Under the pieces are notes generated by a model that saw nothing but the letters and a program-made list of their open reading frames with translations, did no database searches and had not been told where the DNA came from. Positions 1 to 64,000 of a stretch of DNA of 64,000 nt are shown piece after piece. The DNA comes from Rosistilla carotiformis (GTDB lineage Bacteria; Planctomycetota; Planctomycetia; Pirellulales; Pirellulaceae), in NCBI RefSeq assembly GCF_007753095.1, contig NZ_CP036348.1:62001-126000 (forward strand). The letters are read 5' to 3'. The translations under genes were made by a program, and so were the position numbers. Each line of letters starts with the position of its first letter. The first letter of the stretch is position 1.

Positions 1-156
1 ATCCGAAGCTGCGTCTATCGACTCCACGTGCAAGGACGTGAGGCCGTCGGTTGATTCGAATTCATAAAAAGCACGCAGCGTCTCATGTGATATCGGTCTC
101 TGCGACCGAGAATCCTGCGAACGCGTTTCTACGGATGGATGAAGAGTCAGCGTCAT
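1..156 (-). CDS. Possible 5' part of an unidentified gene running off the left edge
   Basis: From an ATG at 154-156, read leftward on the minus strand, 52 codons stay open to the window edge. A purine-rich AGGT lies just upstream of the ATG. The gene would lie downstream of the gmd gene on the same strand, about 100 bases after its stop. I do not recognise the product: the peptide starts MTLTLHPSVETRSQD and shows no membrane segment or signal peptide. Position suggests another polysaccharide gene, such as a transferase, but that is only inference. A chance open frame of this length is quite possible. Confidence 0.3.
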   Translation of the reverse strand, partial: MTLTLHPSVETRSQDSRSQRPISHETLRAFYEFESTDGLTSLHVESIDAASD

Positions 157-257
157 CTACCTGGTATCGGCCACCCATTGCCCGAACCGGGCCAAGCCCA
201 CTCGAGTCATCGAGTGCATCGCGTTTGCTGGCACTCTATTCATTCGCTTCTAACTCG

Positions 258-1376
258 TTATTCAATGGCAACATTTACAGCGTGTCCGTGTCGCTTCAGC
301 AACGCGTGTTTTCGGGCGATGTCTAAATCATTGGCAACCATTTCGGCGCACATCTCTTCTACAGTGATCTCGCACTGCCATCCCAACTTCTCTTTAGCTT
401 TGGTCGGATCTCCCAACAACGTTTCCACTTCGGCCGGTCGAAAATATCTTGGGTCGACTCGGACAATTACGTCGCCAACCGAGGCAGCTGGGGCTTTGTG
501 CGGGTCGATAACTTTGGAAACTGTGACGATTTCTTCCACACCCTGGCCACTAAATTCGACTTCCAGCCCCGCCTCGCGCGCCGACAATCGGACGAACTCG
601 CGAACACTGATCTGTTTGCCGGTTGCGATCACAAAGTCCTCGGCTGTCTCTTGCTGCAACATCATCCATTGCATCCGCACGTAATCTTTGGCGTGCTCCC
701 AGTCGCGAAGCGCGTCCATGTTCCCCAGGAACAGACATGGTTCTAAGCCTTGAGCAATGTTTGCAATTCCTCGCGTGATCTTTCGCGTTACAAACGTTTC
801 ACCACGACGTGGAGATTCATGATTGAAAAGGATCCCGTTGCAGGCATACATCCCGTATGATTCGCGATAGTTGACAGTGATCCAATACGCGTACATCTTC
901 GCGGCGGCGTAGGGTGATCGCGGGTAGAAGGGTGTTGTTTCGCGTTGCGGGATCTCTTGAACAAGCCCGAACAATTCCGACGTCGATGCTTGGTAAAAAC
1001 GGGTCTTCTTTTCCAGTCCAAGAAAACGGATTGCTTCGAGCAGTCGCAACGTTCCCAATCCGTCCACGTCGGCTGTGTATTCCGGCGATTCAAAAGAGAC
1101 GGCTACGTGTGATTGAGCCCCGAGATTGTAAACTTCGTCGGGCTGGACTGCGTTGATGATCCGCGTCAGGTTGGACGAATCGGTCAGGTCGCCATAGTGA
1201 AGTTTAAACTTGGCGCCGTCGACATGAGGGGACTGATAGATATGGTCGACCCGCTCGGCATTAAACGACGATGCACGCCGTTTGATCCCATGCACTTCGT
1301 AGCCTTTTTCGAGCAAGAGTTCGGCCAAATACGATCCGTCTTGTCCGGTGACTCCAGTAATTAGGGCAGTAGGCAT
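258..1376 (-). CDS. gmd: GDP-mannose 4,6-dehydratase
   Basis: This 372-residue protein is a short-chain dehydrogenase/reductase of the Gmd family. It converts GDP-D-mannose to GDP-4-keto-6-deoxy-D-mannose, the precursor of GDP-fucose, GDP-rhamnose and related sugars, in the cytoplasm. The N-terminus has the NAD(P)-binding motif [12 protein letters not shown] (residues 8-19). The catalytic Thr-Ser-Glu lies at about 132-134 and the Tyr/Lys pair at Y156 and K160. The family signature [10 protein letters not shown] is near 187-196. Length is normal for Gmd. It follows a second Gmd-like gene on the same strand (stop to start gap about 160 bases), which contains a T7-G8 tract. No GDP-fucose synthase or reductase is visible in the window, so the final sugar is unknown. 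Confidence 0.93.
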
Positions 1377-1450
1377 AGCAATGATGTCGGCAGTTGGCGA
1401 TCAGCTTGAAACACTCCTGCAAGTCAGGATCGTTCGATGCTAACCGAATA

Positions 1451-1465
1451 TTTTTTTGGGGGGGG
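1451..1465. repeat. T7-G8 homopolymer tract between the two gmd genes
   Basis: Seven T residues (1451-1457) are followed directly by eight G residues (1458-1465) in the gap between the two Gmd-like genes, about 75-90 bases upstream of the 258-1376 start codon. Long mononucleotide runs are prone to slipped-strand mispairing. The position would allow an effect on expression of the downstream gmd gene, but that is inference. Confidence 0.8.
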
Positions 1466-1536
1466 ATAATACGATGTTTTCGAAATCTGACCGGCGCGCG
1501 ACCCGACGTCGGTATGCTGTAACGATCTTCGGCTGC

Positions 1537-2541
1537 TCAGGGTCGCTCCGACGCGGATGCTTGCAACGAAGCAACATCATGCTTGACCATTTGAGCGACA
1601 AGTCCGGCCAAGTCGGTTTCGGCTTTCCATCCGAGCTGACGCTGGGCATGTCCCGGATCTCCCACCAGCCGCGAAACTTCGGCGGGTCGCATGAAACGGG
1701 GGTCGGCTTCGTAGTGGTCTTTCCAATTCAAGCCGACCGCTGCAAAAGCTGCCGATAGAAATTCTTCGACACTGTGGGCCACTCCCGTCGCCAGCACGTA
1801 GTCATCGGGCGTGTCGTGCTGCAGCATTCGCCACATCGCTTCGACATATTCCGGTGCAGAACCCCAGTCGCGGCGAGCGCCGAGGCTGCCCATTCGCAAC
1901 TTGTCCTGCCGGCCGACGGCGATCGCTGCGGCTGCACGCGTGATCTTGCGCGTCACAAACGATTCACCGCGGCGGGGAGATTCGTGGTTGTAACAAATCG
2001 CGTTACAGGCAAATAACCCAAACGACTCGCGATACAATCGCGTCATCTGAGTGGCAAAGACCTTCGCAACTCCATAAGGAGTCACCGGTCGCATCGGGGT
2101 TTGTTCGTTTTGGGGCAATTCGTCGGGGGAACCAAAGATCTCGCTGCTGCTGGTGTGCATAAAACGAGGCTGTTTATCGAGATCTCGCACGATCTCCAAC
2201 AGCCGCAAGGTTCCCATTGCCGTGAACTCACACGTCGATTCGGGAATCTCAAAACTGGCTCCAACGTGGCTCTGGCCAGCCAAGTGGTACAGCTCGTCGG
2301 GCTGCGTCTTTTTCAAGATGCGACGGATCGTCGTGATATCATCGAGATCGGCGTAATGTAGAAACAGCTGCTTGTCGTAGATGTCCTTGTCGCGAAAAAG
2401 CAGATCGAGTCGCGCTCGAGCCGTTGTACTGCTGCGACGAACCAAACCATGGACAACATATCCCTTGGCAATCAACAGTTCGGCTAAATACGAACCGTCC
2501 TGCCCGGTGATCCCCGTGATGAGCGCTACTGGAATTGTCAT
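1537..2541 (-). CDS. GDP-mannose 4,6-dehydratase-like SDR protein (second copy)
   Basis: This 334-residue extended SDR protein is also of the Gmd type. It has the nucleotide-binding motif [14 protein letters not shown] at residues 10-23, Ser-Ser-Glu at about 132-134, Y156 and K160 in PYGVAK, and the Gmd signature RRGESFVTRK. It is clearly diverged from the neighbouring Gmd and about 40 residues shorter. The most likely activity is GDP-mannose 4,6-dehydration. Related Gmd-like enzymes also include reductases such as RMD, and the sequence alone does not exclude this. It sits between the WecA-GT4 fusion (stop at 2631, about 90 bases upstream) and the first gmd, all on the minus strand, so co-transcription is plausible. 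Confidence 0.85.
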   Translation of the reverse strand: MTIPVALITGITGQDGSYLAELLIAKGYVVHGLVRRSSTTARARLDLLFRDKDIYDKQLFLHYADLDDITTIRRILKKTQPDELYHLAGQSHVGASFEIPESTCEFTAMGTLRLLEIVRDLDKQPRFMHTSSSEIFGSPDELPQNEQTPMRPVTPYGVAKVFATQMTRLYRESFGLFACNAICYNHESPRRGESFVTRKITRAAAAIAVGRQDKLRMGSLGARRDWGSAPEYVEAMWRMLQHDTPDDYVLATGVAHSVEEFLSAAFAAVGLNWKDHYEADPRFMRPAEVSRLVGDPGHAQRQLGWKAETDLAGLVAQMVKHDVASLQASASERP

Positions 2542-2630
2542 TCGTGAGAGAATTTCTCGACAGCTGAGCGGGTGGAGACAACTTGAATCATGCGATCGAC
2601 CGCTATTCGCATTGGCAGCGGTGGACGCAA

Positions 2631-5384
2631 CTAATTGTTTACCAATTCAGGCTCGCGGGGGCCCGAGACTTCGCTCGGCTTCTTGTCTTGCTTGCCAGTC
2701 CAGCGGAGGACCGCGTCGGTAATCTGTTTGGCGAAGGAACTGTTGGAGAAGCACTCCGCGCGCTGGCGGAGCATCCGTGGGTCGAACTTGCCAAATTCTG
2801 CCTGGGCCTCAAATCGCTCGATAGCATCGACGATCGATTCCTCGGTCTGTTCATCGTAGAGAACCCCATGTTCACCATCGATCACCGACTCGGTTACCCC
2901 TCCCTTGCCGTAGGCGATCACCGGCGTGCCACAGGCAAGCGCCTCGACCGGGACGATGCCAAAATCTTCTTCCGCCGCAAACAACAACGCCTTGGCATGC
3001 CGCATGTGGTCGACCAGAACGTCGCTCGGTTGGAAGCCGAGCAGCGTGACGTTTTCGGTCGCAACGTTTTGGACTTGCTGGAAGTCGGGGCCCTCCCCGA
3101 TCACGATCAACTTTCGATCGGGCATCTTCGCAAACGCGCGGACCATTAGTTCGGTCTTTTTATATCCAACCATCCGACCGGCGATCAGATAGAAATCGTC
3201 GCGTGGCGATTCGTTGAGTTCAAACTGATCGGTGTCCACCGGGGGATGGACGACGGTCGAGTTGCGGCGATAGAACTTTTTGATCCGCCGCCCCACAAAC
3301 CGGCTGTTTGCGATAAAGTGATCGACCCCCAAGGATGACCGCACATCCCAACTCCGGATATAGTGCAATATCGTCCGCGACAGCAGCCCCTTAGGGCCGA
3401 AGCCCAGCCCAGCCTGATCGAGGTATTGATGATGCAGATCCCATGCAAAACGGACTGGACTATGGCAATAACAAACGTGCAATTGATCCGGCCCGGTAAT
3501 CACCCCTTTGGCAGCAACATAAGAACTTGAGACAACAAGATCATAGTCGGAAACGTCGATCTGCTCGATTGCCAACGGCATCAGTGGGAGATAGGCACGG
3601 TGTTTTTTCTGCGCAAATGGCATGTGCTGCAAAAAGCTGGTTGTGACCGTCCTTCCGCCTAAAAATCCACGCTGGTCATCGGGTAAGAAATCGAATAAAG
3701 CATGCACATCGGCATGCGGAAAAACGTCTAACAATTGCTCAAAGACACGTTCCGCACCGCAGTAGGTGTAAAAGAAATCGTGCACCAGCGCGACGCGAAG
3801 ATGTGCGAACTGGCTTTTACCACTGCTGCGAAATTGCAGGGATTGCTCGAGAGAATCGGGTGTCCGCGAACCATCTTGCGGGGATCGACGCCTGCGGCTT
3901 TGATGTTCTTTTTCGCGGATTCGCAGCAAGCTGAATTCGGTCACCAAACGTGTAAACAGCCCCAATCGTTCGCTGGCCGATTCCAGCGTTTGTACCGCAG
4001 CAATATGAACACTAAGCGTGGCGGTTTCGCCAAAACCCTGCGAAATCGTCACCGGTATCGATGCCTGAATCGTTTCGCAAAGTTTTAAATCGCTCGAATC
4101 GGTCTCCCATTCCATCCGCTGCCCACGTCGCCCATCCTCTTTGCCCGGCAGGTCTAAGCGAAGGCTGACAAAATCGAGTTTTTGAGCGGCATTACAAATG
4201 CCGTCCCACCATTGGCTAAAGTTACCCACATGATTGAACTCGAGCTGCAGGTCTTCGAACGTCGCTCGGTAGCGTTTTGTGACCCGATCGTTATCGCGTT
4301 TAAGACGCAATGCCGCCACCATTTCATTTGTCCGCATCGAACCAGCCAAGCGGAAGATTCCCCAGATCAGTGGCGCTAGCAGGCTGAGTCCGCCAAGCGT
4401 CCCCAAGCCTTCGAACGCTAACGATACGAAACCAATCAGAACCGCCACAGCCGAGACAAGATAGATCACCAAGACAGCATGCACGTGCCTCAGTCCACGA
4501 TCGAGCAGATGGTGGTGGATGTGCCCACGTTCCGCTGCAAACATCGATCGCCGTTGCAGGTACCGTCGCCTGAATACCGTCAACGCGGTATCGACCAATG
4601 GAATACTGAGAGCCACTGCGGGCAACACCAAACCTCGCATCGAACCAACGGATGGATTCGCCAACACCATCGACGACGCCAAGACAAAACCGATGGTCAT
4701 GCTTCCACAATCGCCCATAAACGTCTTGGCGGGATGCCAGTTAAATACCAAAAAACCCGCTAAACCACCCACCAAAGCCAGTGGGATGATGGCAACATCG
4801 GCGCTGCCTCTCTGAATCGCCACCGCGCTCAACACCGCCGCCGACAGCAGGGTCAGCCCGCCCGCTAGACCATCCAATCCATCGATGAAATTAATGGCGA
4901 CGGAGACTGTAATCATCCACAAGATAGTCAGTCCCCAACTCATCCATGGAAACTGCATGAAGGCATGACCACCAAAAGTCAAATCAGACAACACAATTCC
5001 CGATCCACACACCATAGCACCCGCTGCAACCAAAGCAGCCAATTTGAAGCGTGAAGATACAGTGCGAAGGTCGTCGACCAAGCCAACGGAAAAGACAAAG
5101 CTGCTGGCAGTGATTATCGCCATGATATGCGTTAACGTGTCACGCGATACAGGATCTCCGATCAACTGCCGCGCCAGAATTAACGAGAACACACCCAACA
5201 CCATGCCAGCAAAGATTGCGATTCCTCCCAAACGTGGAGTGGGAATGGTATGAATCTTCCGCGCATCGGGTCGGTCGACGAGCCCAAATCCTGACGCCAT
5301 CCGCATCGTCAGCGGAACGCAGCACAAGGCAACGATGGCGGAAACAATCAGCGGCAGGTAGGGCAAAATTTGAGTGATCATCAT
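2631..5384 (-). CDS. WecA/TagO-type lipid-phosphate sugar transferase fused to a GT4 glycosyltransferase
   Basis: This is one continuous 917-residue frame with two enzymes. Residues 1 to about 365 form a multi-membrane-spanning MraY/WecA-type domain: VDRPDARKIH near 36-45, Asp pair at 104-105, NFIDGLDG at 165-172, FMGDCGS near 222-228 and a His-rich RGHIHHHLLDRG near 286-297. This family transfers a sugar phosphate from UDP-sugar to undecaprenyl phosphate, starting a lipid-linked glycan. Residues about 366-520 are a soluble linker of unknown fold. From about 527 a GT4 (group 1) glycosyltransferase begins at HLRVALVHDFFYT and contains the donor-binding EEDFGIVPVEALACG near 800. No internal Met lies at the junction, so separate translation of the GT4 part looks unlikely. 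The two enzymes are usually encoded separately. The product probably starts and extends the local polysaccharide at the inner face of the membrane. Confidence 0.85.
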   Translation of the reverse strand: MMITQILPYLPLIVSAIVALCCVPLTMRMASGFGLVDRPDARKIHTIPTPRLGGIAIFAGMVLGVFSLILARQLIGDPVSRDTLTHIMAIITASSFVFSVGLVDDLRTVSSRFKLAALVAAGAMVCGSGIVLSDLTFGGHAFMQFPWMSWGLTILWMITVSVAINFIDGLDGLAGGLTLLSAAVLSAVAIQRGSADVAIIPLALVGGLAGFLVFNWHPAKTFMGDCGSMTIGFVLASSMVLANPSVGSMRGLVLPAVALSIPLVDTALTVFRRRYLQRRSMFAAERGHIHHHLLDRGLRHVHAVLVIYLVSAVAVLIGFVSLAFEGLGTLGGLSLLAPLIWGIFRLAGSMRTNEMVAALRLKRDNDRVTKRYRATFEDLQLEFNHVGNFSQWWDGICNAAQKLDFVSLRLDLPGKEDGRRGQRMEWETDSSDLKLCETIQASIPVTISQGFGETATLSVHIAAVQTLESASERLGLFTRLVTEFSLLRIREKEHQSRRRRSPQDGSRTPDSLEQSLQFRSSGKSQFAHLRVALVHDFFYTYCGAERVFEQLLDVFPHADVHALFDFLPDDQRGFLGGRTVTTSFLQHMPFAQKKHRAYLPLMPLAIEQIDVSDYDLVVSSSYVAAKGVITGPDQLHVCYCHSPVRFAWDLHHQYLDQAGLGFGPKGLLSRTILHYIRSWDVRSSLGVDHFIANSRFVGRRIKKFYRRNSTVVHPPVDTDQFELNESPRDDFYLIAGRMVGYKKTELMVRAFAKMPDRKLIVIGEGPDFQQVQNVATENVTLLGFQPSDVLVDHMRHAKALLFAAEEDFGIVPVEALACGTPVIAYGKGGVTESVIDGEHGVLYDEQTEESIVDAIERFEAQAEFGKFDPRMLRQRAECFSNSSFAKQITDAVLRWTGKQDKKPSEVSGPREPELVNN

Positions 5385-6140
5385 TCGACTATCAAAGTGT
5401 TAACGAGTCGAGCGAATCGCAACATTGCGAAACAACGGTGCGAAAGAAAACACCGATAACATGTGAAGTTACATTGCCGAAAATGGACTTCGTTCCTTTG
5501 GGTGACACCACGGTTGGATGACACCTTCAGTTCTGTATGCAGTGCATTGTCCCGATTCCAAAAATCACCTCACCCGCATCGCTCGTCGGGTCTTAGACAA
5601 CAGGCGAATCCAAAGGGAGGGGTGCGGTAGTCATACGGTATTCGTCCGATCCGGAACGTCAACGCCTGGGATTCCTTTGCCTGGAAAGCACCGAGCCTGC
5701 AGTTCTTGCATTGCGGTGTTCCGCACCGCCTTAGCGGGTGCTTGTGGAGTAACTGTTCCTCCGTGCGCGGGGTCCCGGCTGCTGTTATTTGCGAGCGCTA
5801 TTCGCAGGACGAGTACTTAAGAAGCCCTGGATATCCAGCGTTTTGCCGTGGATGCGCATCTGCAACTAACTTTGCCGGGCCTCGTTTGACTTATGGTCCA
5901 AAACGCAACTTGTTCCGAATAGCGATCGCCGGAATGTAAGAAGCCATCCGCATTTCTACGGAGGGCGAAATGAAATCCATCGTCTCAGCGACGTGCGTTT
6001 AGCAAACAGTTCGCACTCCGCTAAGCAGCTCAGTAGGGGGGGGGAGCCTCCATAAACGCGTCTGTACTAGTCTAGCATTGTCCAGACGGGGGGGGGCGGG
6101 AGAGGCTGATTCCTGACGATGTATTCACAGACTTGGAAAC
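5385..6140. other. Gene-free stretch between polysaccharide genes, with G9 tracts
   Basis: I see no convincing gene in these 756 bases; short open frames on the plus strand have no recognisable protein character. The stretch should contain the promoter for the WecA-GT4 fusion, which starts at 5384. It also contains two G9 runs close to the end of the preceding gene. Confidence 0.6.
6036..6096. repeat. Paired G9 homopolymer tracts
   Basis: Two runs of nine G residues lie at 6036-6044 and 6088-6096, the second followed by C and three more G. They are 45-105 bases beyond the stop codon of the O-antigen polymerase-like gene and more than 650 bases from the next start codon. That position fits a transcript-end or spacer role better than a promoter switch. 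Together with the 1451-1465 tract they make this locus unusually rich in mononucleotide runs. Confidence 0.75.
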
Positions 6141-8891
6141 CTAATCCGCTTTGGCATTTCCATCCATCCAATCGCGGACTAACTGACGGTGTTTTCGTGC
6201 CAGCGATTCGTTTTCGGGCGATTGGACGAGACAGCGGAGAATCTGTTGGATGGCGATGTCGAGTTTTCCCTGTGACTCGAGCGTCTCTACGTAGGAAATA
6301 CGATAGGAAATCTGAGACGGGGCCAGACGCACGGCAGTGCGGAGTTCTGTATTTGCAGTTGTGAGATCACCTTGCTGAAACGCCAGGTTTCCTTTTAGGA
6401 AAGCGATCTCGGCATCCGTGAGTGCACAATCGTCAGAGTTGAGAAGGAGGGTGATCCGTTCTGCCAGCAAAGCGGATAGAGGAGGTGGGAGTTGCTTGCT
6501 TTCGATCGCCATCAGCATGACGGCAGGTTCGTCCGGAAACGCTTGCGACATTCGCTGGTGATCTCCAACCATCAGTATTAAGGGCCACAATTTGTCGAAT
6601 AATCTAGGTTGTAAACGTAGGCTGCGAGCAATTAATGCCGAGGATGCATCGAAGCCTGGGAACGCGTATCCGAGACACGCTAGCGCTAACACTCGATCTG
6701 CCGTATTCGGACTTAACTGAGCTGATCGGTTCAATAGCTGCATGGTTGTTGGCACATCTTTTTTACCAACGAAACTGGTTAGCAACAAAATTAAACGAGC
6801 ATTAAAGTCCAATGGGCAATTCACAAGTGCGGCAAGGGCTAGCTGCCGCGACCGCATGATCTCTTGTAAATTTTGGCCCGACAGCAATACCGTGTCAGGG
6901 GGCAGCGCTCGAGAGTTTGCCGATTGGGAATGATAATATTCCGCCCGCCGCATTTCGATGCTTGCGAGCGATCCAAGATATTCGAGATTTTCCGATGGCG
7001 ACGTATCTCGTGCTAGAACTACTGGCAGTCTGCTTTGTTCGCGCAATATTGAACGTGCAAAGGCAACTTGTAGGAAAGGATCGCAAGACATTGGTAAATC
7101 GACACGATTTGATTCATGATCCTGTGATGATTGAGTAGATTGGATGCTTTGCGAGCGGATGGCGAAGTCTGAAACGGCGGCCTGCCGCGACCATACGATC
7201 GTGACGAAAGCTAACGCGAGGTAGACGAGCACCAAGCTAACTAAACTTAAGCGGTGAACTGCTCCGTGGATGACACTCCATAGTGCGGACGACGGTGCAC
7301 TTATCGAACTGGCACGATTGGTAGGCTTACCTTGTGGGTTGCGTTCCCAAGATGACCGCCCTGAGCAACTTTGCTGGGGTTTGCAACGATCCGCGCTCAT
7401 TGCAAACATCGCTCCAATCAAAACTGCGACAGTCAGATAGTTTGCCGGTATCAAAATACCGAAATCAAACATCTGAGAAACCAGGAGTGCGCCAAGCATA
7501 TACCATCCGGTCACAGCAACCGATTTTTGTAATGGCGATCGTTTGACGGTGAGTTGTGCGAGCTGTCGATGAACGGCAACGAGCCCGATTAAAACCAAAG
7601 GAATCAACCAAATGCCTCCTTCGACCAGCCATTCCACTGGCATAGCATCCGCGTTCACAAACGATGCCGCAGATTCATTTTGTTGTGTCGGTAAATAGGC
7701 ATATCGATAGGTCCCTAGTCCAGCACCAGCAGGAAAATGTGCCCATGCTGCACGCAGGCCATCGGGCCAATGTTGAAGCCGTCCATCATCAGCTTGTTCG
7801 AAAGATTTCCAGATGGATGCGGCGCGATCTTGTGCCTTGGTGCGGAGATTTAGACTTTCGAGTCCGAAGGCGGTCGCGATCACAACGATCAGAATGACCA
7901 CCCCCGCTTCTTTCGCATATTTGGTACGGCGGATACTAACGGTGCAGTACAACATCCCAGCGACGGTCGCTAGCATGCCGCCCCGCGATGAACAAACAAG
8001 GACGCCAGCCAGTTGCAGGCCGGTTAAAAGCGTCAAAAAGACCGTCTTGGCATCGAAGAGAAGGACATATGATTCCAACGACGTCCGTAACCGCTCTCGC
8101 CAATGAACGGAATCGTTCGTGTACCTTGAATAGGACGATTGTGGATGCGACCGCTCGAAGGCAACAAATGCGAGGAGGCCCAAAGTGCATGCAAGACTTA
8201 GGTTCAGATAACATGCCGCATTGTTTTTGTTCACAAAAGGGCCAAACGGTGCTGCATTTTGCACGCTGGGTGTAACGACAGTCGACATCTCTGTGGACTG
8301 CGACTTGCGGACTGCGTCGAAGATTCCCATGCACGAGACAGCGCCCCCAGACATGGCCGTGAGTATTAGCAGCATCAACACGGAATGTCGCGTTTGGTAG
8401 ACAAGGCTAGCGAGCAACGTTGTCAGACCAAATAGTGCTGGGAGTGACATCGCCTGTTTGGTGAGCCATGGGCAGATGCTTATTGGAAAATGAGACGGCG
8501 AGGTGGTCGTACGCAAGTTGTTGGATGGCGATTGATATTCATTCCAAAGGGCCGTCGGAATCCAATTTTGATAGGCATCTTTCGATCCGCTCGACAGCCA
8601 TGAGATCCAATGACTGGAGATCGGAATTGTCTGCGCATAGGTCAAGCCCCAGATAAATAGGCTGAGTAGAGGGATCGAGATAAAAAAGAGAGTCACCCGC
8701 TCACGGTGCCAGAAAAGCAACGGTAGTGTGCCAAGGCCAAGAGCGAACAACACATTCGACGCCCAAAACTTCGTCCATGGCAATACCCCGCCATAGTCCC
8801 ACACAACAATTGCCGGCAGTGTACAAATACCGACACCCACAATTGCGATAATCGCTTTCTCTAATCGCTCAGGCATGTTGCCAAAATCCAT
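6141..8891 (-). CDS. O-antigen polymerase/ligase-like membrane protein with C-terminal repeat region
   Basis: The 916-residue product has many hydrophobic segments in its first 550 residues. They are separated by a long loop with polar and aromatic residues, as in the Wzy/WaaL (O-antigen polymerase/ligase) family, which joins or transfers lipid-linked glycans on the outer face of the inner membrane. The last 250-300 residues are soluble, Leu/Ala-rich and helical, and resemble tetratricopeptide repeats. I chose the ATG at 8891 (MDFGNMPERL); an in-frame TTG at 8912 would add seven residues. Other genes for polysaccharide synthesis follow on the same strand. The assignment rests on topology and context rather than on a strict motif, so the enzyme type (polymerase or ligase) is open. 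Confidence 0.72.
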   Translation of the reverse strand: MDFGNMPERLEKAIIAIVGVGICTLPAIVVWDYGGVLPWTKFWASNVLFALGLGTLPLLFWHRERVTLFFISIPLLSLFIWGLTYAQTIPISSHWISWLSSGSKDAYQNWIPTALWNEYQSPSNNLRTTTSPSHFPISICPWLTKQAMSLPALFGLTTLLASLVYQTRHSVLMLLILTAMSGGAVSCMGIFDAVRKSQSTEMSTVVTPSVQNAAPFGPFVNKNNAACYLNLSLACTLGLLAFVAFERSHPQSSYSRYTNDSVHWRERLRTSLESYVLLFDAKTVFLTLLTGLQLAGVLVCSSRGGMLATVAGMLYCTVSIRRTKYAKEAGVVILIVVIATAFGLESLNLRTKAQDRAASIWKSFEQADDGRLQHWPDGLRAAWAHFPAGAGLGTYRYAYLPTQQNESAASFVNADAMPVEWLVEGGIWLIPLVLIGLVAVHRQLAQLTVKRSPLQKSVAVTGWYMLGALLVSQMFDFGILIPANYLTVAVLIGAMFAMSADRCKPQQSCSGRSSWERNPQGKPTNRASSISAPSSALWSVIHGAVHRLSLVSLVLVYLALAFVTIVWSRQAAVSDFAIRSQSIQSTQSSQDHESNRVDLPMSCDPFLQVAFARSILREQSRLPVVLARDTSPSENLEYLGSLASIEMRRAEYYHSQSANSRALPPDTVLLSGQNLQEIMRSRQLALAALVNCPLDFNARLILLLTSFVGKKDVPTTMQLLNRSAQLSPNTADRVLALACLGYAFPGFDASSALIARSLRLQPRLFDKLWPLILMVGDHQRMSQAFPDEPAVMLMAIESKQLPPPLSALLAERITLLLNSDDCALTDAEIAFLKGNLAFQQGDLTTANTELRTAVRLAPSQISYRISYVETLESQGKLDIAIQQILRCLVQSPENESLARKHRQLVRDWMDGNAKAD

Positions 8892-9830
8892 GTTATATTC
8901 GTTTCGATGCAAAGCATCTGCGATCGTGCTTGGCTGAAGTTTTCTCCGTGCTCACAGTGTAATCCTGGAATACTTCGGTGTGTCTGCCCGCCGCGAAGGA
9001 GCGCCGGGGCGGCTGCTTCGTGTGGGCGTAGCTCAGTAATGGGGCGTCCCTGGGCGGTTGGAGGTAATTCTGTGAAGTTCTAAGCTTGACTGGGAAGGTG
9101 GCCGGCGGGCCCTCGGAATCGAAGCGGATGAAAGTCTTTTCGCCGAGCTCATTCGTAGGACTTTGCTTCTTTACCGATGGTGTTAGCCACCGATATATAG
9201 GCTAGCAACCAACGAGAGCGAGAGGGGGCACGCGTTCGGCAAGAGTGCTATCACTGACCAGGCTTCATTCGGCGTCACGATCCGTACAGGGCCTGATTTT
9301 AACGATAGAGTTTTGGTCGTCTCCTTGGATTAAATCGAATTTTCCAATACGGAGAGGCGACGCACCGATAGCGGTGGGGCAGGGCCAGATAATGCCGAAG
9401 CAAGCACCCCACAAAACCAAGGTTTCGCGAGGTCTTTTATCAAGACGGAGAACGGATGGCTCTCGGATGCGTTTGCTGTAAGGGATAACGGGATAATCCG
9501 TTGCGCGCGTCAAGGTTGACCTGCTAACGACTCGCCGACCTTGGTTGGTTGTCGTCGGTGGTCACCGGGCTCCCAGCGGTTGTCGCGTTTTATTTGCCAC
9601 GGGGCCAGTCGGCTTCGCTTCGTCATGGATTGAGGAGATGAAACCGAAGTGCCACCGCCGATGAATGGTCTTCGGTAGCGTGGTGTGGCCATCTGCCGGA
9701 TGGGCACCGACAAACAAAACGACGGTCGCTTGGCTGAACGCGATCTCGTTGGCGGTCAAACGGTAAGCAAGTCCGTCGTGCGGTTGAATCGTTTGACGGA
9801 TGGGACCTTTGGCGCGATCGGGACAAGGAA
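8892..9830. other. Long gene-free stretch
   Basis: About 940 bases hold no gene I can support. The only short open frames (for example 9265-9513 minus and 9685-9969 plus) look random. The stretch contains one copy of a hairpin sequence that is also found beside the tRNA-Ser gene. It separates the polysaccharide locus from the efflux operon and may be the remnant of lost sequence. Confidence 0.6.
9403..9439. repeat. Hairpin copy related to the tRNA-Ser terminator
   Basis: The sequence from AAGCACCCCACAAAACC through GGTTTCGCGAGGTCTTTT is an imperfect inverted repeat with a short AA loop. It matches the hairpin at 17149-17186 almost base for base over about 30 positions. On the plus strand it ends in TCTTTT. 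It stands alone here, with no tRNA or gene end beside it. It could be a terminator, a dispersed palindromic element or a relic of a duplicated tRNA locus. Confidence 0.5.
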
Positions 9831-10778
9831 CTACGGCGACCAGTATCGCGACGTCTTCTGTTCCGAGAGAGCCCAGAGTTTGGCGGCCGCTTCTTGGTTT
9901 AGGGCGCACTCGTGTAACGGGCACTCGCCGACCGGACCGACCATCTCCGATCGTTTGGTTGGGCCATAAAGCTTGTAGGGCTCCACCTTCTCTTCGGTTG
10001 CGCACATGACTTCTGGCCAGGAGCCCTTCTCGGCGGATTGAGCGATGATGCGAGAGAGGATGGACCAGACAATTTTGTTGAAGGTGCTGGCGGTATCCTT
10101 CAACAAATTGGTTCGCGACGCGCCGGGATGGCAGACCAGGACGGTAACGTTCTTTCCCGCAGCTTCCACCCGGCGCTGCAATTCGTAGGCGAACATCATC
10201 TGCGCCAGTTTGCTCTGGGCGTAAGAGCTCCAGGCGGTGTAATTCGTATCGAAGTTGAGGTCTTCGAACTGAATTCTCTTGAGCCCCATTTTATAGGCGT
10301 TGCTCCCGACGACGACGATGCGCCCCGCCGACGCTTCGATTCGATCGAAGAGCAATCCCGACAGGAGGAAGTGGCCGAAGTGGTTCACGCCAAGCTGGCT
10401 TTCAAATCCGTCGACGGTGATCTCCTGCCGGGCCACCTGTGCGATGGCGGCGTTGCAGATGAGCGCGTCGATTCGAGGAACCTTCTCCAACAACTCGGTC
10501 GCGGCTTCCCGTACGGAATCGAGCGCCGCGAGGTCCATCCGCACGAAGGTCACGTCCGCACTGCTGCCAAATTCCTGTTTCAGAGTCGCGATGGCAGCGG
10601 CTGATTTGTCGGCGCTGCGGTTCATCATCACCACGGTTGCTCCTTTGGACAGAAGCACCCGTGTCGCCTCAAATCCCGCACCTGCGTTGGCACCGGTGAT
10701 GACGTAGGTTTTTCCCGCAAGGGAACCGAGTCGATCCGGTGTCCAGCCCTGGGGGCCAAAGCTGTTCTTTGTGTTCAA
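9831..10778 (-). CDS. Short-chain dehydrogenase/reductase, retinol/protochlorophyllide-reductase-like subgroup
   Basis: This 315-residue protein is a classical SDR oxidoreductase using NAD(P)H. The cofactor motif TGANAGAG is at residues 28-35, an Asn-Ala-Ala motif follows the fourth strand, the catalytic Ser lies in VVGSNAYK, and the Tyr/Lys pair is in YAQSK. Length and motif spacing fit the retinol dehydrogenase/protochlorophyllide reductase-like SDRs, but the substrate cannot be read. The frame begins with TTG at 10776-10778, with GGAG about 11 bases upstream; I see no better ATG. Only 58 bases separate it from the end of the RND pump gene on the same strand, so it is probably the last gene of that operon. 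Its role there may be detoxification. Confidence 0.85.
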   Translation of the reverse strand: MNTKNSFGPQGWTPDRLGSLAGKTYVITGANAGAGFEATRVLLSKGATVVMMNRSADKSAAAIATLKQEFGSSADVTFVRMDLAALDSVREAATELLEKVPRIDALICNAAIAQVARQEITVDGFESQLGVNHFGHFLLSGLLFDRIEASAGRIVVVGSNAYKMGLKRIQFEDLNFDTNYTAWSSYAQSKLAQMMFAYELQRRVEAAGKNVTVLVCHPGASRTNLLKDTASTFNKIVWSILSRIIAQSAEKGSWPEVMCATEEKVEPYKLYGPTKRSEMVGPVGECPLHECALNQEAAAKLWALSEQKTSRYWSP

Positions 10779-10836
10779 GATTCAAGCTCCGTATTTAGGT
10801 TGTCTTCCTGGAGTGCTGTTCGATGCCGGTCTTCGG

Positions 10837-13800
10837 TCAGACCGATGGGGTTGGAGTGGGATTGTTGGCCTCGCGAAGTCGAGACGAGGGGGACTGAAAG
10901 GAATAGAGGACGGGGATGACAAATAGCGTCAGGGCGGTCGCAAACGTAAGACCATAGATGAGCAACCAGGCTAAGCCTTGCCACAGTGGGCCGCCGGCAA
11001 GGGCGAGAGGAACGAGGCCGCCCACGGTGGTCGCGGTTGTCAGGAAGATCGGCATCAGTCGTTGCCGGGCAGCGTCGACGATGGCAGCATGATATTCGCT
11101 GCGTGTCAGAGGCCGATCCTTCTCGGTCGATGTTTGCTCCACGACGATGTCGGCAAATTCGACGAACAGGATCGCCGAATTCAATACGATTCCGAACAAC
11201 GCCAACACGCCAAGCTGCGGCATGAATCCAAACGCATTGTTGGTTACCCAAAGACCAAACAGAGCGCCGACAAGGGCAAGCGGCAAGGTCACCATGATGA
11301 TCGAAGTGCGGGAGAGACTGTTGAATTGAAAAATCAACAACAGAACGATTGCAATAAATGACATGCCAAACGACCGGAACATTTTCCCTTGAGCCTTCAT
11401 CGACTCTTCAAGAGCCCCGCCGATCTCGATGCGAAATCCGGGAGGCAATTCGGCCTTCACCTGCTCCATCGCCTCGCAATGGAAGACGCGATTGGTGATG
11501 TCGTTGCCCGACGCGCCGTAGTTGATCCGCGATCGGACTTCGATCGTTCGGTTTCCGTCGCGTCGATCGATCGTTTCCAAACGCCATTGCGGTTCGACGT
11601 TTGCAATCGCTGCCAGTGAAACCTTGCCGACGCGGCTTTCGATGTGAGAGCTGTTGACGGCGCCAAGCGACTGGCGGCTCTCGGGCTTCAATCGAAAGTA
11701 AACCGGGATTTGTCGGTCTCCCTCGCGATACATCGTCAGCAGTTTGCCGGAGTAATAAGCGTCGAGCGTTGACGCTACCTCCGCGTTGCGAATTCCCGAA
11801 AGGCTCGCTCGATCGGAATCGACATCGACGAACAACTGCTGGCCGGAGACGCCCCACGAATCGTTGACGTCCCACGTGTCCGGCTCGGCGTCCACGATCG
11901 ACTTGACGCGGTTGGCGATGCGTCGCAGTTCGTTTGCGTCGGCAAGCCCATTACCCACGACCCGCAAAACGACGGGATCCGCGGGGGGGCCAAGCGCCAA
12001 CTCGATCGGAACCACTCGGGCGCCAGCGATCGGCGAAAGCCCTAACTCTTCGTCTCCCTGCCGCGCAACAACTCGCAATTGTTCGGAAAAGTCGTGGGTA
12101 AACTCCCCCTTGGTCGTGTGGATCAGGATTTCGGCGTAGTTGGGCTTCAGCGATTCGGGTTCCCATGTCAGGTACCAGCGCGATCCACCTCCGCCGACGA
12201 TGGTGCGCATGTTGAGCAGTCGTTGATGCGAGTTCCCTTCGGCATCGACATAGGGGCTGAGCGCGCGGATCATCTCTTCCACTTTGCGCGCAGCGCGATT
12301 GGTTTGTTCAATCGAAGCCGATTCGGGTAAATAGATTTCAACGGCAAATTGGTCGCGCTGCGTCAGCGGAAAAAACTCGCTCGAAACGGGCAACTGCGTC
12401 GCAAGCACCAACGTGCCGAAGGAGGCGAAAATGGTGACAAACCGGTGACGCAGCGCCCAAGCGACGGCGCTGCCGTAGATCTGATAGAAGCCGCCGCGAG
12501 CTGGTCCCGTTTGGAGAGGCGCCGCATCTGCTTGCTTTCTGCGAAGACCACGCCACGCGGTTCCAAGCTTATCCATCAGCCACGGCAGCGGCGCGGAGGG
12601 GCGAGACGGGTCGCGCGGCGGACGAATGAACCACGCGGCAAGAATCACGCAGAAGGTCATCGCCAGCAGCCAGCTGACCGCCAGCATGACGGACAACGTG
12701 ATCGGCAGGCTGTAGATGAACTCGCGGTTGGCACCATCCATCGCAATCAACATCGGGATAAAGGCGGCAACCGTCGTCGCGGTTCCGCTCAGCATCGACG
12801 GTCCAAGCATTTTGGCTCCGGCGACCGATGCATCGCGAGGATTCATGCCGGCGATTTGGTTCGTGCGACTCTGGTCGCATACCTGAACCGCATTGTCGAC
12901 CAGCAAGCCAAGCGAGATGATCATCGAGGCCAACGACATCTGTTCCAGCTGGACATCAAAAAGGGTGATGATCGCCAGCGACGCAATGACAACAAACGGG
13001 ATGTTGGCCGCCATGACGGCCGCCGTGCGAAATCCGACAACCAAATAGACCAGGACCACAACAACAAGAATCGCCTGGGCGATGTTCTCGCCGACTTCGC
13101 GAATGCGTTGCTTCACACTGTCCGATTGATCGGAAATGATCGACACCGACAGATCGGGCGGCAACACCCCAGTGCTTTGCAGCTGGGCGACGCTTTCCTT
13201 GGAACGGTCGCATATGTCGATGATGTTCGCGCCCGACTTCATCGATACCGCCAGGATGATCGTGGGCGTCTCAAGGTCGGGCGTTCCGTAGCGGCAAATC
13301 TGCTGGGGCGGGTCGGTGTAGCCGCGCCGAACGTTTAACCCCATGCTTCGGAGTTGGACCTGGTTTACCGCGGCATTGCCAGCTTCGTCTCCGGTCTCCA
13401 CGACACCAACGACCAACGAATCAAACGCCTCCACCGCGCTGGCGTCACCGCTGGGTTTGACAAAAAAGCGTCCATCTTCGCCGTCGATCTTTCCACCGGG
13501 AGCCACGATGTTTTGCGACTGGGCGAGTCCTTCGATTTGATCGGTTGTCAATTCGAGCGTCGACCAATTCCCCTCGTCCGTCTCGATGTAGATCGCTTCT
13601 TCCTGCACTCCGAAGCGACTGACCAACGAGACACCGGGCAGCAGCCGCAGCGAATCGCGTATGCGTTCAGAAAACAGATCGAGCTGCCGTGGCGAGTAGG
13701 CGTATTGCGGGTCGATGAACGAATCGCCGTCGAGCGGTCGCTGGTGGACCGCGTACAGCAAGACGCTGGTGTCCGAAAACTCGTCGAACAGATAGGGCGA

Positions 13801-14178
13801 GATGCTCTCGTGAGGCATCGCCACGTTGCGAATCCGGGCGCGGACGCGATCCCAGGCGTCGTCCACCCTGGCACCCGGTACGCTATCTTCGAGTTCGACG
13901 AAGATAACCGACTGTTCGCTGCTGGATGTCGAGCGAATCAACCGGACTTCTTCCAATCCGTCGATCGCATCCTCCAGCGGATCGGTCACCAGTTTTTCGA
14001 TCTGTTCGGCCGAAGCGCCTTGCCAACGCGTCGTCACGACGGCGATCTTGATCGTGAATTCGGGGTCTTCGCGACGCGGCATGGTGAAGAAGCTGACGCA
14101 GCCCCAGACGACCAGCAACAACACCAGCGTGATCGTGATCGTCGGCCGACGCACGGCGAATTCGGGAAGGTTTCTCAT
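10837..14178 (-). CDS. RND multidrug efflux transporter, AcrB/HAE1 type
   Basis: The 1113-residue protein is an inner-membrane, proton-driven resistance-nodulation-division pump. It has the family layout: an N-terminal transmembrane helix followed by a large periplasmic porter domain, a block of helices, a second porter domain and a final helical block. Typical segments are the start FAVRRPTITITLVLLLVVW, the PRREDPEF motif after the first helix, the conserved IISLGLLVDNAV segment and, in the second half, FGIVLNSAILFVEFAD. The length is slightly above the usual 1030-1050. Its ATG overlaps the stop of the adaptor gene by four bases (ATGA), indicating translational coupling. An outer-membrane TolC-type partner is not in the window. 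The substrate is unknown. Confidence 0.93.
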   Translation of the reverse strand: MRNLPEFAVRRPTITITLVLLLVVWGCVSFFTMPRREDPEFTIKIAVVTTRWQGASAEQIEKLVTDPLEDAIDGLEEVRLIRSTSSSEQSVIFVELEDSVPGARVDDAWDRVRARIRNVAMPHESISPYLFDEFSDTSVLLYAVHQRPLDGDSFIDPQYAYSPRQLDLFSERIRDSLRLLPGVSLVSRFGVQEEAIYIETDEGNWSTLELTTDQIEGLAQSQNIVAPGGKIDGEDGRFFVKPSGDASAVEAFDSLVVGVVETGDEAGNAAVNQVQLRSMGLNVRRGYTDPPQQICRYGTPDLETPTIILAVSMKSGANIIDICDRSKESVAQLQSTGVLPPDLSVSIISDQSDSVKQRIREVGENIAQAILVVVVLVYLVVGFRTAAVMAANIPFVVIASLAIITLFDVQLEQMSLASMIISLGLLVDNAVQVCDQSRTNQIAGMNPRDASVAGAKMLGPSMLSGTATTVAAFIPMLIAMDGANREFIYSLPITLSVMLAVSWLLAMTFCVILAAWFIRPPRDPSRPSAPLPWLMDKLGTAWRGLRRKQADAAPLQTGPARGGFYQIYGSAVAWALRHRFVTIFASFGTLVLATQLPVSSEFFPLTQRDQFAVEIYLPESASIEQTNRAARKVEEMIRALSPYVDAEGNSHQRLLNMRTIVGGGGSRWYLTWEPESLKPNYAEILIHTTKGEFTHDFSEQLRVVARQGDEELGLSPIAGARVVPIELALGPPADPVVLRVVGNGLADANELRRIANRVKSIVDAEPDTWDVNDSWGVSGQQLFVDVDSDRASLSGIRNAEVASTLDAYYSGKLLTMYREGDRQIPVYFRLKPESRQSLGAVNSSHIESRVGKVSLAAIANVEPQWRLETIDRRDGNRTIEVRSRINYGASGNDITNRVFHCEAMEQVKAELPPGFRIEIGGALEESMKAQGKMFRSFGMSFIAIVLLLIFQFNSLSRTSIIMVTLPLALVGALFGLWVTNNAFGFMPQLGVLALFGIVLNSAILFVEFADIVVEQTSTEKDRPLTRSEYHAAIVDAARQRLMPIFLTTATTVGGLVPLALAGGPLWQGLAWLLIYGLTFATALTLFVIPVLYSFQSPSSRLREANNPTPTPSV

Positions 14179-15941
14179 GGTTGCACTCCTTCAAGCGGGG
14201 AAACCATCACTCGGTCTCCGTCGTTCAAGTAGTGCGTCCCTTCGATAACGACCTGCATTCCCTCATGCAATTTCTCTTGCGAAGTCGACGCGATCCGCAG
14301 GAACACTCTTTCCCCAACGACCGACTCTCCGTCGGCGACGTCGACCATGACGCGCCGCGCGATCGGTTCGCTCTCGGAGTCGTCGATCAAATGGATAAAG
14401 GTCAGTCCCTGTTCTTCGCGGACAGCCTTCATCGGGACGTAATAGCCATCGGTCGGTTTGTTCGAAGTCAACGAAATCTGCACAACATCTCCCGATCGCA
14501 GCAGCCAACGCTGTTCGTCGAGCATGACTTGGGAGCCGTTCCAGGTTTCCAGGCTTGGATTTTTCTTTGCGGATCCGTTGGGCGAATCGGCAACTTGGGG
14601 CTTGAGATGCAGCGCACCGGTAATCAAATCGTGCTCGACATCCATCTCCACCTGCGGATCGGTGAACTCGATCGCAACAAACTTCCACCGCCCGAGATAG
14701 GGGATCACGTCGCTGGTGATGCGGACGGGAACTTTGGTGACCGAAAGCAGACGCTCACCTGGCGGCGACGGACTTCCCCATCGACGATTGGTGATCTTCC
14801 AGACATATGTCTCGCCACCGCTCGTGTGAACCGCTTCGCGAACCACCAGCAGACGCTGGTCGCCCGTAATGATAGGGCCGACGTTCAAGGGGGTGATCTG
14901 ATCCGTCCATGCGATCGGATCGTCGGTGTGCAGCGATTCGAACCCCGATTCGTCGATCTCGTTTCGCACATGCAGTGTTACCGTAAACGTTCGCGCGGCG
15001 GGGTCCGCCACCGTATCGACCCGGTAGACCATGCCGCTCAGTTGCCGCGACGTTCCATTGCCATCGGTCACTTGAACCGACAACATGTCGCCGCGACGGT
15101 AGCGGCGCGAGGCGCGGGCGGTCACCTCAAATTCGATGGCCATCGGATCCATCATCTGCACGGTCACCACCGGATCGCCTTCCTTGACGTACGTGCCAGG
15201 AACGGCATGAATCTGTGCAATCTGGCCGGGAAACGGACTGAAGAGAACCGTGTTGCGAAGGTTCCGTTGAGCTTCGGAGAGCTGTTGGTTCGCCTGCAGA
15301 ACCTGTGCATTGAGTGCGAGCTGGCGGGCTTTCGCCTGAGCCAAATCGGCCTGAGCACTGGCCAGACGCGATTTCGCAGTGGAGGCGTTGGTTTGTGCGG
15401 CGTCGAGTTCCGAGCGTGAAATCGCATTCTGTCTCGAAAGCTCAAGCGCTCGTTGCAACTCGAGATCGGCGAGGTCGGACTCGGCCCGTGCGGATTCAAT
15501 CTGAGCGGGCAATTGCAGCTCGATCGTCACAAGGTTGGCATCGCGGTTGAGTTTCGCGACTTCGACGCTGGCGTGAGCCGACTCGGCGGCAATCTTAAAT
15601 GCCTCGTCATCCAGTCGGGCCAGCGGAGTTGCACCGGCGGGCAGCTCATCGATCACACCGCCGATTTGAGGAGTTACCGATTCGTTGGGCTCGATAACTT
15701 CCGCGACACGTCCGGCGACTTCGAAGCCAATCTGCTCGGCTTTCCAAGGCACAACCGAACCTGTTATGAATTGGGTGTTTGTCGGTGAGGACTTTCGTAA
15801 CGTCGTAATCGTGACCGGCAGGGCAGGCTTTTCCGGTGGGACGCTTTCCTCCTGCTTCTGCGTGCAACCGCAAAGGCCGAATCCGCAGAAGGAGCCAATT
15901 GTCAAGACAATGGCGCCGAAGTCTGGTTTTGTAGGTAGCAT
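14175..15941 (-). CDS. RND efflux periplasmic adaptor (membrane fusion protein), probable lipoprotein
   Basis: This 588-residue protein is the adaptor that links an RND pump to an outer-membrane channel. It has an N-terminal hydrophobic segment ending in a lipobox-like LCGC, a biotinyl-lipoyl-like part around VAGRVAEVIE, a long alpha-helical hairpin rich in Ala, Gln and Glu (residues about 120-230), then beta-barrel sections. The helical hairpin contains repeated SARAESDLADLELQRALE-type heptads. It is longer than most AcrA-type adaptors (about 380-400 residues), with extra sequence in the C-terminal half. It is the first gene of the operon with the pump and the SDR enzyme, and is transcribed divergently from a TetR regulator 68 bases away. 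Confidence 0.9.
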   Translation of the reverse strand: MLPTKPDFGAIVLTIGSFCGFGLCGCTQKQEESVPPEKPALPVTITTLRKSSPTNTQFITGSVVPWKAEQIGFEVAGRVAEVIEPNESVTPQIGGVIDELPAGATPLARLDDEAFKIAAESAHASVEVAKLNRDANLVTIELQLPAQIESARAESDLADLELQRALELSRQNAISRSELDAAQTNASTAKSRLASAQADLAQAKARQLALNAQVLQANQQLSEAQRNLRNTVLFSPFPGQIAQIHAVPGTYVKEGDPVVTVQMMDPMAIEFEVTARASRRYRRGDMLSVQVTDGNGTSRQLSGMVYRVDTVADPAARTFTVTLHVRNEIDESGFESLHTDDPIAWTDQITPLNVGPIITGDQRLLVVREAVHTSGGETYVWKITNRRWGSPSPPGERLLSVTKVPVRITSDVIPYLGRWKFVAIEFTDPQVEMDVEHDLITGALHLKPQVADSPNGSAKKNPSLETWNGSQVMLDEQRWLLRSGDVVQISLTSNKPTDGYYVPMKAVREEQGLTFIHLIDDSESEPIARRVMVDVADGESVVGERVFLRIASTSQEKLHEGMQVVIEGTHYLNDGDRVMVSPLEGVQP

Positions 15942-16009
15942 TTATCGTCAGCCCGAATGGCTCTCGTCGCGGCTCGCAGAAAAGTAAACTGAAAGGTGTG
16001 CCTTAGCTC

Positions 16010-16654
16010 ATGGCGAAGAAAAGTAAACCCTCGAGTGCAATATGTGAATCGAGCCCGCGAGAGCGGCTGACCGATCGCAAGCGCGCATCGATCGTGCAGG
16101 CTGCGGTGGAGGCGTTTCAAAAGTACGGATATTTTGCCGCCAGCATGAACGGCATCGCCGAGGCCGCGTCGGTCAGCAAGCGAACGCTGTACAACCATTT
16201 CGACAGTAAGGAGGCGTTGTTTGATGCGATCATTGAGGAGTTGGAGTTTCGCATCGAGCAGCTTCCCGCGTGCGAGTTCAACGAATCGCGTGATATCGTG
16301 GAGCAGTTGGCGGAGCTTGCACACTCCGAAATTGATTTTTGCACGTCCGAAGAGGTGCAGGCGTTTGCCCGTGCCGGATTGTCGCGCGTGTTGGGCGAGC
16401 CGGACGTAGGCCAACAGGTCGACCCACGGCATTTAATGCGGCGAGTGACAACATGGATGAAAAAGGCCCAGGCATCGGGGTGCCTTCTCGAGGCGGATCC
16501 CGAGTTCGCAGCGATGCAATTCATCGGCTTGCTGCGCACGTTTGCTTTCTGGCCAACGATCGTCCACGGCGAGCCCACCCCGTCGCGTCGCAAACGCAAC
16601 CAGATCGTCGAGCGCACCGTTGAAATGTTTCTCAGCCGGTACGGCGTCAGCTAA
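16010..16654 (+). CDS. TetR/AcrR-family transcriptional regulator
   Basis: The 214-residue protein has a typical TetR N-terminal helix-turn-helix (about residues 22-70), including AAVEAFQKYGYFAASMNGIA and VSKRTLYNHFDSKEALFDAI. The C-terminal half is a helical ligand-binding and dimerisation region. It reads away from the efflux operon and shares its 68-base intergenic region, the classic arrangement of a local repressor that is released when it binds a pump substrate. I could not find a clear palindromic operator in those 68 bases. Regulation of the pump is therefore inferred from position only. Confidence 0.92.
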   Translation: MAKKSKPSSAICESSPRERLTDRKRASIVQAAVEAFQKYGYFAASMNGIAEAASVSKRTLYNHFDSKEALFDAIIEELEFRIEQLPACEFNESRDIVEQLAELAHSEIDFCTSEEVQAFARAGLSRVLGEPDVGQQVDPRHLMRRVTTWMKKAQASGCLLEADPEFAAMQFIGLLRTFAFWPTIVHGEPTPSRRKRNQIVERTVEMFLSRYGVS

Positions 16655-17148
16655 GCTATTCGTACGATCCTTTCGCCAATTAACGGCACCCTGACTTGCT
16701 GTGATGCGTTGGGGAATTTTCGATTGGGGCTTCGAAAAATACCGCGTATCCGTTGGCGACGAGCGTCCCATCGGCAACGCAATCATGGACTCGCCCTGGC
16801 GGAGCGGTTCTCATGGCGGCTTGAGAGCCTAATTTTCACGACGCCCTGTTTCACCGTTTCCAAGCTTGCATCCGCATCGCCTGCACCCGCGCATCTCCAT
16901 TGGCGGATCAAAATGAACTGGCTTGCTCATGCGGACAGCGAAAGGGGCCGGCGCTACGACCACCTCGGCAAAGACGAATCCTGCATGGAAATGGAGAACG
17001 GAATCTGCTCACAGGAATCTGCGGGGGCCGCCACCGATGACAAGCATCCTTGAGGCGGGGAGTCATGCCGAATCGAATACCCCAGTGGTTCAAGCAAGGC
17101 ATCTGAGACGCACGATTTTGTCCCCCTTTGGCTGGGGCAACAAAAAAA
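16655..17148. other. Gene-free stretch after the TetR gene
   Basis: About 500 bases between the TetR stop and the terminator of the tRNA gene carry no gene I can support. Open frames here are short and have no protein-like composition. Confidence 0.6.
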
Positions 17149-17186
17149 GCACCCCACAAAACCAAGGTTTCGTGAGGTGCTTTCAT
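17149..17186 (-). terminator. Rho-independent terminator downstream of tRNA-Ser
   Basis: Read on the minus strand, AAAGCACCTCACGAAACC, a TTGG loop and GGTTTTGTGGGGTGCTTT form a long, nearly perfect stem followed by a run of T. It begins six bases beyond the 3' end of the tRNA-Ser gene. A close copy of the stem lies at 9403-9439. Confidence 0.8.
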
Positions 17187-17191
17187 GAAGG

Positions 17192-17273
17192 CGGAGGACA
17201 CGGGACTCGAACCCGCAACCCCGTGAGGGGCAACTGATTTCGAATCAGCCTGCTAGCCATTCGCTTATCCTCC
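17192..17273 (-). tRNA. tRNA-Ser, anticodon CGA
   Basis: On the minus strand the gene starts GGAGGAT at 17273, pairing with GTCCTCC at the 3' end. The anticodon stem-loop CTGATTCGAAATCAG shows anticodon CGA, which reads UCG serine codons. A long variable arm (CCCC, TCA, GGGG) marks a class II serine tRNA, and the T arm contains GGGTTCGAGTCCC. The discriminator is G. The encoded 3' end continues CCTT, not CCA, so CCA would be added after transcription. Total length without CCA is 82 bases. Confidence 0.95.
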
Positions 17274-17531
17274 TCGACCTGGAATTGATAACGTATCGGC
17301 CGACAACCGTCAAGGACGAATCGAGCGGTGGTTTGGCTTTGCGTGCCAAAGTCGCAGCTTTTTGGGGATTTTTCACCAGCTCATCTCTTCGGGCAGCCAT
17401 CCCTTTCCTCGATGCTAGCGATTGGCCGTCGGTTTTGATTCGCATGGGTAGGTCGATCGGTTACGATTGAACGCTACCCCGCCGGTCTCCCTTTGGCCTT
17501 TCCCGCACGTACGTCGCAGCATCGAGTGAAC

Positions 17532-19805
17532 ATGAAATACGTTTTTTTCCCATTGCTGGCATTTCTCGGAGTTTCAGTCGGAGCGGCTTTCGCCCAAGAA
17601 GTCGACGCGCCTACCGATGCTCCCGCCGCCGCAAAGCCCTCCTCCGATGCAGCGGTCAGCGAAGCGGCTACCGATCCGGAATCGGACCCGCAGGCCGAGG
17701 CGATCGTTCGCCAATTGCGCCCCTCGCTGGTGACGATCCGCGTGAAGGGACGCGATGGACAACAGCGTGGGCTGGGCTCGGGCTTCATCGTCGACGCCGA
17801 GGGCCTGATCGCGACGAATCTGCATGTGATCAGCGAAGGACGTCGATTTTCCGTCGAAACGGCCGACGGTCAGTCATTAAAGGTCTTGGCGGTCGAAGCG
17901 TCCGACAGCACGCACGATCTGGCGTTGGTCCGCGTCCAGCCGCAGGACACGAAGCTTGTCCCGCTGCAATTGGCCGCCGCCGATTCGATCGCTCAGGGAG
18001 CGAGGGTGATGGCGCTCGGGAATCCGCTGGGGCTGGAGTACAGCGTCGTGCAAGGAATCGTTTCGGCGATCCGCGATGTCGACGATCGCCAGATGATCCA
18101 GGTGGCGATGCCGATCGAATTCGGCAACAGCGGCGGACCGCTTGTCGATGCGAAGGGGCAGGTCCACGGGATCATTAATATGAAGAGTGCGATCCAAGAA
18201 CGGATCGGTTTTGCGATTCCGATCGCCCGGCTGCACGAGCTGCGAGCGCGTCCGAATCCCGTCGTGATCGATCGCTGGGCCCGCTTGGGACGGCTGGACG
18301 AAAAACGCTGGACGCCACAAGCGGGAGCCGACTGGCAGCGCAGCAGTGGGATGATTCAGGTTCGCGGCAGCGGTGGCGGAATCGGAGGCCGTTCGCTGTG
18401 CGTGTCGTCTCTCCCTGTTCCTGCAAAACCGTTTGAGATCTCGGTCAGCGTTCGTCTGCACGATGAAACCGGAGCGGCGGGACTGATCTTCCACCGCGAC
18501 GCGAAGGACCGACACTACGGGTTTTATCCCAGCAATGGGCGGCTGCGGCTGAGCTGCTTCCTGGGCCCTTCAGTCTTCTCTTGGCAGGTGCTGGCCGAAG
18601 TCGACTCCCCCGATTTTCTTCCGGGCCAATGGAATCGATTGAAGGTTCGCATCGACGACCAGGGAATCAAGTGTTACGTCAATGGCAAACTGGCGATCGA
18701 ATCAAACGATACGCAGTTAACTGGCGGCAGCACCGGCTTGGCGACCTTTCGATCGACCTCGGCCGACTTCCGGCAGTTCCGCGTCGGCGATATTTCGGAA
18801 GACGATCAACTGGCCGGGCCGGCTCAAGAATGGTTTGCCGCGACGGCATCCGATCCTCAGAAGCTCGATGCCGTTTCGCAAAGCGAGCTCGAGATGTTGG
18901 CGGACAGCCGCGACGCAAGCGTGTTGGAACTGGCGCGTCGTGCGATTCAGTTGCAGCGTCAAGCAAAACAGATGCAAAAGCTGGCCGAAGATGTTCGCCG
19001 GGTCCCGGTGTTGCGAGCGTTGGGAGATCTGCTGACCGAAGAGGACGAAGACGATCTGTTGCGCGGGGCGCTGTTGGTCGCGTCGTTGGACAATCCCGAT
19101 CTCGATATCCAAGCCTATCTCGATCGGATCGATCAGATGGCTGGCGAGATCCGCGAGGGGATCGCTGAGGACGCCGATCCGGCGGCGCGGCTGAAACAAC
19201 TCGATCGCTATCTGTTCGAAGAGAACGGATTCCACGGCGGCCGCGATGAATATTATCATCCCGCCAACAGCCATCTGAATCGTGTGATCGACGATCGCGA
19301 AGGGCTTCCGATCACGATGGCGATCCTTTACATCGAACTCGGCCGTCGGCTGGGGCTGGAGATCGAAGGGGTCGGATTGCCGGGGCACTTTGTCGTCCGG
19401 CATATCGATGGAGAAAGCGAGGGGCAGTTGATCGATGTCTTTGAACGGGGCGAGCGAATGTCGCGCGCCGACGCGGCTCGGATCGTGCTGCAGTTTTCCG
19501 GTCGGTTGCTCCAGGACCACGATCTTCGCCCGCAGACGACCGAAGATATTCTGATCCGCGTGCTGCGAAACCTGATGGGTTCGGCGGGGCGATTGCGGGA
19601 TTCCGAAGCGGTGTTGCGGTATATCGACGCCTTGGTCGCGCTGCGTCCCGAAGAGGGCGAATACCGGATGATGCGAGCGGCGGCGCGGCATCAGACCGAT
19701 CGCGATCATGCGGCGTTGGAAGATCTTCAGTGGTTGATCCAGAACCAACCGCCGGGGATCGACATCCACGAGGTTCAAGAGATGCGCGACTTCTTGTTAA
19801 AGTAA
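17532..19805 (+). CDS. Secreted trypsin-like serine protease fused to a lectin-like domain and a SirB1/transglutaminase-like domain
   Basis: The 757-residue protein starts with a signal peptide (MKYVFFPLLAFLGVSVGAAFA). I chose the ATG at 17532 because it opens directly into this signal; an upstream ATG at 17493 would add 13 polar residues. Residues about 55-240 form a DegP/HtrA-like S1C protease with the triad H98 (ATNLHVI), D129 (THDLALV) and S200 (FGNSGGPL). Residues about 270-430 resemble a concanavalin-like beta-sandwich (DUF1080/LamG type). After a helical segment, residues about 510-690 match the SirB1 family (Transglut_core2), including HPANSHLNRVIDDREGLPIT and GVGLPGHFVVRH, followed by TPR-like helices. 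There is no PDZ domain. Likely periplasmic; the combined function is unknown. Confidence 0.85.
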   Translation: MKYVFFPLLAFLGVSVGAAFAQEVDAPTDAPAAAKPSSDAAVSEAATDPESDPQAEAIVRQLRPSLVTIRVKGRDGQQRGLGSGFIVDAEGLIATNLHVISEGRRFSVETADGQSLKVLAVEASDSTHDLALVRVQPQDTKLVPLQLAAADSIAQGARVMALGNPLGLEYSVVQGIVSAIRDVDDRQMIQVAMPIEFGNSGGPLVDAKGQVHGIINMKSAIQERIGFAIPIARLHELRARPNPVVIDRWARLGRLDEKRWTPQAGADWQRSSGMIQVRGSGGGIGGRSLCVSSLPVPAKPFEISVSVRLHDETGAAGLIFHRDAKDRHYGFYPSNGRLRLSCFLGPSVFSWQVLAEVDSPDFLPGQWNRLKVRIDDQGIKCYVNGKLAIESNDTQLTGGSTGLATFRSTSADFRQFRVGDISEDDQLAGPAQEWFAATASDPQKLDAVSQSELEMLADSRDASVLELARRAIQLQRQAKQMQKLAEDVRRVPVLRALGDLLTEEDEDDLLRGALLVASLDNPDLDIQAYLDRIDQMAGEIREGIAEDADPAARLKQLDRYLFEENGFHGGRDEYYHPANSHLNRVIDDREGLPITMAILYIELGRRLGLEIEGVGLPGHFVVRHIDGESEGQLIDVFERGERMSRADAARIVLQFSGRLLQDHDLRPQTTEDILIRVLRNLMGSAGRLRDSEAVLRYIDALVALRPEEGEYRMMRAAARHQTDRDHAALEDLQWLIQNQPPGIDIHEVQEMRDFLLK

Positions 19806-19961
19806 GCCCTCGCGAACCGTAAAGAACTGGCGATGGGAATCCCTTCACCGCGGATGGTGAAGCAATGACGATTGCGGTGTTTGGGCGACAGGTCCGCGGA
19901 AACCTCAACTTATGGGTGGAATCCCAGCCAAACGAGGTTGACCGTTGGTCCGCTTCCACGC

Positions 19962-19981
19962 AAACTATTGATGCATAGTTT
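19962..19981. promoter_or_regulatory. Operator-like palindrome upstream of the MarR gene
   Basis: AAACTAT (19962-19968) and ATAGTTT (19975-19981) form a perfect 7-bp inverted repeat around a 6-bp centre. The repeat ends 22 bases before the chosen MarR start codon. Size and position fit an autoregulatory MarR binding site. This is inference; no second copy was found by eye. Confidence 0.55.
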
Positions 19982-20003
19982 AATTCCTAGTGGGTGTTCA
20001 CCG

Positions 20004-20486
20004 ATGTCCAGCAGCCAGTTGCAAAAAGAACTCAAGAAGAAACGCCCCTTCGAATCGCCCGAACAGGAAGCGATCTTGAACCTGTTGCGGACCAACGACC
20101 AATTTCAGAATCGGTTTGGACGGCTGTTCCGCGAATATGGTCTGACCTCGTCGCAGTACAACGTGTTGCGGATCTTGCGAGGCGAAGGGAATCCGTTGCC
20201 TTCGTTGGAGATCGCCGAGCGGATGATCCAAGTCGTACCGGCGATCACCGGGCTGATCGACCGCTTGGAAAAGCAGGGGTTGGTCACGCGAAAACGCTGC
20301 CTGGAAGATCGCCGCGTGATTTACATCGAGATCACCAACAGTGCGCTGGCGCTGCTGAAACAGATTGACGAACCATTGCTCAGTCTTCACAAGCGGTTGA
20401 TCGGACACCTGAACCGCACCGAACTGAAGGAACTCAGTCGGCTGCTGGAGAAGGCGCGGTTGAGCCTGCCGGGACTGGACGATTGA
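20004..20486 (+). CDS. MarR-family transcriptional regulator
   Basis: The 160-residue protein is a winged-helix MarR regulator. It has the recognition region LRILRGEGNPLPSLEIAERM, helix AITGLIDRLEKQGLV and wing TRKRCLEDRRVIYIEI, with dimerisation helices at both ends. I chose the ATG at 20004 (MSSSQLQKEL). Upstream in-frame starts exist, but the operator-like palindrome at 19962-19981 lies within that stretch and the extra residues are not protein-like. MarR proteins usually repress their own gene and a neighbouring one and respond to phenolic or oxidative signals. The targets and ligand here are unknown; the next gene is a sulfatase on the same strand. Confidence 0.9.
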   Translation: MSSSQLQKELKKKRPFESPEQEAILNLLRTNDQFQNRFGRLFREYGLTSSQYNVLRILRGEGNPLPSLEIAERMIQVVPAITGLIDRLEKQGLVTRKRCLEDRRVIYIEITNSALALLKQIDEPLLSLHKRLIGHLNRTELKELSRLLEKARLSLPGLDD

Positions 20487-20581
20487 ATTCGGTACCGCCG
20501 CCGGTCACAACCAGTGTTTCGATGAGCGGGTAGGCTGAAACATAAACGCTGATCGCACTGTGGTTCCGCCGAGGCATTTGC

Positions 20582-20609
20582 TTGCAAGTCTATAGATTTC
20601 GGGTAGAAT
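20582..20609 (+). promoter_or_regulatory. Possible sigma-70-type promoter for the sulfatase gene
   Basis: TTGCAA (20582-20587) and TAGAAT (20604-20609) are separated by 16 bases and lie about 52 bases upstream of the sulfatase start. The -10 box differs from consensus at one position, the -35 box at three. Planctomycete promoters are poorly defined, so this is tentative. Confidence 0.3.
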
Positions 20610-20660
20610 CGGCGCAGCGTTGCCGGGTTTCGGCGGCGATTCCTGGCGGAGTTCCAACCG

Positions 20661-22163
20661 ATGTCATCGAATGCAACGCGAACTTTATTTGGTTGTCCAG
20701 CAGTGCGGATGCTTGCTTGCGTCCTGTTCTTCGCCAGTTGTCTCCTGCTGACGTCGGTCGCTAGCGCCGCACCCAACGTCTTGTTCATCGTCGCCGACGA
20801 TCTGAACTGCGCCATCAGCCCCTATGGCGATCCCGTTGCCAAGACGCCGAATTTGGAACGCCTTGCCAAACGGGGGCTGACCTTCACGCGAGCTTATTGC
20901 CAACAAGCGGTCTGCAATCCGTCGCGGTCTTCGTTTTTGACGGGGCTGCGTCCCGATACGGTCAAAGTCGACGATCTTCGCAAGTACTTCCGCAATACCG
21001 CGGCCGGTGGCAGCACGCTGGTCACGCTCCCCCAACACTTCAAGAACCACGGATATTTCTGTCAGAACATCGGCAAGATGTTTCACAACATGGGCGAGAC
21101 GCAAGACCGCCGCTCGTGGTCGATCGATGAAGTCCTGTTTCGCGGTACCCACGCGGCCGACACGATCTACAACAACACGCCCAGCGGTGGCAAGCCGCGG
21201 CAATTTAAGGCTCCGGCGACCGAAGCGCACGACGTTCCCGATACCGCCTATCGCGACGGGCAGATCGCCAACTTGGCGGCGGCGATGATTCGCGATCACG
21301 CCACCAGCGACCAACCGTTTTTCCTAGCGGTTGGATTCTGGCGGCCTCATCTGCCATTTGTCGCTCCGCGGCGGTACTGGGATTTATACGACGCCGATAC
21401 GATTCCGATGCCCGACCCCGCGGCGGCGCCAACCGACGTGCCAGCGATCGCGATGCATCCCTCCTCCGAAATCCGCGGCTACGGCGGCGTGCCGAAGGAT
21501 CGTCCACTCAGCGAGGCGGAGGTTCGGCATCTGCGCCACGGTTATTACGCGTCGATCAGTTTCATCGATGCACAGGTCGGTGAGATCTTGGATGCATTGG
21601 ACGCAAGCGGTCGAGCCGACGACACGATCGTCGTCTTCACCTCCGACCACGGCTTCCACATCGGCGAACGCACGCTATGGGGAAAGACCTCCAATTTTGA
21701 ACTCGACGCCCGCGTGCCGCTGATCGTCGCCGACCCACGGCATCCGGCCAGTCAAGGCAAATCGACGCCGGCTCTGGCCGAACTCATCGACCTCTATCCC
21801 ACGCTCGCTCAGCTCGCCGGCATCTCCGACGACCTCCCGCGGCGGTTGGAAGGGACTAGTTTGGCGCCGATCTTCGAAGACCCCAAAGCTTCGGTCAAAC
21901 AAGCCGCTTTCACTCAACATCAACAACCCTTTTACGGCAATTCCAGCAACTGGAAGGCTTGGGGTTGTTCGATGCGAAACGATCGCTGGCGCTACACGCG
22001 TTGGACAGCGATCGACAGTGGCGAGGTGATCGCGCGGGAACTGTTTGACCACGACAACGATCCGTCGGAAACCGCCAATCTCGCCGCCGATCCGGAACAT
22101 GGCAAAATGATCGCCGAATTGGATCAAACGTTGGCCAACGCGTTTCCCGAGCGACAACAATAG
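20661..22163 (+). CDS. Secreted sulfatase, iduronate-2-sulfatase-like
   Basis: The 500-residue protein is a type I (formylglycine) sulfatase that hydrolyses sulfate esters, probably on sulfated polysaccharides. A hydrophobic signal segment covers residues about 17-36. The metal-binding VADDLN follows at 44-49. The active-site signature CNPSRSSFLTG starts at C85, the Cys that an FGE/SUMF1-type enzyme would oxidise to formylglycine. Further metal ligands lie in FTSDHGFHIGE. The spacing and the NPSR form fit iduronate-2-sulfatase-like members (S1 family). Planctomycetes of this group carry many such genes. It is followed by a VCBS-sialidase protein and a pyruvyltransferase-like protein on the same strand. 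Confidence 0.92.
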   Translation: MSSNATRTLFGCPAVRMLACVLFFASCLLLTSVASAAPNVLFIVADDLNCAISPYGDPVAKTPNLERLAKRGLTFTRAYCQQAVCNPSRSSFLTGLRPDTVKVDDLRKYFRNTAAGGSTLVTLPQHFKNHGYFCQNIGKMFHNMGETQDRRSWSIDEVLFRGTHAADTIYNNTPSGGKPRQFKAPATEAHDVPDTAYRDGQIANLAAAMIRDHATSDQPFFLAVGFWRPHLPFVAPRRYWDLYDADTIPMPDPAAAPTDVPAIAMHPSSEIRGYGGVPKDRPLSEAEVRHLRHGYYASISFIDAQVGEILDALDASGRADDTIVVFTSDHGFHIGERTLWGKTSNFELDARVPLIVADPRHPASQGKSTPALAELIDLYPTLAQLAGISDDLPRRLEGTSLAPIFEDPKASVKQAAFTQHQQPFYGNSSNWKAWGCSMRNDRWRYTRWTAIDSGEVIARELFDHDNDPSETANLAADPEHGKMIAELDQTLANAFPERQQ

Positions 22164-22254
22164 ACGGTGCTTCATCGTCCATCCAACCGACACCCGACCC
22201 AACCTGCCCTCCGACTCAACCCCAGCCCCAGCTTTTACTTCCGAGGTGATAAAC

Positions 22255-25200
22255 GTGACACGAATCCCAAACCGGCTGCCAATTTTTGCAGTCTTGATGT
22301 TTGCCAGTTGCCTTGGCGCTCAAGAGAACGACTGGAAATTGTTGCCACTGGAATACAACAACCCCGGCCTGAAGGTCGATCTGGGCGTTGGGCTGTGGGC
22401 CTGGCCGATGCCGATGGATTACGACGGTGACGGGGATATCGATCTGTTGGTGGCGTGTCCCGACAAACCTTCCAACGGCGTCTACTACTTCGAAAATCCG
22501 TCGCAAGACCCGGCCGAAAAGATGCCGGTCTTTCGCCCCGGAGTTCACGTCGGCAAGACCTCGCACAACATGCAGGTCAGCTACGTCGATGGCAAGCCGC
22601 GGATCTTGAACACCTGTTTTGAATACCCCCGCGACGAAGCGACCGGTGCGTTTGCCTTCGACAAGCGAAAACAGATCTATCCGAAGGGGAACGTCCACGA
22701 AAACAACGTTCGCGGAAACATGTGGCGATACGTCGATTACGACGGCGACGGCGATCACGATATCGTCGTCGGTGCCGGTGATTGGTCGGAATACGTGTGG
22801 GACAACGCCTACGATCGCAATGGCCTTTGGCACAACGGACGGCTGCGTGGTTACATCTACTTGATCGAGAACGGTGGCAGCGATCAGGCGCCGCAGTATT
22901 CCGACAAGCCTGTCAAATTGCAGGCTGGTGGCGGCGCCATCGACGTCTACGGCTGGCCCTCCCCCAACTTCGCCGACTTCGATGGCGATGGCGATCTCGA
23001 CCTGTTGTGCGGTGAATTCCTGGACGGCTTCACCTACTTCGAGAACATCGGCACGCGGACCCAGCCAGAATACGCCGCCGGCAGCAAGCTGGCCGACGAT
23101 ACCGGCAAGCCGTTGGTGATGGATCTGCAGATGATCACTCCCACCGCGTTCGATTGGGATGGCGATGGCGATCTCGATTTGATCGTCGGAGATGAAGATG
23201 GTCGCGTCGCGCTTGTCGAAAACAGTGGCCAGATGCGCGGCAGCAAGCCGGTCTTCTTGGCTCCCGTCTATTTTCAACAGGAATCCGATACGTTGAAGTT
23301 TGGTGCGTTGGCGACCCCCGCGGTCTACGACTGGGATGGCGATGGCGACGAAGACATCCTGTGTGGCAACACGGCGGGATACATCGGCCTGTTCGAGAAT
23401 CTTGGCGCCGGCGAAAACGGAGCGCCCAAGTGGGCTGCTCCTAAACTGTTGGAGGCGAAGCAGAGCGAATCGGCTGACAGTTCGAAGGTCTTCCGAGTCC
23501 TCGCCGGCAGCGATGGTTCGATCCAGGGACCGTGCGAAGCGAAGTGGGGTTACACGACGCTTTCGGTTGCCGATTGGGATGGCGATCAAGATCCCGACGT
23601 CATCTACAACTCAATCCTCTCTCGCGTCGGCGTGTTGCGGAACGACGATGGCGTGTTGATCGACACTGCGTTGGAGACCGGACAGCGCGAAGCTCCGCCA
23701 CGATGGTATTGGTGGCAGACGTTGGCGTCGGACACGTTGACCCAGTGGCGGACGACTCCATTTGCCATCGATTTCGATGCCGATGTTAGCGTCGATCTGG
23801 TGATGCTGGATCAAGAAGGATTCCTGACGCTGCGACGCGGTGGCAAAGCTGCCGAACGCATTTTTGTCGACGAGAACAATCAACCGTTGCAGTTGAACAC
23901 CAGGTCGTGTGGCAGTTCGGGACGCGTCAAACTGACGGTTGTCGACTGGGACGGCGACGGGCGATTGGACGTGCTGGTCAACTCGCAGAACGCTCTTTGG
24001 TACCGCAACTGCGAAGATCGCGATGGCAAGATCGTACTGAAGAAGGTCGGCAATCTGGCCCGGCGGAACGTCGCTGGGCACACATCAAGTCCTTCGGTCT
24101 GCGACTTCAATCGCGACGGCAAACCCGATCTGTTGATCGGTGCCGAAAACGGACGACTCTATTTCGCCGACCACAACGACTGCATCACCTATCCCGAGGA
24201 GAAGCTGGTGGCTGCAAAACCTAAGGCGATCGAGGAGCCCAAATTCCCTGGCTTTGTCAGCGAAGAATTCGTTTACACCAAAGCCAGTTTCCCGCAGTGC
24301 CATGCGTCGACGATCTGCGAGACCAATCGTGGGCTGGTGGCCGCGTGGTTCGGTGGAACGCGAGAGAAGGATAAAGACGTTGGCATCTGGGTCAGCTATC
24401 ACGATGGAAACGGATGGTCGTCACCGAGGGAATGGGCCAACGGCGTGCAGCACGATGGGCTTCGGTATCCCTGCTGGAATCCCGTCCTCTATCAATCGCC
24501 TGGCGATGGGCCGACGTTGCTGTTCTTCAAAGTTGGCCCCGACCCACAAACTTGGTGGGGCGAGGTGATGGTCAGTTACGACCGTGGACGTTCGTTTGTC
24601 GAGCGCAAACGATTGCCCGATGGGATCGATGGCCCGGTCCGTTGCAAGCCGATCCTGTTGGCCGACGGCAAGACGCTGCTGTCGGGTTCGTCGACCGAAT
24701 ACGACGGTTGGACGATCCACTTCGAATCGACAACGCTGACCGATGGCCAGCCCAGCGGCACCTGGAAACGTGTTGGCCCGATTGAACCGGCGACCAATTT
24801 TAACGCGATCCAGCCGACGATTCTGCAGCACGCCGATGGGCGTTTGCAGGTGCTGTGCCGGACCAAGGAGAGCGTGATCGTCAGCAGCTTCTCCGACGAC
24901 GAGGGTGCTTCGTGGTCGAAGCTGGAACCGATCGACATGCCGAATCCGAACTCGGGGATCGACGTAGTGACACTCAAGGATGGCCGCCAATTGATGATCT
25001 ACAATCACCTTGGCAGCGGCAAAACCGGCTGGGGACGACGCGGTCTGCTGAACCTGGCGATCTCCGACGATGGCCTTGCGTGGCACAAGGTCGGCGTTGT
25101 CGAACGGGATGAAAAGGGTGAATTCAGCTACCCCGCGATCATCCAATCCGACGATGGCTTGGTCCACATCAGTTACACCTGGAAGCGTCAGCGGATCAAA

Positions 25201-25272
25201 CATGTGGTCGTCGATCCGGCAAAGATCCTTGCCGGAAGCCTATTGAGCAAAGACAATTGGGATGCAGAGTGA
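22255..25272 (+). CDS. Secreted VCBS/FG-GAP repeat protein with C-terminal sialidase-like domain
   Basis: I chose GTG at 22255, because AGGTGA at 22245-22250 is well placed as a ribosome binding site; an in-frame GTG at 22246 lies inside that motif. The 1005-residue product opens with a signal peptide (RLPIFAVLMFASCLGAQ). Residues about 45-650 contain roughly nine FG-GAP/VCBS blades with calcium-binding motifs such as DYDGDGDIDLLV, DWDGDGDLDLIVG and DFNRDGKPDLLIG, forming a beta-propeller-like structure. From about residue 670 a BNR/sialidase-type propeller follows, with Asp-box-like motifs DGNGWSSP, YDRGRSFVE and SDDEGASWSK. The C-terminal part may hydrolyse a terminal glycan residue; substrate unknown. 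It is unusual to have both propellers in one chain. Confidence 0.85.
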   Translation: MTRIPNRLPIFAVLMFASCLGAQENDWKLLPLEYNNPGLKVDLGVGLWAWPMPMDYDGDGDIDLLVACPDKPSNGVYYFENPSQDPAEKMPVFRPGVHVGKTSHNMQVSYVDGKPRILNTCFEYPRDEATGAFAFDKRKQIYPKGNVHENNVRGNMWRYVDYDGDGDHDIVVGAGDWSEYVWDNAYDRNGLWHNGRLRGYIYLIENGGSDQAPQYSDKPVKLQAGGGAIDVYGWPSPNFADFDGDGDLDLLCGEFLDGFTYFENIGTRTQPEYAAGSKLADDTGKPLVMDLQMITPTAFDWDGDGDLDLIVGDEDGRVALVENSGQMRGSKPVFLAPVYFQQESDTLKFGALATPAVYDWDGDGDEDILCGNTAGYIGLFENLGAGENGAPKWAAPKLLEAKQSESADSSKVFRVLAGSDGSIQGPCEAKWGYTTLSVADWDGDQDPDVIYNSILSRVGVLRNDDGVLIDTALETGQREAPPRWYWWQTLASDTLTQWRTTPFAIDFDADVSVDLVMLDQEGFLTLRRGGKAAERIFVDENNQPLQLNTRSCGSSGRVKLTVVDWDGDGRLDVLVNSQNALWYRNCEDRDGKIVLKKVGNLARRNVAGHTSSPSVCDFNRDGKPDLLIGAENGRLYFADHNDCITYPEEKLVAAKPKAIEEPKFPGFVSEEFVYTKASFPQCHASTICETNRGLVAAWFGGTREKDKDVGIWVSYHDGNGWSSPREWANGVQHDGLRYPCWNPVLYQSPGDGPTLLFFKVGPDPQTWWGEVMVSYDRGRSFVERKRLPDGIDGPVRCKPILLADGKTLLSGSSTEYDGWTIHFESTTLTDGQPSGTWKRVGPIEPATNFNAIQPTILQHADGRLQVLCRTKESVIVSSFSDDEGASWSKLEPIDMPNPNSGIDVVTLKDGRQLMIYNHLGSGKTGWGRRGLLNLAISDDGLAWHKVGVVERDEKGEFSYPAIIQSDDGLVHISYTWKRQRIKHVVVDPAKILAGSLLSKDNWDAE

Positions 25273-25308
25273 TTTCTGCATATCGAATCCCCCAATTTTT
25301 CAGAGCTC

Positions 25309-26592
25309 ATGAATAAAAACCTCTTCAATCGACGCGACGCCCTGGCCATGCTGGGGCTCGCGACCGCGGGTGCGGCGATGGCTGCCGACGATTCCGCGGC
25401 ACCGACAAACGCCAAGAAAAAGATCCTGCTGCGATCGTCTTGGCAAACCGTCAACATCGGCGACATCGCTCACACACCCGGTGTGCTGCAAATCCTGCGG
25501 ACTCACATGCCCGACGCGGAGATCACGTTGTGGCCGAGCCGCGTCGACAATGGAGTCGAAGAGTTGTTGCGGGCGGAGTTTCCGAAGCTGAAGATCATCA
25601 AAACCGCCGACCAGCGGAAGCAGGCTTTTGAAGAGTGTGAGTTTCTGTTGCACGGTTCAGGGCCTTCGTTGGTTGCTCAAAAAGATGTGATTCGTTGGCG
25701 CGACGAGACGCAAAAGCCGTATGGCGTCTATGGGATCACGCTACCGTCGAAGGGATCGGCTTCCACGAAACCGACGACGGAACCTGCGATGGCGAAGACG
25801 ATTGAGGTGCTGAGCGGTGCCGAGTTTGTTTTCTTCCGCGATTCGCATTCGCTGGCTCTGGCCAAAGAAAAGGGTTGCCAATCGAAGATCATGGAATTTG
25901 GTCCCGACGGCGCGTTTGCTTGCGATCTGCGGGAACCGGAAAAAGCGAACGCCTTCTTAAAAGCCAACGATCTGCAGCCGGGCAAGTTCCTGTGCTGCAT
26001 TCCGCGTCTGCGTTATACGCCGTATTGGACGATCAAGGATCGTCCGTTCGATGAGGTGAAGCACGCGCGGAACGAAGCGATGAAAGAGCACGATCATGCG
26101 CAGCTGCGTCGCGCGATCGTCGAGGTGGTCAAGACGACCGATCTGAAAGTTTTGGTCTGTCCCGAAGACCAAACGCAGATGAAGGTCGGCAAAGAGATGT
26201 TGGTCGATCCGCTGCCGGCGGAGATCCGCGAACGCGTCGTCTGGCGGCCGAACTATTGGTTGACGGGGGAAGCGGTCAGCACGTATGTGCAAAGTGCGGG
26301 GCTGTTTGGCAACGAGATGCATTCACCGATCATGTGCATCGGCCACGGCATCCCGGCGATCGTCTGCCGCTGGGCCGAACAGACGTCCAAGGGCTACATG
26401 TGGGAAGACATCGGATTGGGCCAGTGGCTGTTCGATCTGGACAATCCCGCCGACATGCCGAAGATCGTCCCCGCCGTCCGCGAGATGGCTCAAAACCCCG
26501 ACCAGGCGAAGCAACGCGCCGCCGCGGCTCGCAAAGTTGTCGAGCAACGACAAGCCGAGACGATGGCTGTGCTAAAGCGTTCGCTCGCCTAA
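25309..26592 (+). CDS. Polysaccharide pyruvyltransferase-like protein with Tat-type signal
   Basis: The 427-residue protein resembles the polysaccharide pyruvyl transferase family (PS_pyruv_trans), which adds pyruvate from phosphoenolpyruvate to sugars as ketals. Recognisable parts are the start of the domain [19 protein letters not shown], the middle [17 protein letters not shown] and the C-terminal sugar-binding-like half with [14 protein letters not shown]. The N-terminus [19 protein letters not shown] looks like a twin-arginine export signal, which is odd because PEP is cytoplasmic. The exported protein may therefore use another donor or have a non-transferase role. It follows the VCBS-sialidase gene by about 36 bases and probably belongs to the same operon. 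Confidence 0.75.
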
Positions 26593-26627
26593 CGCCTCGG
26601 ATCGGTATCGCGTCTGAAGCGTTGCGA

Positions 26628-28835
26628 TCAGCGGGTGCGGCGCAGTTCAAACGGTTTGCCCGAGAGGGCTTCTTTGGCAAACTGGCCCCAGAAAGGCGTC
26701 GGTGTGTAGCTCCAATCGGAGATCATCACCGGCGTTGCTTTGGGATGGAAGCACCATCCGGTCCAGTTCAATCGATGGCGTTGGATAAAGCCCAACATGT
26801 CGGGAACCCACGTGTAGGGATCCTCTTGGGCGTCGGCGGGAATGAAGTTCATCTTGTTGATGTCCGCCCCCACCTCACCTAACAGGATCGGATGCTTGGC
26901 CGCCGTCGCCAGGACCTTGGCTTCCCAATCGGTATGCCAGTTGTAAGTGTGCCAGGAGTACATGATCCCGTTCCCGGTTGGGTCCTGCAGCGCGTAGCCC
27001 TGCGTGATCCCCGACAGATCGTTGCACCAGAAGATTCCGCCAGCGATGACGATGTTTTTTGCCCCCGTCGATCGCACCGCGTCGACCATCGCTTGCATGC
27101 CGATCGATTCGAAGCCGCTGTTTTTTCGCTTCTCTTCATCGCTCAAGAAGGCCGATTCGTCGACGGCATCGGGCGTCTCCACGCGACCTCCCCGTTGCCA
27201 AACCTTCCACGAGATCCCATGCGGCTCGTTCAACAGGTCGAACAGAAGGGCCGGATGGTTCTTGTACCGGGTGGCAAAATCGACCCAGAAATCGGCGTGC
27301 TCCTGCTTCGGTGCGCGGTAGCGATGCAGATCGATCACCACGTAAGCACCGCGATTGGCGGCCAGGGTGATGATCTGGTCGATGATCTCGCGGTACTCTT
27401 TTCCTTCGTCCTTTTGGTACGGGCTGTGGCCGTACCAGAACGATTCTTTCATCGGCACGCGGATCACGTTGGCTTTCCATTGATCGATTGCGACCACAGC
27501 CGACTTGATCATCTGGCGATCGTGAGGCAGCGTTTCCAGGCCTCCCACGTTGACGCCTTGCAGCCAAACCTCGTTGCCATCGACATCGTGGACGCGGTTG
27601 CCCACGACCTTCAGCTGCGAAGGCCACTTGGTTTGGTCGGGCTTTTCAAAGGGAACGTGTCGCGCGGCGATTTCGGCGGCGCGCTGCTTCGCCTTGGCCA
27701 ACAGAGGCGCCGGGTCGACGGGGCGTAGCGTCAGATCATCCAGATCCAACCGCCCCGCTTGCACTTGAAACAAGCTGGGCATCAACGCCAACGAAAGCGC
27801 CTCGGGCGGAACCAGAAATTGACTGCTCCGCCGGACCCAGCCGTCGGTATCTTTCTGAGTATAAGGAGGCGAAGGCTGTTTGAGTTTCTTGCCATCGATT
27901 CCGATCAGGTCCAACATGATGCGGGCGTCGTACCAGGGGAGCTTCCCCTTTTGAAGCCCCGTCACACGCTGTCGCCAGGAGAGTTCTAACGCCTGCACGT
28001 CGGCGGGAATATCGACGGTTCGGTAGACCGAAACCAATTCGCCCGCGACGGCGTCGAGTCGCAGGAAATGATTCCCCGCTTCGGAAATCCAGCTGCCCGA
28101 TTTGGGGCGTCCCCAATGGTCGGGCCAATCGGACTGCTTGGTGTTCGATTCGAAGTCGCCGTTGAGAATCAGCGTGCCCTGTTCGGCCAACAGCTCTGCT
28201 GCCTTTTCGCGTCGCTTCGCAGCGGAAGCTTGCTGTTTCGCCAGCCTCTCCGCAGCCGCTTTTGCCGCCGCCGCACGCAGCGGACCGGCGTCGGTTCTTT
28301 GTAACGTGATGTCATCCAGGTCGAACGTTCCCGCCGCAACTTGGAACAGACAAGGCATCCACTTCAGCGTCCGCGCCCCTTCGGGAACCAGGAACGCAGT
28401 GCGGCGCTGCTGCCAGCCGTCGGTGTCTTTCCGCGATGCGGGAGCCGATGGATTGGGAGCGACCTTGTTGCGATCGGCGTCGAGAAACTCCAATAACACG
28501 CGGGCGTCGAACCACGAATTTTTACCAACTTTTAACCCCGTGATCCGCTGCCGCCATGAGAACTCGATCGCCTCGACTCCCTCCGGGATGGCGATCTCTC
28601 GATACAGCATCACCATCTTGCCAGCTTCGGGGCTGCGGAGCCGCAGGAAGCGATTCCCCGCTTCCTCGACCCAGGTGCCGTCGTCGACGCGTGGCCAGCC
28701 ATCGGGCCACCGGTTGGTATCGGAATCGGATTCAAAATTGCCGTTGGAGATCAGCGATTGTGGGTTGTCGGCAACAACTGCTGAATTGCCGTACAACAGC
28801 GCGACAAAGGCAAACAGGATTTTTACGGATCGCAT
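26628..28835 (-). CDS. Secreted glycoside hydrolase family 5 protein with two N-terminal binding modules
   Basis: The 735-residue protein has a signal peptide ([20 protein letters not shown]). Two homologous modules of about 155 residues follow (about 25-180 and 220-375). They share SNGNFES/NGDFES starts, [30 protein letters not shown] and DTDGW, and look like CBM4/9-type carbohydrate-binding beta-sandwiches. They are separated by an Ala/Lys/Glu-rich helix. The C-terminal GH5-like TIM barrel (about 400-720) has the acid/base Glu in DLLNEPHG near 535 and the nucleophile Glu in LLGEVGAD near 652. It probably cleaves a beta-linked glucan or mannan outside the cytoplasm. It is convergent with the pyruvyltransferase-like gene. 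Confidence 0.88.
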
Positions 28836-29090
28836 GCACCAAAGCTCCAGAATAGGGGATGAGGAGCTTTAATGTAATCGAGTTCAAATCGCTCCGCCAA
28901 TCATTCTGTTGAAGGATGTTGGTGTGGCGGATCGAATGCGATCGCGATAACTGAAGCGATTGATACGTCACGACGAGCGGCGTGACAGAGAGGGGCGGTT
29001 CTTCATCGCCTTTTGACCCACCAACGTGCAACGCGACCGTTCGCGTTGCAGCGGGACAACAACAGGCGATGATTCGCCGAGAGGCATCGC

Positions 29091-29657
29091 CTATTGAGCG
29101 ATCGTGACCTTTTCGATGATCACGGGAGTGCGTGGGACGTCGCCGTGAGGGCCGACGTTTCCGGTGGCAACTTTGCCGATCGCGTCAACGATTTCGGTTC
29201 CCTTGGTCACTTTGCCAAACACGCAATATCCCCAACCGTCGCGAGCGCTGGCCCGGTTTAAAAAACCGTTGTCGGTGCCGGTGTTGATGAAGAACTGGCT
29301 GGTCGCACTGTGAGGATTCGGAGTCCGCGCCATGGCGATCGTGTACTTGTCGTTCTTGAGTCCGTTGGTCGATTCGTTTTGAATCATCGCACCGGTTTCT
29401 TTCTCTTGCATGTTGGGCGTAAATCCGCCGCCTTGGATCATGAACCCATCGATCACGCGATGGAAGATCGTGCCGTCGTAGAAACCTTGGTTCGCGTAGT
29501 TAACGAAGTTCTTGACAGTCTCAGGAGCTTTGTCGGGATACATCTCGATCTGGATCGGCCCCATCGAGGTCTTCATATCGACAACAACAGGATTGGCAGC
29601 GCTCAACGTGGCGGTGGCCAACAGTGTTACGGCAAGCATCGCAGCGAAATTTCGCAT
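29091..29657 (-). CDS. Secreted cyclophilin-type peptidyl-prolyl cis-trans isomerase
   Basis: The 188-residue protein has a signal peptide (MRNFAAMLAVTLLATATLSA) and one cyclophilin domain filling the rest. It catalyses cis-trans isomerisation of peptide bonds before proline and assists folding of exported proteins. Conserved features are FHRVIDGFMIQGGGF, containing the catalytic Arg, SQFFINTG and the C-terminal VFGKVTKGTEIVDAI. Size matches bacterial PpiA. It stands alone, about 250 bases upstream of the GH5 start region and on the same strand. Confidence 0.93.
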   Translation of the reverse strand: MRNFAAMLAVTLLATATLSAANPVVVDMKTSMGPIQIEMYPDKAPETVKNFVNYANQGFYDGTIFHRVIDGFMIQGGGFTPNMQEKETGAMIQNESTNGLKNDKYTIAMARTPNPHSATSQFFINTGTDNGFLNRASARDGWGYCVFGKVTKGTEIVDAIGKVATGNVGPHGDVPRTPVIIEKVTIAQ

Positions 29658-29902
29658 CGGGTAGATACTCCTTGGTATCGGAAAGGCAGGTGGTTAGGTT
29701 TCACATCGCCCGGAGTCGTCGCAGCGGAATGAAACCGAGGGTTCTTGAGGTTCAACGACAGGCTATTGTCCGTACCTGACCTGCAAAGGCAAGTCCAATC
29801 GATCGAAGTCTTTTCTATAAACCAAGTTTTGCTAGCAAACCCTTGGCTTACTCAGATCGAAGCGTTCTCGCCGTTTTTTGAGTGAAGCAGGAGCAACACA
29901 TC

Positions 29903-30437
29903 ACTTCACCCTCCCAAAACGCAGTTTGGTAGGGAGGGTCGAACCAGCGCAGCGAGGTTCGGGGAGGGGAGTCCGCGGGGAATTCCAAGCGTCTCGAACC
30001 AGCGGAAGGCCCTCCCCGAAAAACGTCGCTAAACGCTCGTTTTTCGACCCTCCCTGGCTTCGCCGGGCGGGTGAAGCAATCCATTACTTCACTCTCCCCA
30101 AACGTAGTTTGAGGGGAGGGTCGAACGAGCGAAGCGAGGTTCGGGGAGGGGAGTCGGCGGAGATTTTCGAGCATCTCGAACCAGCGGAAGGCCCTCCCCG
30201 AAAAACGTCGCTAAACGCTCGTTTTTCGACCCTCCCTGGCTTCGCCGGGCGGGTGAAGCAACCCATTACTTCACCCTCCCCAAACGTAGTTTGAGGGGAG
30301 GGTCGAACCAGCGAAGCGAGGTTCGGGGAGGGGAGTCCGCCGACGATTTTCAAGCATCTCGAAACATGGCAATGCCGTCCCCGAAAAACGTCGCTAAACG
30401 CTCGTTTTCCGACCCTCCCTGGCTTCGCCGGGCGGGT
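29903..30437. repeat. Three tandem palindromic repeats of about 182 bp
   Basis: Units begin at 29903, 30086 and 30268 with ACTTCACYCT, giving periods of 183 and 182 bases; the third ends near 30437. Each unit holds GGGAGGGTCGAAC, AGCG-AGCGAG, GTTCGGGGAGGG on one side and, after about 30 variable bases, CCCTCCCCGAAAAACG with CGTTTTTCGACCCTCCC on the other. The two halves are imperfect reverse complements, so each unit can fold into a long hairpin with smaller hairpins inside. Conservation is high outside the centre. No coding potential is evident. The remaining gene-free sequence between 29658 and 30499 holds nothing else that I recognise. Confidence 0.9.
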
Positions 30438-30499
30438 GTTTCAGGGACTTGCGTCCATTTCGTCGCTTTGCGACTTGCCGGCGTCGTCGTCGTCGCCAA

Positions 30500-32203
30500 T
30501 CAACCAAACAGTCCGTGCAGATACCATTGGCTGGTCGTCAGTTTGCGATAGACCCACAACCAATCGCCTTGATTGGTCTCGATGCGGAAGTAATCGCGGC
30601 GGATCATCGATCCGCTCCACCAAGCGGTCTCGATTCGCTCGGGGCCCCAAAAACGATGCGTCTGCAGTTGACGGTCGCGGTATCCGAACAGCATCGGCGG
30701 CGTCCCTCGCTCGATCTTGAGGACCGTCAGTTCGATCGGTTCTTTCAACAATTGGATCGGTCGACGCAGCGGGTCGTGCGGCGAGGGGACAAAGCTTTCG
30801 CTGTCGGATTGCTCGTTAAAAAATCCCCGCGGCTTCGTCGAACGGGATGATTTTCGAACGGCCGATCGGCTGCCGCCGCGTCGCATCCGCGCGATCTCAC
30901 CGACCGGTTGGCCAGTCAACGGTTGAGTGCGGTAGGCTGATTCGGGTTCGGGATTCCGCGTCGCTCGAACTCCCAACACCGATTGTCGCCCCAGTCGTCC
31001 CGCCAGGTTGTCGATCAGATTAGCTAGCGCCGGGGCGCTGTTGGCATGCGTCGACGCGTCGCCGATCAGGTCGGGTTGGCGTTGCTGCAGCGGAGCGGTT
31101 AACGTCGCGGAGACCGCCACGCGATGGACGTCGGCCGGCAACCGCTGGCGGCCGAAATGATTGGCCAATAAACGGTTGAGGTGTTGGTCGTCGGCGGTCG
31201 GGGCGAATAAGCTCAATCGCATCTCGACCGCTTCGTGCTGCAGCAGTTCAAACCGGCAAGCGATCCGCAGCGCGCCGTGACCACGTCGTCGCAGTCCCTT
31301 CACCAACCGCTGCATCAATTGTTCGCTGCTGTAGATCAGGATCTCCGTGTCGCGCGTCGGATGCTCCAGATCGATGCTGACATGATCTTCGAGGCGATGG
31401 TGGTAGACGGGCAACGGTTCGTCGGCGCGACCTAACAGTTGGTCGATCCGCAACATCAAATCGGCACCCAGCCGCGTGGCAAGTCCTTCACGAGGGAGTC
31501 GCAGCAATTGACCAAATTGCTCGATCCCCAGCCGAGCCAACGTCTCGACACAAGCCGGTTCCAACCGCATCGCGCGGGTTGGCATCGAGACTAAGTGATG
31601 GAACTCAGTTTCCGGTTTGGTGATGCAATAACGTTTTGTTGTTTCGACGGTCTTGCGACGCGAGGCGGGGCTTCGGGCCAAACCCCACGCGCCAGCTAAC
31701 GTGCTGGCCAGCGCGATCCGAACCTGCAGGTTGCGGCTGTGGAAAAAATCATCGATCTGGTGGCAGAGCGATTCTTCGCCATCGAACAACGGACCGATTC
31801 CGGTCACGTCCATCACCAAGCCTTGCGGCATGTGCAGCAGCTGGCCCGCCCAAGGGCGTGGGCCCAGCGGTTCCAGGCCGACCAGCGGACTGAAGCGTTC
31901 GGTGCAGGCGGCGGCGAGTTCCTGCAGCGCGTCGAGGTCGGCTTGAGCGTCGTGCGGTTGAGTCGTCGATTGCGCATCGGTTGCCGCTTCGATCAACGAA
32001 GTCGCTTCGCCCCCGGACATCTCGACTTTAATCCCCGCCATCGCGGCGCGGCGACAGCAGGCGACGACGCGCTGTCCGCGGCGAGGGTCGCGAGCGATCA
32101 AGACCAGCGGCGGGCGATCAGGCCCGGCGGGCAGATTGCTGGCGGCGTGCAGTCTTTGGATGGGCCAATTCGGCAGCCAAATGCTGAGCACTCTTGGATT
32201 CAC
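30500..32203 (-). CDS. imuB: ImuB-like Y-family DNA polymerase homologue
   Basis: The 567-residue protein is an ImuB-type member of the Y-family, a non-catalytic adaptor of the ImuA-ImuB-DnaE2 mutasome that acts in SOS-linked translesion synthesis. The start RVLSIWLPNWPIQRLHA is typical of the family. The palm-like region has QGLVMDVTGIGPLFDGE, and a helix-hairpin-helix-like ETLARLGIEQFGQLLRLP follows. The C-terminal part contains the little-finger-like region and a conserved tail with DYFRIETNQGDWLWVYR. The start codon is GTG and overlaps the end of imuA by 86 bases; because the overlapping residues match the family N-terminus, the overlap is probably real. No dnaE2 gene lies next to it. Confidence 0.88.
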   Translation of the reverse strand: MNPRVLSIWLPNWPIQRLHAASNLPAGPDRPPLVLIARDPRRGQRVVACCRRAAMAGIKVEMSGGEATSLIEAATDAQSTTQPHDAQADLDALQELAAACTERFSPLVGLEPLGPRPWAGQLLHMPQGLVMDVTGIGPLFDGEESLCHQIDDFFHSRNLQVRIALASTLAGAWGLARSPASRRKTVETTKRYCITKPETEFHHLVSMPTRAMRLEPACVETLARLGIEQFGQLLRLPREGLATRLGADLMLRIDQLLGRADEPLPVYHHRLEDHVSIDLEHPTRDTEILIYSSEQLMQRLVKGLRRRGHGALRIACRFELLQHEAVEMRLSLFAPTADDQHLNRLLANHFGRQRLPADVHRVAVSATLTAPLQQRQPDLIGDASTHANSAPALANLIDNLAGRLGRQSVLGVRATRNPEPESAYRTQPLTGQPVGEIARMRRGGSRSAVRKSSRSTKPRGFFNEQSDSESFVPSPHDPLRRPIQLLKEPIELTVLKIERGTPPMLFGYRDRQLQTHRFWGPERIETAWWSGSMIRRDYFRIETNQGDWLWVYRKLTTSQWYLHGLFG

Positions 32204-33101
32204 GTGGCAGTTCCTTGCGAACGATTCGCGACTGTTGATCGATCTGCAGCATCAATTGCTGTCCGGCCGTAGCCCCGCGGGCACGCAGCAACCGCACGGC
32301 CAGCAAGCGGTCGGAATTCGCCGTCAGGATGGAGGTCGGGGCAGCCGATCGGGGGACGACTCCGCGGACCAGCCAACGGACCTCAGCCCAACTGGTTTGC
32401 CGGATCGCTGTCGCTGGCCGCAGCAACATCCCCAACGTGGCTCCCGTTTCGGCAGCCAATTGCAACCGCCGGGCATCGTTGTCCTGCAGATTCCCGATGC
32501 GTCCCCAAACCGCCGCCACCGCGGAACAGCGAAGCGATTGGTCGAGCGACCAGATCAGGTCTTCCCGCGACTTGGGCTGCAGCAGCACGATCGCATCGGC
32601 TGGCAACCCCGCAGCGATCGCGGCGGGGGGATAAAACGTCCGCTCGGTGTCGACGATCACGACCTTGCCGCCGGTGTGCCGATGCGCTGCGACCGCACCG
32701 GTCAGCGACAACCAAGCCGCACCGCCGGCGTGCCCGACGTCGATCCATTCGACCAATGAACCAGGGGGATAACCGGCTTGGGGGAGCAGTGCGTCCAGCG
32801 GTTCGATGCCCGAAGAGATGGCCTGCGATTCGGGACGCCGAGCCGCTTCGACGCGGCGTAGCTGCTTTCGCAAGCTCGATAAAACGTCCGCTTTGGCTGC
32901 GGGCGGCTGGCACTCGTCCTGCTCACCGTTTTTCGAGCAAGATTGCAGTGTGGAAAAAACGTCAGTTTTGGCGTCTGGCGGCGCGGCAGCTAGCTCGGCA
33001 GAACCCGCGGCCAGCGGTGGTTCCACCGGCGGCTGAGCCTTCCTTTCCGGAAATGCTAGCGTTTTTGCAGGCTCATCCCACAATTGCAGTTGCACAGACA
33101 T
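32118..33101 (-). CDS. imuA: ImuA-like RecA-related protein of the mutasome
   Basis: The 327-residue protein resembles ImuA, a RecA/SulA-like component that works with ImuB in damage-induced mutagenesis. Residues about 80-300 carry a degenerate RecA fold: SGIEPLDALLPQAGYPPGSLVEW, then VVIVDTERTFYPPAAIAAG and a segment with LIWSLDQSLRC. The first 80 residues are a low-complexity Ala/Pro-rich extension. The Walker A loop is not well conserved, as in many ImuA proteins. It is the first gene of the imuAB pair. An inverted repeat 18-41 bases upstream may be its operator. Confidence 0.82.
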   Translation of the reverse strand: MSVQLQLWDEPAKTLAFPERKAQPPVEPPLAAGSAELAAAPPDAKTDVFSTLQSCSKNGEQDECQPPAAKADVLSSLRKQLRRVEAARRPESQAISSGIEPLDALLPQAGYPPGSLVEWIDVGHAGGAAWLSLTGAVAAHRHTGGKVVIVDTERTFYPPAAIAAGLPADAIVLLQPKSREDLIWSLDQSLRCSAVAAVWGRIGNLQDNDARRLQLAAETGATLGMLLRPATAIRQTSWAEVRWLVRGVVPRSAAPTSILTANSDRLLAVRLLRARGATAGQQLMLQIDQQSRIVRKELPRESKSAQHLAAELAHPKTARRQQSARRA

Positions 33102-33523
33102 CGCTCCCTCACCATGAACTTGATGTATCGGTGAAACATCAATGCTATCACCAACAATTCAGTTGTCCACGAAGAGGATATTTGGCGTTTGGACACGTTT
33201 GGTCCCCGCGACAAACCCCTCCAGCGGGCGGCGTGAATGCTCCCTAAGCCTCTGGTAATCGAAGCTCGCGATCGCAGGGCTGGAAAGAGTGAAGAGGGGG
33301 CGTCTCGCTACGCGATGGGGAACGTTTGAGGCAGCGACGGTCGTGCCGCTGGCGCGGGGATCGTGTGTGAGCGGGGCAGCAACTTCAGCCCGCGGAGAAG
33401 AACGAGCCCAAGCCTATGGAAGAACAACAAAACGGCGAAGGTTCGGGTGAAGGACAAATGTCTGAAATGCGCCTACCCGTTGGACATATTGCGGGGATGG
33501 GATTTATGGTTCCATCGCCGTCA
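33102..33523. other. Gene-free stretch between imuA and the FecR-like gene
   Basis: About 420 bases contain no gene I can support. The part next to imuA should hold its promoter and includes the inverted repeat at 33120-33142. Confidence 0.55.
33120..33142. promoter_or_regulatory. Inverted repeat upstream of imuA, possible SOS-type operator
   Basis: TTGATGT (33120-33126) and ACATCAA (33136-33142) form a perfect 7-bp inverted repeat with a 9-bp spacer, ending 18 bases before the imuA start codon. imuA-imuB genes are commonly LexA-controlled in other bacteria. The site differs from known LexA boxes, so its role is a guess. Confidence 0.4.
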
Positions 33524-35062
33524 TTATGGTCGCAAGCCGACGATGAGGACGGGATCGATACCGCCTGAGGTGTTTAGGAATTCGAGCCTCTGCAGCGACT
33601 CTCCTTCCTCATAGCCGAGGTTGCTTAAATCGATCGCGACCGCGAGGGCACGTGCATCGATGTTGATCTGACGACCATGAATGAACGCGTTTTGCTTCAG
33701 GTCGTCGATCGAACGGGTGGCTTCCTGCGCGCGATACGTGCAATGAGGAAAGAGGTCGAGCGCATACGGGGAGTTCAGTCCAATATCGAACTGCTCGACA
33801 GTCAATGTAGGGCGGTTCTGACGCTCGTCGCCTGATCGCAAGACCAGCTTGTCGCCATTGGGGTCGTAGACCAGGAGTTGGAGATCGAAGATCACAATGT
33901 CGGGGCCTGGTGCATTGACGATTGCCTCTTCGAACTCAACCCGCATGGAAACCTTTCGACCGGGACGGGCGAATGGATTGATGATCCCCGTGACCAGACT
34001 AAAGTCGCCGTGCAGGAGCTTTAAGCGATCCTCTCCTGTCGGCAGGTGGTCTCCCATCTTCGTGCAAAACGTAGCCGCATTTTTCCCCGATTCAAAATGC
34101 ACAACGCGAGCCCGAATGAGATCGTCGCGGTCGATCGTGCTGGTGACGCCATTTCGTTGAACCGTAAGGGTGAGTAATTCGTCGGCGTATGAGTCAATGA
34201 ACGTTGCTTCGTAGCGAATGATGCGATCCGGTAAGCGATCTAAATTGGCCCGAGAGGGAAGAGAACCCTTCGATCGATGCGGGGGCATGCCGGGTTCCGG
34301 CGCCATATCGCCGCTACGTAAGTGCATGGTCGGACGTGTGCGTTGTTTCAAGGAAGACAGCGTCGCTTCCCCGTCGATCGCCACGAGTTGAGTTTCGCCC
34401 GTCTCCGCAATTCCGGTTGCGCAGCGCGTTCCCTGGTCGACCCCCTCGGCCCCAGGGGGCGCATCGACCGAACACTTTCCCGATCGTACACGCAGCGACT
34501 GGCGACCTTCTGCGGTGAAGCCACTCGGCGCCTGAATGACGGCACGGGCCCCCGATGCAAACTCGATTCCAAGGACCCACTCGGTGAGAACATAGTTCTT
34601 GCCAATCGTTACTTTCTGGCCGCCGGTTGTGGGATCGCCACCTTGGCTAAGGAGTATTGCGTTGGCCACCGCAACCGTCTTTGGCGAATGATCCTCGTCG
34701 CCACCTTGGGGAACTACGGCGACGGGATTTGATTGGGGCGTTGTCAACAAAACCGTGAGGAGTGAGACCAAGACCAGAATACTGGCAGCCAAACCAGCCT
34801 GAAAGATCCTGCTGCGCCACAGGTTGTGCTTGTCCGGGACCAAGGTTTCCTCGGTTGATTTTACGAGTTCCGGGATGTCTTCATCCGAGCGGCTCAGTTG
34901 ATCTAAATCGAGATGCATGCTCATGGCCTGCAGATAGGCGACACGCAGCGGCTCGGACTCGACAAGGGCACACTCCAGATCTTCTTTTTGCTGAAGAGTT
35001 AGCGTGCCGGCGATGATCGCCTCGAATAACGATGAAATACGTTGAAATTCTGAATCGCTCAT
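33524..35062 (-). CDS. FecR-like membrane protein, putative anti-sigma factor
   Basis: The 512-residue protein begins with a cytosolic part rich in acidic helices (EFQRISSLFEAIIAGTLTL), as in planctomycete FecR-like regulators. One transmembrane helix follows near residues 88-108 (AGLAASILVLVSLLTVLLTT). Next is a FecR-like beta domain, recognisable from GIEFASGARAVIQAPSGFT and RSGKCSVDAPPGAEG. The last 250 residues are an extracytoplasmic region that I cannot assign. It starts 49 bases after the ECF sigma gene on the same strand, the usual arrangement for a sigma factor and its membrane-bound regulator. It may hold the sigma factor inactive until an external signal arrives. Confidence 0.78.
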   Translation of the reverse strand: MSDSEFQRISSLFEAIIAGTLTLQQKEDLECALVESEPLRVAYLQAMSMHLDLDQLSRSDEDIPELVKSTEETLVPDKHNLWRSRIFQAGLAASILVLVSLLTVLLTTPQSNPVAVVPQGGDEDHSPKTVAVANAILLSQGGDPTTGGQKVTIGKNYVLTEWVLGIEFASGARAVIQAPSGFTAEGRQSLRVRSGKCSVDAPPGAEGVDQGTRCATGIAETGETQLVAIDGEATLSSLKQRTRPTMHLRSGDMAPEPGMPPHRSKGSLPSRANLDRLPDRIIRYEATFIDSYADELLTLTVQRNGVTSTIDRDDLIRARVVHFESGKNAATFCTKMGDHLPTGEDRLKLLHGDFSLVTGIINPFARPGRKVSMRVEFEEAIVNAPGPDIVIFDLQLLVYDPNGDKLVLRSGDERQNRPTLTVEQFDIGLNSPYALDLFPHCTYRAQEATRSIDDLKQNAFIHGRQINIDARALAVAIDLSNLGYEEGESLQRLEFLNTSGGIDPVLIVGLRP

Positions 35063-35111
35063 AACGCCCTCTCTTTGGACAATCCGCGTCGGGCTCTGTC
35101 AAATATTTGTA

Positions 35112-35714
35112 CTATTCGGCCTTCGAACGCCTGGCGACACAATGGGACAATCGACGCCGGAGTAAATACATTCGGTTGTAAAACGTGCGAACCGAGCATC
35201 CCAGCGATTGCGCAATGGAATCGAACGAGCGTCCTTCCCAGTAGATTTGCCAGACAAAGGATTGCTCTCGCTCGGGAAGTGCCTGCACACAATTTCGCAA
35301 TGCCGACAATCGCTGATGCGATGGGGCTTGGTCTAAATTCTCGAGCGTGCTGGCCAATAGTTCTGGCAGGTCGTTTCGCCAAAGCATTCGATCTGCGACA
35401 CGCGCCCGACGAAAGTTATACGCTTCGAATCGTGCGATCCCACATGCCCACGACAGGAAGCTACGTGAACGGTCGTAATCGGAAAATTTCTGCCACATCA
35501 CCAGGCTTATCCGCTGACAAAGGTCTTCCGCATCCGCGACATTGCTCACGAGCGCGACCAGGTAGAGCATCAGTTTATCCCGTGAAGCCTGTAGCATCTG
35601 TTCGAACTCCAGACGCAGCTCCATCTCTCGGGCTTCGGCATCCTCGTTCAATTGTTCTACTTTTTGATTCATTCCGTCCGCATTACTTTGCGCTGACAAA
35701 TCAAGCTCGGACAT
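35112..35714 (-). CDS. ECF-type RNA polymerase sigma factor, planctomycete group
   Basis: The 200-residue protein has region 2 (YLVALVSNVADAEDLCQRIS, then FLSWACGIARFEAYNFRR) and region 4 (LPEREQSFVWQIYWEGRSF, followed by the helix-turn-helix around SIAQSLGCSVRTFYNRM). It directs RNA polymerase to specific promoters. I chose the ATG at 35714 (MSELDL), because GGAGAG lies 5 bases upstream; an in-frame ATG at 35753 lacks such a site. It precedes the FecR-like gene and follows a lipoprotein gene, all on one strand. Confidence 0.9.
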   Translation of the reverse strand: MSELDLSAQSNADGMNQKVEQLNEDAEAREMELRLEFEQMLQASRDKLMLYLVALVSNVADAEDLCQRISLVMWQKFSDYDRSRSFLSWACGIARFEAYNFRRARVADRMLWRNDLPELLASTLENLDQAPSHQRLSALRNCVQALPEREQSFVWQIYWEGRSFDSIAQSLGCSVRTFYNRMYLLRRRLSHCVARRSKAE

Positions 35715-35770
35715 GACAACTCTCCGATAACGCATCGAATTCGCGATTGGCACGGGCCTTCCTTGGCGAT

Positions 35771-36208
35771 CTAATTGTCAGTTAGCGTGAACTCGTAAAA
35801 GTTGGTACCTGAATTCACTGTGTAGGCCTCGTTGCTGGTCGATGGATTCCAGTATTTTTGTGGGACCTCATTCCAGAGCGGCGGTACGGTCTCAGCGGTG
35901 ATCTCCAATACGTTATCATCAATCTCGCCCGGCGGCCGGATATTGACAACATAGTCACCGACGAGAACGTCGGGGCCTTCTCGCATGATCATTGTGAAGT
36001 TGCCGTCGGAATCTGTCACGCCGACGGCAGGAATTCCGGTTCCCTTGTGAAGCATGACGACCGAGGAACCTTCAGGAATGGTCCCGTCGCGGTAGCTAAC
36101 GTGTCCCTTCACGGTGCCCGTTTCTCCGGGAAGATTGTGTGCACGACTGCATCCCAGGCTCAAGGCACCGGCAATCAAACAAAGCAAGACGATACGGCCT
36201 GAAAACAT
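35771..36208 (-). CDS. Small lipoprotein with carboxypeptidase-regulatory/transthyretin-like domain
   Basis: The 145-residue protein begins with a lipoprotein signal (IVLLCLIAGALSLGC), giving a mature N-terminal Cys at about residue 20. The rest is one small beta-sandwich of the carboxypeptidase-regulatory-like type: VKGHVSYRDGTIPEGSSVV, then GVTDSDGNFTM and GDYVVNI. Such lipoproteins are very common in planctomycetes and often sit next to DUF1559 proteins, as here (a DUF1559 gene lies upstream in the same run). The function is unknown; an extracytoplasmic structural or binding role is likely. Confidence 0.85.
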   Translation of the reverse strand: MFSGRIVLLCLIAGALSLGCSRAHNLPGETGTVKGHVSYRDGTIPEGSSVVMLHKGTGIPAVGVTDSDGNFTMIMREGPDVLVGDYVVNIRPPGEIDDNVLEITAETVPPLWNEVPQKYWNPSTSNEAYTVNSGTNFYEFTLTDN

Positions 36209-36279
36209 GATAGTGGATCACCTGTGGGATTTGCGTTTAAAAAACAGTGTAAGGTATGGATGTCTTAGTAGAGTGGGAG

Positions 36280-37353
36280 TTACTCAGGGACGGACGACAG
36301 GTGTGTAGGTCGCCGCTGGACTTCCAACCAGGCGCAAGCCGCTTCGGCAAGTCCTTCATGGCCTCCCTCGAAGATGGTCAAGCGTGCGTTGTTGGTCTTC
36401 CGTCGAAGTTTGATGTCTCGTCGATAAGTTGGGTCCTCTGCCGTGTCCTGGGCCTGGGGTTTGGTGAGTTTGCCCTGGTCCCAAAGCTGCTGCAACTCTG
36501 CGTCGCTCACAAGAGGAGCGGCATGGCTTTTGGCAATTGCGTTATAGAGTTGGACCGAGTGTTGGAATGGTACCGAGCCGGACTGGCCATCGTGTACACC
36601 TGCGGCGATGTCGAGTGGTAGATCTCCCGCGTTGGTGATCCAATGAATCGGGGAACGCTGGTAGTACTGCTGGTCCACCAGCTTGCTGACACCTGGAGCA
36701 CCGCCACAGCACTTGGCAACCTTCTTGGCATAGTTCTGAGGGATGCCGTTGGGTGAATGGTGTTCATACCACTTCTTCAAATCGCTGATTCCAACCCACG
36801 CAGAAGCCGCGGTAAATCGCTCCGGATGCCGGCCTGCCATCAACATCGTCATATGACCGCCTCCCGAAGCACCTGCAAGGTAGATCCGATTCGTGTCAAC
36901 ATTCAAATGCTTGATCGCGAATTCGACGCAGTCCAACACATCGGCACGTGCTGCTGCTGAACCGCAGGCCTCTGGGTTGTCATTGGGACCGCGGAAATTG
37001 GGCTCGACAAAGATCCAACCGCGACTCAAAGCGGCACGCAGCCACTCGGGTTTATGCAGATGATAGTCGCTACTCCAGGAATGCAGGAACACGAGAACGG
37101 GGCGCTCTGCATCCTGGCTTTTTGGAGGAAGTGCGTAGCGAAGCGGTTGCATCGTCCTGTCGAACGTGCTGACGAATTCTGCCTCGATATATCGCGGATC
37201 GACGGATGAGTTGGGCAACTCTTGGGGCGATGGATCCACGGCTTCTATTTCACCAGTCGATGCGAGTAGCAAAACGATCAGCCCTAAGAATCTAGATGGT
37301 TTCAGTTGAGATCGAAACAAGGTGAAGTGTTGCATTGGAAAGACAATCGGCAA
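36280..37353 (-). CDS. Secreted alpha/beta-hydrolase (esterase/prolyl-oligopeptidase-like)
   Basis: The 357-residue protein has a hydrophobic export signal (FLGLIVLLLASTGEIEA) and an alpha/beta-hydrolase fold. The oxyanion region is PVLVFLHSWSSDYH, the nucleophile is S163 in LAGASGGGHMTML, a likely acid lies in IAAGVHDGQSGSVP, and the catalytic His is in IFEGGHEG near residue 330. It resembles feruloyl esterase/PHB-depolymerase-like or S9-type hydrolases. The substrate is unknown, possibly an acylated plant or algal polysaccharide. A second possible start (MQHFTLF) lies six codons downstream. It lies between the DUF1559 gene and the lipoprotein gene on the same strand. Confidence 0.85.
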   Translation of the reverse strand: MPIVFPMQHFTLFRSQLKPSRFLGLIVLLLASTGEIEAVDPSPQELPNSSVDPRYIEAEFVSTFDRTMQPLRYALPPKSQDAERPVLVFLHSWSSDYHLHKPEWLRAALSRGWIFVEPNFRGPNDNPEACGSAAARADVLDCVEFAIKHLNVDTNRIYLAGASGGGHMTMLMAGRHPERFTAASAWVGISDLKKWYEHHSPNGIPQNYAKKVAKCCGGAPGVSKLVDQQYYQRSPIHWITNAGDLPLDIAAGVHDGQSGSVPFQHSVQLYNAIAKSHAAPLVSDAELQQLWDQGKLTKPQAQDTAEDPTYRRDIKLRRKTNNARLTIFEGGHEGLAEAACAWLEVQRRPTHLSSVPE

Positions 37354-37439
37354 AGTTTACAAGTGAAGGACTCGGAGCCAGTCAACCGCTCGTAAATCAT
37401 CGCGATGCCTGGCGCCGAGTACTGCGTCTTGGGGAATGA

Positions 37440-38447
37440 CTAGAATTCGCCAAGGACCTGACCATCATCGCGTGTCGCCAGGAGTTTTAGTGTTCGTAGC
37501 TCGAGATTTTCGCTTACGAAACGCACCGACCCATCGCTGATCGCAACTAATGACCCGCCAGGGTGAGCCGAGAAGATGCCGTTGTTGGTGCCGTCGTTGT
37601 TCTTCACGCCGGTTAGGCTCAAGGACGATCCGTTGATCGGATACATGATGGTGGTCGTATTGAAAGTGCGTTCGGTAAATCCGAATGCTGTCTTATTGAT
37701 GCCACACATGAATCCCTGGTGGTTGTTGATGGTCGCCGTACGATTGCCATTTGTATCGACGACGAAATCAGCCTGCTCGCCAACAATGAGCGTGTTGGAA
37801 AGCCCATCGGTCGCATCACGCATTTTGATGGAGTTGAGTGGGGTTAACATGCCGCTCAGCGAAACAATCCCGCTTTGATAACCGACCCACTGGCGATTGG
37901 TAGGATTCAGGTTAAAGCCCAACGCATCGTTGGCGGCTCCCGAAATGCCCGTGTATTGCGGACAGGTAATCGTGTAGGAATAACCCGAACTGCGAACGGC
38001 TTGCAGTGGGCTCGAGGGGCAAAGCATCACGTCGATTTCGATCCCGTCGATGATCGGTCCATTCACGGCGTGACCGTCATATGCGCCACCGCCACCGTTG
38101 GACAGGCTGCCCGGGTGATTACCATCAACGGTCAATTGGTCGGATAGATTGCCCTGCTCTACAAACGGCAACAGCCCTAGCCACCACGAGACACCAAACC
38201 CTGGGTTCGCCAAGTCGCCCTTCGAATGTCGCGAACCGATCGGGAACGATTGGAAGGTGTCGTGGTAGTTATGCAGTCCTAGGCCGATCTGTTTCAGATT
38301 GTTACCGCACGACATCCGCCGGGCTGCTTCGCGGGCGGCTTGCACGGCGGGAAGAAGAAGCCCGACCAAGATGCCGATGATGGCGATGACGACCAAGAGC
38401 TCGACTAGGGTGAATCCGTGTCGACGGAAAGGATGGAACCGCAACAT
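37440..38447 (-). CDS. DUF1559 protein with type IV pilin-like N-terminus
   Basis: The 335-residue protein has the prepilin motif GFTLVELLVVIAIIGILVGL close to its start (G11), after a short basic leader RRH, so it should be cleaved and methylated by a prepilin peptidase. The pattern LLPAVQAAREAARRMSC follows directly, as is usual in DUF1559 proteins. The rest is the globular DUF1559 domain, ending in a segment with FSAHPGGSLVAISDGSVRF, the H-x-G-G motif typical of this family. These proteins are expanded in planctomycetes and probably form pseudopilus-like or surface structures. It is the first gene of a minus-strand run ending with the sigma/FecR pair. Confidence 0.92.
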   Translation of the reverse strand: MLRFHPFRRHGFTLVELLVVIAIIGILVGLLLPAVQAAREAARRMSCGNNLKQIGLGLHNYHDTFQSFPIGSRHSKGDLANPGFGVSWWLGLLPFVEQGNLSDQLTVDGNHPGSLSNGGGGAYDGHAVNGPIIDGIEIDVMLCPSSPLQAVRSSGYSYTITCPQYTGISGAANDALGFNLNPTNRQWVGYQSGIVSLSGMLTPLNSIKMRDATDGLSNTLIVGEQADFVVDTNGNRTATINNHQGFMCGINKTAFGFTERTFNTTTIMYPINGSSLSLTGVKNNDGTNNGIFSAHPGGSLVAISDGSVRFVSENLELRTLKLLATRDDGQVLGEF

Positions 38448-38600
38448 GATATGAGTCCTTTGGAAGTAGTGGAAATGATAGTGACGACGTGTGATAGACT
38501 CTTCGGCTTGTTAAACAAGTAAAGAAAAAGACAATCGTCACCCCTAAATCGTCGGGAATGCATAACCTTTCATGGCACAATCCGACAAAAACGCATTGTT

Positions 38601-40088
38601 TTTTCGGAGTACTTGTTTACCGGGGCAAAAACTGGTGTTGTCGAAAACAGGGTAAATCGATCAAAATTCGCGGGTCATGAATGTCCCCAAGATTACGACC
38701 GATTGTCCCGACTGCAAGACGTTACTTGAGCAACAGCAGGCGATCAATGAAATGCTGGTCAAGCAGATCGAAATATTGACTGCACGTCTCGAAAAGGTTG
38801 AACGCGAAGGTAAACGCCAAGCGGCTCCCTTTCGCAAGAAACGAAAATCCGATCCGAAGAAACCGGGACGCAAGAGTGGCGAGGATCACGGCAATCACCA
38901 TCGCCGAGCCGTGCCTGAGGTGATCGACGAGACCTACGATGTTCCGCTGCCCGCATGCTGCCCCGATTGCGGTCACAAGGAACTGACGAAAACCGAAACT
39001 CTCGTCCAATTCCAAACCGAGATCCCTCGCACCGTCATCAACCGACAATTCAATATTGACGCTGGCCGTTGCAGTGGATGCGGAAGCCATGTTCAGAGCC
39101 GACACGAATTGCAAACTTCCGGCGCCGTGGGCGCTGCCGCCGCTCAACTTGGCCCGAATGTCCACGCCGCGATGACGCTGCTCAACAAAGAACTCGGGCT
39201 CAGTCATGGCAAAGTCAAACGCCTGCTGGAAATGCTCTTTGAAATCCACGTCAGTCGGAGCACCAGTTGTCGCAGTATGCTTCGCACGGCGGATCGACTC
39301 GAGCAGGCTGACCAACAAGTTCGTGATGCCGTGCGAGGTTCACCGCAGGTCGTAGGTGATGAAACGGGCTGGCGAGTGGATGGACGTGGGGCTTGGCTAC
39401 ACGCCTTCGTCGGGCTGACGGCCACGTGCTACGAGGTGGACCCGACGCGAAGCATCGGACCGGCAAAACGACTGCTGGGGATGGATTGGTCTGGAATCTT
39501 CGGACACGATGGCTGGGCGGTCTACGACAAATTCACTTCGGCGACTCATCAACAATGCTTCGCGCACCTGCTTCGGCGATGTGAATCGCTGATCGAAAGC
39601 GGGACGGGTGTTGCGTTGGCGTTTCCGCGCGGCGTGAAGAAGTTGTTGTTGCGAGGTTTTGAATTTCGCAATCGCTTTCGGCGAGATGAAGTGGGCGTTC
39701 ATGGCATGAAGGTGATGGCAGGAAGATTGACAATGCAGATGTGGGACTTGGTCCGCCATCGGAAGACCCACAGGGCCAATGAACGATTCGCAAAGTTCCT
39801 CGAGAAGCACTTACATGACCTGTACACCTTTCTTCGGCATCCCGGTGCGGATGCGACGAACTGGCGAGGCGAGCAAGCGATTCGTCCCGCCGTGGTGAAT
39901 CGGAAAGTCTGGGGCGGAAATCGAACCGAGTCCGGAGCGTTGGCACAATCCCGAATCATGAGTGTGATGCAAACCTGCAAGCAACGACTGGCCGACCCGT
40001 TCGACTTCATCCGCCATCAACTGCTCAGCCCTACGCCGCTGGCACTGCCATTACCCATCACGGCCCGGTAAACAAGTACATTTTCGGA
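38601..40088. mobile_element. Complete IS66-family insertion sequence with target duplication
   Basis: The element spans about 38609-40080 (1.47 kb). Its ends carry a perfect 16-bp inverted repeat GTACTTGTTTACCGGG: direct at 38609-38624, reverse complement at 40064-40079. The flanks share the 8-bp direct repeat TTTTCGGA at 38601-38608 and 40081-40088, the duplication size expected for IS66. Only one transposase gene is present, without tnpA or tnpB, as in the ISBst12 subgroup. It inserted between the DUF1559 gene and the DUF1549/1553 gene without breaking either. The intact ends and duplication suggest a recent insertion. Confidence 0.93.
38677..40071 (+). CDS. IS66-family transposase
   Basis: The 464-residue transposase starts with a leucine-rich coiled coil (residues about 15-45), then a basic segment and a zinc-finger-like part (CCPDCGH at 94-100 and CSGCG at 132-136). 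The DDE catalytic domain has D228 in VVGDETGWRV, D278 in GIFGHDGWAVYD and a Glu in WRGEQAIRPAVVNRK. The open frame is intact, so the protein should be functional. Its stop lies within the right inverted repeat region of the element. Confidence 0.95.
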   Translation: MNVPKITTDCPDCKTLLEQQQAINEMLVKQIEILTARLEKVEREGKRQAAPFRKKRKSDPKKPGRKSGEDHGNHHRRAVPEVIDETYDVPLPACCPDCGHKELTKTETLVQFQTEIPRTVINRQFNIDAGRCSGCGSHVQSRHELQTSGAVGAAAAQLGPNVHAAMTLLNKELGLSHGKVKRLLEMLFEIHVSRSTSCRSMLRTADRLEQADQQVRDAVRGSPQVVGDETGWRVDGRGAWLHAFVGLTATCYEVDPTRSIGPAKRLLGMDWSGIFGHDGWAVYDKFTSATHQQCFAHLLRRCESLIESGTGVALAFPRGVKKLLLRGFEFRNRFRRDEVGVHGMKVMAGRLTMQMWDLVRHRKTHRANERFAKFLEKHLHDLYTFLRHPGADATNWRGEQAIRPAVVNRKVWGGNRTESGALAQSRIMSVMQTCKQRLADPFDFIRHQLLSPTPLALPLPITAR

Positions 40089-40349
40089 TTGGTTCGCGTT
40101 GGCGAGCGCTTCAATTGCAGCTATTGGAGCAGCGTAAGGTCTCTCTAGGACAGAAGTTAGCTACGCAAGCCTGAAGAAGAAGATTACCGGGCGCTGCACC
40201 TCTCCTGGAAATTTTTCCGTTAGGTACGACGTTTTTGACATGAAGTCGGTCGCGGTCACTACGATTTATAGTTGCAGCCTACCTGATATACGCCAATGAA
40301 CTTTTGTTGGCTCCCTCCCTTATATTCCTGATGCAGAATACCGTTGCCC

Positions 40350-42782
40350 ATGGTACATAGAACGGTCGTTGTTTCCCTGATCATCCTGATTCTCTGTGCA
40401 AGTTCCGTTGGGGCAGATGAAGCTCCCGACTTTGCTCGCGAGGTTCTCCCGATTCTGTCGAAACAGTGCTTTGCTTGTCACGGTCCTGACGAAGAGACGC
40501 GTGAGGGAGGACTGCGACTCGACACGCGCGAGCACGCGGTTGAAGAACTCGATAGCGGCAGCAGGGCGATCGTGCCCGGCGACGCTGACCAAAGCGAGCT
40601 GATGGCCCGCGTGGTCACGAAGGATGAGTTCCTGCAGATGCCTCCCCCGGAAACGGGCAAGTCTTTGTCGGACGACGAGAAAGAGATCCTTCGACGCTGG
40701 GTCGAGAGTGGCGCAAAATATTCTTTGCACTGGGCGTTTCAGCCAATTCATAAGCCGGCTGCCCCACTGTCAACAAAGGGTGGCTGGGGACGCAACGAAG
40801 TGGATGCGTTTGTGCTGGCGAAGCTTCAAGCGGCCGGGTTGTCTCCCAGTCCCGAGGCTTCACCAGAAGAGTTGATGCGTCGACTCTATCTCGATTTGAT
40901 CGGCCTTCCACCGACCTATACAGAGGTTCAAGAGTTTGCCAGCGACCCCAATGACGAAGCCTACGGGCAGATCGTTGACAGGCTGCTTGCATCGAAGCAT
41001 TTCGGTGAACGTTGGGGACGCCACTGGCTCGACCTGGCTCGGTACGCCGACAGCAACGGATATTTGGGAGACGAGCTTCGACCGGAGGCCTGGCGTTACC
41101 GCGACTGGGTGATCGAAGCGATCAACAACGATCTGCCGTATGATCAGTTCTCGACGGAACAAATTGCTGGTGACTTGTTGGAGGACGCGACGGAATCACA
41201 GCGGATTGCCACTGGCTTCCATCGCAACGCCATGGAAAATACCGAAGCGGGTGTCGATAAAGAGGCCGACCGCGTCGCCCAAACGGTAGACCGGCTCAGT
41301 ACATTCGGAACGATCTGGATGGGCATGACGGTCGGGTGTGCCGAATGCCATACCCATAAATTCGACCCGCTGACGCACCAGGAGTTCTATCAACTCTACG
41401 CGTTCTTCAACAATCTCGAGAGTGACAAAGTCGTCCTTGGCTATCGAGACCAAGTCGCCGAAGATTCCCAAGAGGCCAAGCAACGGGAAGAAAAGATCGA
41501 CGAGATCGTTGCGAAGATTCTGCAGGACCTGGTTTCCTTGGATCCTGCTCAGAAAGAGTTGGTCGACCAGCGTTTGGATACGTTGGCCAAGCCAGAGAAA
41601 CATCGCACTGAGGAGGAGAAGGAGTCGCTCGAACACTGGCTTGCCGACCTGCCGGACGACACACGATCACGACTGGCCGAGTACGAAGATCTGGCCAGCA
41701 AACGACCGGCGCCGAAACAAATTGTCGCCCCCGCCGTGCAGCAACGCCGCAAGCCACGCCAAACATTCATTCACTATCGCGGCGACTTCCGACAACCAAG
41801 CGATAAGGTCTATCCAGGGACGCCTAGTTTTCTTCCTCCACTGGAATCAAGCGAGAAGGACGCGGATCGTGTGGACTTGGCGAAGTGGCTATTCCATCCG
41901 GAGCATCCGCTGACCGCGCGGACAGCCACAAATCACATTTGGCAGCATCTATTTCTGGAGGGAATGTTTCGGACCGAAGACAATCTTGGCGTCGCCGGGG
42001 ATCCGCCGACGCATCCTCAGCTTCTCGATTGGTTAGCAGGCGAGCTACAGGAAAACGGATGGAGCCGAAAGTCACTGATCAAGACGATTGTTCTTTCGTC
42101 GACCTATCGCCAAAGTTCTCAACAGACTCAGCGACTGAAGGAAGTGGATCCCGAGAACCGTTTGCTGGGCCGCCAGTTTCGATATCGCTTGGAAGCGGAA
42201 ATCATTCGCGATCTGGCTCTCTCGGTGAGCGGCTTGATCTCAAAGAACATCGGCGGCCCCAGTATTCGCCCACCGATGAATAAACGCCTGACTTCGATCA
42301 GTCGAAATCAGAGCTGGGATGTGAGTCGTGGAGAACAGAAGTATCGACGGGGGATGTATATCCTGTTCCGCCGGGCTACTCCGTTTCCGATGCTTTCTAC
42401 ATTTGACGGTCCCGACTCGACGTCCGCGTGTGCAGCTCGCGAGATCTCGAACTCTCCCCTGCAGTCGCTCACCCTGTTGAACGATCCGGTTTTCTTTGAG
42501 TGTGCTCAGTCGCTTGGGCAGCAAAAGCTTGCCGCCGAAGAAGACGCTTGGATTTCCGAGATGTTTCAGCGCATGCTCTCACGAAATCCGACCAGCGAAG
42601 AGTTGGCAGCCTCGCAGGAGTTCTATCGGGAGTTGCTCGATTCCCTGGAAAACAGCAAGCAATCCGATCTGAAAGCGATTGTGAACGACGAGAAGAGCAG
42701 CGCGTCTCTCATTCAGCAAGCCGCTCAGGTTCTATTGGCGCGAAGCCTGATGAATCTCGACGAGTTTATCACCCGCCCCTAG
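40350..42782 (+). CDS. DUF1549/DUF1553 protein with N-terminal cytochrome-c-like domain
   Basis: The 810-residue protein starts with a signal peptide (VVVSLIILILCASSVGA). I chose the ATG at 40350 over a TTG two codons upstream. Residues about 25-120 hold a planctomycete cytochrome-c-like (PSCyt1) domain with the haem-binding motif CFACH and a later MPPPE that may supply an axial Met. DUF1549 follows (FVLAKLQAAGLSPSPEAS, RRLYLDLIGLPPT, RWGRHWLDLARYADSNGY), then DUF1553 (HPLTARTATNHIWQHLFLEG, GWSRKSLIKTIVLSSTYRQ). Such proteins are almost always paired with a DUF1501 protein, as here. They are probably extracytoplasmic; the reaction is unknown. Confidence 0.93.
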   Translation: MVHRTVVVSLIILILCASSVGADEAPDFAREVLPILSKQCFACHGPDEETREGGLRLDTREHAVEELDSGSRAIVPGDADQSELMARVVTKDEFLQMPPPETGKSLSDDEKEILRRWVESGAKYSLHWAFQPIHKPAAPLSTKGGWGRNEVDAFVLAKLQAAGLSPSPEASPEELMRRLYLDLIGLPPTYTEVQEFASDPNDEAYGQIVDRLLASKHFGERWGRHWLDLARYADSNGYLGDELRPEAWRYRDWVIEAINNDLPYDQFSTEQIAGDLLEDATESQRIATGFHRNAMENTEAGVDKEADRVAQTVDRLSTFGTIWMGMTVGCAECHTHKFDPLTHQEFYQLYAFFNNLESDKVVLGYRDQVAEDSQEAKQREEKIDEIVAKILQDLVSLDPAQKELVDQRLDTLAKPEKHRTEEEKESLEHWLADLPDDTRSRLAEYEDLASKRPAPKQIVAPAVQQRRKPRQTFIHYRGDFRQPSDKVYPGTPSFLPPLESSEKDADRVDLAKWLFHPEHPLTARTATNHIWQHLFLEGMFRTEDNLGVAGDPPTHPQLLDWLAGELQENGWSRKSLIKTIVLSSTYRQSSQQTQRLKEVDPENRLLGRQFRYRLEAEIIRDLALSVSGLISKNIGGPSIRPPMNKRLTSISRNQSWDVSRGEQKYRRGMYILFRRATPFPMLSTFDGPDSTSACAAREISNSPLQSLTLLNDPVFFECAQSLGQQKLAAEEDAWISEMFQRMLSRNPTSEELAASQEFYRELLDSLENSKQSDLKAIVNDEKSSASLIQQAAQVLLARSLMNLDEFITRP

Positions 42783-42799
42783 CGGAAGAATCGAAAAAG

Positions 42800-44299
42800 A
42801 TGACCACCATGAATATGCTTGCCTATCAATCCGCCAGCCAACGCGCACGCCGCGACTTTCTATTTCAATCGCTCTGGGGCATGGGGGCTGTAACGCTTTC
42901 GAACCTGCTTGCCCCGGAAGAGATCGTATCGAACGCGGCGGCCGATGAACGCGTGGATCCACTCGTTAAGAGGGACTCGCATTTTCCGGCCCGCGCGAAG
43001 AACTGTATCTATATCTATCTCGAAGGCGGGCCCAGCCAGATGGATCTTTACGATCCCAAGCCAACTTTGAACAAGCTCGATGGCCAGCCATTGCCGGAAT
43101 CGATGCTCGAAAACATGCAGTTCGCATTCCTGCAAAAGGAAACGGCACGCATCATGGGGACATCGCGGAAGTTCTCTAAGCACGGCAAGTGCGGTATGGA
43201 TTTCTCCGACCTTCTTCCCCACCTGGCAAGTTGCGCCGACGACCTGTGCATGGTCCGCTCGGTTCATACCGACCAATTTAATCATGTGCCTGCCCAACTG
43301 CTGATGAACTGCGGTTCGGCGATTGCCGGGCGGCCAAGTATGGGTTCTTGGCTTTGTTACGGATTGGGAAGTGAATCGCAGAATCTACCTGCCTATGTTT
43401 CACTGGCAACGACAGGACGCGGCATCCCCGGCGGCTCGGCGAGTTGGTCGAGCGGTTTTCTCCCTTCATCGTATTCCGGTGTGTTGTTCGGCAGCGAAGG
43501 GCAAACCGTCAATAACATTCAGAATCCCGAGGGAATCACGGATGAAATTCAGCGATCTTCGGTGAACTTCATCAACACGTTAAATCGTCAAAGGATCGAC
43601 CACACCGGCGACTCCGAACTGATCAGCCGGATCAAAGCTTATGAACTCGGCTTCCGACTTCAATCGTCGGCTCCCGAACTAACGGATCTTTCCAGCGAGT
43701 CCCAAAGTACGCTCGACATGTACGGCTTCGATCGCAAAGAGCCTGAGATTAAGAGCAACCGCGGAGGCAAAGGCCTCTTCCGTGAATTCGCTTACGATTG
43801 CTTGATGGCGCGGCGATTGGTGGAACGTGGTGTCCGTGTCGTCAATATCATTCACTCGTCATGGGATCACCACTCGCGACTCGAACCCGAATTGACACAC
43901 AACAGCCTGATGGCCGATCAACCGATTGCCGCACTGATCAAGGATCTGAAGCAGCGCGGACTACTCGACGACACGTTGGTGATTGTCGGATCGGAGTTTG
44001 GCCGAACTCCCTTGGGCGAGAATCGGCCGGGGTACAAGAAGGTGACCGGTCGCGATCATCACCCCGGTGCGTTCACCATTCTGATGGCCGGGGGGGGCGT
44101 TAAGTCGGGCTTTACCTACGGAGCTTCCGACGATATCGGATGGCATGTGGCCGAGAACCCTGTCCACGTCCACGACCTGCATGCCACTGTGCTCCATTTG
44201 TTTGGTCTCGATCACACGCGGCTGACCTATCGCGTCCAAGGACGTGACTTCCGCCTAACCGATGTCGCCGGGCGAGTTGTCAACGATATCATCGCGTAG
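42800..44299 (+). CDS. DUF1501 protein (alkaline phosphatase/sulfatase-like superfamily)
   Basis: The 499-residue protein belongs to DUF1501, which is related to the alkaline phosphatase/sulfatase superfamily. I chose the ATG at 42800, 17 bases after the DUF1549/1553 stop. The N-terminus has RRDFLFQSLWGMGAVTLSNL, a Tat-like signal. Typical DUF1501 parts are CIYIYLEGGPSQMDLYDPKP, CMVRSVHTDQFNH, VIVGSEFGRTP and GRDHHPGAFTILMAGGGV; His/Asp residues in the last segments may bind metal. Together with the preceding gene it forms the standard planctomycete pair. The function is unknown. A G8 run at 44090-44097 lies within the Gly-rich codons. Confidence 0.93.
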   Translation: MTTMNMLAYQSASQRARRDFLFQSLWGMGAVTLSNLLAPEEIVSNAAADERVDPLVKRDSHFPARAKNCIYIYLEGGPSQMDLYDPKPTLNKLDGQPLPESMLENMQFAFLQKETARIMGTSRKFSKHGKCGMDFSDLLPHLASCADDLCMVRSVHTDQFNHVPAQLLMNCGSAIAGRPSMGSWLCYGLGSESQNLPAYVSLATTGRGIPGGSASWSSGFLPSSYSGVLFGSEGQTVNNIQNPEGITDEIQRSSVNFINTLNRQRIDHTGDSELISRIKAYELGFRLQSSAPELTDLSSESQSTLDMYGFDRKEPEIKSNRGGKGLFREFAYDCLMARRLVERGVRVVNIIHSSWDHHSRLEPELTHNSLMADQPIAALIKDLKQRGLLDDTLVIVGSEFGRTPLGENRPGYKKVTGRDHHPGAFTILMAGGGVKSGFTYGASDDIGWHVAENPVHVHDLHATVLHLFGLDHTRLTYRVQGRDFRLTDVAGRVVNDIIA

Positions 44300-44355
44300 C
44301 GCGCCCATCGTCGTACGGGCCAACGCGACTCTCCCGAGCCTCGCTTCTCTTCCGC

Positions 44356-44706
44356 TTAGCCCGCTACGCGTATCGCGTGGGGGCGAGCCGGGCTGCTGGC
44401 GATCGATTGCTGGATCCGGTTCCAGCTCCACATCAGCACCACGGCGACGATCACGATCAGGACCAGCGTGTAGATCGTGACGACGATCGAGAGCAGCCAT
44501 TTTTGCAGCGGCGTAAATTGGCGGCTGATCCACAACAGCGGCAGCCCCAACACTCCGGTCACTAAAAACAGCGTGCCGAGGACGATCGCGCGGTTGTCGG
44601 CGAGCTCCTCGATCCAGTGCTTTGCATCGGGCTGCGGCGCGTCGGCGACCGGTGTTGCCGAGACGATTTCGGCTTCGATGGGCGTAGAGGTCGATGGATC
44701 ACTCAT
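44356..44706 (-). CDS. Small two-helix membrane protein of unknown function
   Basis: The 116-residue protein has an acidic, Pro/Ala-rich N-terminal tail (about 40 residues) and two transmembrane helices: VLGTLFLVTGVLGLPLLWI and WLLSIVVTIYTLVLIVIVAV. A short basic C-terminus follows. I recognise no domain. Its start overlaps the stop of the pseudokinase gene by eight bases (ATGAGTGA), so the two are translationally coupled and the proteins may interact at the membrane. Confidence 0.75.
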   Translation of the reverse strand: MSDPSTSTPIEAEIVSATPVADAPQPDAKHWIEELADNRAIVLGTLFLVTGVLGLPLLWISRQFTPLQKWLLSIVVTIYTLVLIVIVAVVLMWSWNRIQQSIASSPARPHAIRVAG

Positions 44707-46345
44707 CGCTGCTGTCGGATTCCCGTGGCTTGGACTTCTCGGTCACTTCGCGCAGCTTGTCTTGGGCGATCTGCACTTGCCGCTGCATCTCTTGGTTGTC
44801 GGCATACAGTTCGACGATGCTGTACCAGATCTTGCGAGCTTCGATCTGACGGCCTTGAGCTTCCAAGGATTCGGCTTCGGACAACCGAGCTTCGATCAAT
44901 TTGACCCGCACGCCCGACTGGGTCCCTTCGCGTTCGATCGTCTTGATCTGGCGGTGAGCGAGATTGATGTAGGGCCGCGATTTTTCATCCTCGGGATCCA
45001 ACAGCGTGACCATGTTTTTGTACTGATCGAGCGCCGAGACCATATCGCCAAACTGTTCGTATTCGCGGCCCTGTGAATACAACCGCTCCGCCTCGTTGCG
45101 AATCGGACGGCCATGCTTCAGCTTGATCCCCAATTGGTATTCAGCTTCCAGCATGTCGATCTGGTCGATCTGTTCCATCGCCCAATCGATGTGTTTTCCA
45201 TCGGGGAAGCGACGCGTCATCGGCATCAGATACTCGTCTTTGGCGATCCGCAGATTGGTCCGGTTCTCGGTCGCCAACATCCGTTCGGCGCTGGCTCGCA
45301 ATTTGTCTTCGCTCGGTGGAACGAAGAACCATGCCGCGACGCCTATCAAGACGACTAACGTGAACAGCAGGAACCATGCCTTCTCGTAGAACGACGCGCC
45401 GTCGACAGGTTTGAGCACGCCATCGTCGGCTCGCCCCAACACCTTCTTCGCTTCCTGTTTGTCGACTTTCATGTTCAGCGGACTGAAGCCGGCCGAAGCG
45501 TGTTCGGCCACGCCAACTCCCGACGCCGATTTGCGGCGGACTTCGACAAAGGCCAACTGAGCCGCTTGCGTTCCAAACGGTCGCCCGGCGGGATCTTTGT
45601 CTAACAACTGGTCGATGACGGCAGCGAACCAGATCGGACATTCCATCACGACGGCATTGATCGGCGATGGGACTTCGGTGGCGCTCGCCGCAGCAACCGC
45701 TTCGGGCGTATCCCCGGAGATTGGCGGTCGTCCGGTTAAAGCGAAATAGAGGATCGCGCCGAGCGAATAGAGATCCGATTTGACCGACAGATTGCTTGTC
45801 GACGTGATCAATTCGGGGGCCCGGCAAGCGTAGTGCAACAACGATGCAGGCTGATTGGTGTGGTAGGGCGAATCGTAGCGGTCGACGCGGAAGTCGAGGA
45901 TCTGCGCCTGACCCAACGGTTCGATCATGATCTTGTCGGGCTCAAGCCCTCCGTGAATGATCTGTTGATCGTGCGCCACAACCATCGCGGCGATCAGATT
46001 GTCGGCGTAATCGAGCACCGTTTCCCAAGGCAACCGCCCGCGGCGTTCGATCTGTTGGGCGAGCGTTTCACCCTCGACCAGCTCGTACGCCAAGTAGGCG
46101 TCGGTCTCTTCAAACCCGCCGCCGTAGCAGCGGGCGATCGCCGGATGTTGCAATTGTTTCAGCCGCGCCCACTCCGCCGCCAGCTCCTTCCGCGACTCCG
46201 TCGTCCCTCCCAGCGGCAGCGAAAAGACTTTGATCGCCAACCGAATCCGCTGCTCCACATGCACGGCACTCCAGACCGAGGACTGCGAAGGATGGGCACC
46301 TAGCTTGGATTCTAGGGCGAGCGGTCCGAGGCGAGAGCGAGACAT
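44699..46345 (-). CDS. Membrane-anchored protein kinase homologue, predicted pseudokinase
   Basis: The 548-residue protein (start chosen at MSRSRLGPL, 46345) has a kinase fold over residues about 6-290, one transmembrane helix near 325 (WFLLFTLVVLIGVAAWFFV) and a helical, TPR-like C-terminal part. The Lys of the N lobe is kept (AIKVF, K39), as are the APE motif (176-178) and SDLYSLGAILYFALTG. The catalytic HRD is replaced by HGG (131-133), the usual LKPEN reads LEPDK, and DFG reads DFR (151-153). The catalytic Asp is thus missing and phosphotransfer is unlikely. It may act as a scaffold or sensor. It is coupled to a small membrane protein and divergent from the hydantoinase-like gene. Confidence 0.85.
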   Translation of the reverse strand: MSRSRLGPLALESKLGAHPSQSSVWSAVHVEQRIRLAIKVFSLPLGGTTESRKELAAEWARLKQLQHPAIARCYGGGFEETDAYLAYELVEGETLAQQIERRGRLPWETVLDYADNLIAAMVVAHDQQIIHGGLEPDKIMIEPLGQAQILDFRVDRYDSPYHTNQPASLLHYACRAPELITSTSNLSVKSDLYSLGAILYFALTGRPPISGDTPEAVAAASATEVPSPINAVVMECPIWFAAVIDQLLDKDPAGRPFGTQAAQLAFVEVRRKSASGVGVAEHASAGFSPLNMKVDKQEAKKVLGRADDGVLKPVDGASFYEKAWFLLFTLVVLIGVAAWFFVPPSEDKLRASAERMLATENRTNLRIAKDEYLMPMTRRFPDGKHIDWAMEQIDQIDMLEAEYQLGIKLKHGRPIRNEAERLYSQGREYEQFGDMVSALDQYKNMVTLLDPEDEKSRPYINLAHRQIKTIEREGTQSGVRVKLIEARLSEAESLEAQGRQIEARKIWYSIVELYADNQEMQRQVQIAQDKLREVTEKSKPRESDSSDE

Positions 46346-46479
46346 CGGCGACACAAAATGTGGAAGAGAAACAACAAGGGGCCAGAGATTCCTCTCTATT
46401 CTGTTCACAATCGTCTTGGTTTGCGAGCGGTCGGGCTGGTTGTCTGGGAAAGTGGCTCGAAAAATGCGATAGTCTAGGA

Positions 46480-49400
46480 ATGATCAAAGTCTGGGCCGAT
46501 ATCGGCGGCACATTTACCGATTGTTTTGTTTCGATTCCAGGACAACCGTTGCGTTGGACCAAGGTGCTCAGCAGTGGCAGCACCAAGGGACGCATCGACG
46601 CCGATTCGACCGCCGCGACGGTGATCGATCGGCTTCGCGTCGGCGATCCCGACCGATTTTGGAATGGTTCGGTCCTGCGGCTGCTCGACCCCCACGGCAC
46701 GCTGGTCGAGCAACGCGTCGTCGAGTCGTTCACTGCCGCGTCGGGCCAGTTGCAACTGTCCGAGCCGTTTTCTCAGCCACCGCAGCCCGGTTGGGCGTAC
46801 GAACTGACAAGCGATCTGACCGCTCCGGTGATCGCCACGCGGCTGCTGTTGGGTCTGCCTGCCGATCAACCGCTGCCGCCGCTGGACGTTCGGATGGGAA
46901 CCACACGCGGCACCAACGCGCTGTTGACTCGTCGCGGTGCGCCGACCGCCTTCCTGACGACCGCCGGCTTCGAGGACCTGTTGGAGATCGGCCAACAGGA
47001 TCGCCCCGATCTGTTCACGTTAAACATCGTCAAACGCAAGCCGCTCTATTCGACGGTCGCCGCGGTCGAAGAACGGATCGCCGCCGATGGCACGATTTTG
47101 CAGCCGTTGGATCTCGAAGCCGCCCGCCAGCAGATCGATGCGCTGCGACGCTCCGGGGCCGAATCGCTGGCGATCGGTCTATTAAACGCCTACATCAACC
47201 CGGCCCACGAACAAGCACTGGTCGATCTTGCCCTGGCCGCTGGGTTCTCCAACGTCAGCGCGTCGCATCGGATTGCTCCGGTGATCAAGTTGGTCGATCG
47301 TGCCGAAACGACGGTCTTGGACGCCTATCTGAATCCGGTCATCGCCGACTATGTCGCTCAAGTTTGGCAGCAGTTCGGCGGCGTCGATCGATGTCAGTTG
47401 CAGTTGATGACAAGCGGCGGGACGCTGGTTCCCGGCGACGCCTTCCGCGGCAAGGACAGCATCCTTTCGGGGCCCGCTGGCGGCGTCGTTGCGCTCGCGG
47501 AAATCGCCCGCGCGCATGGGGCGGATGAGGCGATCGGTTTCGACATGGGAGGGACCAGTACCGACGTCAGTCGATTCGCGGGGCAGCCGGTCCGTCAATA
47601 CGAAGCCTTCAAAGCGGGGACGCGGATTCTGACACCGATGATGGCGATCGAGACGGTTGCCGCCGGGGGCGGTTCGATATGCCGGTTCGATGGCCAACGG
47701 ATGTGCGTGGGGCCCGAAAGCGCTGGCGCCGATCCAGGCCCAGCCTGTTATGGGCGTGGCGGTCCGTTGACGGTAACCGATCTGAACGTCGTCTTGGGAC
47801 GCGTGTTGGCCGATCGGTTCCCCTTCCCGATGGATCGCGATGCAGCGATCGCTCGGTTGGCTGAGATTCAACAGACGATGGATGCGGTGGGGCAACCGAT
47901 CGAATCGGCCGAGGCGTTGGCCGCTGGCTTTCGCGCGATCGCGAACCATCATATGGCCGAAGCCGTCCGCGCTGTGACGACCGCTGAAGGACGCGATCCG
48001 CGGGGGATGACGCTTGTCGGATTTGGTGGCGCCGCGGGGCAGCATCTGTGCGACGTCGCCGAGGTGTTGGGGATTCGCAAGATCATCGATCACCCGCAAG
48101 CGAGTCTGCTGAGCGCGCTCGGAATGGGATTGGCCGCTACCGGCAACACGCAATCGCACGGCATCTATCGGCCGCTGGAAAAAGTCTCCGACGACGAACT
48201 ATCGGGTCATATCGAAGCAGTCACGCAACAGGCGCTCGCTGAACTTCCAACCGCTCCCGACGGTGTCGTGGCAACGATTCGTCAAACGATCGACGTCCGC
48301 TACCTCGGTACCGACGCGGCGCTCGAGATCGATTGCCGATCGCGCGACGAGATCGCAGCGGCATTTCACCGTCAGCATCGCGAACAGTTTGGTTACCAGC
48401 GGACCGATCAGCCGTTGGAACTTGTCGCCGTTCGAGCGACTGTCAGCTTACCGGGTGCAGCGAGTCTGCAGCCTCTTGCCGAAGTCGAACCACTGGACTG
48501 GCAGCCGACAGCGTTTCAAGACGTCTGGCTCGGCGACCGCTGGCAACAAGTCGCTTCGTTCGACCGCGACCAATTGGTCCCCGGAGCACAGATCGTTGGC
48601 CCCGCGATCGTCGCGTCGGACCATCACACGTTGATCGTCGATCGCGATTGGAAGGCTCAGGTCGCCGAAGACCTTTCGATCGTGCTGGTTCAAGAGGAAG
48701 CGGCAAGGGATCGGCGGGTTGCTGTCGAAACGGACGAAGCGACTTGCGATCCGGTGCTGTTGGAAATTTTTGCCAGCCGATTCCAGCAGATCGCCAATCA
48801 GATGGGACTGGTCCTCGGGCGGACCGCGATCAGCGTGAACGTCAAAGAGCGGCGGGACTACAGTTGTGCGATCTTCCGTGGCGACGGCAGCTTGGTCGCC
48901 AACGCGCCTCACGTGCCGGTGCATCTGGGTGCGATGGGGCATACCGTCCGATCGATCATGACGCAGTTTCCCGAGATGTTTCCGGGAGATTGTTTTGTCA
49001 CTAACGATCCGTTTGCCGGCGGTTCGCATCTGCCCGACGTGACCGTGATCACGCCGGTCTTTGTCGATAGCGATCCGGAATCGGCGAGCGATCGAGAAAC
49101 GAGACGCCCCGATTTTTTTGTCGCCAGTCGGGCGCATCATGCAGAAATTGGTGGGATCACGCCCGGTTCGATGCCGCCGGACGCGAGCAATCTTAGCCAG
49201 GAAGGTGTCTTGATTCGCGGACTGGCATTGGTCCGCAACGGCCAGCAACATCAAGAGGATTTGAAACATTTGCTTTCCGCGGGCGAATATCCTTCGCGCT
49301 GTGTGGCGGAGAATCTTGCCGACATCGCGGCGCAACAAGCCGCCGGAACGGGCGGGGCACGCGATCTCTGCGCGCTGGTCGCTCAATACGGCGGCGCGGT

Positions 49401-50319
49401 GGTCGATCGCTACATGATGCATCTGCAAGATGTCGCCGCCGCTGCGGTCTCCGCTCGCTTGCGTTTGCTACCCGCCGGGGAGATGCAGTTCGAGGACTGT
49501 CTGGACGATGGCACGCCGATCTGCGTGCAGATGCAGGTGATCGACGATCGCTTGAGGATCGATTTCACCGGTACCGCCAGCGTCCATCCGCGTGGTTTTA
49601 ATGCGACTCCCGCGATCGTGACCGCAGCGGTTTTGTACGTGCTGCGAACCTTGATCGATCAACCGCTGCCGCTGAACGAAGGCGTGCTGCGATGCGTCGA
49701 CCTGCATCTTCCGGTTGGGCTGTTGAACCCAACCCGAGACGACGATCCGCGCAAGTGTCCCGCGGTGGTGGCGGGGAATGTGGAGACGAGCCAACGCGTG
49801 GTCGATGTGCTGTTGGGCGCATTGGGCGTGGCGGCGGCGAGCCAAGGGACGATGAACAACTTTGTCATCGGCGACGCCACGTTCGGCTACTATGAAACGA
49901 TCTGTGGTGGCAGTGGCGCAACGGCGACTGGCAACGGAGCGTCGGCGGTCCACACGCACATGACCAACACAAGGATCACCGATCCGGAGGTGCTCGAGTT
50001 GCGGTATCCGATGCGTTTGATTCGGTTTGCGATTCGCCGCGACAGCGGCGGCGCGGGGGAACATCGCGGCGGCGACGGCGCGATCCGCGAGGTCGAGTTT
50101 TTGAAGCCGCTGACCGTTTCGCTGCTGACCGGCCGGCGGACCGATCGCCCACCGTACGGTCTCGCCGGCGGAGCCGATGGCGCGTTGGGGGAGAACTGGT
50201 ACACCTCGGCCGACGGCAAGAAACAGCGGCTAGCTGCCTGTTGCCGGATCGAAGTCCAAGCGGGCGACAGGCTCACGTTGCTGACGCCCGGCGGCGGTGG
50301 TTACGGCGCGGAGACGTAG
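46480..50319 (+). CDS. Fused HyuA-HyuB hydantoinase/5-oxoprolinase-type enzyme
   Basis: The 1279-residue protein combines both subunits of an ATP-dependent amidohydrolase of the 5-oxoprolinase/N-methylhydantoinase/acetophenone-carboxylase group. I chose the ATG at 46480 because MIKVWADIGGTFTDCF is the standard start. The HyuA-like half (1 to about 700) has VRMGTTRGTNALLTRRG, the phosphate-binding IGFDMGGTSTDVSRF and SILSGPAGGVVALAE. The HyuB-like half (about 760-1279) has NVKERRDYSCAIF, DCFVTNDPFAGGSHLPDVT, SRAHHAEIGGITPGSMPPD and YETICGGSGATATGNGAS. The length is like eukaryotic OPLAH. 5-oxo-L-proline hydrolysis to glutamate is the most likely reaction, but related substrates cannot be excluded. 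Confidence 0.88.
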   Translation: MIKVWADIGGTFTDCFVSIPGQPLRWTKVLSSGSTKGRIDADSTAATVIDRLRVGDPDRFWNGSVLRLLDPHGTLVEQRVVESFTAASGQLQLSEPFSQPPQPGWAYELTSDLTAPVIATRLLLGLPADQPLPPLDVRMGTTRGTNALLTRRGAPTAFLTTAGFEDLLEIGQQDRPDLFTLNIVKRKPLYSTVAAVEERIAADGTILQPLDLEAARQQIDALRRSGAESLAIGLLNAYINPAHEQALVDLALAAGFSNVSASHRIAPVIKLVDRAETTVLDAYLNPVIADYVAQVWQQFGGVDRCQLQLMTSGGTLVPGDAFRGKDSILSGPAGGVVALAEIARAHGADEAIGFDMGGTSTDVSRFAGQPVRQYEAFKAGTRILTPMMAIETVAAGGGSICRFDGQRMCVGPESAGADPGPACYGRGGPLTVTDLNVVLGRVLADRFPFPMDRDAAIARLAEIQQTMDAVGQPIESAEALAAGFRAIANHHMAEAVRAVTTAEGRDPRGMTLVGFGGAAGQHLCDVAEVLGIRKIIDHPQASLLSALGMGLAATGNTQSHGIYRPLEKVSDDELSGHIEAVTQQALAELPTAPDGVVATIRQTIDVRYLGTDAALEIDCRSRDEIAAAFHRQHREQFGYQRTDQPLELVAVRATVSLPGAASLQPLAEVEPLDWQPTAFQDVWLGDRWQQVASFDRDQLVPGAQIVGPAIVASDHHTLIVDRDWKAQVAEDLSIVLVQEEAARDRRVAVETDEATCDPVLLEIFASRFQQIANQMGLVLGRTAISVNVKERRDYSCAIFRGDGSLVANAPHVPVHLGAMGHTVRSIMTQFPEMFPGDCFVTNDPFAGGSHLPDVTVITPVFVDSDPESASDRETRRPDFFVASRAHHAEIGGITPGSMPPDASNLSQEGVLIRGLALVRNGQQHQEDLKHLLSAGEYPSRCVAENLADIAAQQAAGTGGARDLCALVAQYGGAVVDRYMMHLQDVAAAAVSARLRLLPAGEMQFEDCLDDGTPICVQMQVIDDRLRIDFTGTASVHPRGFNATPAIVTAAVLYVLRTLIDQPLPLNEGVLRCVDLHLPVGLLNPTRDDDPRKCPAVVAGNVETSQRVVDVLLGALGVAAASQGTMNNFVIGDATFGYYETICGGSGATATGNGASAVHTHMTNTRITDPEVLELRYPMRLIRFAIRRDSGGAGEHRGGDGAIREVEFLKPLTVSLLTGRRTDRPPYGLAGGADGALGENWYTSADGKKQRLAACCRIEVQAGDRLTLLTPGGGGYGAET

Positions 50320-50351
50320 GTCCTGTGCTGTCGCAAACAACATCGATCGAT

Positions 50352-52025
50352 CTAGTTCGGCGTAGCCAATTGTTCTGCACCGCCGGCGATGATCACTTCG
50401 GGGGTTTCCCGATCTCCGCTGGCGATTTCGTCGAGGAACATCTGCACGCCCAGCGGTGGTGGGATCAGAGTCAGCCCGCGCGCCGTGAGATGCTTTTCCA
50501 GGTCGGCGACCATGCCGATCTCCGCCCACGGTCCCCAAGCGACCGCGAAGGTCCGGGTTTGCGGCCAGGCTTGGTTCAGCGTGCAGGCGACTTTGCCCAA
50601 GACCTCGTTCGCCGCCGCGTAGTCGCTCTGCCCGCGGTTGCCAAATCGGCTGGCAACCGAAGCAAACAGGGCGAGGAACTTCAATTGGTTGGGGGCGATC
50701 GCATCGATCAGCCCCGCCGTGCTGTGGACCTTGGTGTTGAAGACGCGGTCGAACGAATCGGGAGTCTTGTCGCGCAACAGCTTGTCTTCGATCACTCCCG
50801 CGCCGTGGACCACTCCGGCGATCTGCCCGTATTCGGCTTGGATGTTCTGCAGCATCGTGGCAAACGATTCGCGATCCGAGACGTCGACCGATCGATAGTC
50901 GGCATGACCTCCGACCTGCCGGATTCGATCCAACGTTTGCCGGATCTCGCGAGCTGCCATGATGCGATTTGCTTGGCGTCCGATCTCGGCCGGTTTGGGC
51001 GTTTCGCCTCGCGTTTTGGCCAGCTGGATCAGGGCGGATTTCAGTTCGACGTCGCTGGTCGCCGCAGTGATCTCCGCCGGTTCAACCTGTTCGGGCAATT
51101 GAGACCGTCCCAGCAAAACCAGTTGCGATTGGTACTTCTTCGCCAGGCCGACCGCCATCTCGGCGGTGATCCCTCGGGCGCCACCGGTCATCACGATCAC
51201 TTCGCCAGGTTCCAGAACCAGCTTGTCTTCGCTGGCCGGATCGATCGTCGCAGCGATCGGTTCCCAGGTGATCCGGCCTGCGCTGCTGACACCAATTTCC
51301 AGCGGTCCGGTCGACTGGCCCAGTTCCGCCGCGATGGCATCAAACGTCGTCGAGGTGTTCATTTCGGGGGAGATATCGACGGCGCGAACCAAGACGTCGG
51401 GCCATTCCAGTCCGATGCATTTGACCAGACCCAAGATACCGCCATGGGCAGCGCGAGCGATTGGTTGGTCGGCCGACGTGCCGTAGCCGAGTCGTCCGTC
51501 GATGGCGGTGGCTGCCAGCAGGACCGCGCTGCCGTTCTGAGCCGCTTCGGTCAGGTCGGCTTCCATCGCTCGAGCCAACAGGTACAGCGATCGACAATCG
51601 CGTCGAGCGCGATTGACAAGCGTGTCGGTGTCGCTGAACTGCGACAGAGGCGACAGATGGATCAGGCCGGCCAAGGCGTCGTGATGCTGACGCAGGGCTG
51701 GGATCAGAGCATCGATCACTGCGGCGTCGCTGAGATCGGCTTCGATCACATCGTCGAGCGTCGACAAGTCCAACGGTTTGCCGTCGACATGACGCAGCAG
51801 AACGGTTGGATGGTCGAACATGTCAAAACGTTCGACGACTTTGTTGGCGATCCCGCGGTCGTCGCAGGTGATAACCACGGTTCCGGCGGGCAAGATCCCA
51901 GCACCCAGGTTGCTGCCCAGCGGCGCGGGGATCAACCGCACGCCGCCTCGCGAAATCGGAATCGTTCCGTCGTCGACAGCCTCTGCGGCTGCCGGTTCAG
52001 CGGGCGCGGTGGGCGTTGGTTCCAC
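50352..52025 (-). CDS. Ketoreductase part of the polyketide synthase, in a shifted reading frame
   Basis: The frame encodes 557 residues with a PfaA-type ketoreductase. A structural subdomain comes first (about 35-280: GTVVITCDDRGIANKVVERF and later AHGGILGLVKCIGLEWPDV). The catalytic SDR domain follows with VIVMTGGARGITAEMAVGLA, GVVHGAGV, the active Ser in ASVASRFGN and the Tyr in SDYAAANEVLG. The first residues are an Ala/Pro linker. The only possible own start is a GTG at 52025 without a ribosome binding site, 62 bases after the stop of the upstream frame. The open frame runs further upstream through that stop into the A10 run at 52100-52109, and its linker-like composition continues there. 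Translation as a fusion with the 52088-58132 protein is therefore more plausible. Confidence 0.8.
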   Translation of the reverse strand: MEPTPTAPAEPAAAEAVDDGTIPISRGGVRLIPAPLGSNLGAGILPAGTVVITCDDRGIANKVVERFDMFDHPTVLLRHVDGKPLDLSTLDDVIEADLSDAAVIDALIPALRQHHDALAGLIHLSPLSQFSDTDTLVNRARRDCRSLYLLARAMEADLTEAAQNGSAVLLAATAIDGRLGYGTSADQPIARAAHGGILGLVKCIGLEWPDVLVRAVDISPEMNTSTTFDAIAAELGQSTGPLEIGVSSAGRITWEPIAATIDPASEDKLVLEPGEVIVMTGGARGITAEMAVGLAKKYQSQLVLLGRSQLPEQVEPAEITAATSDVELKSALIQLAKTRGETPKPAEIGRQANRIMAAREIRQTLDRIRQVGGHADYRSVDVSDRESFATMLQNIQAEYGQIAGVVHGAGVIEDKLLRDKTPDSFDRVFNTKVHSTAGLIDAIAPNQLKFLALFASVASRFGNRGQSDYAAANEVLGKVACTLNQAWPQTRTFAVAWGPWAEIGMVADLEKHLTARGLTLIPPPLGVQMFLDEIASGDRETPEVIIAGGAEQLATPN

Positions 52026-52087
52026 AGCGGCCGCGGGTTCAGCAACGGCTTCGGGATCAGCGGTTTCGACTGCCGCGTCGGCCTGCG

Positions 52088-55000
52088 CTACGACTTCACT
52101 TTTTTTTTTGCGTCGTCGCTGAAGATCGCTTCTTCGAGATAGTCGACGATTCCTTGCAGCGTGCGAAGCGTCGTCAATTTCTCAAGTTCCAGCGTATCTT
52201 GCAGGTCTTCGCCATCGCCAGCGAGCTGCAGGACTTCGGCGAGGTTCCCCAGGATTTCGACTCGTTTGATCGAATCGATTCCGAGATCGCCTTCGAGGTC
52301 CGCTTCCATGTCGAGCATGTCGACCGGATATCCGGTGCGGTCGGCGACCAGTTCCAGCAGCGCTTCTTCGGCTTGTTGAATCGACGCGGGAGCCGCTTGA
52401 CCGTTGTCGGTCGGCGCGGCGGCGGCGGGCTGGGCAACCGCGGGCGTTGCGGCAGCAGGCGTTGGCGCGGCGGGAGTCGGTTCCGGTGCAGCGGTTGGCG
52501 CCGGTGCGGGAGCGGGAGCTGCGGCAGTTGGCGGTGCCGCGGCGACTGGTGCGGCAGCAGGAACCGCGGGTGCTGGCTTCGCTGCGTGGCCGTTTTCGCC
52601 GTTGTGGCTGATCGCCGCGTAGGTTGGCTGCGGTCGCTGAGCGATCTGCGGTTGAGCCGCTTGTGGGAGCATGCCGTTGTCGGCTTCGGGAGCTTCCCCT
52701 TGCAGGTAGGTGACCATCACATCGCGTTGCGTTTGCAAGAACTGACGCATCAGTTGTTGGTAGCCAAGCATCACGGCTGTCGCTTCGTCATGATAAGCGG
52801 CAGCAGGTGCTTGAGCCGATCCGTTGGTTTCTTGTGGAAGACGATTCGTAGCGGAGGATGTTCGTTGCATGGTGTTTTGATCAGATGGAACAACGGGAGT
52901 TGGAGCTGTCGGTTTTTGCGGCCGCTGTGGCGCGGCGGATGCTGCTGGCGGCAGCGGCTTCGTTTGACGAGGTTTTTGTGGTGGGACTTGTTGTGGTTTT
53001 TGCAGCTCCGCTGCGGCGGCAATCGGTTTTGCCGTTGCCGCAGCCGCCGATGGTTTGGCGGCGGGTTCCTGTTTCGCAGGTTGGCCGTTTCCAGTGGCGG
53101 CCGGCCGAGGTTTGTCGGCGTCGGGATGACGCTGCCCCAGATAATGTTTTTCCGGTTCGTTGATCGGGCGGTTCCGCATTCCGTTGACCATCCATGCGTT
53201 CTTAGGATAGTCGGGATGGCCGATCTGTGAATTCAATTTTCGCAGGTCGATGCGTTGCGGAGCGCGTGCGGCGAACAGGGCCGAAGGCCGGATCCCGTCG
53301 ACACCCGCGGTGATCAAGCGGCCCAAGGTGTGAACCAGTTGAGTCAGCGAATCGCGACCGCGTCGATCGATCGAGACGGCGGTGTGCGGGTGGCCTTGCA
53401 GCGTTTGCCCGACCAGACCGGTCAACGCGCTGCCGGGGCCGACTTCGATAAACGTTCGCACGCCGTCGGCGTACATCGCGGCAACCTGTTGGCGGAAGCG
53501 AACCGGCGATGCGAGGTGCGACTTGAGCGTGGCCAGCATCTCTGCCGGAGCGGCCGGATGTTTGGCGGCGGTTGTGTTGCTGTAGACCGTTCGCTGTGGA
53601 GCTTTCCATGCGAGCGACTCGAGCTTCTCGGCAAATGCGATTCCAGCGGCGGCGACTTGCGGTGAATGGAAGGCACACGAGACGTCCAGTTTGACGACTC
53701 GCATTCCGGCGGCCGTCAGTTTTTCGATCGCGCTGTCGACCGCTGCGATCGGACCGGAGATCACGATCTGCTGCGGCGAGTTGTCGTTGGCGATCGTGAT
53801 CGCTTCGGCTAATCCGGCGGCGGATAGCTCCTTTTGAATCGTGGCTGCGTCGGCGGAAACCGCCGCCATCGCTCCGGCAAAACCGCCATCGGGCTGCGGT
53901 TGAGCGGCCGATCGCATCGCGTCGCCACGCGCCGCGGCAAGACTCAATAGATCGTCGTACGTCAACGCTTCGGCGGCTGCCACGGCGACTAGTTCGCCAA
54001 AGCTGTGACCGCCGACGACATCGGCGCGAATCCCCAACGCATCGATCACTTGCAGCGCGGCCCACGATGTGGCGGCGAGTGCAGGTTGAGCGACCGCGGT
54101 GTCGGCCAAGGCCTTGCGGTTGGCATCGCGATCGGCGTCGGTGAACGGCGATGGTGGATAGATCAGTTGAGCAAATCGACTGGCAAAATGTTCGTCGTAG
54201 ACCGCGGCGGCATGATCGACCGCGGCGTGTGCTGCGGGGAAGGCGAGCAGCAGTTCGGCGAGCATGTCGGGATATTGTGCCCCTTGTCCAGGGAACAGCA
54301 ACGCGACTTTGCCCGCGGTCTCGGGTTCGATCTCGGCGAGGTAGATGCCGCGTGGATCGGAGATCGCCAACGGCGTCGCTTCACATTTTTCGATCGCGAT
54401 CGCCAGATGATCGGTCAGCTGGCCCAGGTCCTTGGCAACGATTGCCGCCACACATCCCGAGGCGGTTGTCTTTTCAAAGGCGTCGGCCAGCGAAGCTGCC
54501 AATTCGGGCAGTTCCGGCATCACGCCGGCGGCCAGCCAGGCATGGATCCGCGTCAGTTCGGTTCGCAACGCGGCGGGATTGGCTGCGCGCCAGACCAGCA
54601 GTTCGGCGGGCCAGTGTGCGCGAGCGACCTCGGGCGGATTAGCGAAGTCTTCGGTGTATTCTTCCAAGACCAAGTGGACGTTGGTTCCGCCAAATCCGAA
54701 CGCGCTGACTCCGGCGCGACGTGGGTGATCTTCGCCGTTGATCCAGGGACGCGTCTCGGTGTTCAGGTACAGCCCGGTGTTGGGGAAGTCGATCGCCGGG
54801 CTGGGCGTTTCGACGAGCGTCGGCGGCAGGGTCTTGGTGTGCAAGGCCATCGCGGCTTTGATCAGCCCCGCGACGCCGGCGGCACACTTGCTGTGACCGA
54901 TCATCGATTTGACGCTGCCGATCGCAACTGACTGACGGCGGGCTCCCGATTCGTCCAAGACGGTCGCCACGGAGGTCGCTTCGGTCCGATCGCCGACGAC

Positions 55001-58000
55001 GGTACCGGTTCCGTGGGCTTCGACCAAACCGATCGATGATGGTTCGACGCGGGCTTGTTCGTAGGCGCGTCGCAGGGCGCGGATCTGTCCGGTGGCGTTG
55101 GGGGCGGTCAGCCCTTTGTCCTTGCCATCGCTACTGCTGCCGATGCCGCGGATGACTGCGTAGATCTTGTCGCCGTCGCGCTCGGCATCCGCCAAACGCT
55201 TCAGCATCACGATGCCAAGGCCTTCGCTGAGCACGATCCCGTCGGCTTCGGCGTCGAACGGCCGGCAGCGTCCCTGCGGCGAGAGGGCGTGCGTTTTGCT
55301 GAAGGCCATAAAGGCGTAAGGCGTTTGCACGGTGTCGGCACCCATCGCAAACGCGACGTCGGTGGTTCCCAGTTGCAATTCGCGGATGCAGGCGTGGACG
55401 GCGGCCAGCGACGAGGCGCAGGCGGCGTCCAGGGCGTAGTTCGATCCGCCGAGGTTAAATCGGTTGGCGACGCGGCCGACGGCGACGTTCATCAAAATCC
55501 CGGGGAACGAATCTTCGGTCCATTCGGGCAGATGGTTTTTCACCGCGTCGTAGATCGCTTGGCCGCCGATCGGCAGTTCGGGAGCGGTTTCGATGATCGG
55601 CAACGAGCTGCGGATGCCATACATCACGCCCATCGGGCTGCCACCGCCGCCGATGCCCAGCACCGCACATGCTGTTTCGCGGTTGAACGGTCGGCGATCG
55701 TAACCGCCATCGGCCAGCGTTCGCTTCATCGATTCCAGCAGCAACAATTGCAGCGGTTCGATCGACGCGATACTCCGCGGCGTGATCCCGTATTCGAACG
55801 GATTGAAGACTTGGTCGGTCAGGAAGCCGCCCCATTTGCTGACGATCTTATCGGGAGCTCGCGGGTCGGGATCGTAGAACAACGTCCAGTCCCAGTGCGA
55901 GTCGCGAGGGACCTCGGTGACGGCGTAGTGCTTGTTAAGGATGTTCTCCCAGTACTGCGCCAGTTCGTTGCCGCCGGGATACATCGCACTCATCCCAACG
56001 ATCGCGATATCGCAGGGGGGCGGAGCGTCGACCGAATCGGTGAAGCTGGGTTTGGGAGCGACGTTCAAATTCGCCGAGGCTTGTTGCAGTCGCTGCGTTC
56101 CGGTCTGGCTGACATCGGCGTGCAGTTGGCCGATCGTCGTCACGCTGTCGCGGAGCGCGGCGACTTGGCCGACCATGTACATTCCGCGTTCGTATTGCTT
56201 GTCGCTGGAGACGTTTTCCAGTTTGCTTTTGCCACCATCGCTGGGCGTCGATCGCTCGATTCCCTTGCTGGCGACGCGCAGCCGCCCGATATTCATCCAT
56301 TCCAGTTCGCGTGTGATCTCGTCGGCTGTTTTGCCTTCGCCAGCCAGACGTCGCCGCTCGCGATCGAACAGGTCGCGGTAAGGGGTTCGGATGCAGCGGA
56401 TCGCGTGGCCGGGACCGGTTTCCAGAAGGACGGTGTCGTGGCTGCGGATCGCTTCCTCTTGAAAGCGTGGCACGATCGCGCCGGCTTCGACAGCTTCTTT
56501 GGTGAACAGATAGGCCGAGCCCATCAGCACGCCAACTTTGGCGCCCAGTTGCGACAGGCGTCCGGCGACCGATGTTGCCATCGCGGCGGAGAGGCCGTCG
56601 TGGATGCCGCCGGCGAACAGCAGATGCAGCTTGGCGACTTCTCTGGGGTTCTTCTTGGCAAATGCTTCGAGCACGACCAGCAAGCTTTCCCACAGCACGA
56701 AGCTGCTGCGCGGTCCGACGTGTCCGCCGCACTCGCGGCCTTCGAAGACGAACCGCCGTGCATCGTCGCGGAGGAACATTTCCAGCAGCCCCGGCGAGGG
56801 AGCGTGCAGGTAGGTTGGGATGTCGAGCGCTTCGAGTTCTTTGGCTTGGTCGGGACGCCCGCCTGCGATCAGGGCAACCGGTGGCCGGTGCTCTCGAATC
56901 GCAGCGATCTGTTCGTTGCGGATCTCTGGCGGCAGGAAGCCCAGCAGGCCGGCGCCCCATCCGCGATCGCCCAGCTTGGCTCGCGTGGCTGCCAGGATTT
57001 TGGAGGCTTCGGGGCCGCGCATCAGAGCCAGCGCGATCAACGGCAGGCCTCCTTCGCTGGCGACCGCTTCGGCAAACTCCGCCGTATCGCTGACTCGCGT
57101 CATCGGTCCCTGAACGATTGGCAACCCGATGCCGTGGCTGGCGGCGAGCGGTCCGTCGGCGTCCAACGGATTCACTTCGGCTGCCGCTTGGATGTTCTCA
57201 CGCGATTGATCGATGATGGCGGTGACGGTGCCGCGAACGTCGACGCAGCGCTGGGCCAGCCCCGCGGCAAAGGCGAGGTCTTGGCCGGCGATCAAGACGC
57301 GCGGGTCATCGTTTGCGGCGACTGCTTGTTCGACGCCGTCGGTCCAGGCTTGTGCAAACGATTGGTCGGGGGCGGATTCCTGTTTGGCCAACAGGTTCAG
57401 TTCGAGTTCGCGCAGTTGTTGTACGAGTCCCGCGCTTGGCGGCGCGGCAAATCGGAAGCATCGCCCCAACGCTTCGCCCAACAAATGAGTTTGGCTGCCG
57501 TCGTAGGATCGGACCCAGGTGGCGGCTGCGGTGGAGAGTGGCGATGCCTGGGCCAAGAGAACCTGAGAATCGATGACGACGCCGCGAGCGCCGGCTGCTT
57601 CGCAAGCTGCGGCGGTGTGTGGGCCGATTCCACCTTGGGCGTAGGCGGGCAGACGCTGGCGAGTCGCGTCGTCCAATCGGGCCCAACGCTGCAGCAGCAA
57701 GAAGGTGGTTTCGCTGGCGACCCAGCCTCCCGCTTCGTTCCCCTTGAGGATCACGCCATCCAGCGGCAGGCCGATCGCTTCTTGAAGCGTCTCGCTGTGC
57801 GTGATCTCTGCCAGCAATCGAACGTCGTTGCCGAGCAGACTGCGCAGTGTCGCGACTCGTTGGGTTGTGATCTCGCCGGCCAGGATCACCGCATCGAGCT
57901 GAGCCGCATGTTGGGCTAAACGTTCGACATGCCGTGATTTGGTGTTTTGATCGATGCGCGCGGCGAACGGATTGTTCGTAAACCGCGCTAGACGATCGAT

Positions 58001-58132
58001 CGACGCGCTGATCGATGTGTGGTTCCAGGCGAAATCGAGCGTCCCGATCGCGCCAGCGCGGCAGGCGGCAATAGCGAGATCGATCGATGCGAGACGAGGT
58101 ACGGTGGCAACAAAAATATCAGTCGGGAGCAT
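52088..58132 (-). CDS. PUFA-synthase-like type I polyketide synthase: tandem NMO-like, KS, AT, ACP
   Basis: The 2014-residue protein is a large modular synthase. Residues about 1-250 and 320-640 are two TIM-barrel domains of the nitronate monooxygenase type (the fold of PfaD enoyl reductases): AQGGIGPHTAAACEAAGARG in the first, GRECGGHVGPRSS and LLFAGGIHDGLSAAMATSVA in the second. Residues about 705-1150 are a ketosynthase with active Cys in DAACASSLAAV (near 900) and His in EAHGTGT and IGHSKCAAG. About 1290-1600 is an acyltransferase (LFPGQGAQYPDML, GHSFGE near 1375). A Pro/Ala-rich stretch leads to one ACP with LGIDSIKRVEIL near 1954, the PfaA-type site for phosphopantetheine. No dehydratase is seen. 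The frame stops three codons after an A10 run, and the ketoreductase lies in the -1 frame downstream. Confidence 0.9.
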   Translation of the reverse strand: MLPTDIFVATVPRLASIDLAIAACRAGAIGTLDFAWNHTSISASIDRLARFTNNPFAARIDQNTKSRHVERLAQHAAQLDAVILAGEITTQRVATLRSLLGNDVRLLAEITHSETLQEAIGLPLDGVILKGNEAGGWVASETTFLLLQRWARLDDATRQRLPAYAQGGIGPHTAAACEAAGARGVVIDSQVLLAQASPLSTAAATWVRSYDGSQTHLLGEALGRCFRFAAPPSAGLVQQLRELELNLLAKQESAPDQSFAQAWTDGVEQAVAANDDPRVLIAGQDLAFAAGLAQRCVDVRGTVTAIIDQSRENIQAAAEVNPLDADGPLAASHGIGLPIVQGPMTRVSDTAEFAEAVASEGGLPLIALALMRGPEASKILAATRAKLGDRGWGAGLLGFLPPEIRNEQIAAIREHRPPVALIAGGRPDQAKELEALDIPTYLHAPSPGLLEMFLRDDARRFVFEGRECGGHVGPRSSFVLWESLLVVLEAFAKKNPREVAKLHLLFAGGIHDGLSAAMATSVAGRLSQLGAKVGVLMGSAYLFTKEAVEAGAIVPRFQEEAIRSHDTVLLETGPGHAIRCIRTPYRDLFDRERRRLAGEGKTADEITRELEWMNIGRLRVASKGIERSTPSDGGKSKLENVSSDKQYERGMYMVGQVAALRDSVTTIGQLHADVSQTGTQRLQQASANLNVAPKPSFTDSVDAPPPCDIAIVGMSAMYPGGNELAQYWENILNKHYAVTEVPRDSHWDWTLFYDPDPRAPDKIVSKWGGFLTDQVFNPFEYGITPRSIASIEPLQLLLLESMKRTLADGGYDRRPFNRETACAVLGIGGGGSPMGVMYGIRSSLPIIETAPELPIGGQAIYDAVKNHLPEWTEDSFPGILMNVAVGRVANRFNLGGSNYALDAACASSLAAVHACIRELQLGTTDVAFAMGADTVQTPYAFMAFSKTHALSPQGRCRPFDAEADGIVLSEGLGIVMLKRLADAERDGDKIYAVIRGIGSSSDGKDKGLTAPNATGQIRALRRAYEQARVEPSSIGLVEAHGTGTVVGDRTEATSVATVLDESGARRQSVAIGSVKSMIGHSKCAAGVAGLIKAAMALHTKTLPPTLVETPSPAIDFPNTGLYLNTETRPWINGEDHPRRAGVSAFGFGGTNVHLVLEEYTEDFANPPEVARAHWPAELLVWRAANPAALRTELTRIHAWLAAGVMPELPELAASLADAFEKTTASGCVAAIVAKDLGQLTDHLAIAIEKCEATPLAISDPRGIYLAEIEPETAGKVALLFPGQGAQYPDMLAELLLAFPAAHAAVDHAAAVYDEHFASRFAQLIYPPSPFTDADRDANRKALADTAVAQPALAATSWAALQVIDALGIRADVVGGHSFGELVAVAAAEALTYDDLLSLAAARGDAMRSAAQPQPDGGFAGAMAAVSADAATIQKELSAAGLAEAITIANDNSPQQIVISGPIAAVDSAIEKLTAAGMRVVKLDVSCAFHSPQVAAAGIAFAEKLESLAWKAPQRTVYSNTTAAKHPAAPAEMLATLKSHLASPVRFRQQVAAMYADGVRTFIEVGPGSALTGLVGQTLQGHPHTAVSIDRRGRDSLTQLVHTLGRLITAGVDGIRPSALFAARAPQRIDLRKLNSQIGHPDYPKNAWMVNGMRNRPINEPEKHYLGQRHPDADKPRPAATGNGQPAKQEPAAKPSAAAATAKPIAAAAELQKPQQVPPQKPRQTKPLPPAASAAPQRPQKPTAPTPVVPSDQNTMQRTSSATNRLPQETNGSAQAPAAAYHDEATAVMLGYQQLMRQFLQTQRDVMVTYLQGEAPEADNGMLPQAAQPQIAQRPQPTYAAISHNGENGHAAKPAPAVPAAAPVAAAPPTAAAPAPAPAPTAAPEPTPAAPTPAAATPAVAQPAAAAPTDNGQAAPASIQQAEEALLELVADRTGYPVDMLDMEADLEGDLGIDSIKRVEILGNLAEVLQLAGDGEDLQDTLELEKLTTLRTLQGIVDYLEEAIFSDDAKKKVKS
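52100..52109 (-). other. A10 slippage site linking the two polyketide synthase frames
   Basis: On the coding (minus) strand ten A residues occupy codons GCA AAA AAA AAA. In frame, V-K-S and a TAG stop follow at 52088-52090. If the ribosome slips back one base, or the transcript gains one A, reading continues through S-E-V-V-A-Q-A-D-A-A-V-E directly into the ketoreductase frame without a stop. The run contains the slippery heptamer A-AAA-AAA in the correct phase. Whether the shift is programmed, a mutation or an assembly error cannot be decided here. Confidence 0.75.
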
Positions 58133-58558
58133 ATCCGTTGGCTCTGTTGGAATCCCAAGTCATTTTCAGGTAGCGCGGGCACCATTAGGACAGTTCAGAT
58201 TACACGTAATCAAACCGCGCATGTTGGCCCGCCGCGAGATACACAAGCCTAGGTTTCAAACGAGGCGTAAAACGCAAATATTCAGCAATTTGCAGTGCCA
58301 AAGCTTTGCTAGTCCTCCGTGTGGCAGGCGACACAATCGCAGGAAGAGGGCGTTGTTTCAGGCATCAGGCAAAAGCAAATCGGTAACCTAATTCTATACA
58401 TGCGGTAGAAAAGGCAATTCCAGCCAGCGGAACTTCAGCGATTTACGCGAAATTCGGCATCTTGAATGCTCGCGGCACAGCGGGATTGGGAATGAAACTT
58501 GCTCGGTTGGCGAATGGTAGCCTTTTTCACAGGTTTCTTTCTCTTCCGTGCATTGTTT
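58133..58558. other. Divergent intergenic region upstream of the polyketide synthase
   Basis: About 425 bases separate the divergent starts of the polyketide synthase and the M42-type peptidase. Promoters for both should be here. I see no gene, palindrome or clear promoter boxes. An in-frame ATG at 58499 would extend the peptidase gene into this region. Confidence 0.5.
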
Positions 58559-59653
58559 ATGAGCACCATACCTGAACAGCCCAGCATGCGAGCCCAATTC
58601 TCCGACGCGTTCGACAGTCCGCTGGACATCGAGGGCTTTTTGTCGACGCTGCAGATGCTGATCCGCGAGCCGGCGGTTGTCGGCACCGAGGATTCGTTTT
58701 TTCGGACGCTGCGTCGCGAACTGGAAGAAGTGGGGGTTCAGATACAGCATTACCAAGGCGTGTTAGTGGCTAAAGGGAAGGATCCCGATCGTCTAATCCT
58801 CTCGGCGCACATCGACCGACACGGATTGTTATGCACCGGACCTAACGAGTTCCAGTACGCGGCCTTTATCGCGGGCAACCAAAGCGAACAGACGGGAGAG
58901 TCGGTGTCGGAACAGCTGATGGAATCGATCGCCGATCGTTTTTGCGGCCAACGGGTACAAGCACACCTGCCTTACACTGGCACCTATCAGGGGCAAGCGA
59001 GCATCACGCGTTCATATGTTTGCCCCGAACGTCGGAATTTAATTTTTGAACTCGACGGTTTGGATTTTCTACATCCTGGCACTCCGATTTCGTTCTTGGA
59101 TCGGTTGCGGATCGAAGAGGGTTGCCTATCGGCTCAGCTAGACAACGTGCTGAGCGTGGCGATCATCATTCATCTATTCCGTCACGGTTTCCAGGGGACG
59201 GCGTTGTTCACGGCGCAGGAGGAGGCGGGGCGCAGTTGGCGGTACGCGTTGGCTTGGTTTCAGCGGCAACAATTCTGGACGGATCGCTTGATTGTGCTGG
59301 ATACCAGTCCTTACCCCTCACGAGCGACCGCTGAAAAGCAAGACGTTGTGCTGCGAAGGAAGGACGCCAACGGAGCGTTTGCAGAACCGTTAACCAATGA
59401 ATTGGTGACGCTGTGCGAATCGCTGGGGGTTCGCTACAGCTTCAAAGATTTGTACGTGGAAATGTTGAACGCCAGTCGCGACAAGCCGTTGTCCTTGGGA
59501 CGGACCGAATTGGGGCGTTTGGTCGCCGCGACCGACGGCAAGATCAACGGTGCGACGTTGCAGATTCCCACCACCGGATATCACACCACCAACGAAACCA
59601 CGACGTTGCAGTCGGTGACATCGACGTTGAAATTGTTGATGGCCTTGGCGTAA
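58559..59653 (+). CDS. M42/M20-type metallo-aminopeptidase-like protein
   Basis: The 364-residue protein (start chosen at MSTIPEQPSM; the ATG at 58499 would add a hydrophobic stretch of 20 residues) looks like a co-catalytic zinc peptidase of the M42 group. Likely metal ligands are H84 and D86 in LSAHIDRHG, the Asp in SAQLDNVLS, the Glu pair in FTAQEEAGRS, the Asp in IVLDTSPYPS and the His in TTGYHTTNET. The order and spacing match M42 aminopeptidases, which trim peptides in the cytoplasm. Overall sequence similarity appears low, so the substrate is uncertain. It is divergent from the polyketide synthase and convergent with the epimerase gene. Confidence 0.78.
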   Translation: MSTIPEQPSMRAQFSDAFDSPLDIEGFLSTLQMLIREPAVVGTEDSFFRTLRRELEEVGVQIQHYQGVLVAKGKDPDRLILSAHIDRHGLLCTGPNEFQYAAFIAGNQSEQTGESVSEQLMESIADRFCGQRVQAHLPYTGTYQGQASITRSYVCPERRNLIFELDGLDFLHPGTPISFLDRLRIEEGCLSAQLDNVLSVAIIIHLFRHGFQGTALFTAQEEAGRSWRYALAWFQRQQFWTDRLIVLDTSPYPSRATAEKQDVVLRRKDANGAFAEPLTNELVTLCESLGVRYSFKDLYVEMLNASRDKPLSLGRTELGRLVAATDGKINGATLQIPTTGYHTTNETTTLQSVTSTLKLLMALA

Positions 59654-59695
59654 TCCAAATCAATGGGCGGGGTGGTTGCCGAACGGCGGATCGAT

Positions 59696-60706
59696 TTAGC
59701 CGACCTGGTAGTATTCGCGATACCAATCGACGAAGCGGCTGATGCCGGTTTCGATCGACGTCTTCGGTTGGAAGCCGACGGCGTCGACGAGGGCTTGCAC
59801 GTCGGCATAGGTCGCCGGGACGTCGCCTGGTTGCATGTCCATGAAGTTCTTTTCCGCGGTCCGGCCCAATGCCGTTTCGATCGCGCCGATGAACTGGTTC
59901 AATTCCACCGGGTTGTTGTTGCCGATGTTGTAGATCCGGTAGGGGGCTTTGCTGGTTCCCGGATCCGGTTTGTCGCTGGACCAATCGGGATTGGGAGCCG
60001 CGATCTGGTCGGCTGTTCGGGCGACGCCTTCGACGATGTCATCGATGTAGGTGAAGTCGCGCTGCATCCGACCGTGGTTGAAGACGTTGATCGGGCGGCC
60101 TTCGAGGATCGCTTTAGTGAACAGGAAGAGCGCCATGTCGGGGCGTCCCCAAGGGCCGTAGACGGTGAAGAACCGTAGCCCCGTGGTCGGTAGACCGTAG
60201 AGATGGCTGTAGGTGTGAGCCATCAGTTCATTCGACTTTTTAGTCGCAGCATACAAGCTGACCGGATGGTCGACATTGTGATGAACCGAAAACGGCATCT
60301 TGGTGTTGGCGCCGTAGACGCTGCTGCTGCTGGCATACGTCAGGTGTGGAACTTGTGTGTGCCGGCAACCTTCGAGGATGTTTAGAAATCCGTTGATGTT
60401 GCTTTGGATATAAGCCGCAGGATTTTCGATCGAATAGCGAACGCCAGCTTGCGCGGCGAGGTTCACGACGCGATCAAATTGATGCGACTGGAACAGTTCC
60501 GTCATCGGACCGGAATCTTCCAGGCTGATCTGCTGGAATTCGAAATTGGGATGGCTTTTGAGTTGCGACAGTCGGCTGTTTTTGAGATCGACCGAGTAGT
60601 AGTCGTTCAGGTTATCGATGCCGACGACGCTGTGATCGCGGGCCAGCAGGTATTGGGAGAGATGGAAACCGATAAAGCCTGCGGCTCCGGTGATCAAATA
60701 CTTCAT
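59696..60706 (-). CDS. NAD-dependent epimerase, UDP-glucuronate 4-epimerase-like
   Basis: The 336-residue extended SDR protein starts with the Rossmann motif [15 protein letters not shown] (residues 7-21). It has the Ser-Ser-Ser segment in YASSSSVYG (near 124-132) and the catalytic Tyr/Lys pair at Y152 and K156 (YAATKKSNE). The sequence [19 protein letters not shown] and the segment [20 protein letters not shown] are hallmarks of UDP-glucuronate 4-epimerases, which interconvert UDP-GlcA and UDP-GalA for surface polysaccharides. UDP-glucose 4-epimerase is less likely. It stands alone on the minus strand, with a small gene and glmS upstream on the same strand. Confidence 0.92.
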
Positions 60707-60846
60707 GGTCGAATTCGTCCGTCCAGTGGCGGGGCCAGCGAAGACACGGGCCCCGCGGGATCATCCCAGATTGCGGGAAGGTTTTATTGAAAATCTCGTT
60801 GTCATCGGCAAAACCAGTCCGCTACCGGCAGGCGTCGCCAACCGTT

Positions 60847-61041
60847 TTAGCGAGGTTCTTCGCCAGCCATCTGTGGTTCTTGGTTTGGCACAATCCGCGT
60901 AACCGATACTTTGTTGCGTTGCAGTTCGTCGATTTGCGCCGACATGCGTTGGATCAGGTTGGCGATTTCCGAACCGGCCGAATCGCCGATATTGACCATC
61001 AGAGCTTTGCGTGAGTTATAGCTTAAACCATTTGTCTTCAT
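60847..61041 (-). CDS. Small protein of unknown function
   Basis: A 64-residue frame begins at 61041 (MKTNGLSYNSRKALMV) and has a strong ribosome binding site, AGGAGAT, six bases upstream. This is better than for most genes in the window and supports the start; a longer frame from 61101 is possible but less likely. The protein is polar and probably helical in its middle (SEIANLIQRMSAQIDELQRN), with no signal peptide or membrane helix. I recognise no family. It lies between glmS (95 bases upstream) and the epimerase gene (about 140 bases downstream) on the same strand. Confidence 0.6.
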   Translation of the reverse strand: MKTNGLSYNSRKALMVNIGDSAGSEIANLIQRMSAQIDELQRNKVSVTRIVPNQEPQMAGEEPR

Positions 61042-61136
61042 CGGTTTATCTCCTGTTGTGAAGCGGAGCGTTCCGGTCGATTGGCCAGCCGGAAACGCCA
61101 ATATTAATGAACTGTACTACCTAAAGCTTGCGGATT

Positions 61137-62996
61137 TTACTCAACCGTAACACTCTTCGCTAAATTACGCGGTTTATCTACATCGCAACCGCGTGCCAAT
61201 GCGATGTGATACGACAGCAGTTGCAATGGCACGACGCTAACGATCGGTTGCAAGAATTCGGGAACCTCGGGGATCCGGATCACATCTTCAGCGATCTCGG
61301 TGATCCGGTTGTCGTCGTGCGAGGTGATCGCGATGATCGGGCCGCCACGAGCGTGCACCTCTTCCATGTTCGACATCACTTTGTCGTACACCGTGCCGCG
61401 GGGGATGATGAAGACGCTGGGCGTCTGTTCATCCACCAACGCAATTGGTCCGTGCTTCATTTCCGCCGCGGGATAACCTTCGGCGTGGATGTAGCTGATT
61501 TCCTTCAACTTCAACGCCCCTTCGAGCGCGGTAGGGAAGTTGTACTGTCGACCCAAGTACAGGAAGTTCGTTGCCGATTGGTACTTGGCGGCAACCTCGC
61601 GGACCTGTTGGTCACAGCTGAGCGCCTCTTGAACCGCGGCGGGGACGCGTTTGATCTCTTCGATCATTTGCTTGCCGGCTTCGAAGCTCAGGTGTCGCAG
61701 GCGTCCGAAGTAGAGAGTCAGCAGGGCCAACACGATGCACTGGGACGTGTAAGCTTTGGTGCTGGCTACGCCGATTTCAGGACCCGCGTGCAGGTAGACA
61801 CCACCGTCGGCGTTTTGAGCGATACTGCTGCCGACGACGTTGCAAAGGGCCAACGTGCGGTGACCTTTGCGTTTCATTTCACGCAGCGCCGCCAAGGTGT
61901 CCGCCGTTTCGCCGCTTTGCGTAATCCCAAACACGATCGTGTCCGATTCCAACGGAGGATTGCGGTATCGAAGTTCGCTGGCATATTCGACTTCGACAGG
62001 AATCCGTGCGAACTCCTCCAGCAGATATTCGCCCACCAGTGCCGAATGCCAGCTGGTTCCGCAGCCGGTCAGGATGATGCGGTTGACCGAACGCAGTTGT
62101 TGCGGGGTGAGATTCAAACCGCCGAAGATCGCCGTCGCGTTTTCTTCGTCCAAGCGGCCGCGGATCGCGTTCTTGAGTGCTTCGGGTTGCTCGAAGATCT
62201 CTTTGAGCATGTAGTGATCGTAGCCCTCGAGACTGACTTGGTCTTCGCCAACTTCCAATGGCTGCACGTCCAGGCGAACACGACCTTGATCTCGATGGGT
62301 GACGGTCATCGAATCGGCGGTCAGCATGGCGATCTGGTGATCGGCAAGGTAGACGATTCGGTCGGTGTGACCGGCCAAAGGGGATGCGTCGCTGGCGACA
62401 AAGTGCTCGCCGCGGCCGACGCCGATGACCAAGGGGCTGCCAAATCGGGCAGCGATCAACAGATTCGGTTCGTCTTTAAAGATGATCGCCAGGCCGTAGG
62501 TGCCGCGCAGTTTGGCGACCGCTCGTTGCACAGCCGACAAATAATGAGCGTGAGGGTCGGTCTCGCTGGGGCTTGATTTTGACAGTCCCTCGGCAATCAG
62601 ATGGGCGATGACTTCGCTGTCGGTGTCGGATTGAAAGTGATAGCCTTTGGCGATCAGATCCTCTTTCAGGATCTGGAAGTTTTCGATCACGCCGTTGTGA
62701 ACCAGCGTGACCAGATTGTCGCCGCCCACGTGGGGGTGTGCATTCGGCTCGGTCGCCGGTCCGTGCGTGGCCCACCGCGTGTGGCCGATGCCCAGCGTGC
62801 CGGAAACACCAGGCTGTTTTTCCAATGCCGCAGCAAGATCGTCGATCCGGCCAACGCTCCGGCACTTATGAACTTCCGCTGCGTCATGCAGGGCGACTCC
62901 CGCACTGTCGTAGCCGCGGTATTCCAAGCGACGCAAGCCGCTCATCAAAAAATCGAGCGAATCCCGTTTTCCGATGTATCCGACGATACCACACAT
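61137..62996 (-). CDS. glmS: Glutamine--fructose-6-phosphate aminotransferase (isomerizing)
   Basis: The 619-residue enzyme makes glucosamine-6-phosphate from fructose-6-phosphate and glutamine, the first step to UDP-GlcNAc for peptidoglycan and lipopolysaccharide. The start MCGIVGYIGKRDS places the catalytic Cys2 of the Ntn glutaminase domain after Met removal. GIGHTRWATHGPATEPNAHP and LVHNGVIENF follow. Two SIS sugar-isomerase domains make up the second half (IILTGCGTSWHSALVGEYL, GITQSGETADTLAALREM). The C-terminus ends DKPRNLAKSVTVE, as expected. Length is normal. I did not find a glmS ribozyme upstream; the 240-base gap to the helicase gene shows nothing I can name. Confidence 0.97.
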   Translation of the reverse strand: MCGIVGYIGKRDSLDFLMSGLRRLEYRGYDSAGVALHDAAEVHKCRSVGRIDDLAAALEKQPGVSGTLGIGHTRWATHGPATEPNAHPHVGGDNLVTLVHNGVIENFQILKEDLIAKGYHFQSDTDSEVIAHLIAEGLSKSSPSETDPHAHYLSAVQRAVAKLRGTYGLAIIFKDEPNLLIAARFGSPLVIGVGRGEHFVASDASPLAGHTDRIVYLADHQIAMLTADSMTVTHRDQGRVRLDVQPLEVGEDQVSLEGYDHYMLKEIFEQPEALKNAIRGRLDEENATAIFGGLNLTPQQLRSVNRIILTGCGTSWHSALVGEYLLEEFARIPVEVEYASELRYRNPPLESDTIVFGITQSGETADTLAALREMKRKGHRTLALCNVVGSSIAQNADGGVYLHAGPEIGVASTKAYTSQCIVLALLTLYFGRLRHLSFEAGKQMIEEIKRVPAAVQEALSCDQQVREVAAKYQSATNFLYLGRQYNFPTALEGALKLKEISYIHAEGYPAAEMKHGPIALVDEQTPSVFIIPRGTVYDKVMSNMEEVHARGGPIIAITSHDDNRITEIAEDVIRIPEVPEFLQPIVSVVPLQLLSYHIALARGCDVDKPRNLAKSVTVE

Positions 62997-63241
62997 TCAA
63001 CCATCTCCCACATTACCGCCAAGGCGATCCGTCAATCGAAACTGTTCGAATTGGGGGGAAGCCTAGCAACCGTGCCGGTCGGATGGCCAGACCAATCTTT
63101 GGTAGGGCCGCAAATAAAACGCCCAGCTTACCTACATGTATGCTGCCGCTGGTCTGTGAGGGAAGAAATTCACGGTTTTATGTGGGAATATTCCAGCGGA
63201 AATGGAAATTGCCCATCGATTCCGCAGCAGGAGGCTAGGCG

Positions 63242-64000
63242 CTACATCTCTTCCCAGACGCTGTGGTAGCCGCCAATCGCTTCGACGTATTCAAGAAACT
63301 CGGTATAAAACGGGTTCGCTCCCAGCGTGGCGCTGTCGCCGACGACGATCAATTTGCGGCGGGCTCGGGTCAGGGCGACGTTCATCCGCCGTTTATCAGC
63401 CAGGAAACCGATCTCGCCGATCGCGTTGGATCGGACCAATGAGATCAGGATCGCTTCTTTTTCGCGGCCCTGAAATCCATCGACCGTGTCGATTTCGATC
63501 CGCGGATGCTGGCACCGCTGACGCAGCAGACGGACCTGAGCGGCATAGGGTGCGATGATCCCGATGTCCTCCGCCGCGACGCCCGCTTCGCGCAGTTCGT
63601 GCGCCTTTCGCAGAACCAGAATCGCCTCTTGCGGATTCCGTTTGCTCAGTCCATCGGGTTCGAGTTCCTCGTCCCAACCGGCGCCGGCAGAATCGTAGTA
63701 GGTGACCGGTTGATCGGTCTCGGGCAGCAGGTCGATCGATTCGAGATCGCTCAATCGGTGTGAAGCGACGCTCGGGTCGGCGACCAACGATCCGTCATAA
63801 AACTGCTGCGAGGCAAAGTCCATGACGTGATTGTGCATCCGGTACTGAACGTTTAACTGCCGCGTGATCGCGTCGCCGTAATGTTCGACCAGTCGCTGCA
63901 TCATGCTGATCGCAAACCCTTCATCGGCGGCTTCGACCGACAGCACCGTCGGCGGCAACTGGCAGTGGTCCCCGGCCAGAACGATCCGATCGGCGCGGGT
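63242..64000 (-). CDS. C-terminal part of an SF1 DNA/RNA helicase, Upf1/IGHMBP2-like
   Basis: The gene is cut by the right window edge; at least 252 C-terminal codons are visible. Motif-like segments of superfamily 1 helicases are clear: LAGDHCQLPPTV (motif III, GDxxQLPP), LNVQYRMHNHVMDF (QYRM, motif IV), IDTVDGFQGREKEAILIS (motif V) and MNVALTRARRKLIVVGD (motif VI). The pattern AGDHCQLPP with QYRMH and VDGFQGRE places it in the Upf1/IGHMBP2-like group (AAA_11/AAA_12). The ATPase part with Walker A lies outside the window. It precedes glmS on the same strand by about 240 bases. Confidence 0.9.
   Translation of the reverse strand, partial: TRADRIVLAGDHCQLPPTVLSVEAADEGFAISMMQRLVEHYGDAITRQLNVQYRMHNHVMDFASQQFYDGSLVADPSVASHRLSDLESIDLLPETDQPVTYYDSAGAGWDEELEPDGLSKRNPQEAILVLRKAHELREAGVAAEDIGIIAPYAAQVRLLRQRCQHPRIEIDTVDGFQGREKEAILISLVRSNAIGEIGFLADKRRMNVALTRARRKLIVVGDSATLGANPFYTEFLEYVEAIGGYHSVWEEM

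What the first reader, a model, noticed from the sequence alone, without database searches (positions are those of the whole stretch)
52026..52111. A10 run separates the polyketide synthase from its ketoreductase by one frame
Seen: the KS-AT-ACP frame stops at 52088 just after ten A residues, while the ketoreductase frame is open through that stop and joins in the -1 frame. The joined peptide would be an Ala/Pro/Glu linker typical of spaces between synthase domains, and the only internal start (GTG, 52025) has no ribosome binding site. Known: runs of nine or more A cause transcriptional slippage, and A-AAA-AAA is a -1 ribosomal slippery site. Inference: slippage may set a ratio of ACP-terminated to full-length synthase. 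A plain frameshift or assembly error would look the same.
Basis: partly seen in the sequence, partly recalled or inferred. Interest (0 to 1): 0.75.

Follow-up and report, generated by a model that had tools for sequence, protein, structure and literature searches.

The report
Slippery A-run joins synthase to ketoreductase
A run of ten A's sits exactly where a polyketide synthase gene switches reading frame before its ketoreductase, and similar runs sit at the same joint in related bacteria, which suggests that the cell uses stuttering during gene reading to make both a short and a full-length enzyme.

Summary
An A10 run (52100-52109, minus strand) separates an NMO-KS-AT-ACP frame (stop TAG, 52088-52090) from a ketoreductase (KR) frame that joins in the -1 sense. 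It is not a one-off slip: both other held genomes of the genus keep the identical A10, the same stop and the same split. Fused one-frame homologs exist elsewhere. Of 58 KR loci examined from the family and order, 36 show an ACP motif; 23 of these 36 carry a run of 9-11 A's 49-88 residues after the ACP serine, and none of the 36 has another sense-strand A run or T run of 9 or more. In 18 the run is in frame with stops close by in both other frames. In 5 the gene is split, always in the -1 sense. The own genome has only four A10 runs; all lie between domains of multidomain genes and are kept in both sister species. One is dnaX, the textbook slippage gene. Most likely the run is a conserved slippage site (probably RNA polymerase, possibly ribosome) that yields an ACP-terminated and a full-length synthase. 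No RNA or protein data were available. A systematic undercall of A11, or a separate KR start (GTG 51941 has GAGG just upstream), is not excluded.

The parts
52100..52109 (-). A10 run at the frame junction (proposed slippage site); frame 0 = GCA AAA AAA AAA GTG AAG TCG TAG
   Evidence: identical in both congeners
52088..58132 (-). First frame: synthase with NMO (enoyl-reductase-like), KS, AT and ACP, 2014 aa, ends TAG 52088-52090
52139..52366 (-). ACP (PF00550, residues 1923-1998)
50352..52181 (-). Second frame (open stop to stop), -1 relative to the first: linker plus ketoreductase
50520..51197 (-). KR domain (PF08659, residues 304-529 of the KR-frame translation)
52026..52099 (-). Ala/Pro/Glu linker between the A10 and GTG 52025, open in the KR frame in 3 of 3 congeners, no indels
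51939..51941 (-). Alternative GTG start with GAGG about 5 nt upstream (rival: separate KR start)
52023..52025 (-).

Best explanation
The A10 is a conserved programmed slippage site. During transcription RNA polymerase stutters on the run and some mRNAs carry an added A (A11 reading), which joins the ACP frame to the KR frame. mRNAs with ten A's end at TAG, the fourth codon after the run. The cell therefore makes two enzymes from one gene: an NMO-KS-AT-ACP protein without ketoreductase and a 2593-residue protein with it. Shown: the sequence anatomy; conservation of run, stop and split in the genus; recurrence of the run at the same joint in other synthases, mostly in the mirror-image arrangement (full length by default, short form by slippage). 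Inferred: that slippage happens, that it is mainly transcriptional, that both products work and that their ratio matters.
For: (1) Run, TAG and split identical in 3 of 3 held genus genomes, while dS over the synthase is 0.16-0.18. (2) Homologs outside the genus are one frame: G033 (two copies), G037, G056. (3) 23 of 36 KR loci with an ACP motif (58 loci examined; 22 had no motif in the stretch) have A10 (21), A9 (1) or A11 (1) 49-88 aa after the ACP Ser; 18 in frame, 5 split, all 5 in the -1 sense. No other sense-strand A run or T run of 9 or more in the 158 kb of those 36 loci. (4) After the 18 in-frame runs the farther of the two off-frame stops lies at a median of 7 codons, against 38 at 12,790 control codons of the same ORFs. 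(5) A quick tree of 33 KR rows needs 3 changes of the run trait, at least 2 forced by starred branches; 16 of 16 rows of one clade keep it. (6) The own genome has 4 A10 runs and none longer, about 18 of 10 or more expected from window shuffles scaled up; all 4 lie between domains of genes and are kept in both sisters. One is dnaX; 25 of 29 parsed dnaX loci, the genus's three included, have A9 or A10 there. (7) The linker between the run and GTG 52025 has no indel and dN/dS about 0.5-0.7 in the KR frame for G000 against each congener; dN exceeds dS in the other two frames. (8) Published precedents: A11 tssM1 of Citrobacter rodentium (PMC4256274, abstract); poly-A cassettes shifting 10, 40 and 63% with 7, 9 and 11 A's (PMC3711429, section 19 part 1).
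Against: No RNA, protein or read data. 13 of the 36 ACP-bearing loci have no run, among them the homologs G009, G033 copy a, G037 and G056. No A11 or longer occurs in any of the three genus genomes, so a systematic undercall of a true A11 cannot be ruled out there. The linker signal is small (9 of 17 variable sites in third position). GTG 51941 with GAGG could start a separate KR. Rows are related, so counts overstate independence. The 26 codons just before the run show no synonymous change, but 59 of 1986 windows of that size (that one included) show none either, so this adds little.
Confidence: 0.82

Rival explanations
1. Ribosomal -1 frameshifting on A AAA AAA rather than polymerase slippage makes the full-length enzyme (a variant of the best explanation, which leaves the source of the slip open in part).
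For: The run holds the heptamer A AAA AAA in the right frame; all 5 split synthases need the -1 sense; E. coli dnaX works this way (PMC5009743 section 21).
Against: No notable structure downstream of the run in 3 of 3 congeners (z 1.3 to -1.4, 0.9 to 0.2). No ribosome-site-like stimulator seen by eye in the 30 nt upstream. tRNA-Lys with CUU and with UUU anticodon are both present, the state that the review links to polymerase slippage in Thermus. Runs occur in all three phases in dnaX, though A9-A10 offers a heptamer in any phase.
Confidence: 0.22
2. The KR is a separate protein started inside the mRNA (GTG 51941 or GTG 52025); the A10 is incidental.
For: GAGG about 5 nt before GTG 51941, kept in congeners; the start falls close to where homology to fused KRs begins.
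Against: The GAGG lies in codons for Arg-Gly, which 3 of 5 homologs outside the genus share at that place (the other 2 have Arg-Ala). It leaves unexplained why the run is kept and why runs sit at this joint in 23 of 36 loci, 18 of them in one frame.
Confidence: 0.1
3. Assembly error: the true run is A11 in all three genus genomes and the gene is one frame.
For: The split has the -1 sense expected from one missed A; the three genomes contain no run over A10 and may share a sequencing method (unknown here).
Against: Other A10 calls in the same three genomes keep long frames open: dnaX 3 of 3, aminotransferase gene 3 of 3, ThuA gene 2 of 3. Splits at such runs also occur in assemblies of 110-440 contigs of other genera (G238, G003, G187, G007, G021). 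Even an A11 would be a slippage-prone run at the joint.
Confidence: 0.1
4. Contingency locus: the run changes length in DNA and switches the KR on and off (phase variation), or the gene is decaying.
For: G187 has A9 (split) where four congeners with near-identical flanks have A10 (in frame).
Against: Length is 10 in 21 of 23 runs and in 3 of 3 in the genus; KR body dN is 0.005-0.013 against dS 0.14-0.20, so it is not decaying; the same device is in dnaX, a replication gene.
Confidence: 0.08

Closest known systems
Citrobacter rodentium tssM1 (transcriptional frameshifting on A11; PMC4256274, abstract and outline seen)
   Same: Stop soon after a poly-A run, second domain in the next frame, two length variants whose ratio matters there.
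   Different: Secretion protein, run of 11; tested at the bench. Here a polyketide synthase, untested.
dnaX tau/gamma slippage (Thermus thermophilus; two-ORF poly-A dnaX of PMC3711429 section 19 part 1; review PMC5009743 section 21)
   Same: A-run of 9-10 in an interdomain linker, nearby stops, short and long product; both polarities known.
   Different: Clamp loader, not a biosynthetic megasynthase. The window's own genome has a dnaX with A10 as well.
Poly-A frameshift magnesium chelatase genes (PMC3711429 section 19 part 1)
   Same: -1 sense, poly-A run, fused one-frame homologs exist, measured 10-63% shifting in reporter cassettes.
   Different: Different gene; the part read does not separate polymerase from ribosome for it.
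PfaA-type synthases (TIGR02813)
   Same: Best NCBIfam match for both frames; KS-AT-ACP-KR order.
   Different: First frame scores 793.6 and second 291.4 against a cut-off of 1010.1; one ACP found by Pfam, NMO at the N terminus; split frame.

Membership tests
Programmed transcriptional realignment (poly-A slippage) | Run of 9 or more A's on the sense strand at the frame transition | tested here: met
   A10 at 52100-52109
[quoted passage not shown]
   3 of 3 held genus genomes; also G238 and G187
Programmed transcriptional realignment (poly-A slippage) | Products of the two frames are one protein in other species | tested here: met
   G033 (two copies), G037, G056 in one frame
Programmed transcriptional realignment (poly-A slippage) | mRNA length heterogeneity at the run | not testable with these tools
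   no RNA data
Programmed transcriptional realignment (poly-A slippage) | Two protein products | not testable with these tools
   no protein data
E. coli dnaX-type -1 ribosomal frameshifting | Slippery heptamer in frame | tested here: met
   A AAA AAA within the run
E. coli dnaX-type -1 ribosomal frameshifting | Downstream stem-loop (feature recalled) | tested here: not met
   no low z-score in 3 congeners
E. coli dnaX-type -1 ribosomal frameshifting | Upstream ribosome-site-like stimulator (feature recalled) | tested here: inconclusive
   none seen by eye in 30 nt upstream
PfaA (TIGR02813) | Score above the curated cut-off | tested here: not met
   793.6 and 291.4 against 1010.1 for the two frames apart; the joined protein was not scanned

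The most novel reading that the evidence does not exclude
In this bacterial family, poly-A slippage is an old, exchangeable joint in biosynthetic megasynthases. An A10 between ACP and KR sets the ratio of reductase-bearing to reductase-free synthase, and the default product can flip between short and long by one nucleotide without loss of either. The same device serves dnaX, ACP-aminotransferase-thioesterase/condensation proteins and a 3-keto-disaccharide-hydrolase-like/ThuA/DUF7133 multidomain protein.
Probability: 0.6. Interest if true: 0.87.

Novelty: new member of a known kind. Interest (0 to 1): 0.78.

Why it matters
Genome annotation would call this gene broken or two genes, and cluster prediction would miss the reductive step. 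If slippage works here, one synthase gene yields two catalytically different enzymes at a ratio set by a homopolymer. I saw this kind of control described for no polyketide synthase in the listings of my paper searches; the library is open-licence only, and most listed papers were not opened. The mirror-image arrangements in related genera make the idea directly testable.

Tried and rejected
Downstream RNA structure as stimulator: no signal in the synthase; in 25 dnaX loci the mean z was -0.71 downstream and +0.42 upstream. A hairpin directly 5' of the A10 of the aminotransferase gene (8 bp in G000 and G001, altered in G002; z -2.6, -2.2, -0.5) is not shared by the synthase.

Synonymous constraint upstream of the run: not unusual.

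Strand test: of 143 distinct A10 sites gathered (one search lists 140 in 40 genomes; a few near-identical ones merge, six come from outside), 38 have coding on both sides on the A strand and 1 on the T strand. The six (L123, L131, L132, L133, L153, L154) entered through homology searches, not the pattern search. Lysine runs are, by recall, commoner than phenylalanine runs in proteins, so the asymmetry is no clean control. A stricter first version gave 17 A-strand sites and no T-strand site.

Rows dropped before the count: L350 (starts inside the KR), the weak SDR-type loci L017-L030 (L017-L027 were scanned: one A8, no longer run), and matches for which no locus was fetched.

Errors of mine, corrected: I first noted that the fused homologs have no run (from, which did not cover the second G033 copy); one search shows an in-frame A10 in G033 copy b. 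I first noted that the ThuA-gene run is limited to the genus; searches show it split in G003, G021 and G007 too.

Naming the organism: two scans of genome contigs found nothing. A first tRNA pattern gave no tRNA in the 10 loci scanned; later loci did.

Full report
What was claimed and what is there. The window carries T10 at 52100-52109, i.e. A10 on the minus strand, the only A/T run of 9 or more in 64 kb. The first frame (52088-58132, 2014 aa) has NMO, KS, AT and ACP domains, and the second frame has a KR domain. Frame 0 stops at TAG 52088-52090, and the KR frame is open from 52181 to 50352. Reading one A twice joins the frames into 2593 aa. One detail is incomplete: besides GTG 52025 there is a GTG at 51941 with GAGG about 5 nt upstream.

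Is it an error or a decayed gene? The genus has three held genomes. All three carry the same A10, the same TAG and the same split. Over the synthase dS is 0.16-0.18 and dN 0.013-0.020; over the KR body dS is 0.14-0.20 and dN 0.005-0.013, so both halves are under selection. The 78 nt between run and GTG 52025 have no indel and no stop in the KR frame in 3 of 3; dN/dS there is about 0.5-0.7 for G000 against each congener, and dN exceeds dS in the other two frames, but only 17 sites vary and 9 are third positions, which is weak. Outside the genus four long homologs (G033 twice, G037, G056) are one frame of 2532-2649 aa.

Homopolymer control in the same genomes. G000 holds exactly four A10 runs and none longer. 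A dinucleotide shuffle of the window scaled to the genome predicts about 18 runs of 10 or more (window composition only). All four lie between domains of multidomain genes and are present in both sister species: this synthase; an ACP-aminotransferase-thioesterase protein; dnaX; and a 3-keto-disaccharide-hydrolase-like/ThuA/NPCBM/DUF7133 protein. Of the 12 exact A9 runs in G000, 2 were found at the same place as A9 or A10 in a sister. dnaX (3 of 3) and the aminotransferase gene (3 of 3) are open through their A10, the ThuA gene in 2 of 3, so A10 calls in these assemblies usually keep the frame. This does not exclude that a true A11 was called A10 in the synthase.

dnaX as an internal control. 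The own dnaX passes TIGR02397 (422.5 against 250). Of 30 dnaX loci fetched from the best matches among 60 genomes (the genus's three included), 29 were parsed, and 25 of these have A9 or A10 340-391 residues after the Walker motif; the other four list no A run of 8 or more. Thermus dnaX slips on such a run (PMC5009743 section 21), and two-ORF dnaX genes with 10 A's are described (PMC3711429 section 19 part 1).

The joint itself. I searched 241 genomes of the family with the KR (66 had a match at 1e-30) and looked at 58 KR loci, some of them from other families of the order. In 36 an ACP motif lies in the stretch held; 23 of these have A10 (21), A9 (G187) or A11 (G200) 49-88 residues after the ACP serine. 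In the 158 kb of those 36 loci no other sense-strand A run or T run of 9 or more exists. Eighteen are in frame; both other frames then stop soon (farther stop at a median of 7 codons against 38 at control codons; related rows are counted separately). Five are split: G000, G001, G002, G238 and G187, all in the -1 sense. G187 has A9 where four congeners with near-identical flanks (G185, G186, G190, G196) have A10 in frame, so one nucleotide flips the default product. A quick tree of 33 of the 36 rows (3 gave no tblastn match) needs three changes of the trait, at least two forced by starred branches, and 16 of 16 rows of one clade carry it (the program warned of long branches, and rows were not thinned for relatedness). 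Thirteen of the 36 ACP-bearing loci have no run.

Other genes. In 143 distinct A10 sites gathered from relatives, 39 have coding on both sides of one strand: 29 in frame and 9 split on the A strand, 1 in frame on the T strand. By loci and coordinates, 37 of the 38 A-strand sites belong to four kinds of gene (dnaX 20, ThuA-type 10, aminotransferase 4, ACP|KR synthase 3); the last (L339) is unidentified. The ThuA-type gene is split at its A10 in G002, G003, G021 and G007, and at a second joint in G014 and G019, all in the -1 sense; a ThuA/GDSL/DUF7133 relative in G012 is split in the other sense, and so is L339. The 16 homologs of the ThuA gene outside the genus that one search scanned list no A run of 8 or more in the part scanned; one search did not cover homologs matched in pieces, nor the second joint. 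The aminotransferase run recurs in G029 before a thioesterase-like stretch and in G026 before a condensation domain, but not in G028 or G012.

Mechanism. Both polymerase slippage and -1 ribosomal shifting can use A10. No notable downstream structure was found, and both tRNA-Lys isoacceptors are present, as in Thermus. I therefore favour transcriptional slippage, at about three to one. Published precedents give the expected size: cassettes with 7, 9 and 11 A's shifted 10, 40 and 63% (PMC3711429 section 19 part 1), and an A11 before the stop of tssM1 gives two variants whose ratio is needed (PMC4256274 abstract). That the ratio of KR-bearing to KR-free synthase matters here is inference.

Standing. 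The mechanism class is known; a polyketide synthase using it was not seen in the listings of the searches made, which cover an open-licence library only. No call names the organism; that it is a planctomycete is my recall from its gene families.

Noticed in passing
L034/L041/L036 (G000, G001, G002), L153 (G029), L154 (G026): ACP-aminotransferase protein with A10 just after the aminotransferase; next domain is a thioesterase in the genus and, in G026, a condensation domain. In G000 and G001 an 8-bp hairpin lies directly 5' of the run.
   Followed up: partly
L039, L241, L242, L243, L244, L245, L246: ThuA-containing multidomain genes split into two frames at A10 runs at domain joints in several genera (G002, G003, G021, G007, G014, G019, G012).
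   Followed up: partly
L120-L149: dnaX in 25 of 29 parsed loci carries A9 or A10 after domain III, in all three codon phases.
   Followed up: partly
L357 (G187) against L359, L360, L361, L366: A natural A9/A10 length difference at the ACP|KR joint turns an in-frame synthase into a split one.
   Followed up: partly
L033 (G002): Ten C's directly followed by ten A's, not classed as coding by my scan.
   Followed up: no
L339 (G016): Weak candidate for another A10 split gene, +1 sense, function unknown.
   Followed up: no
L094, L114, L035: A9/A10 tract of variable length just before what looks by eye like a terminator hairpin, at the same place in all three genus genomes.
   Followed up: no
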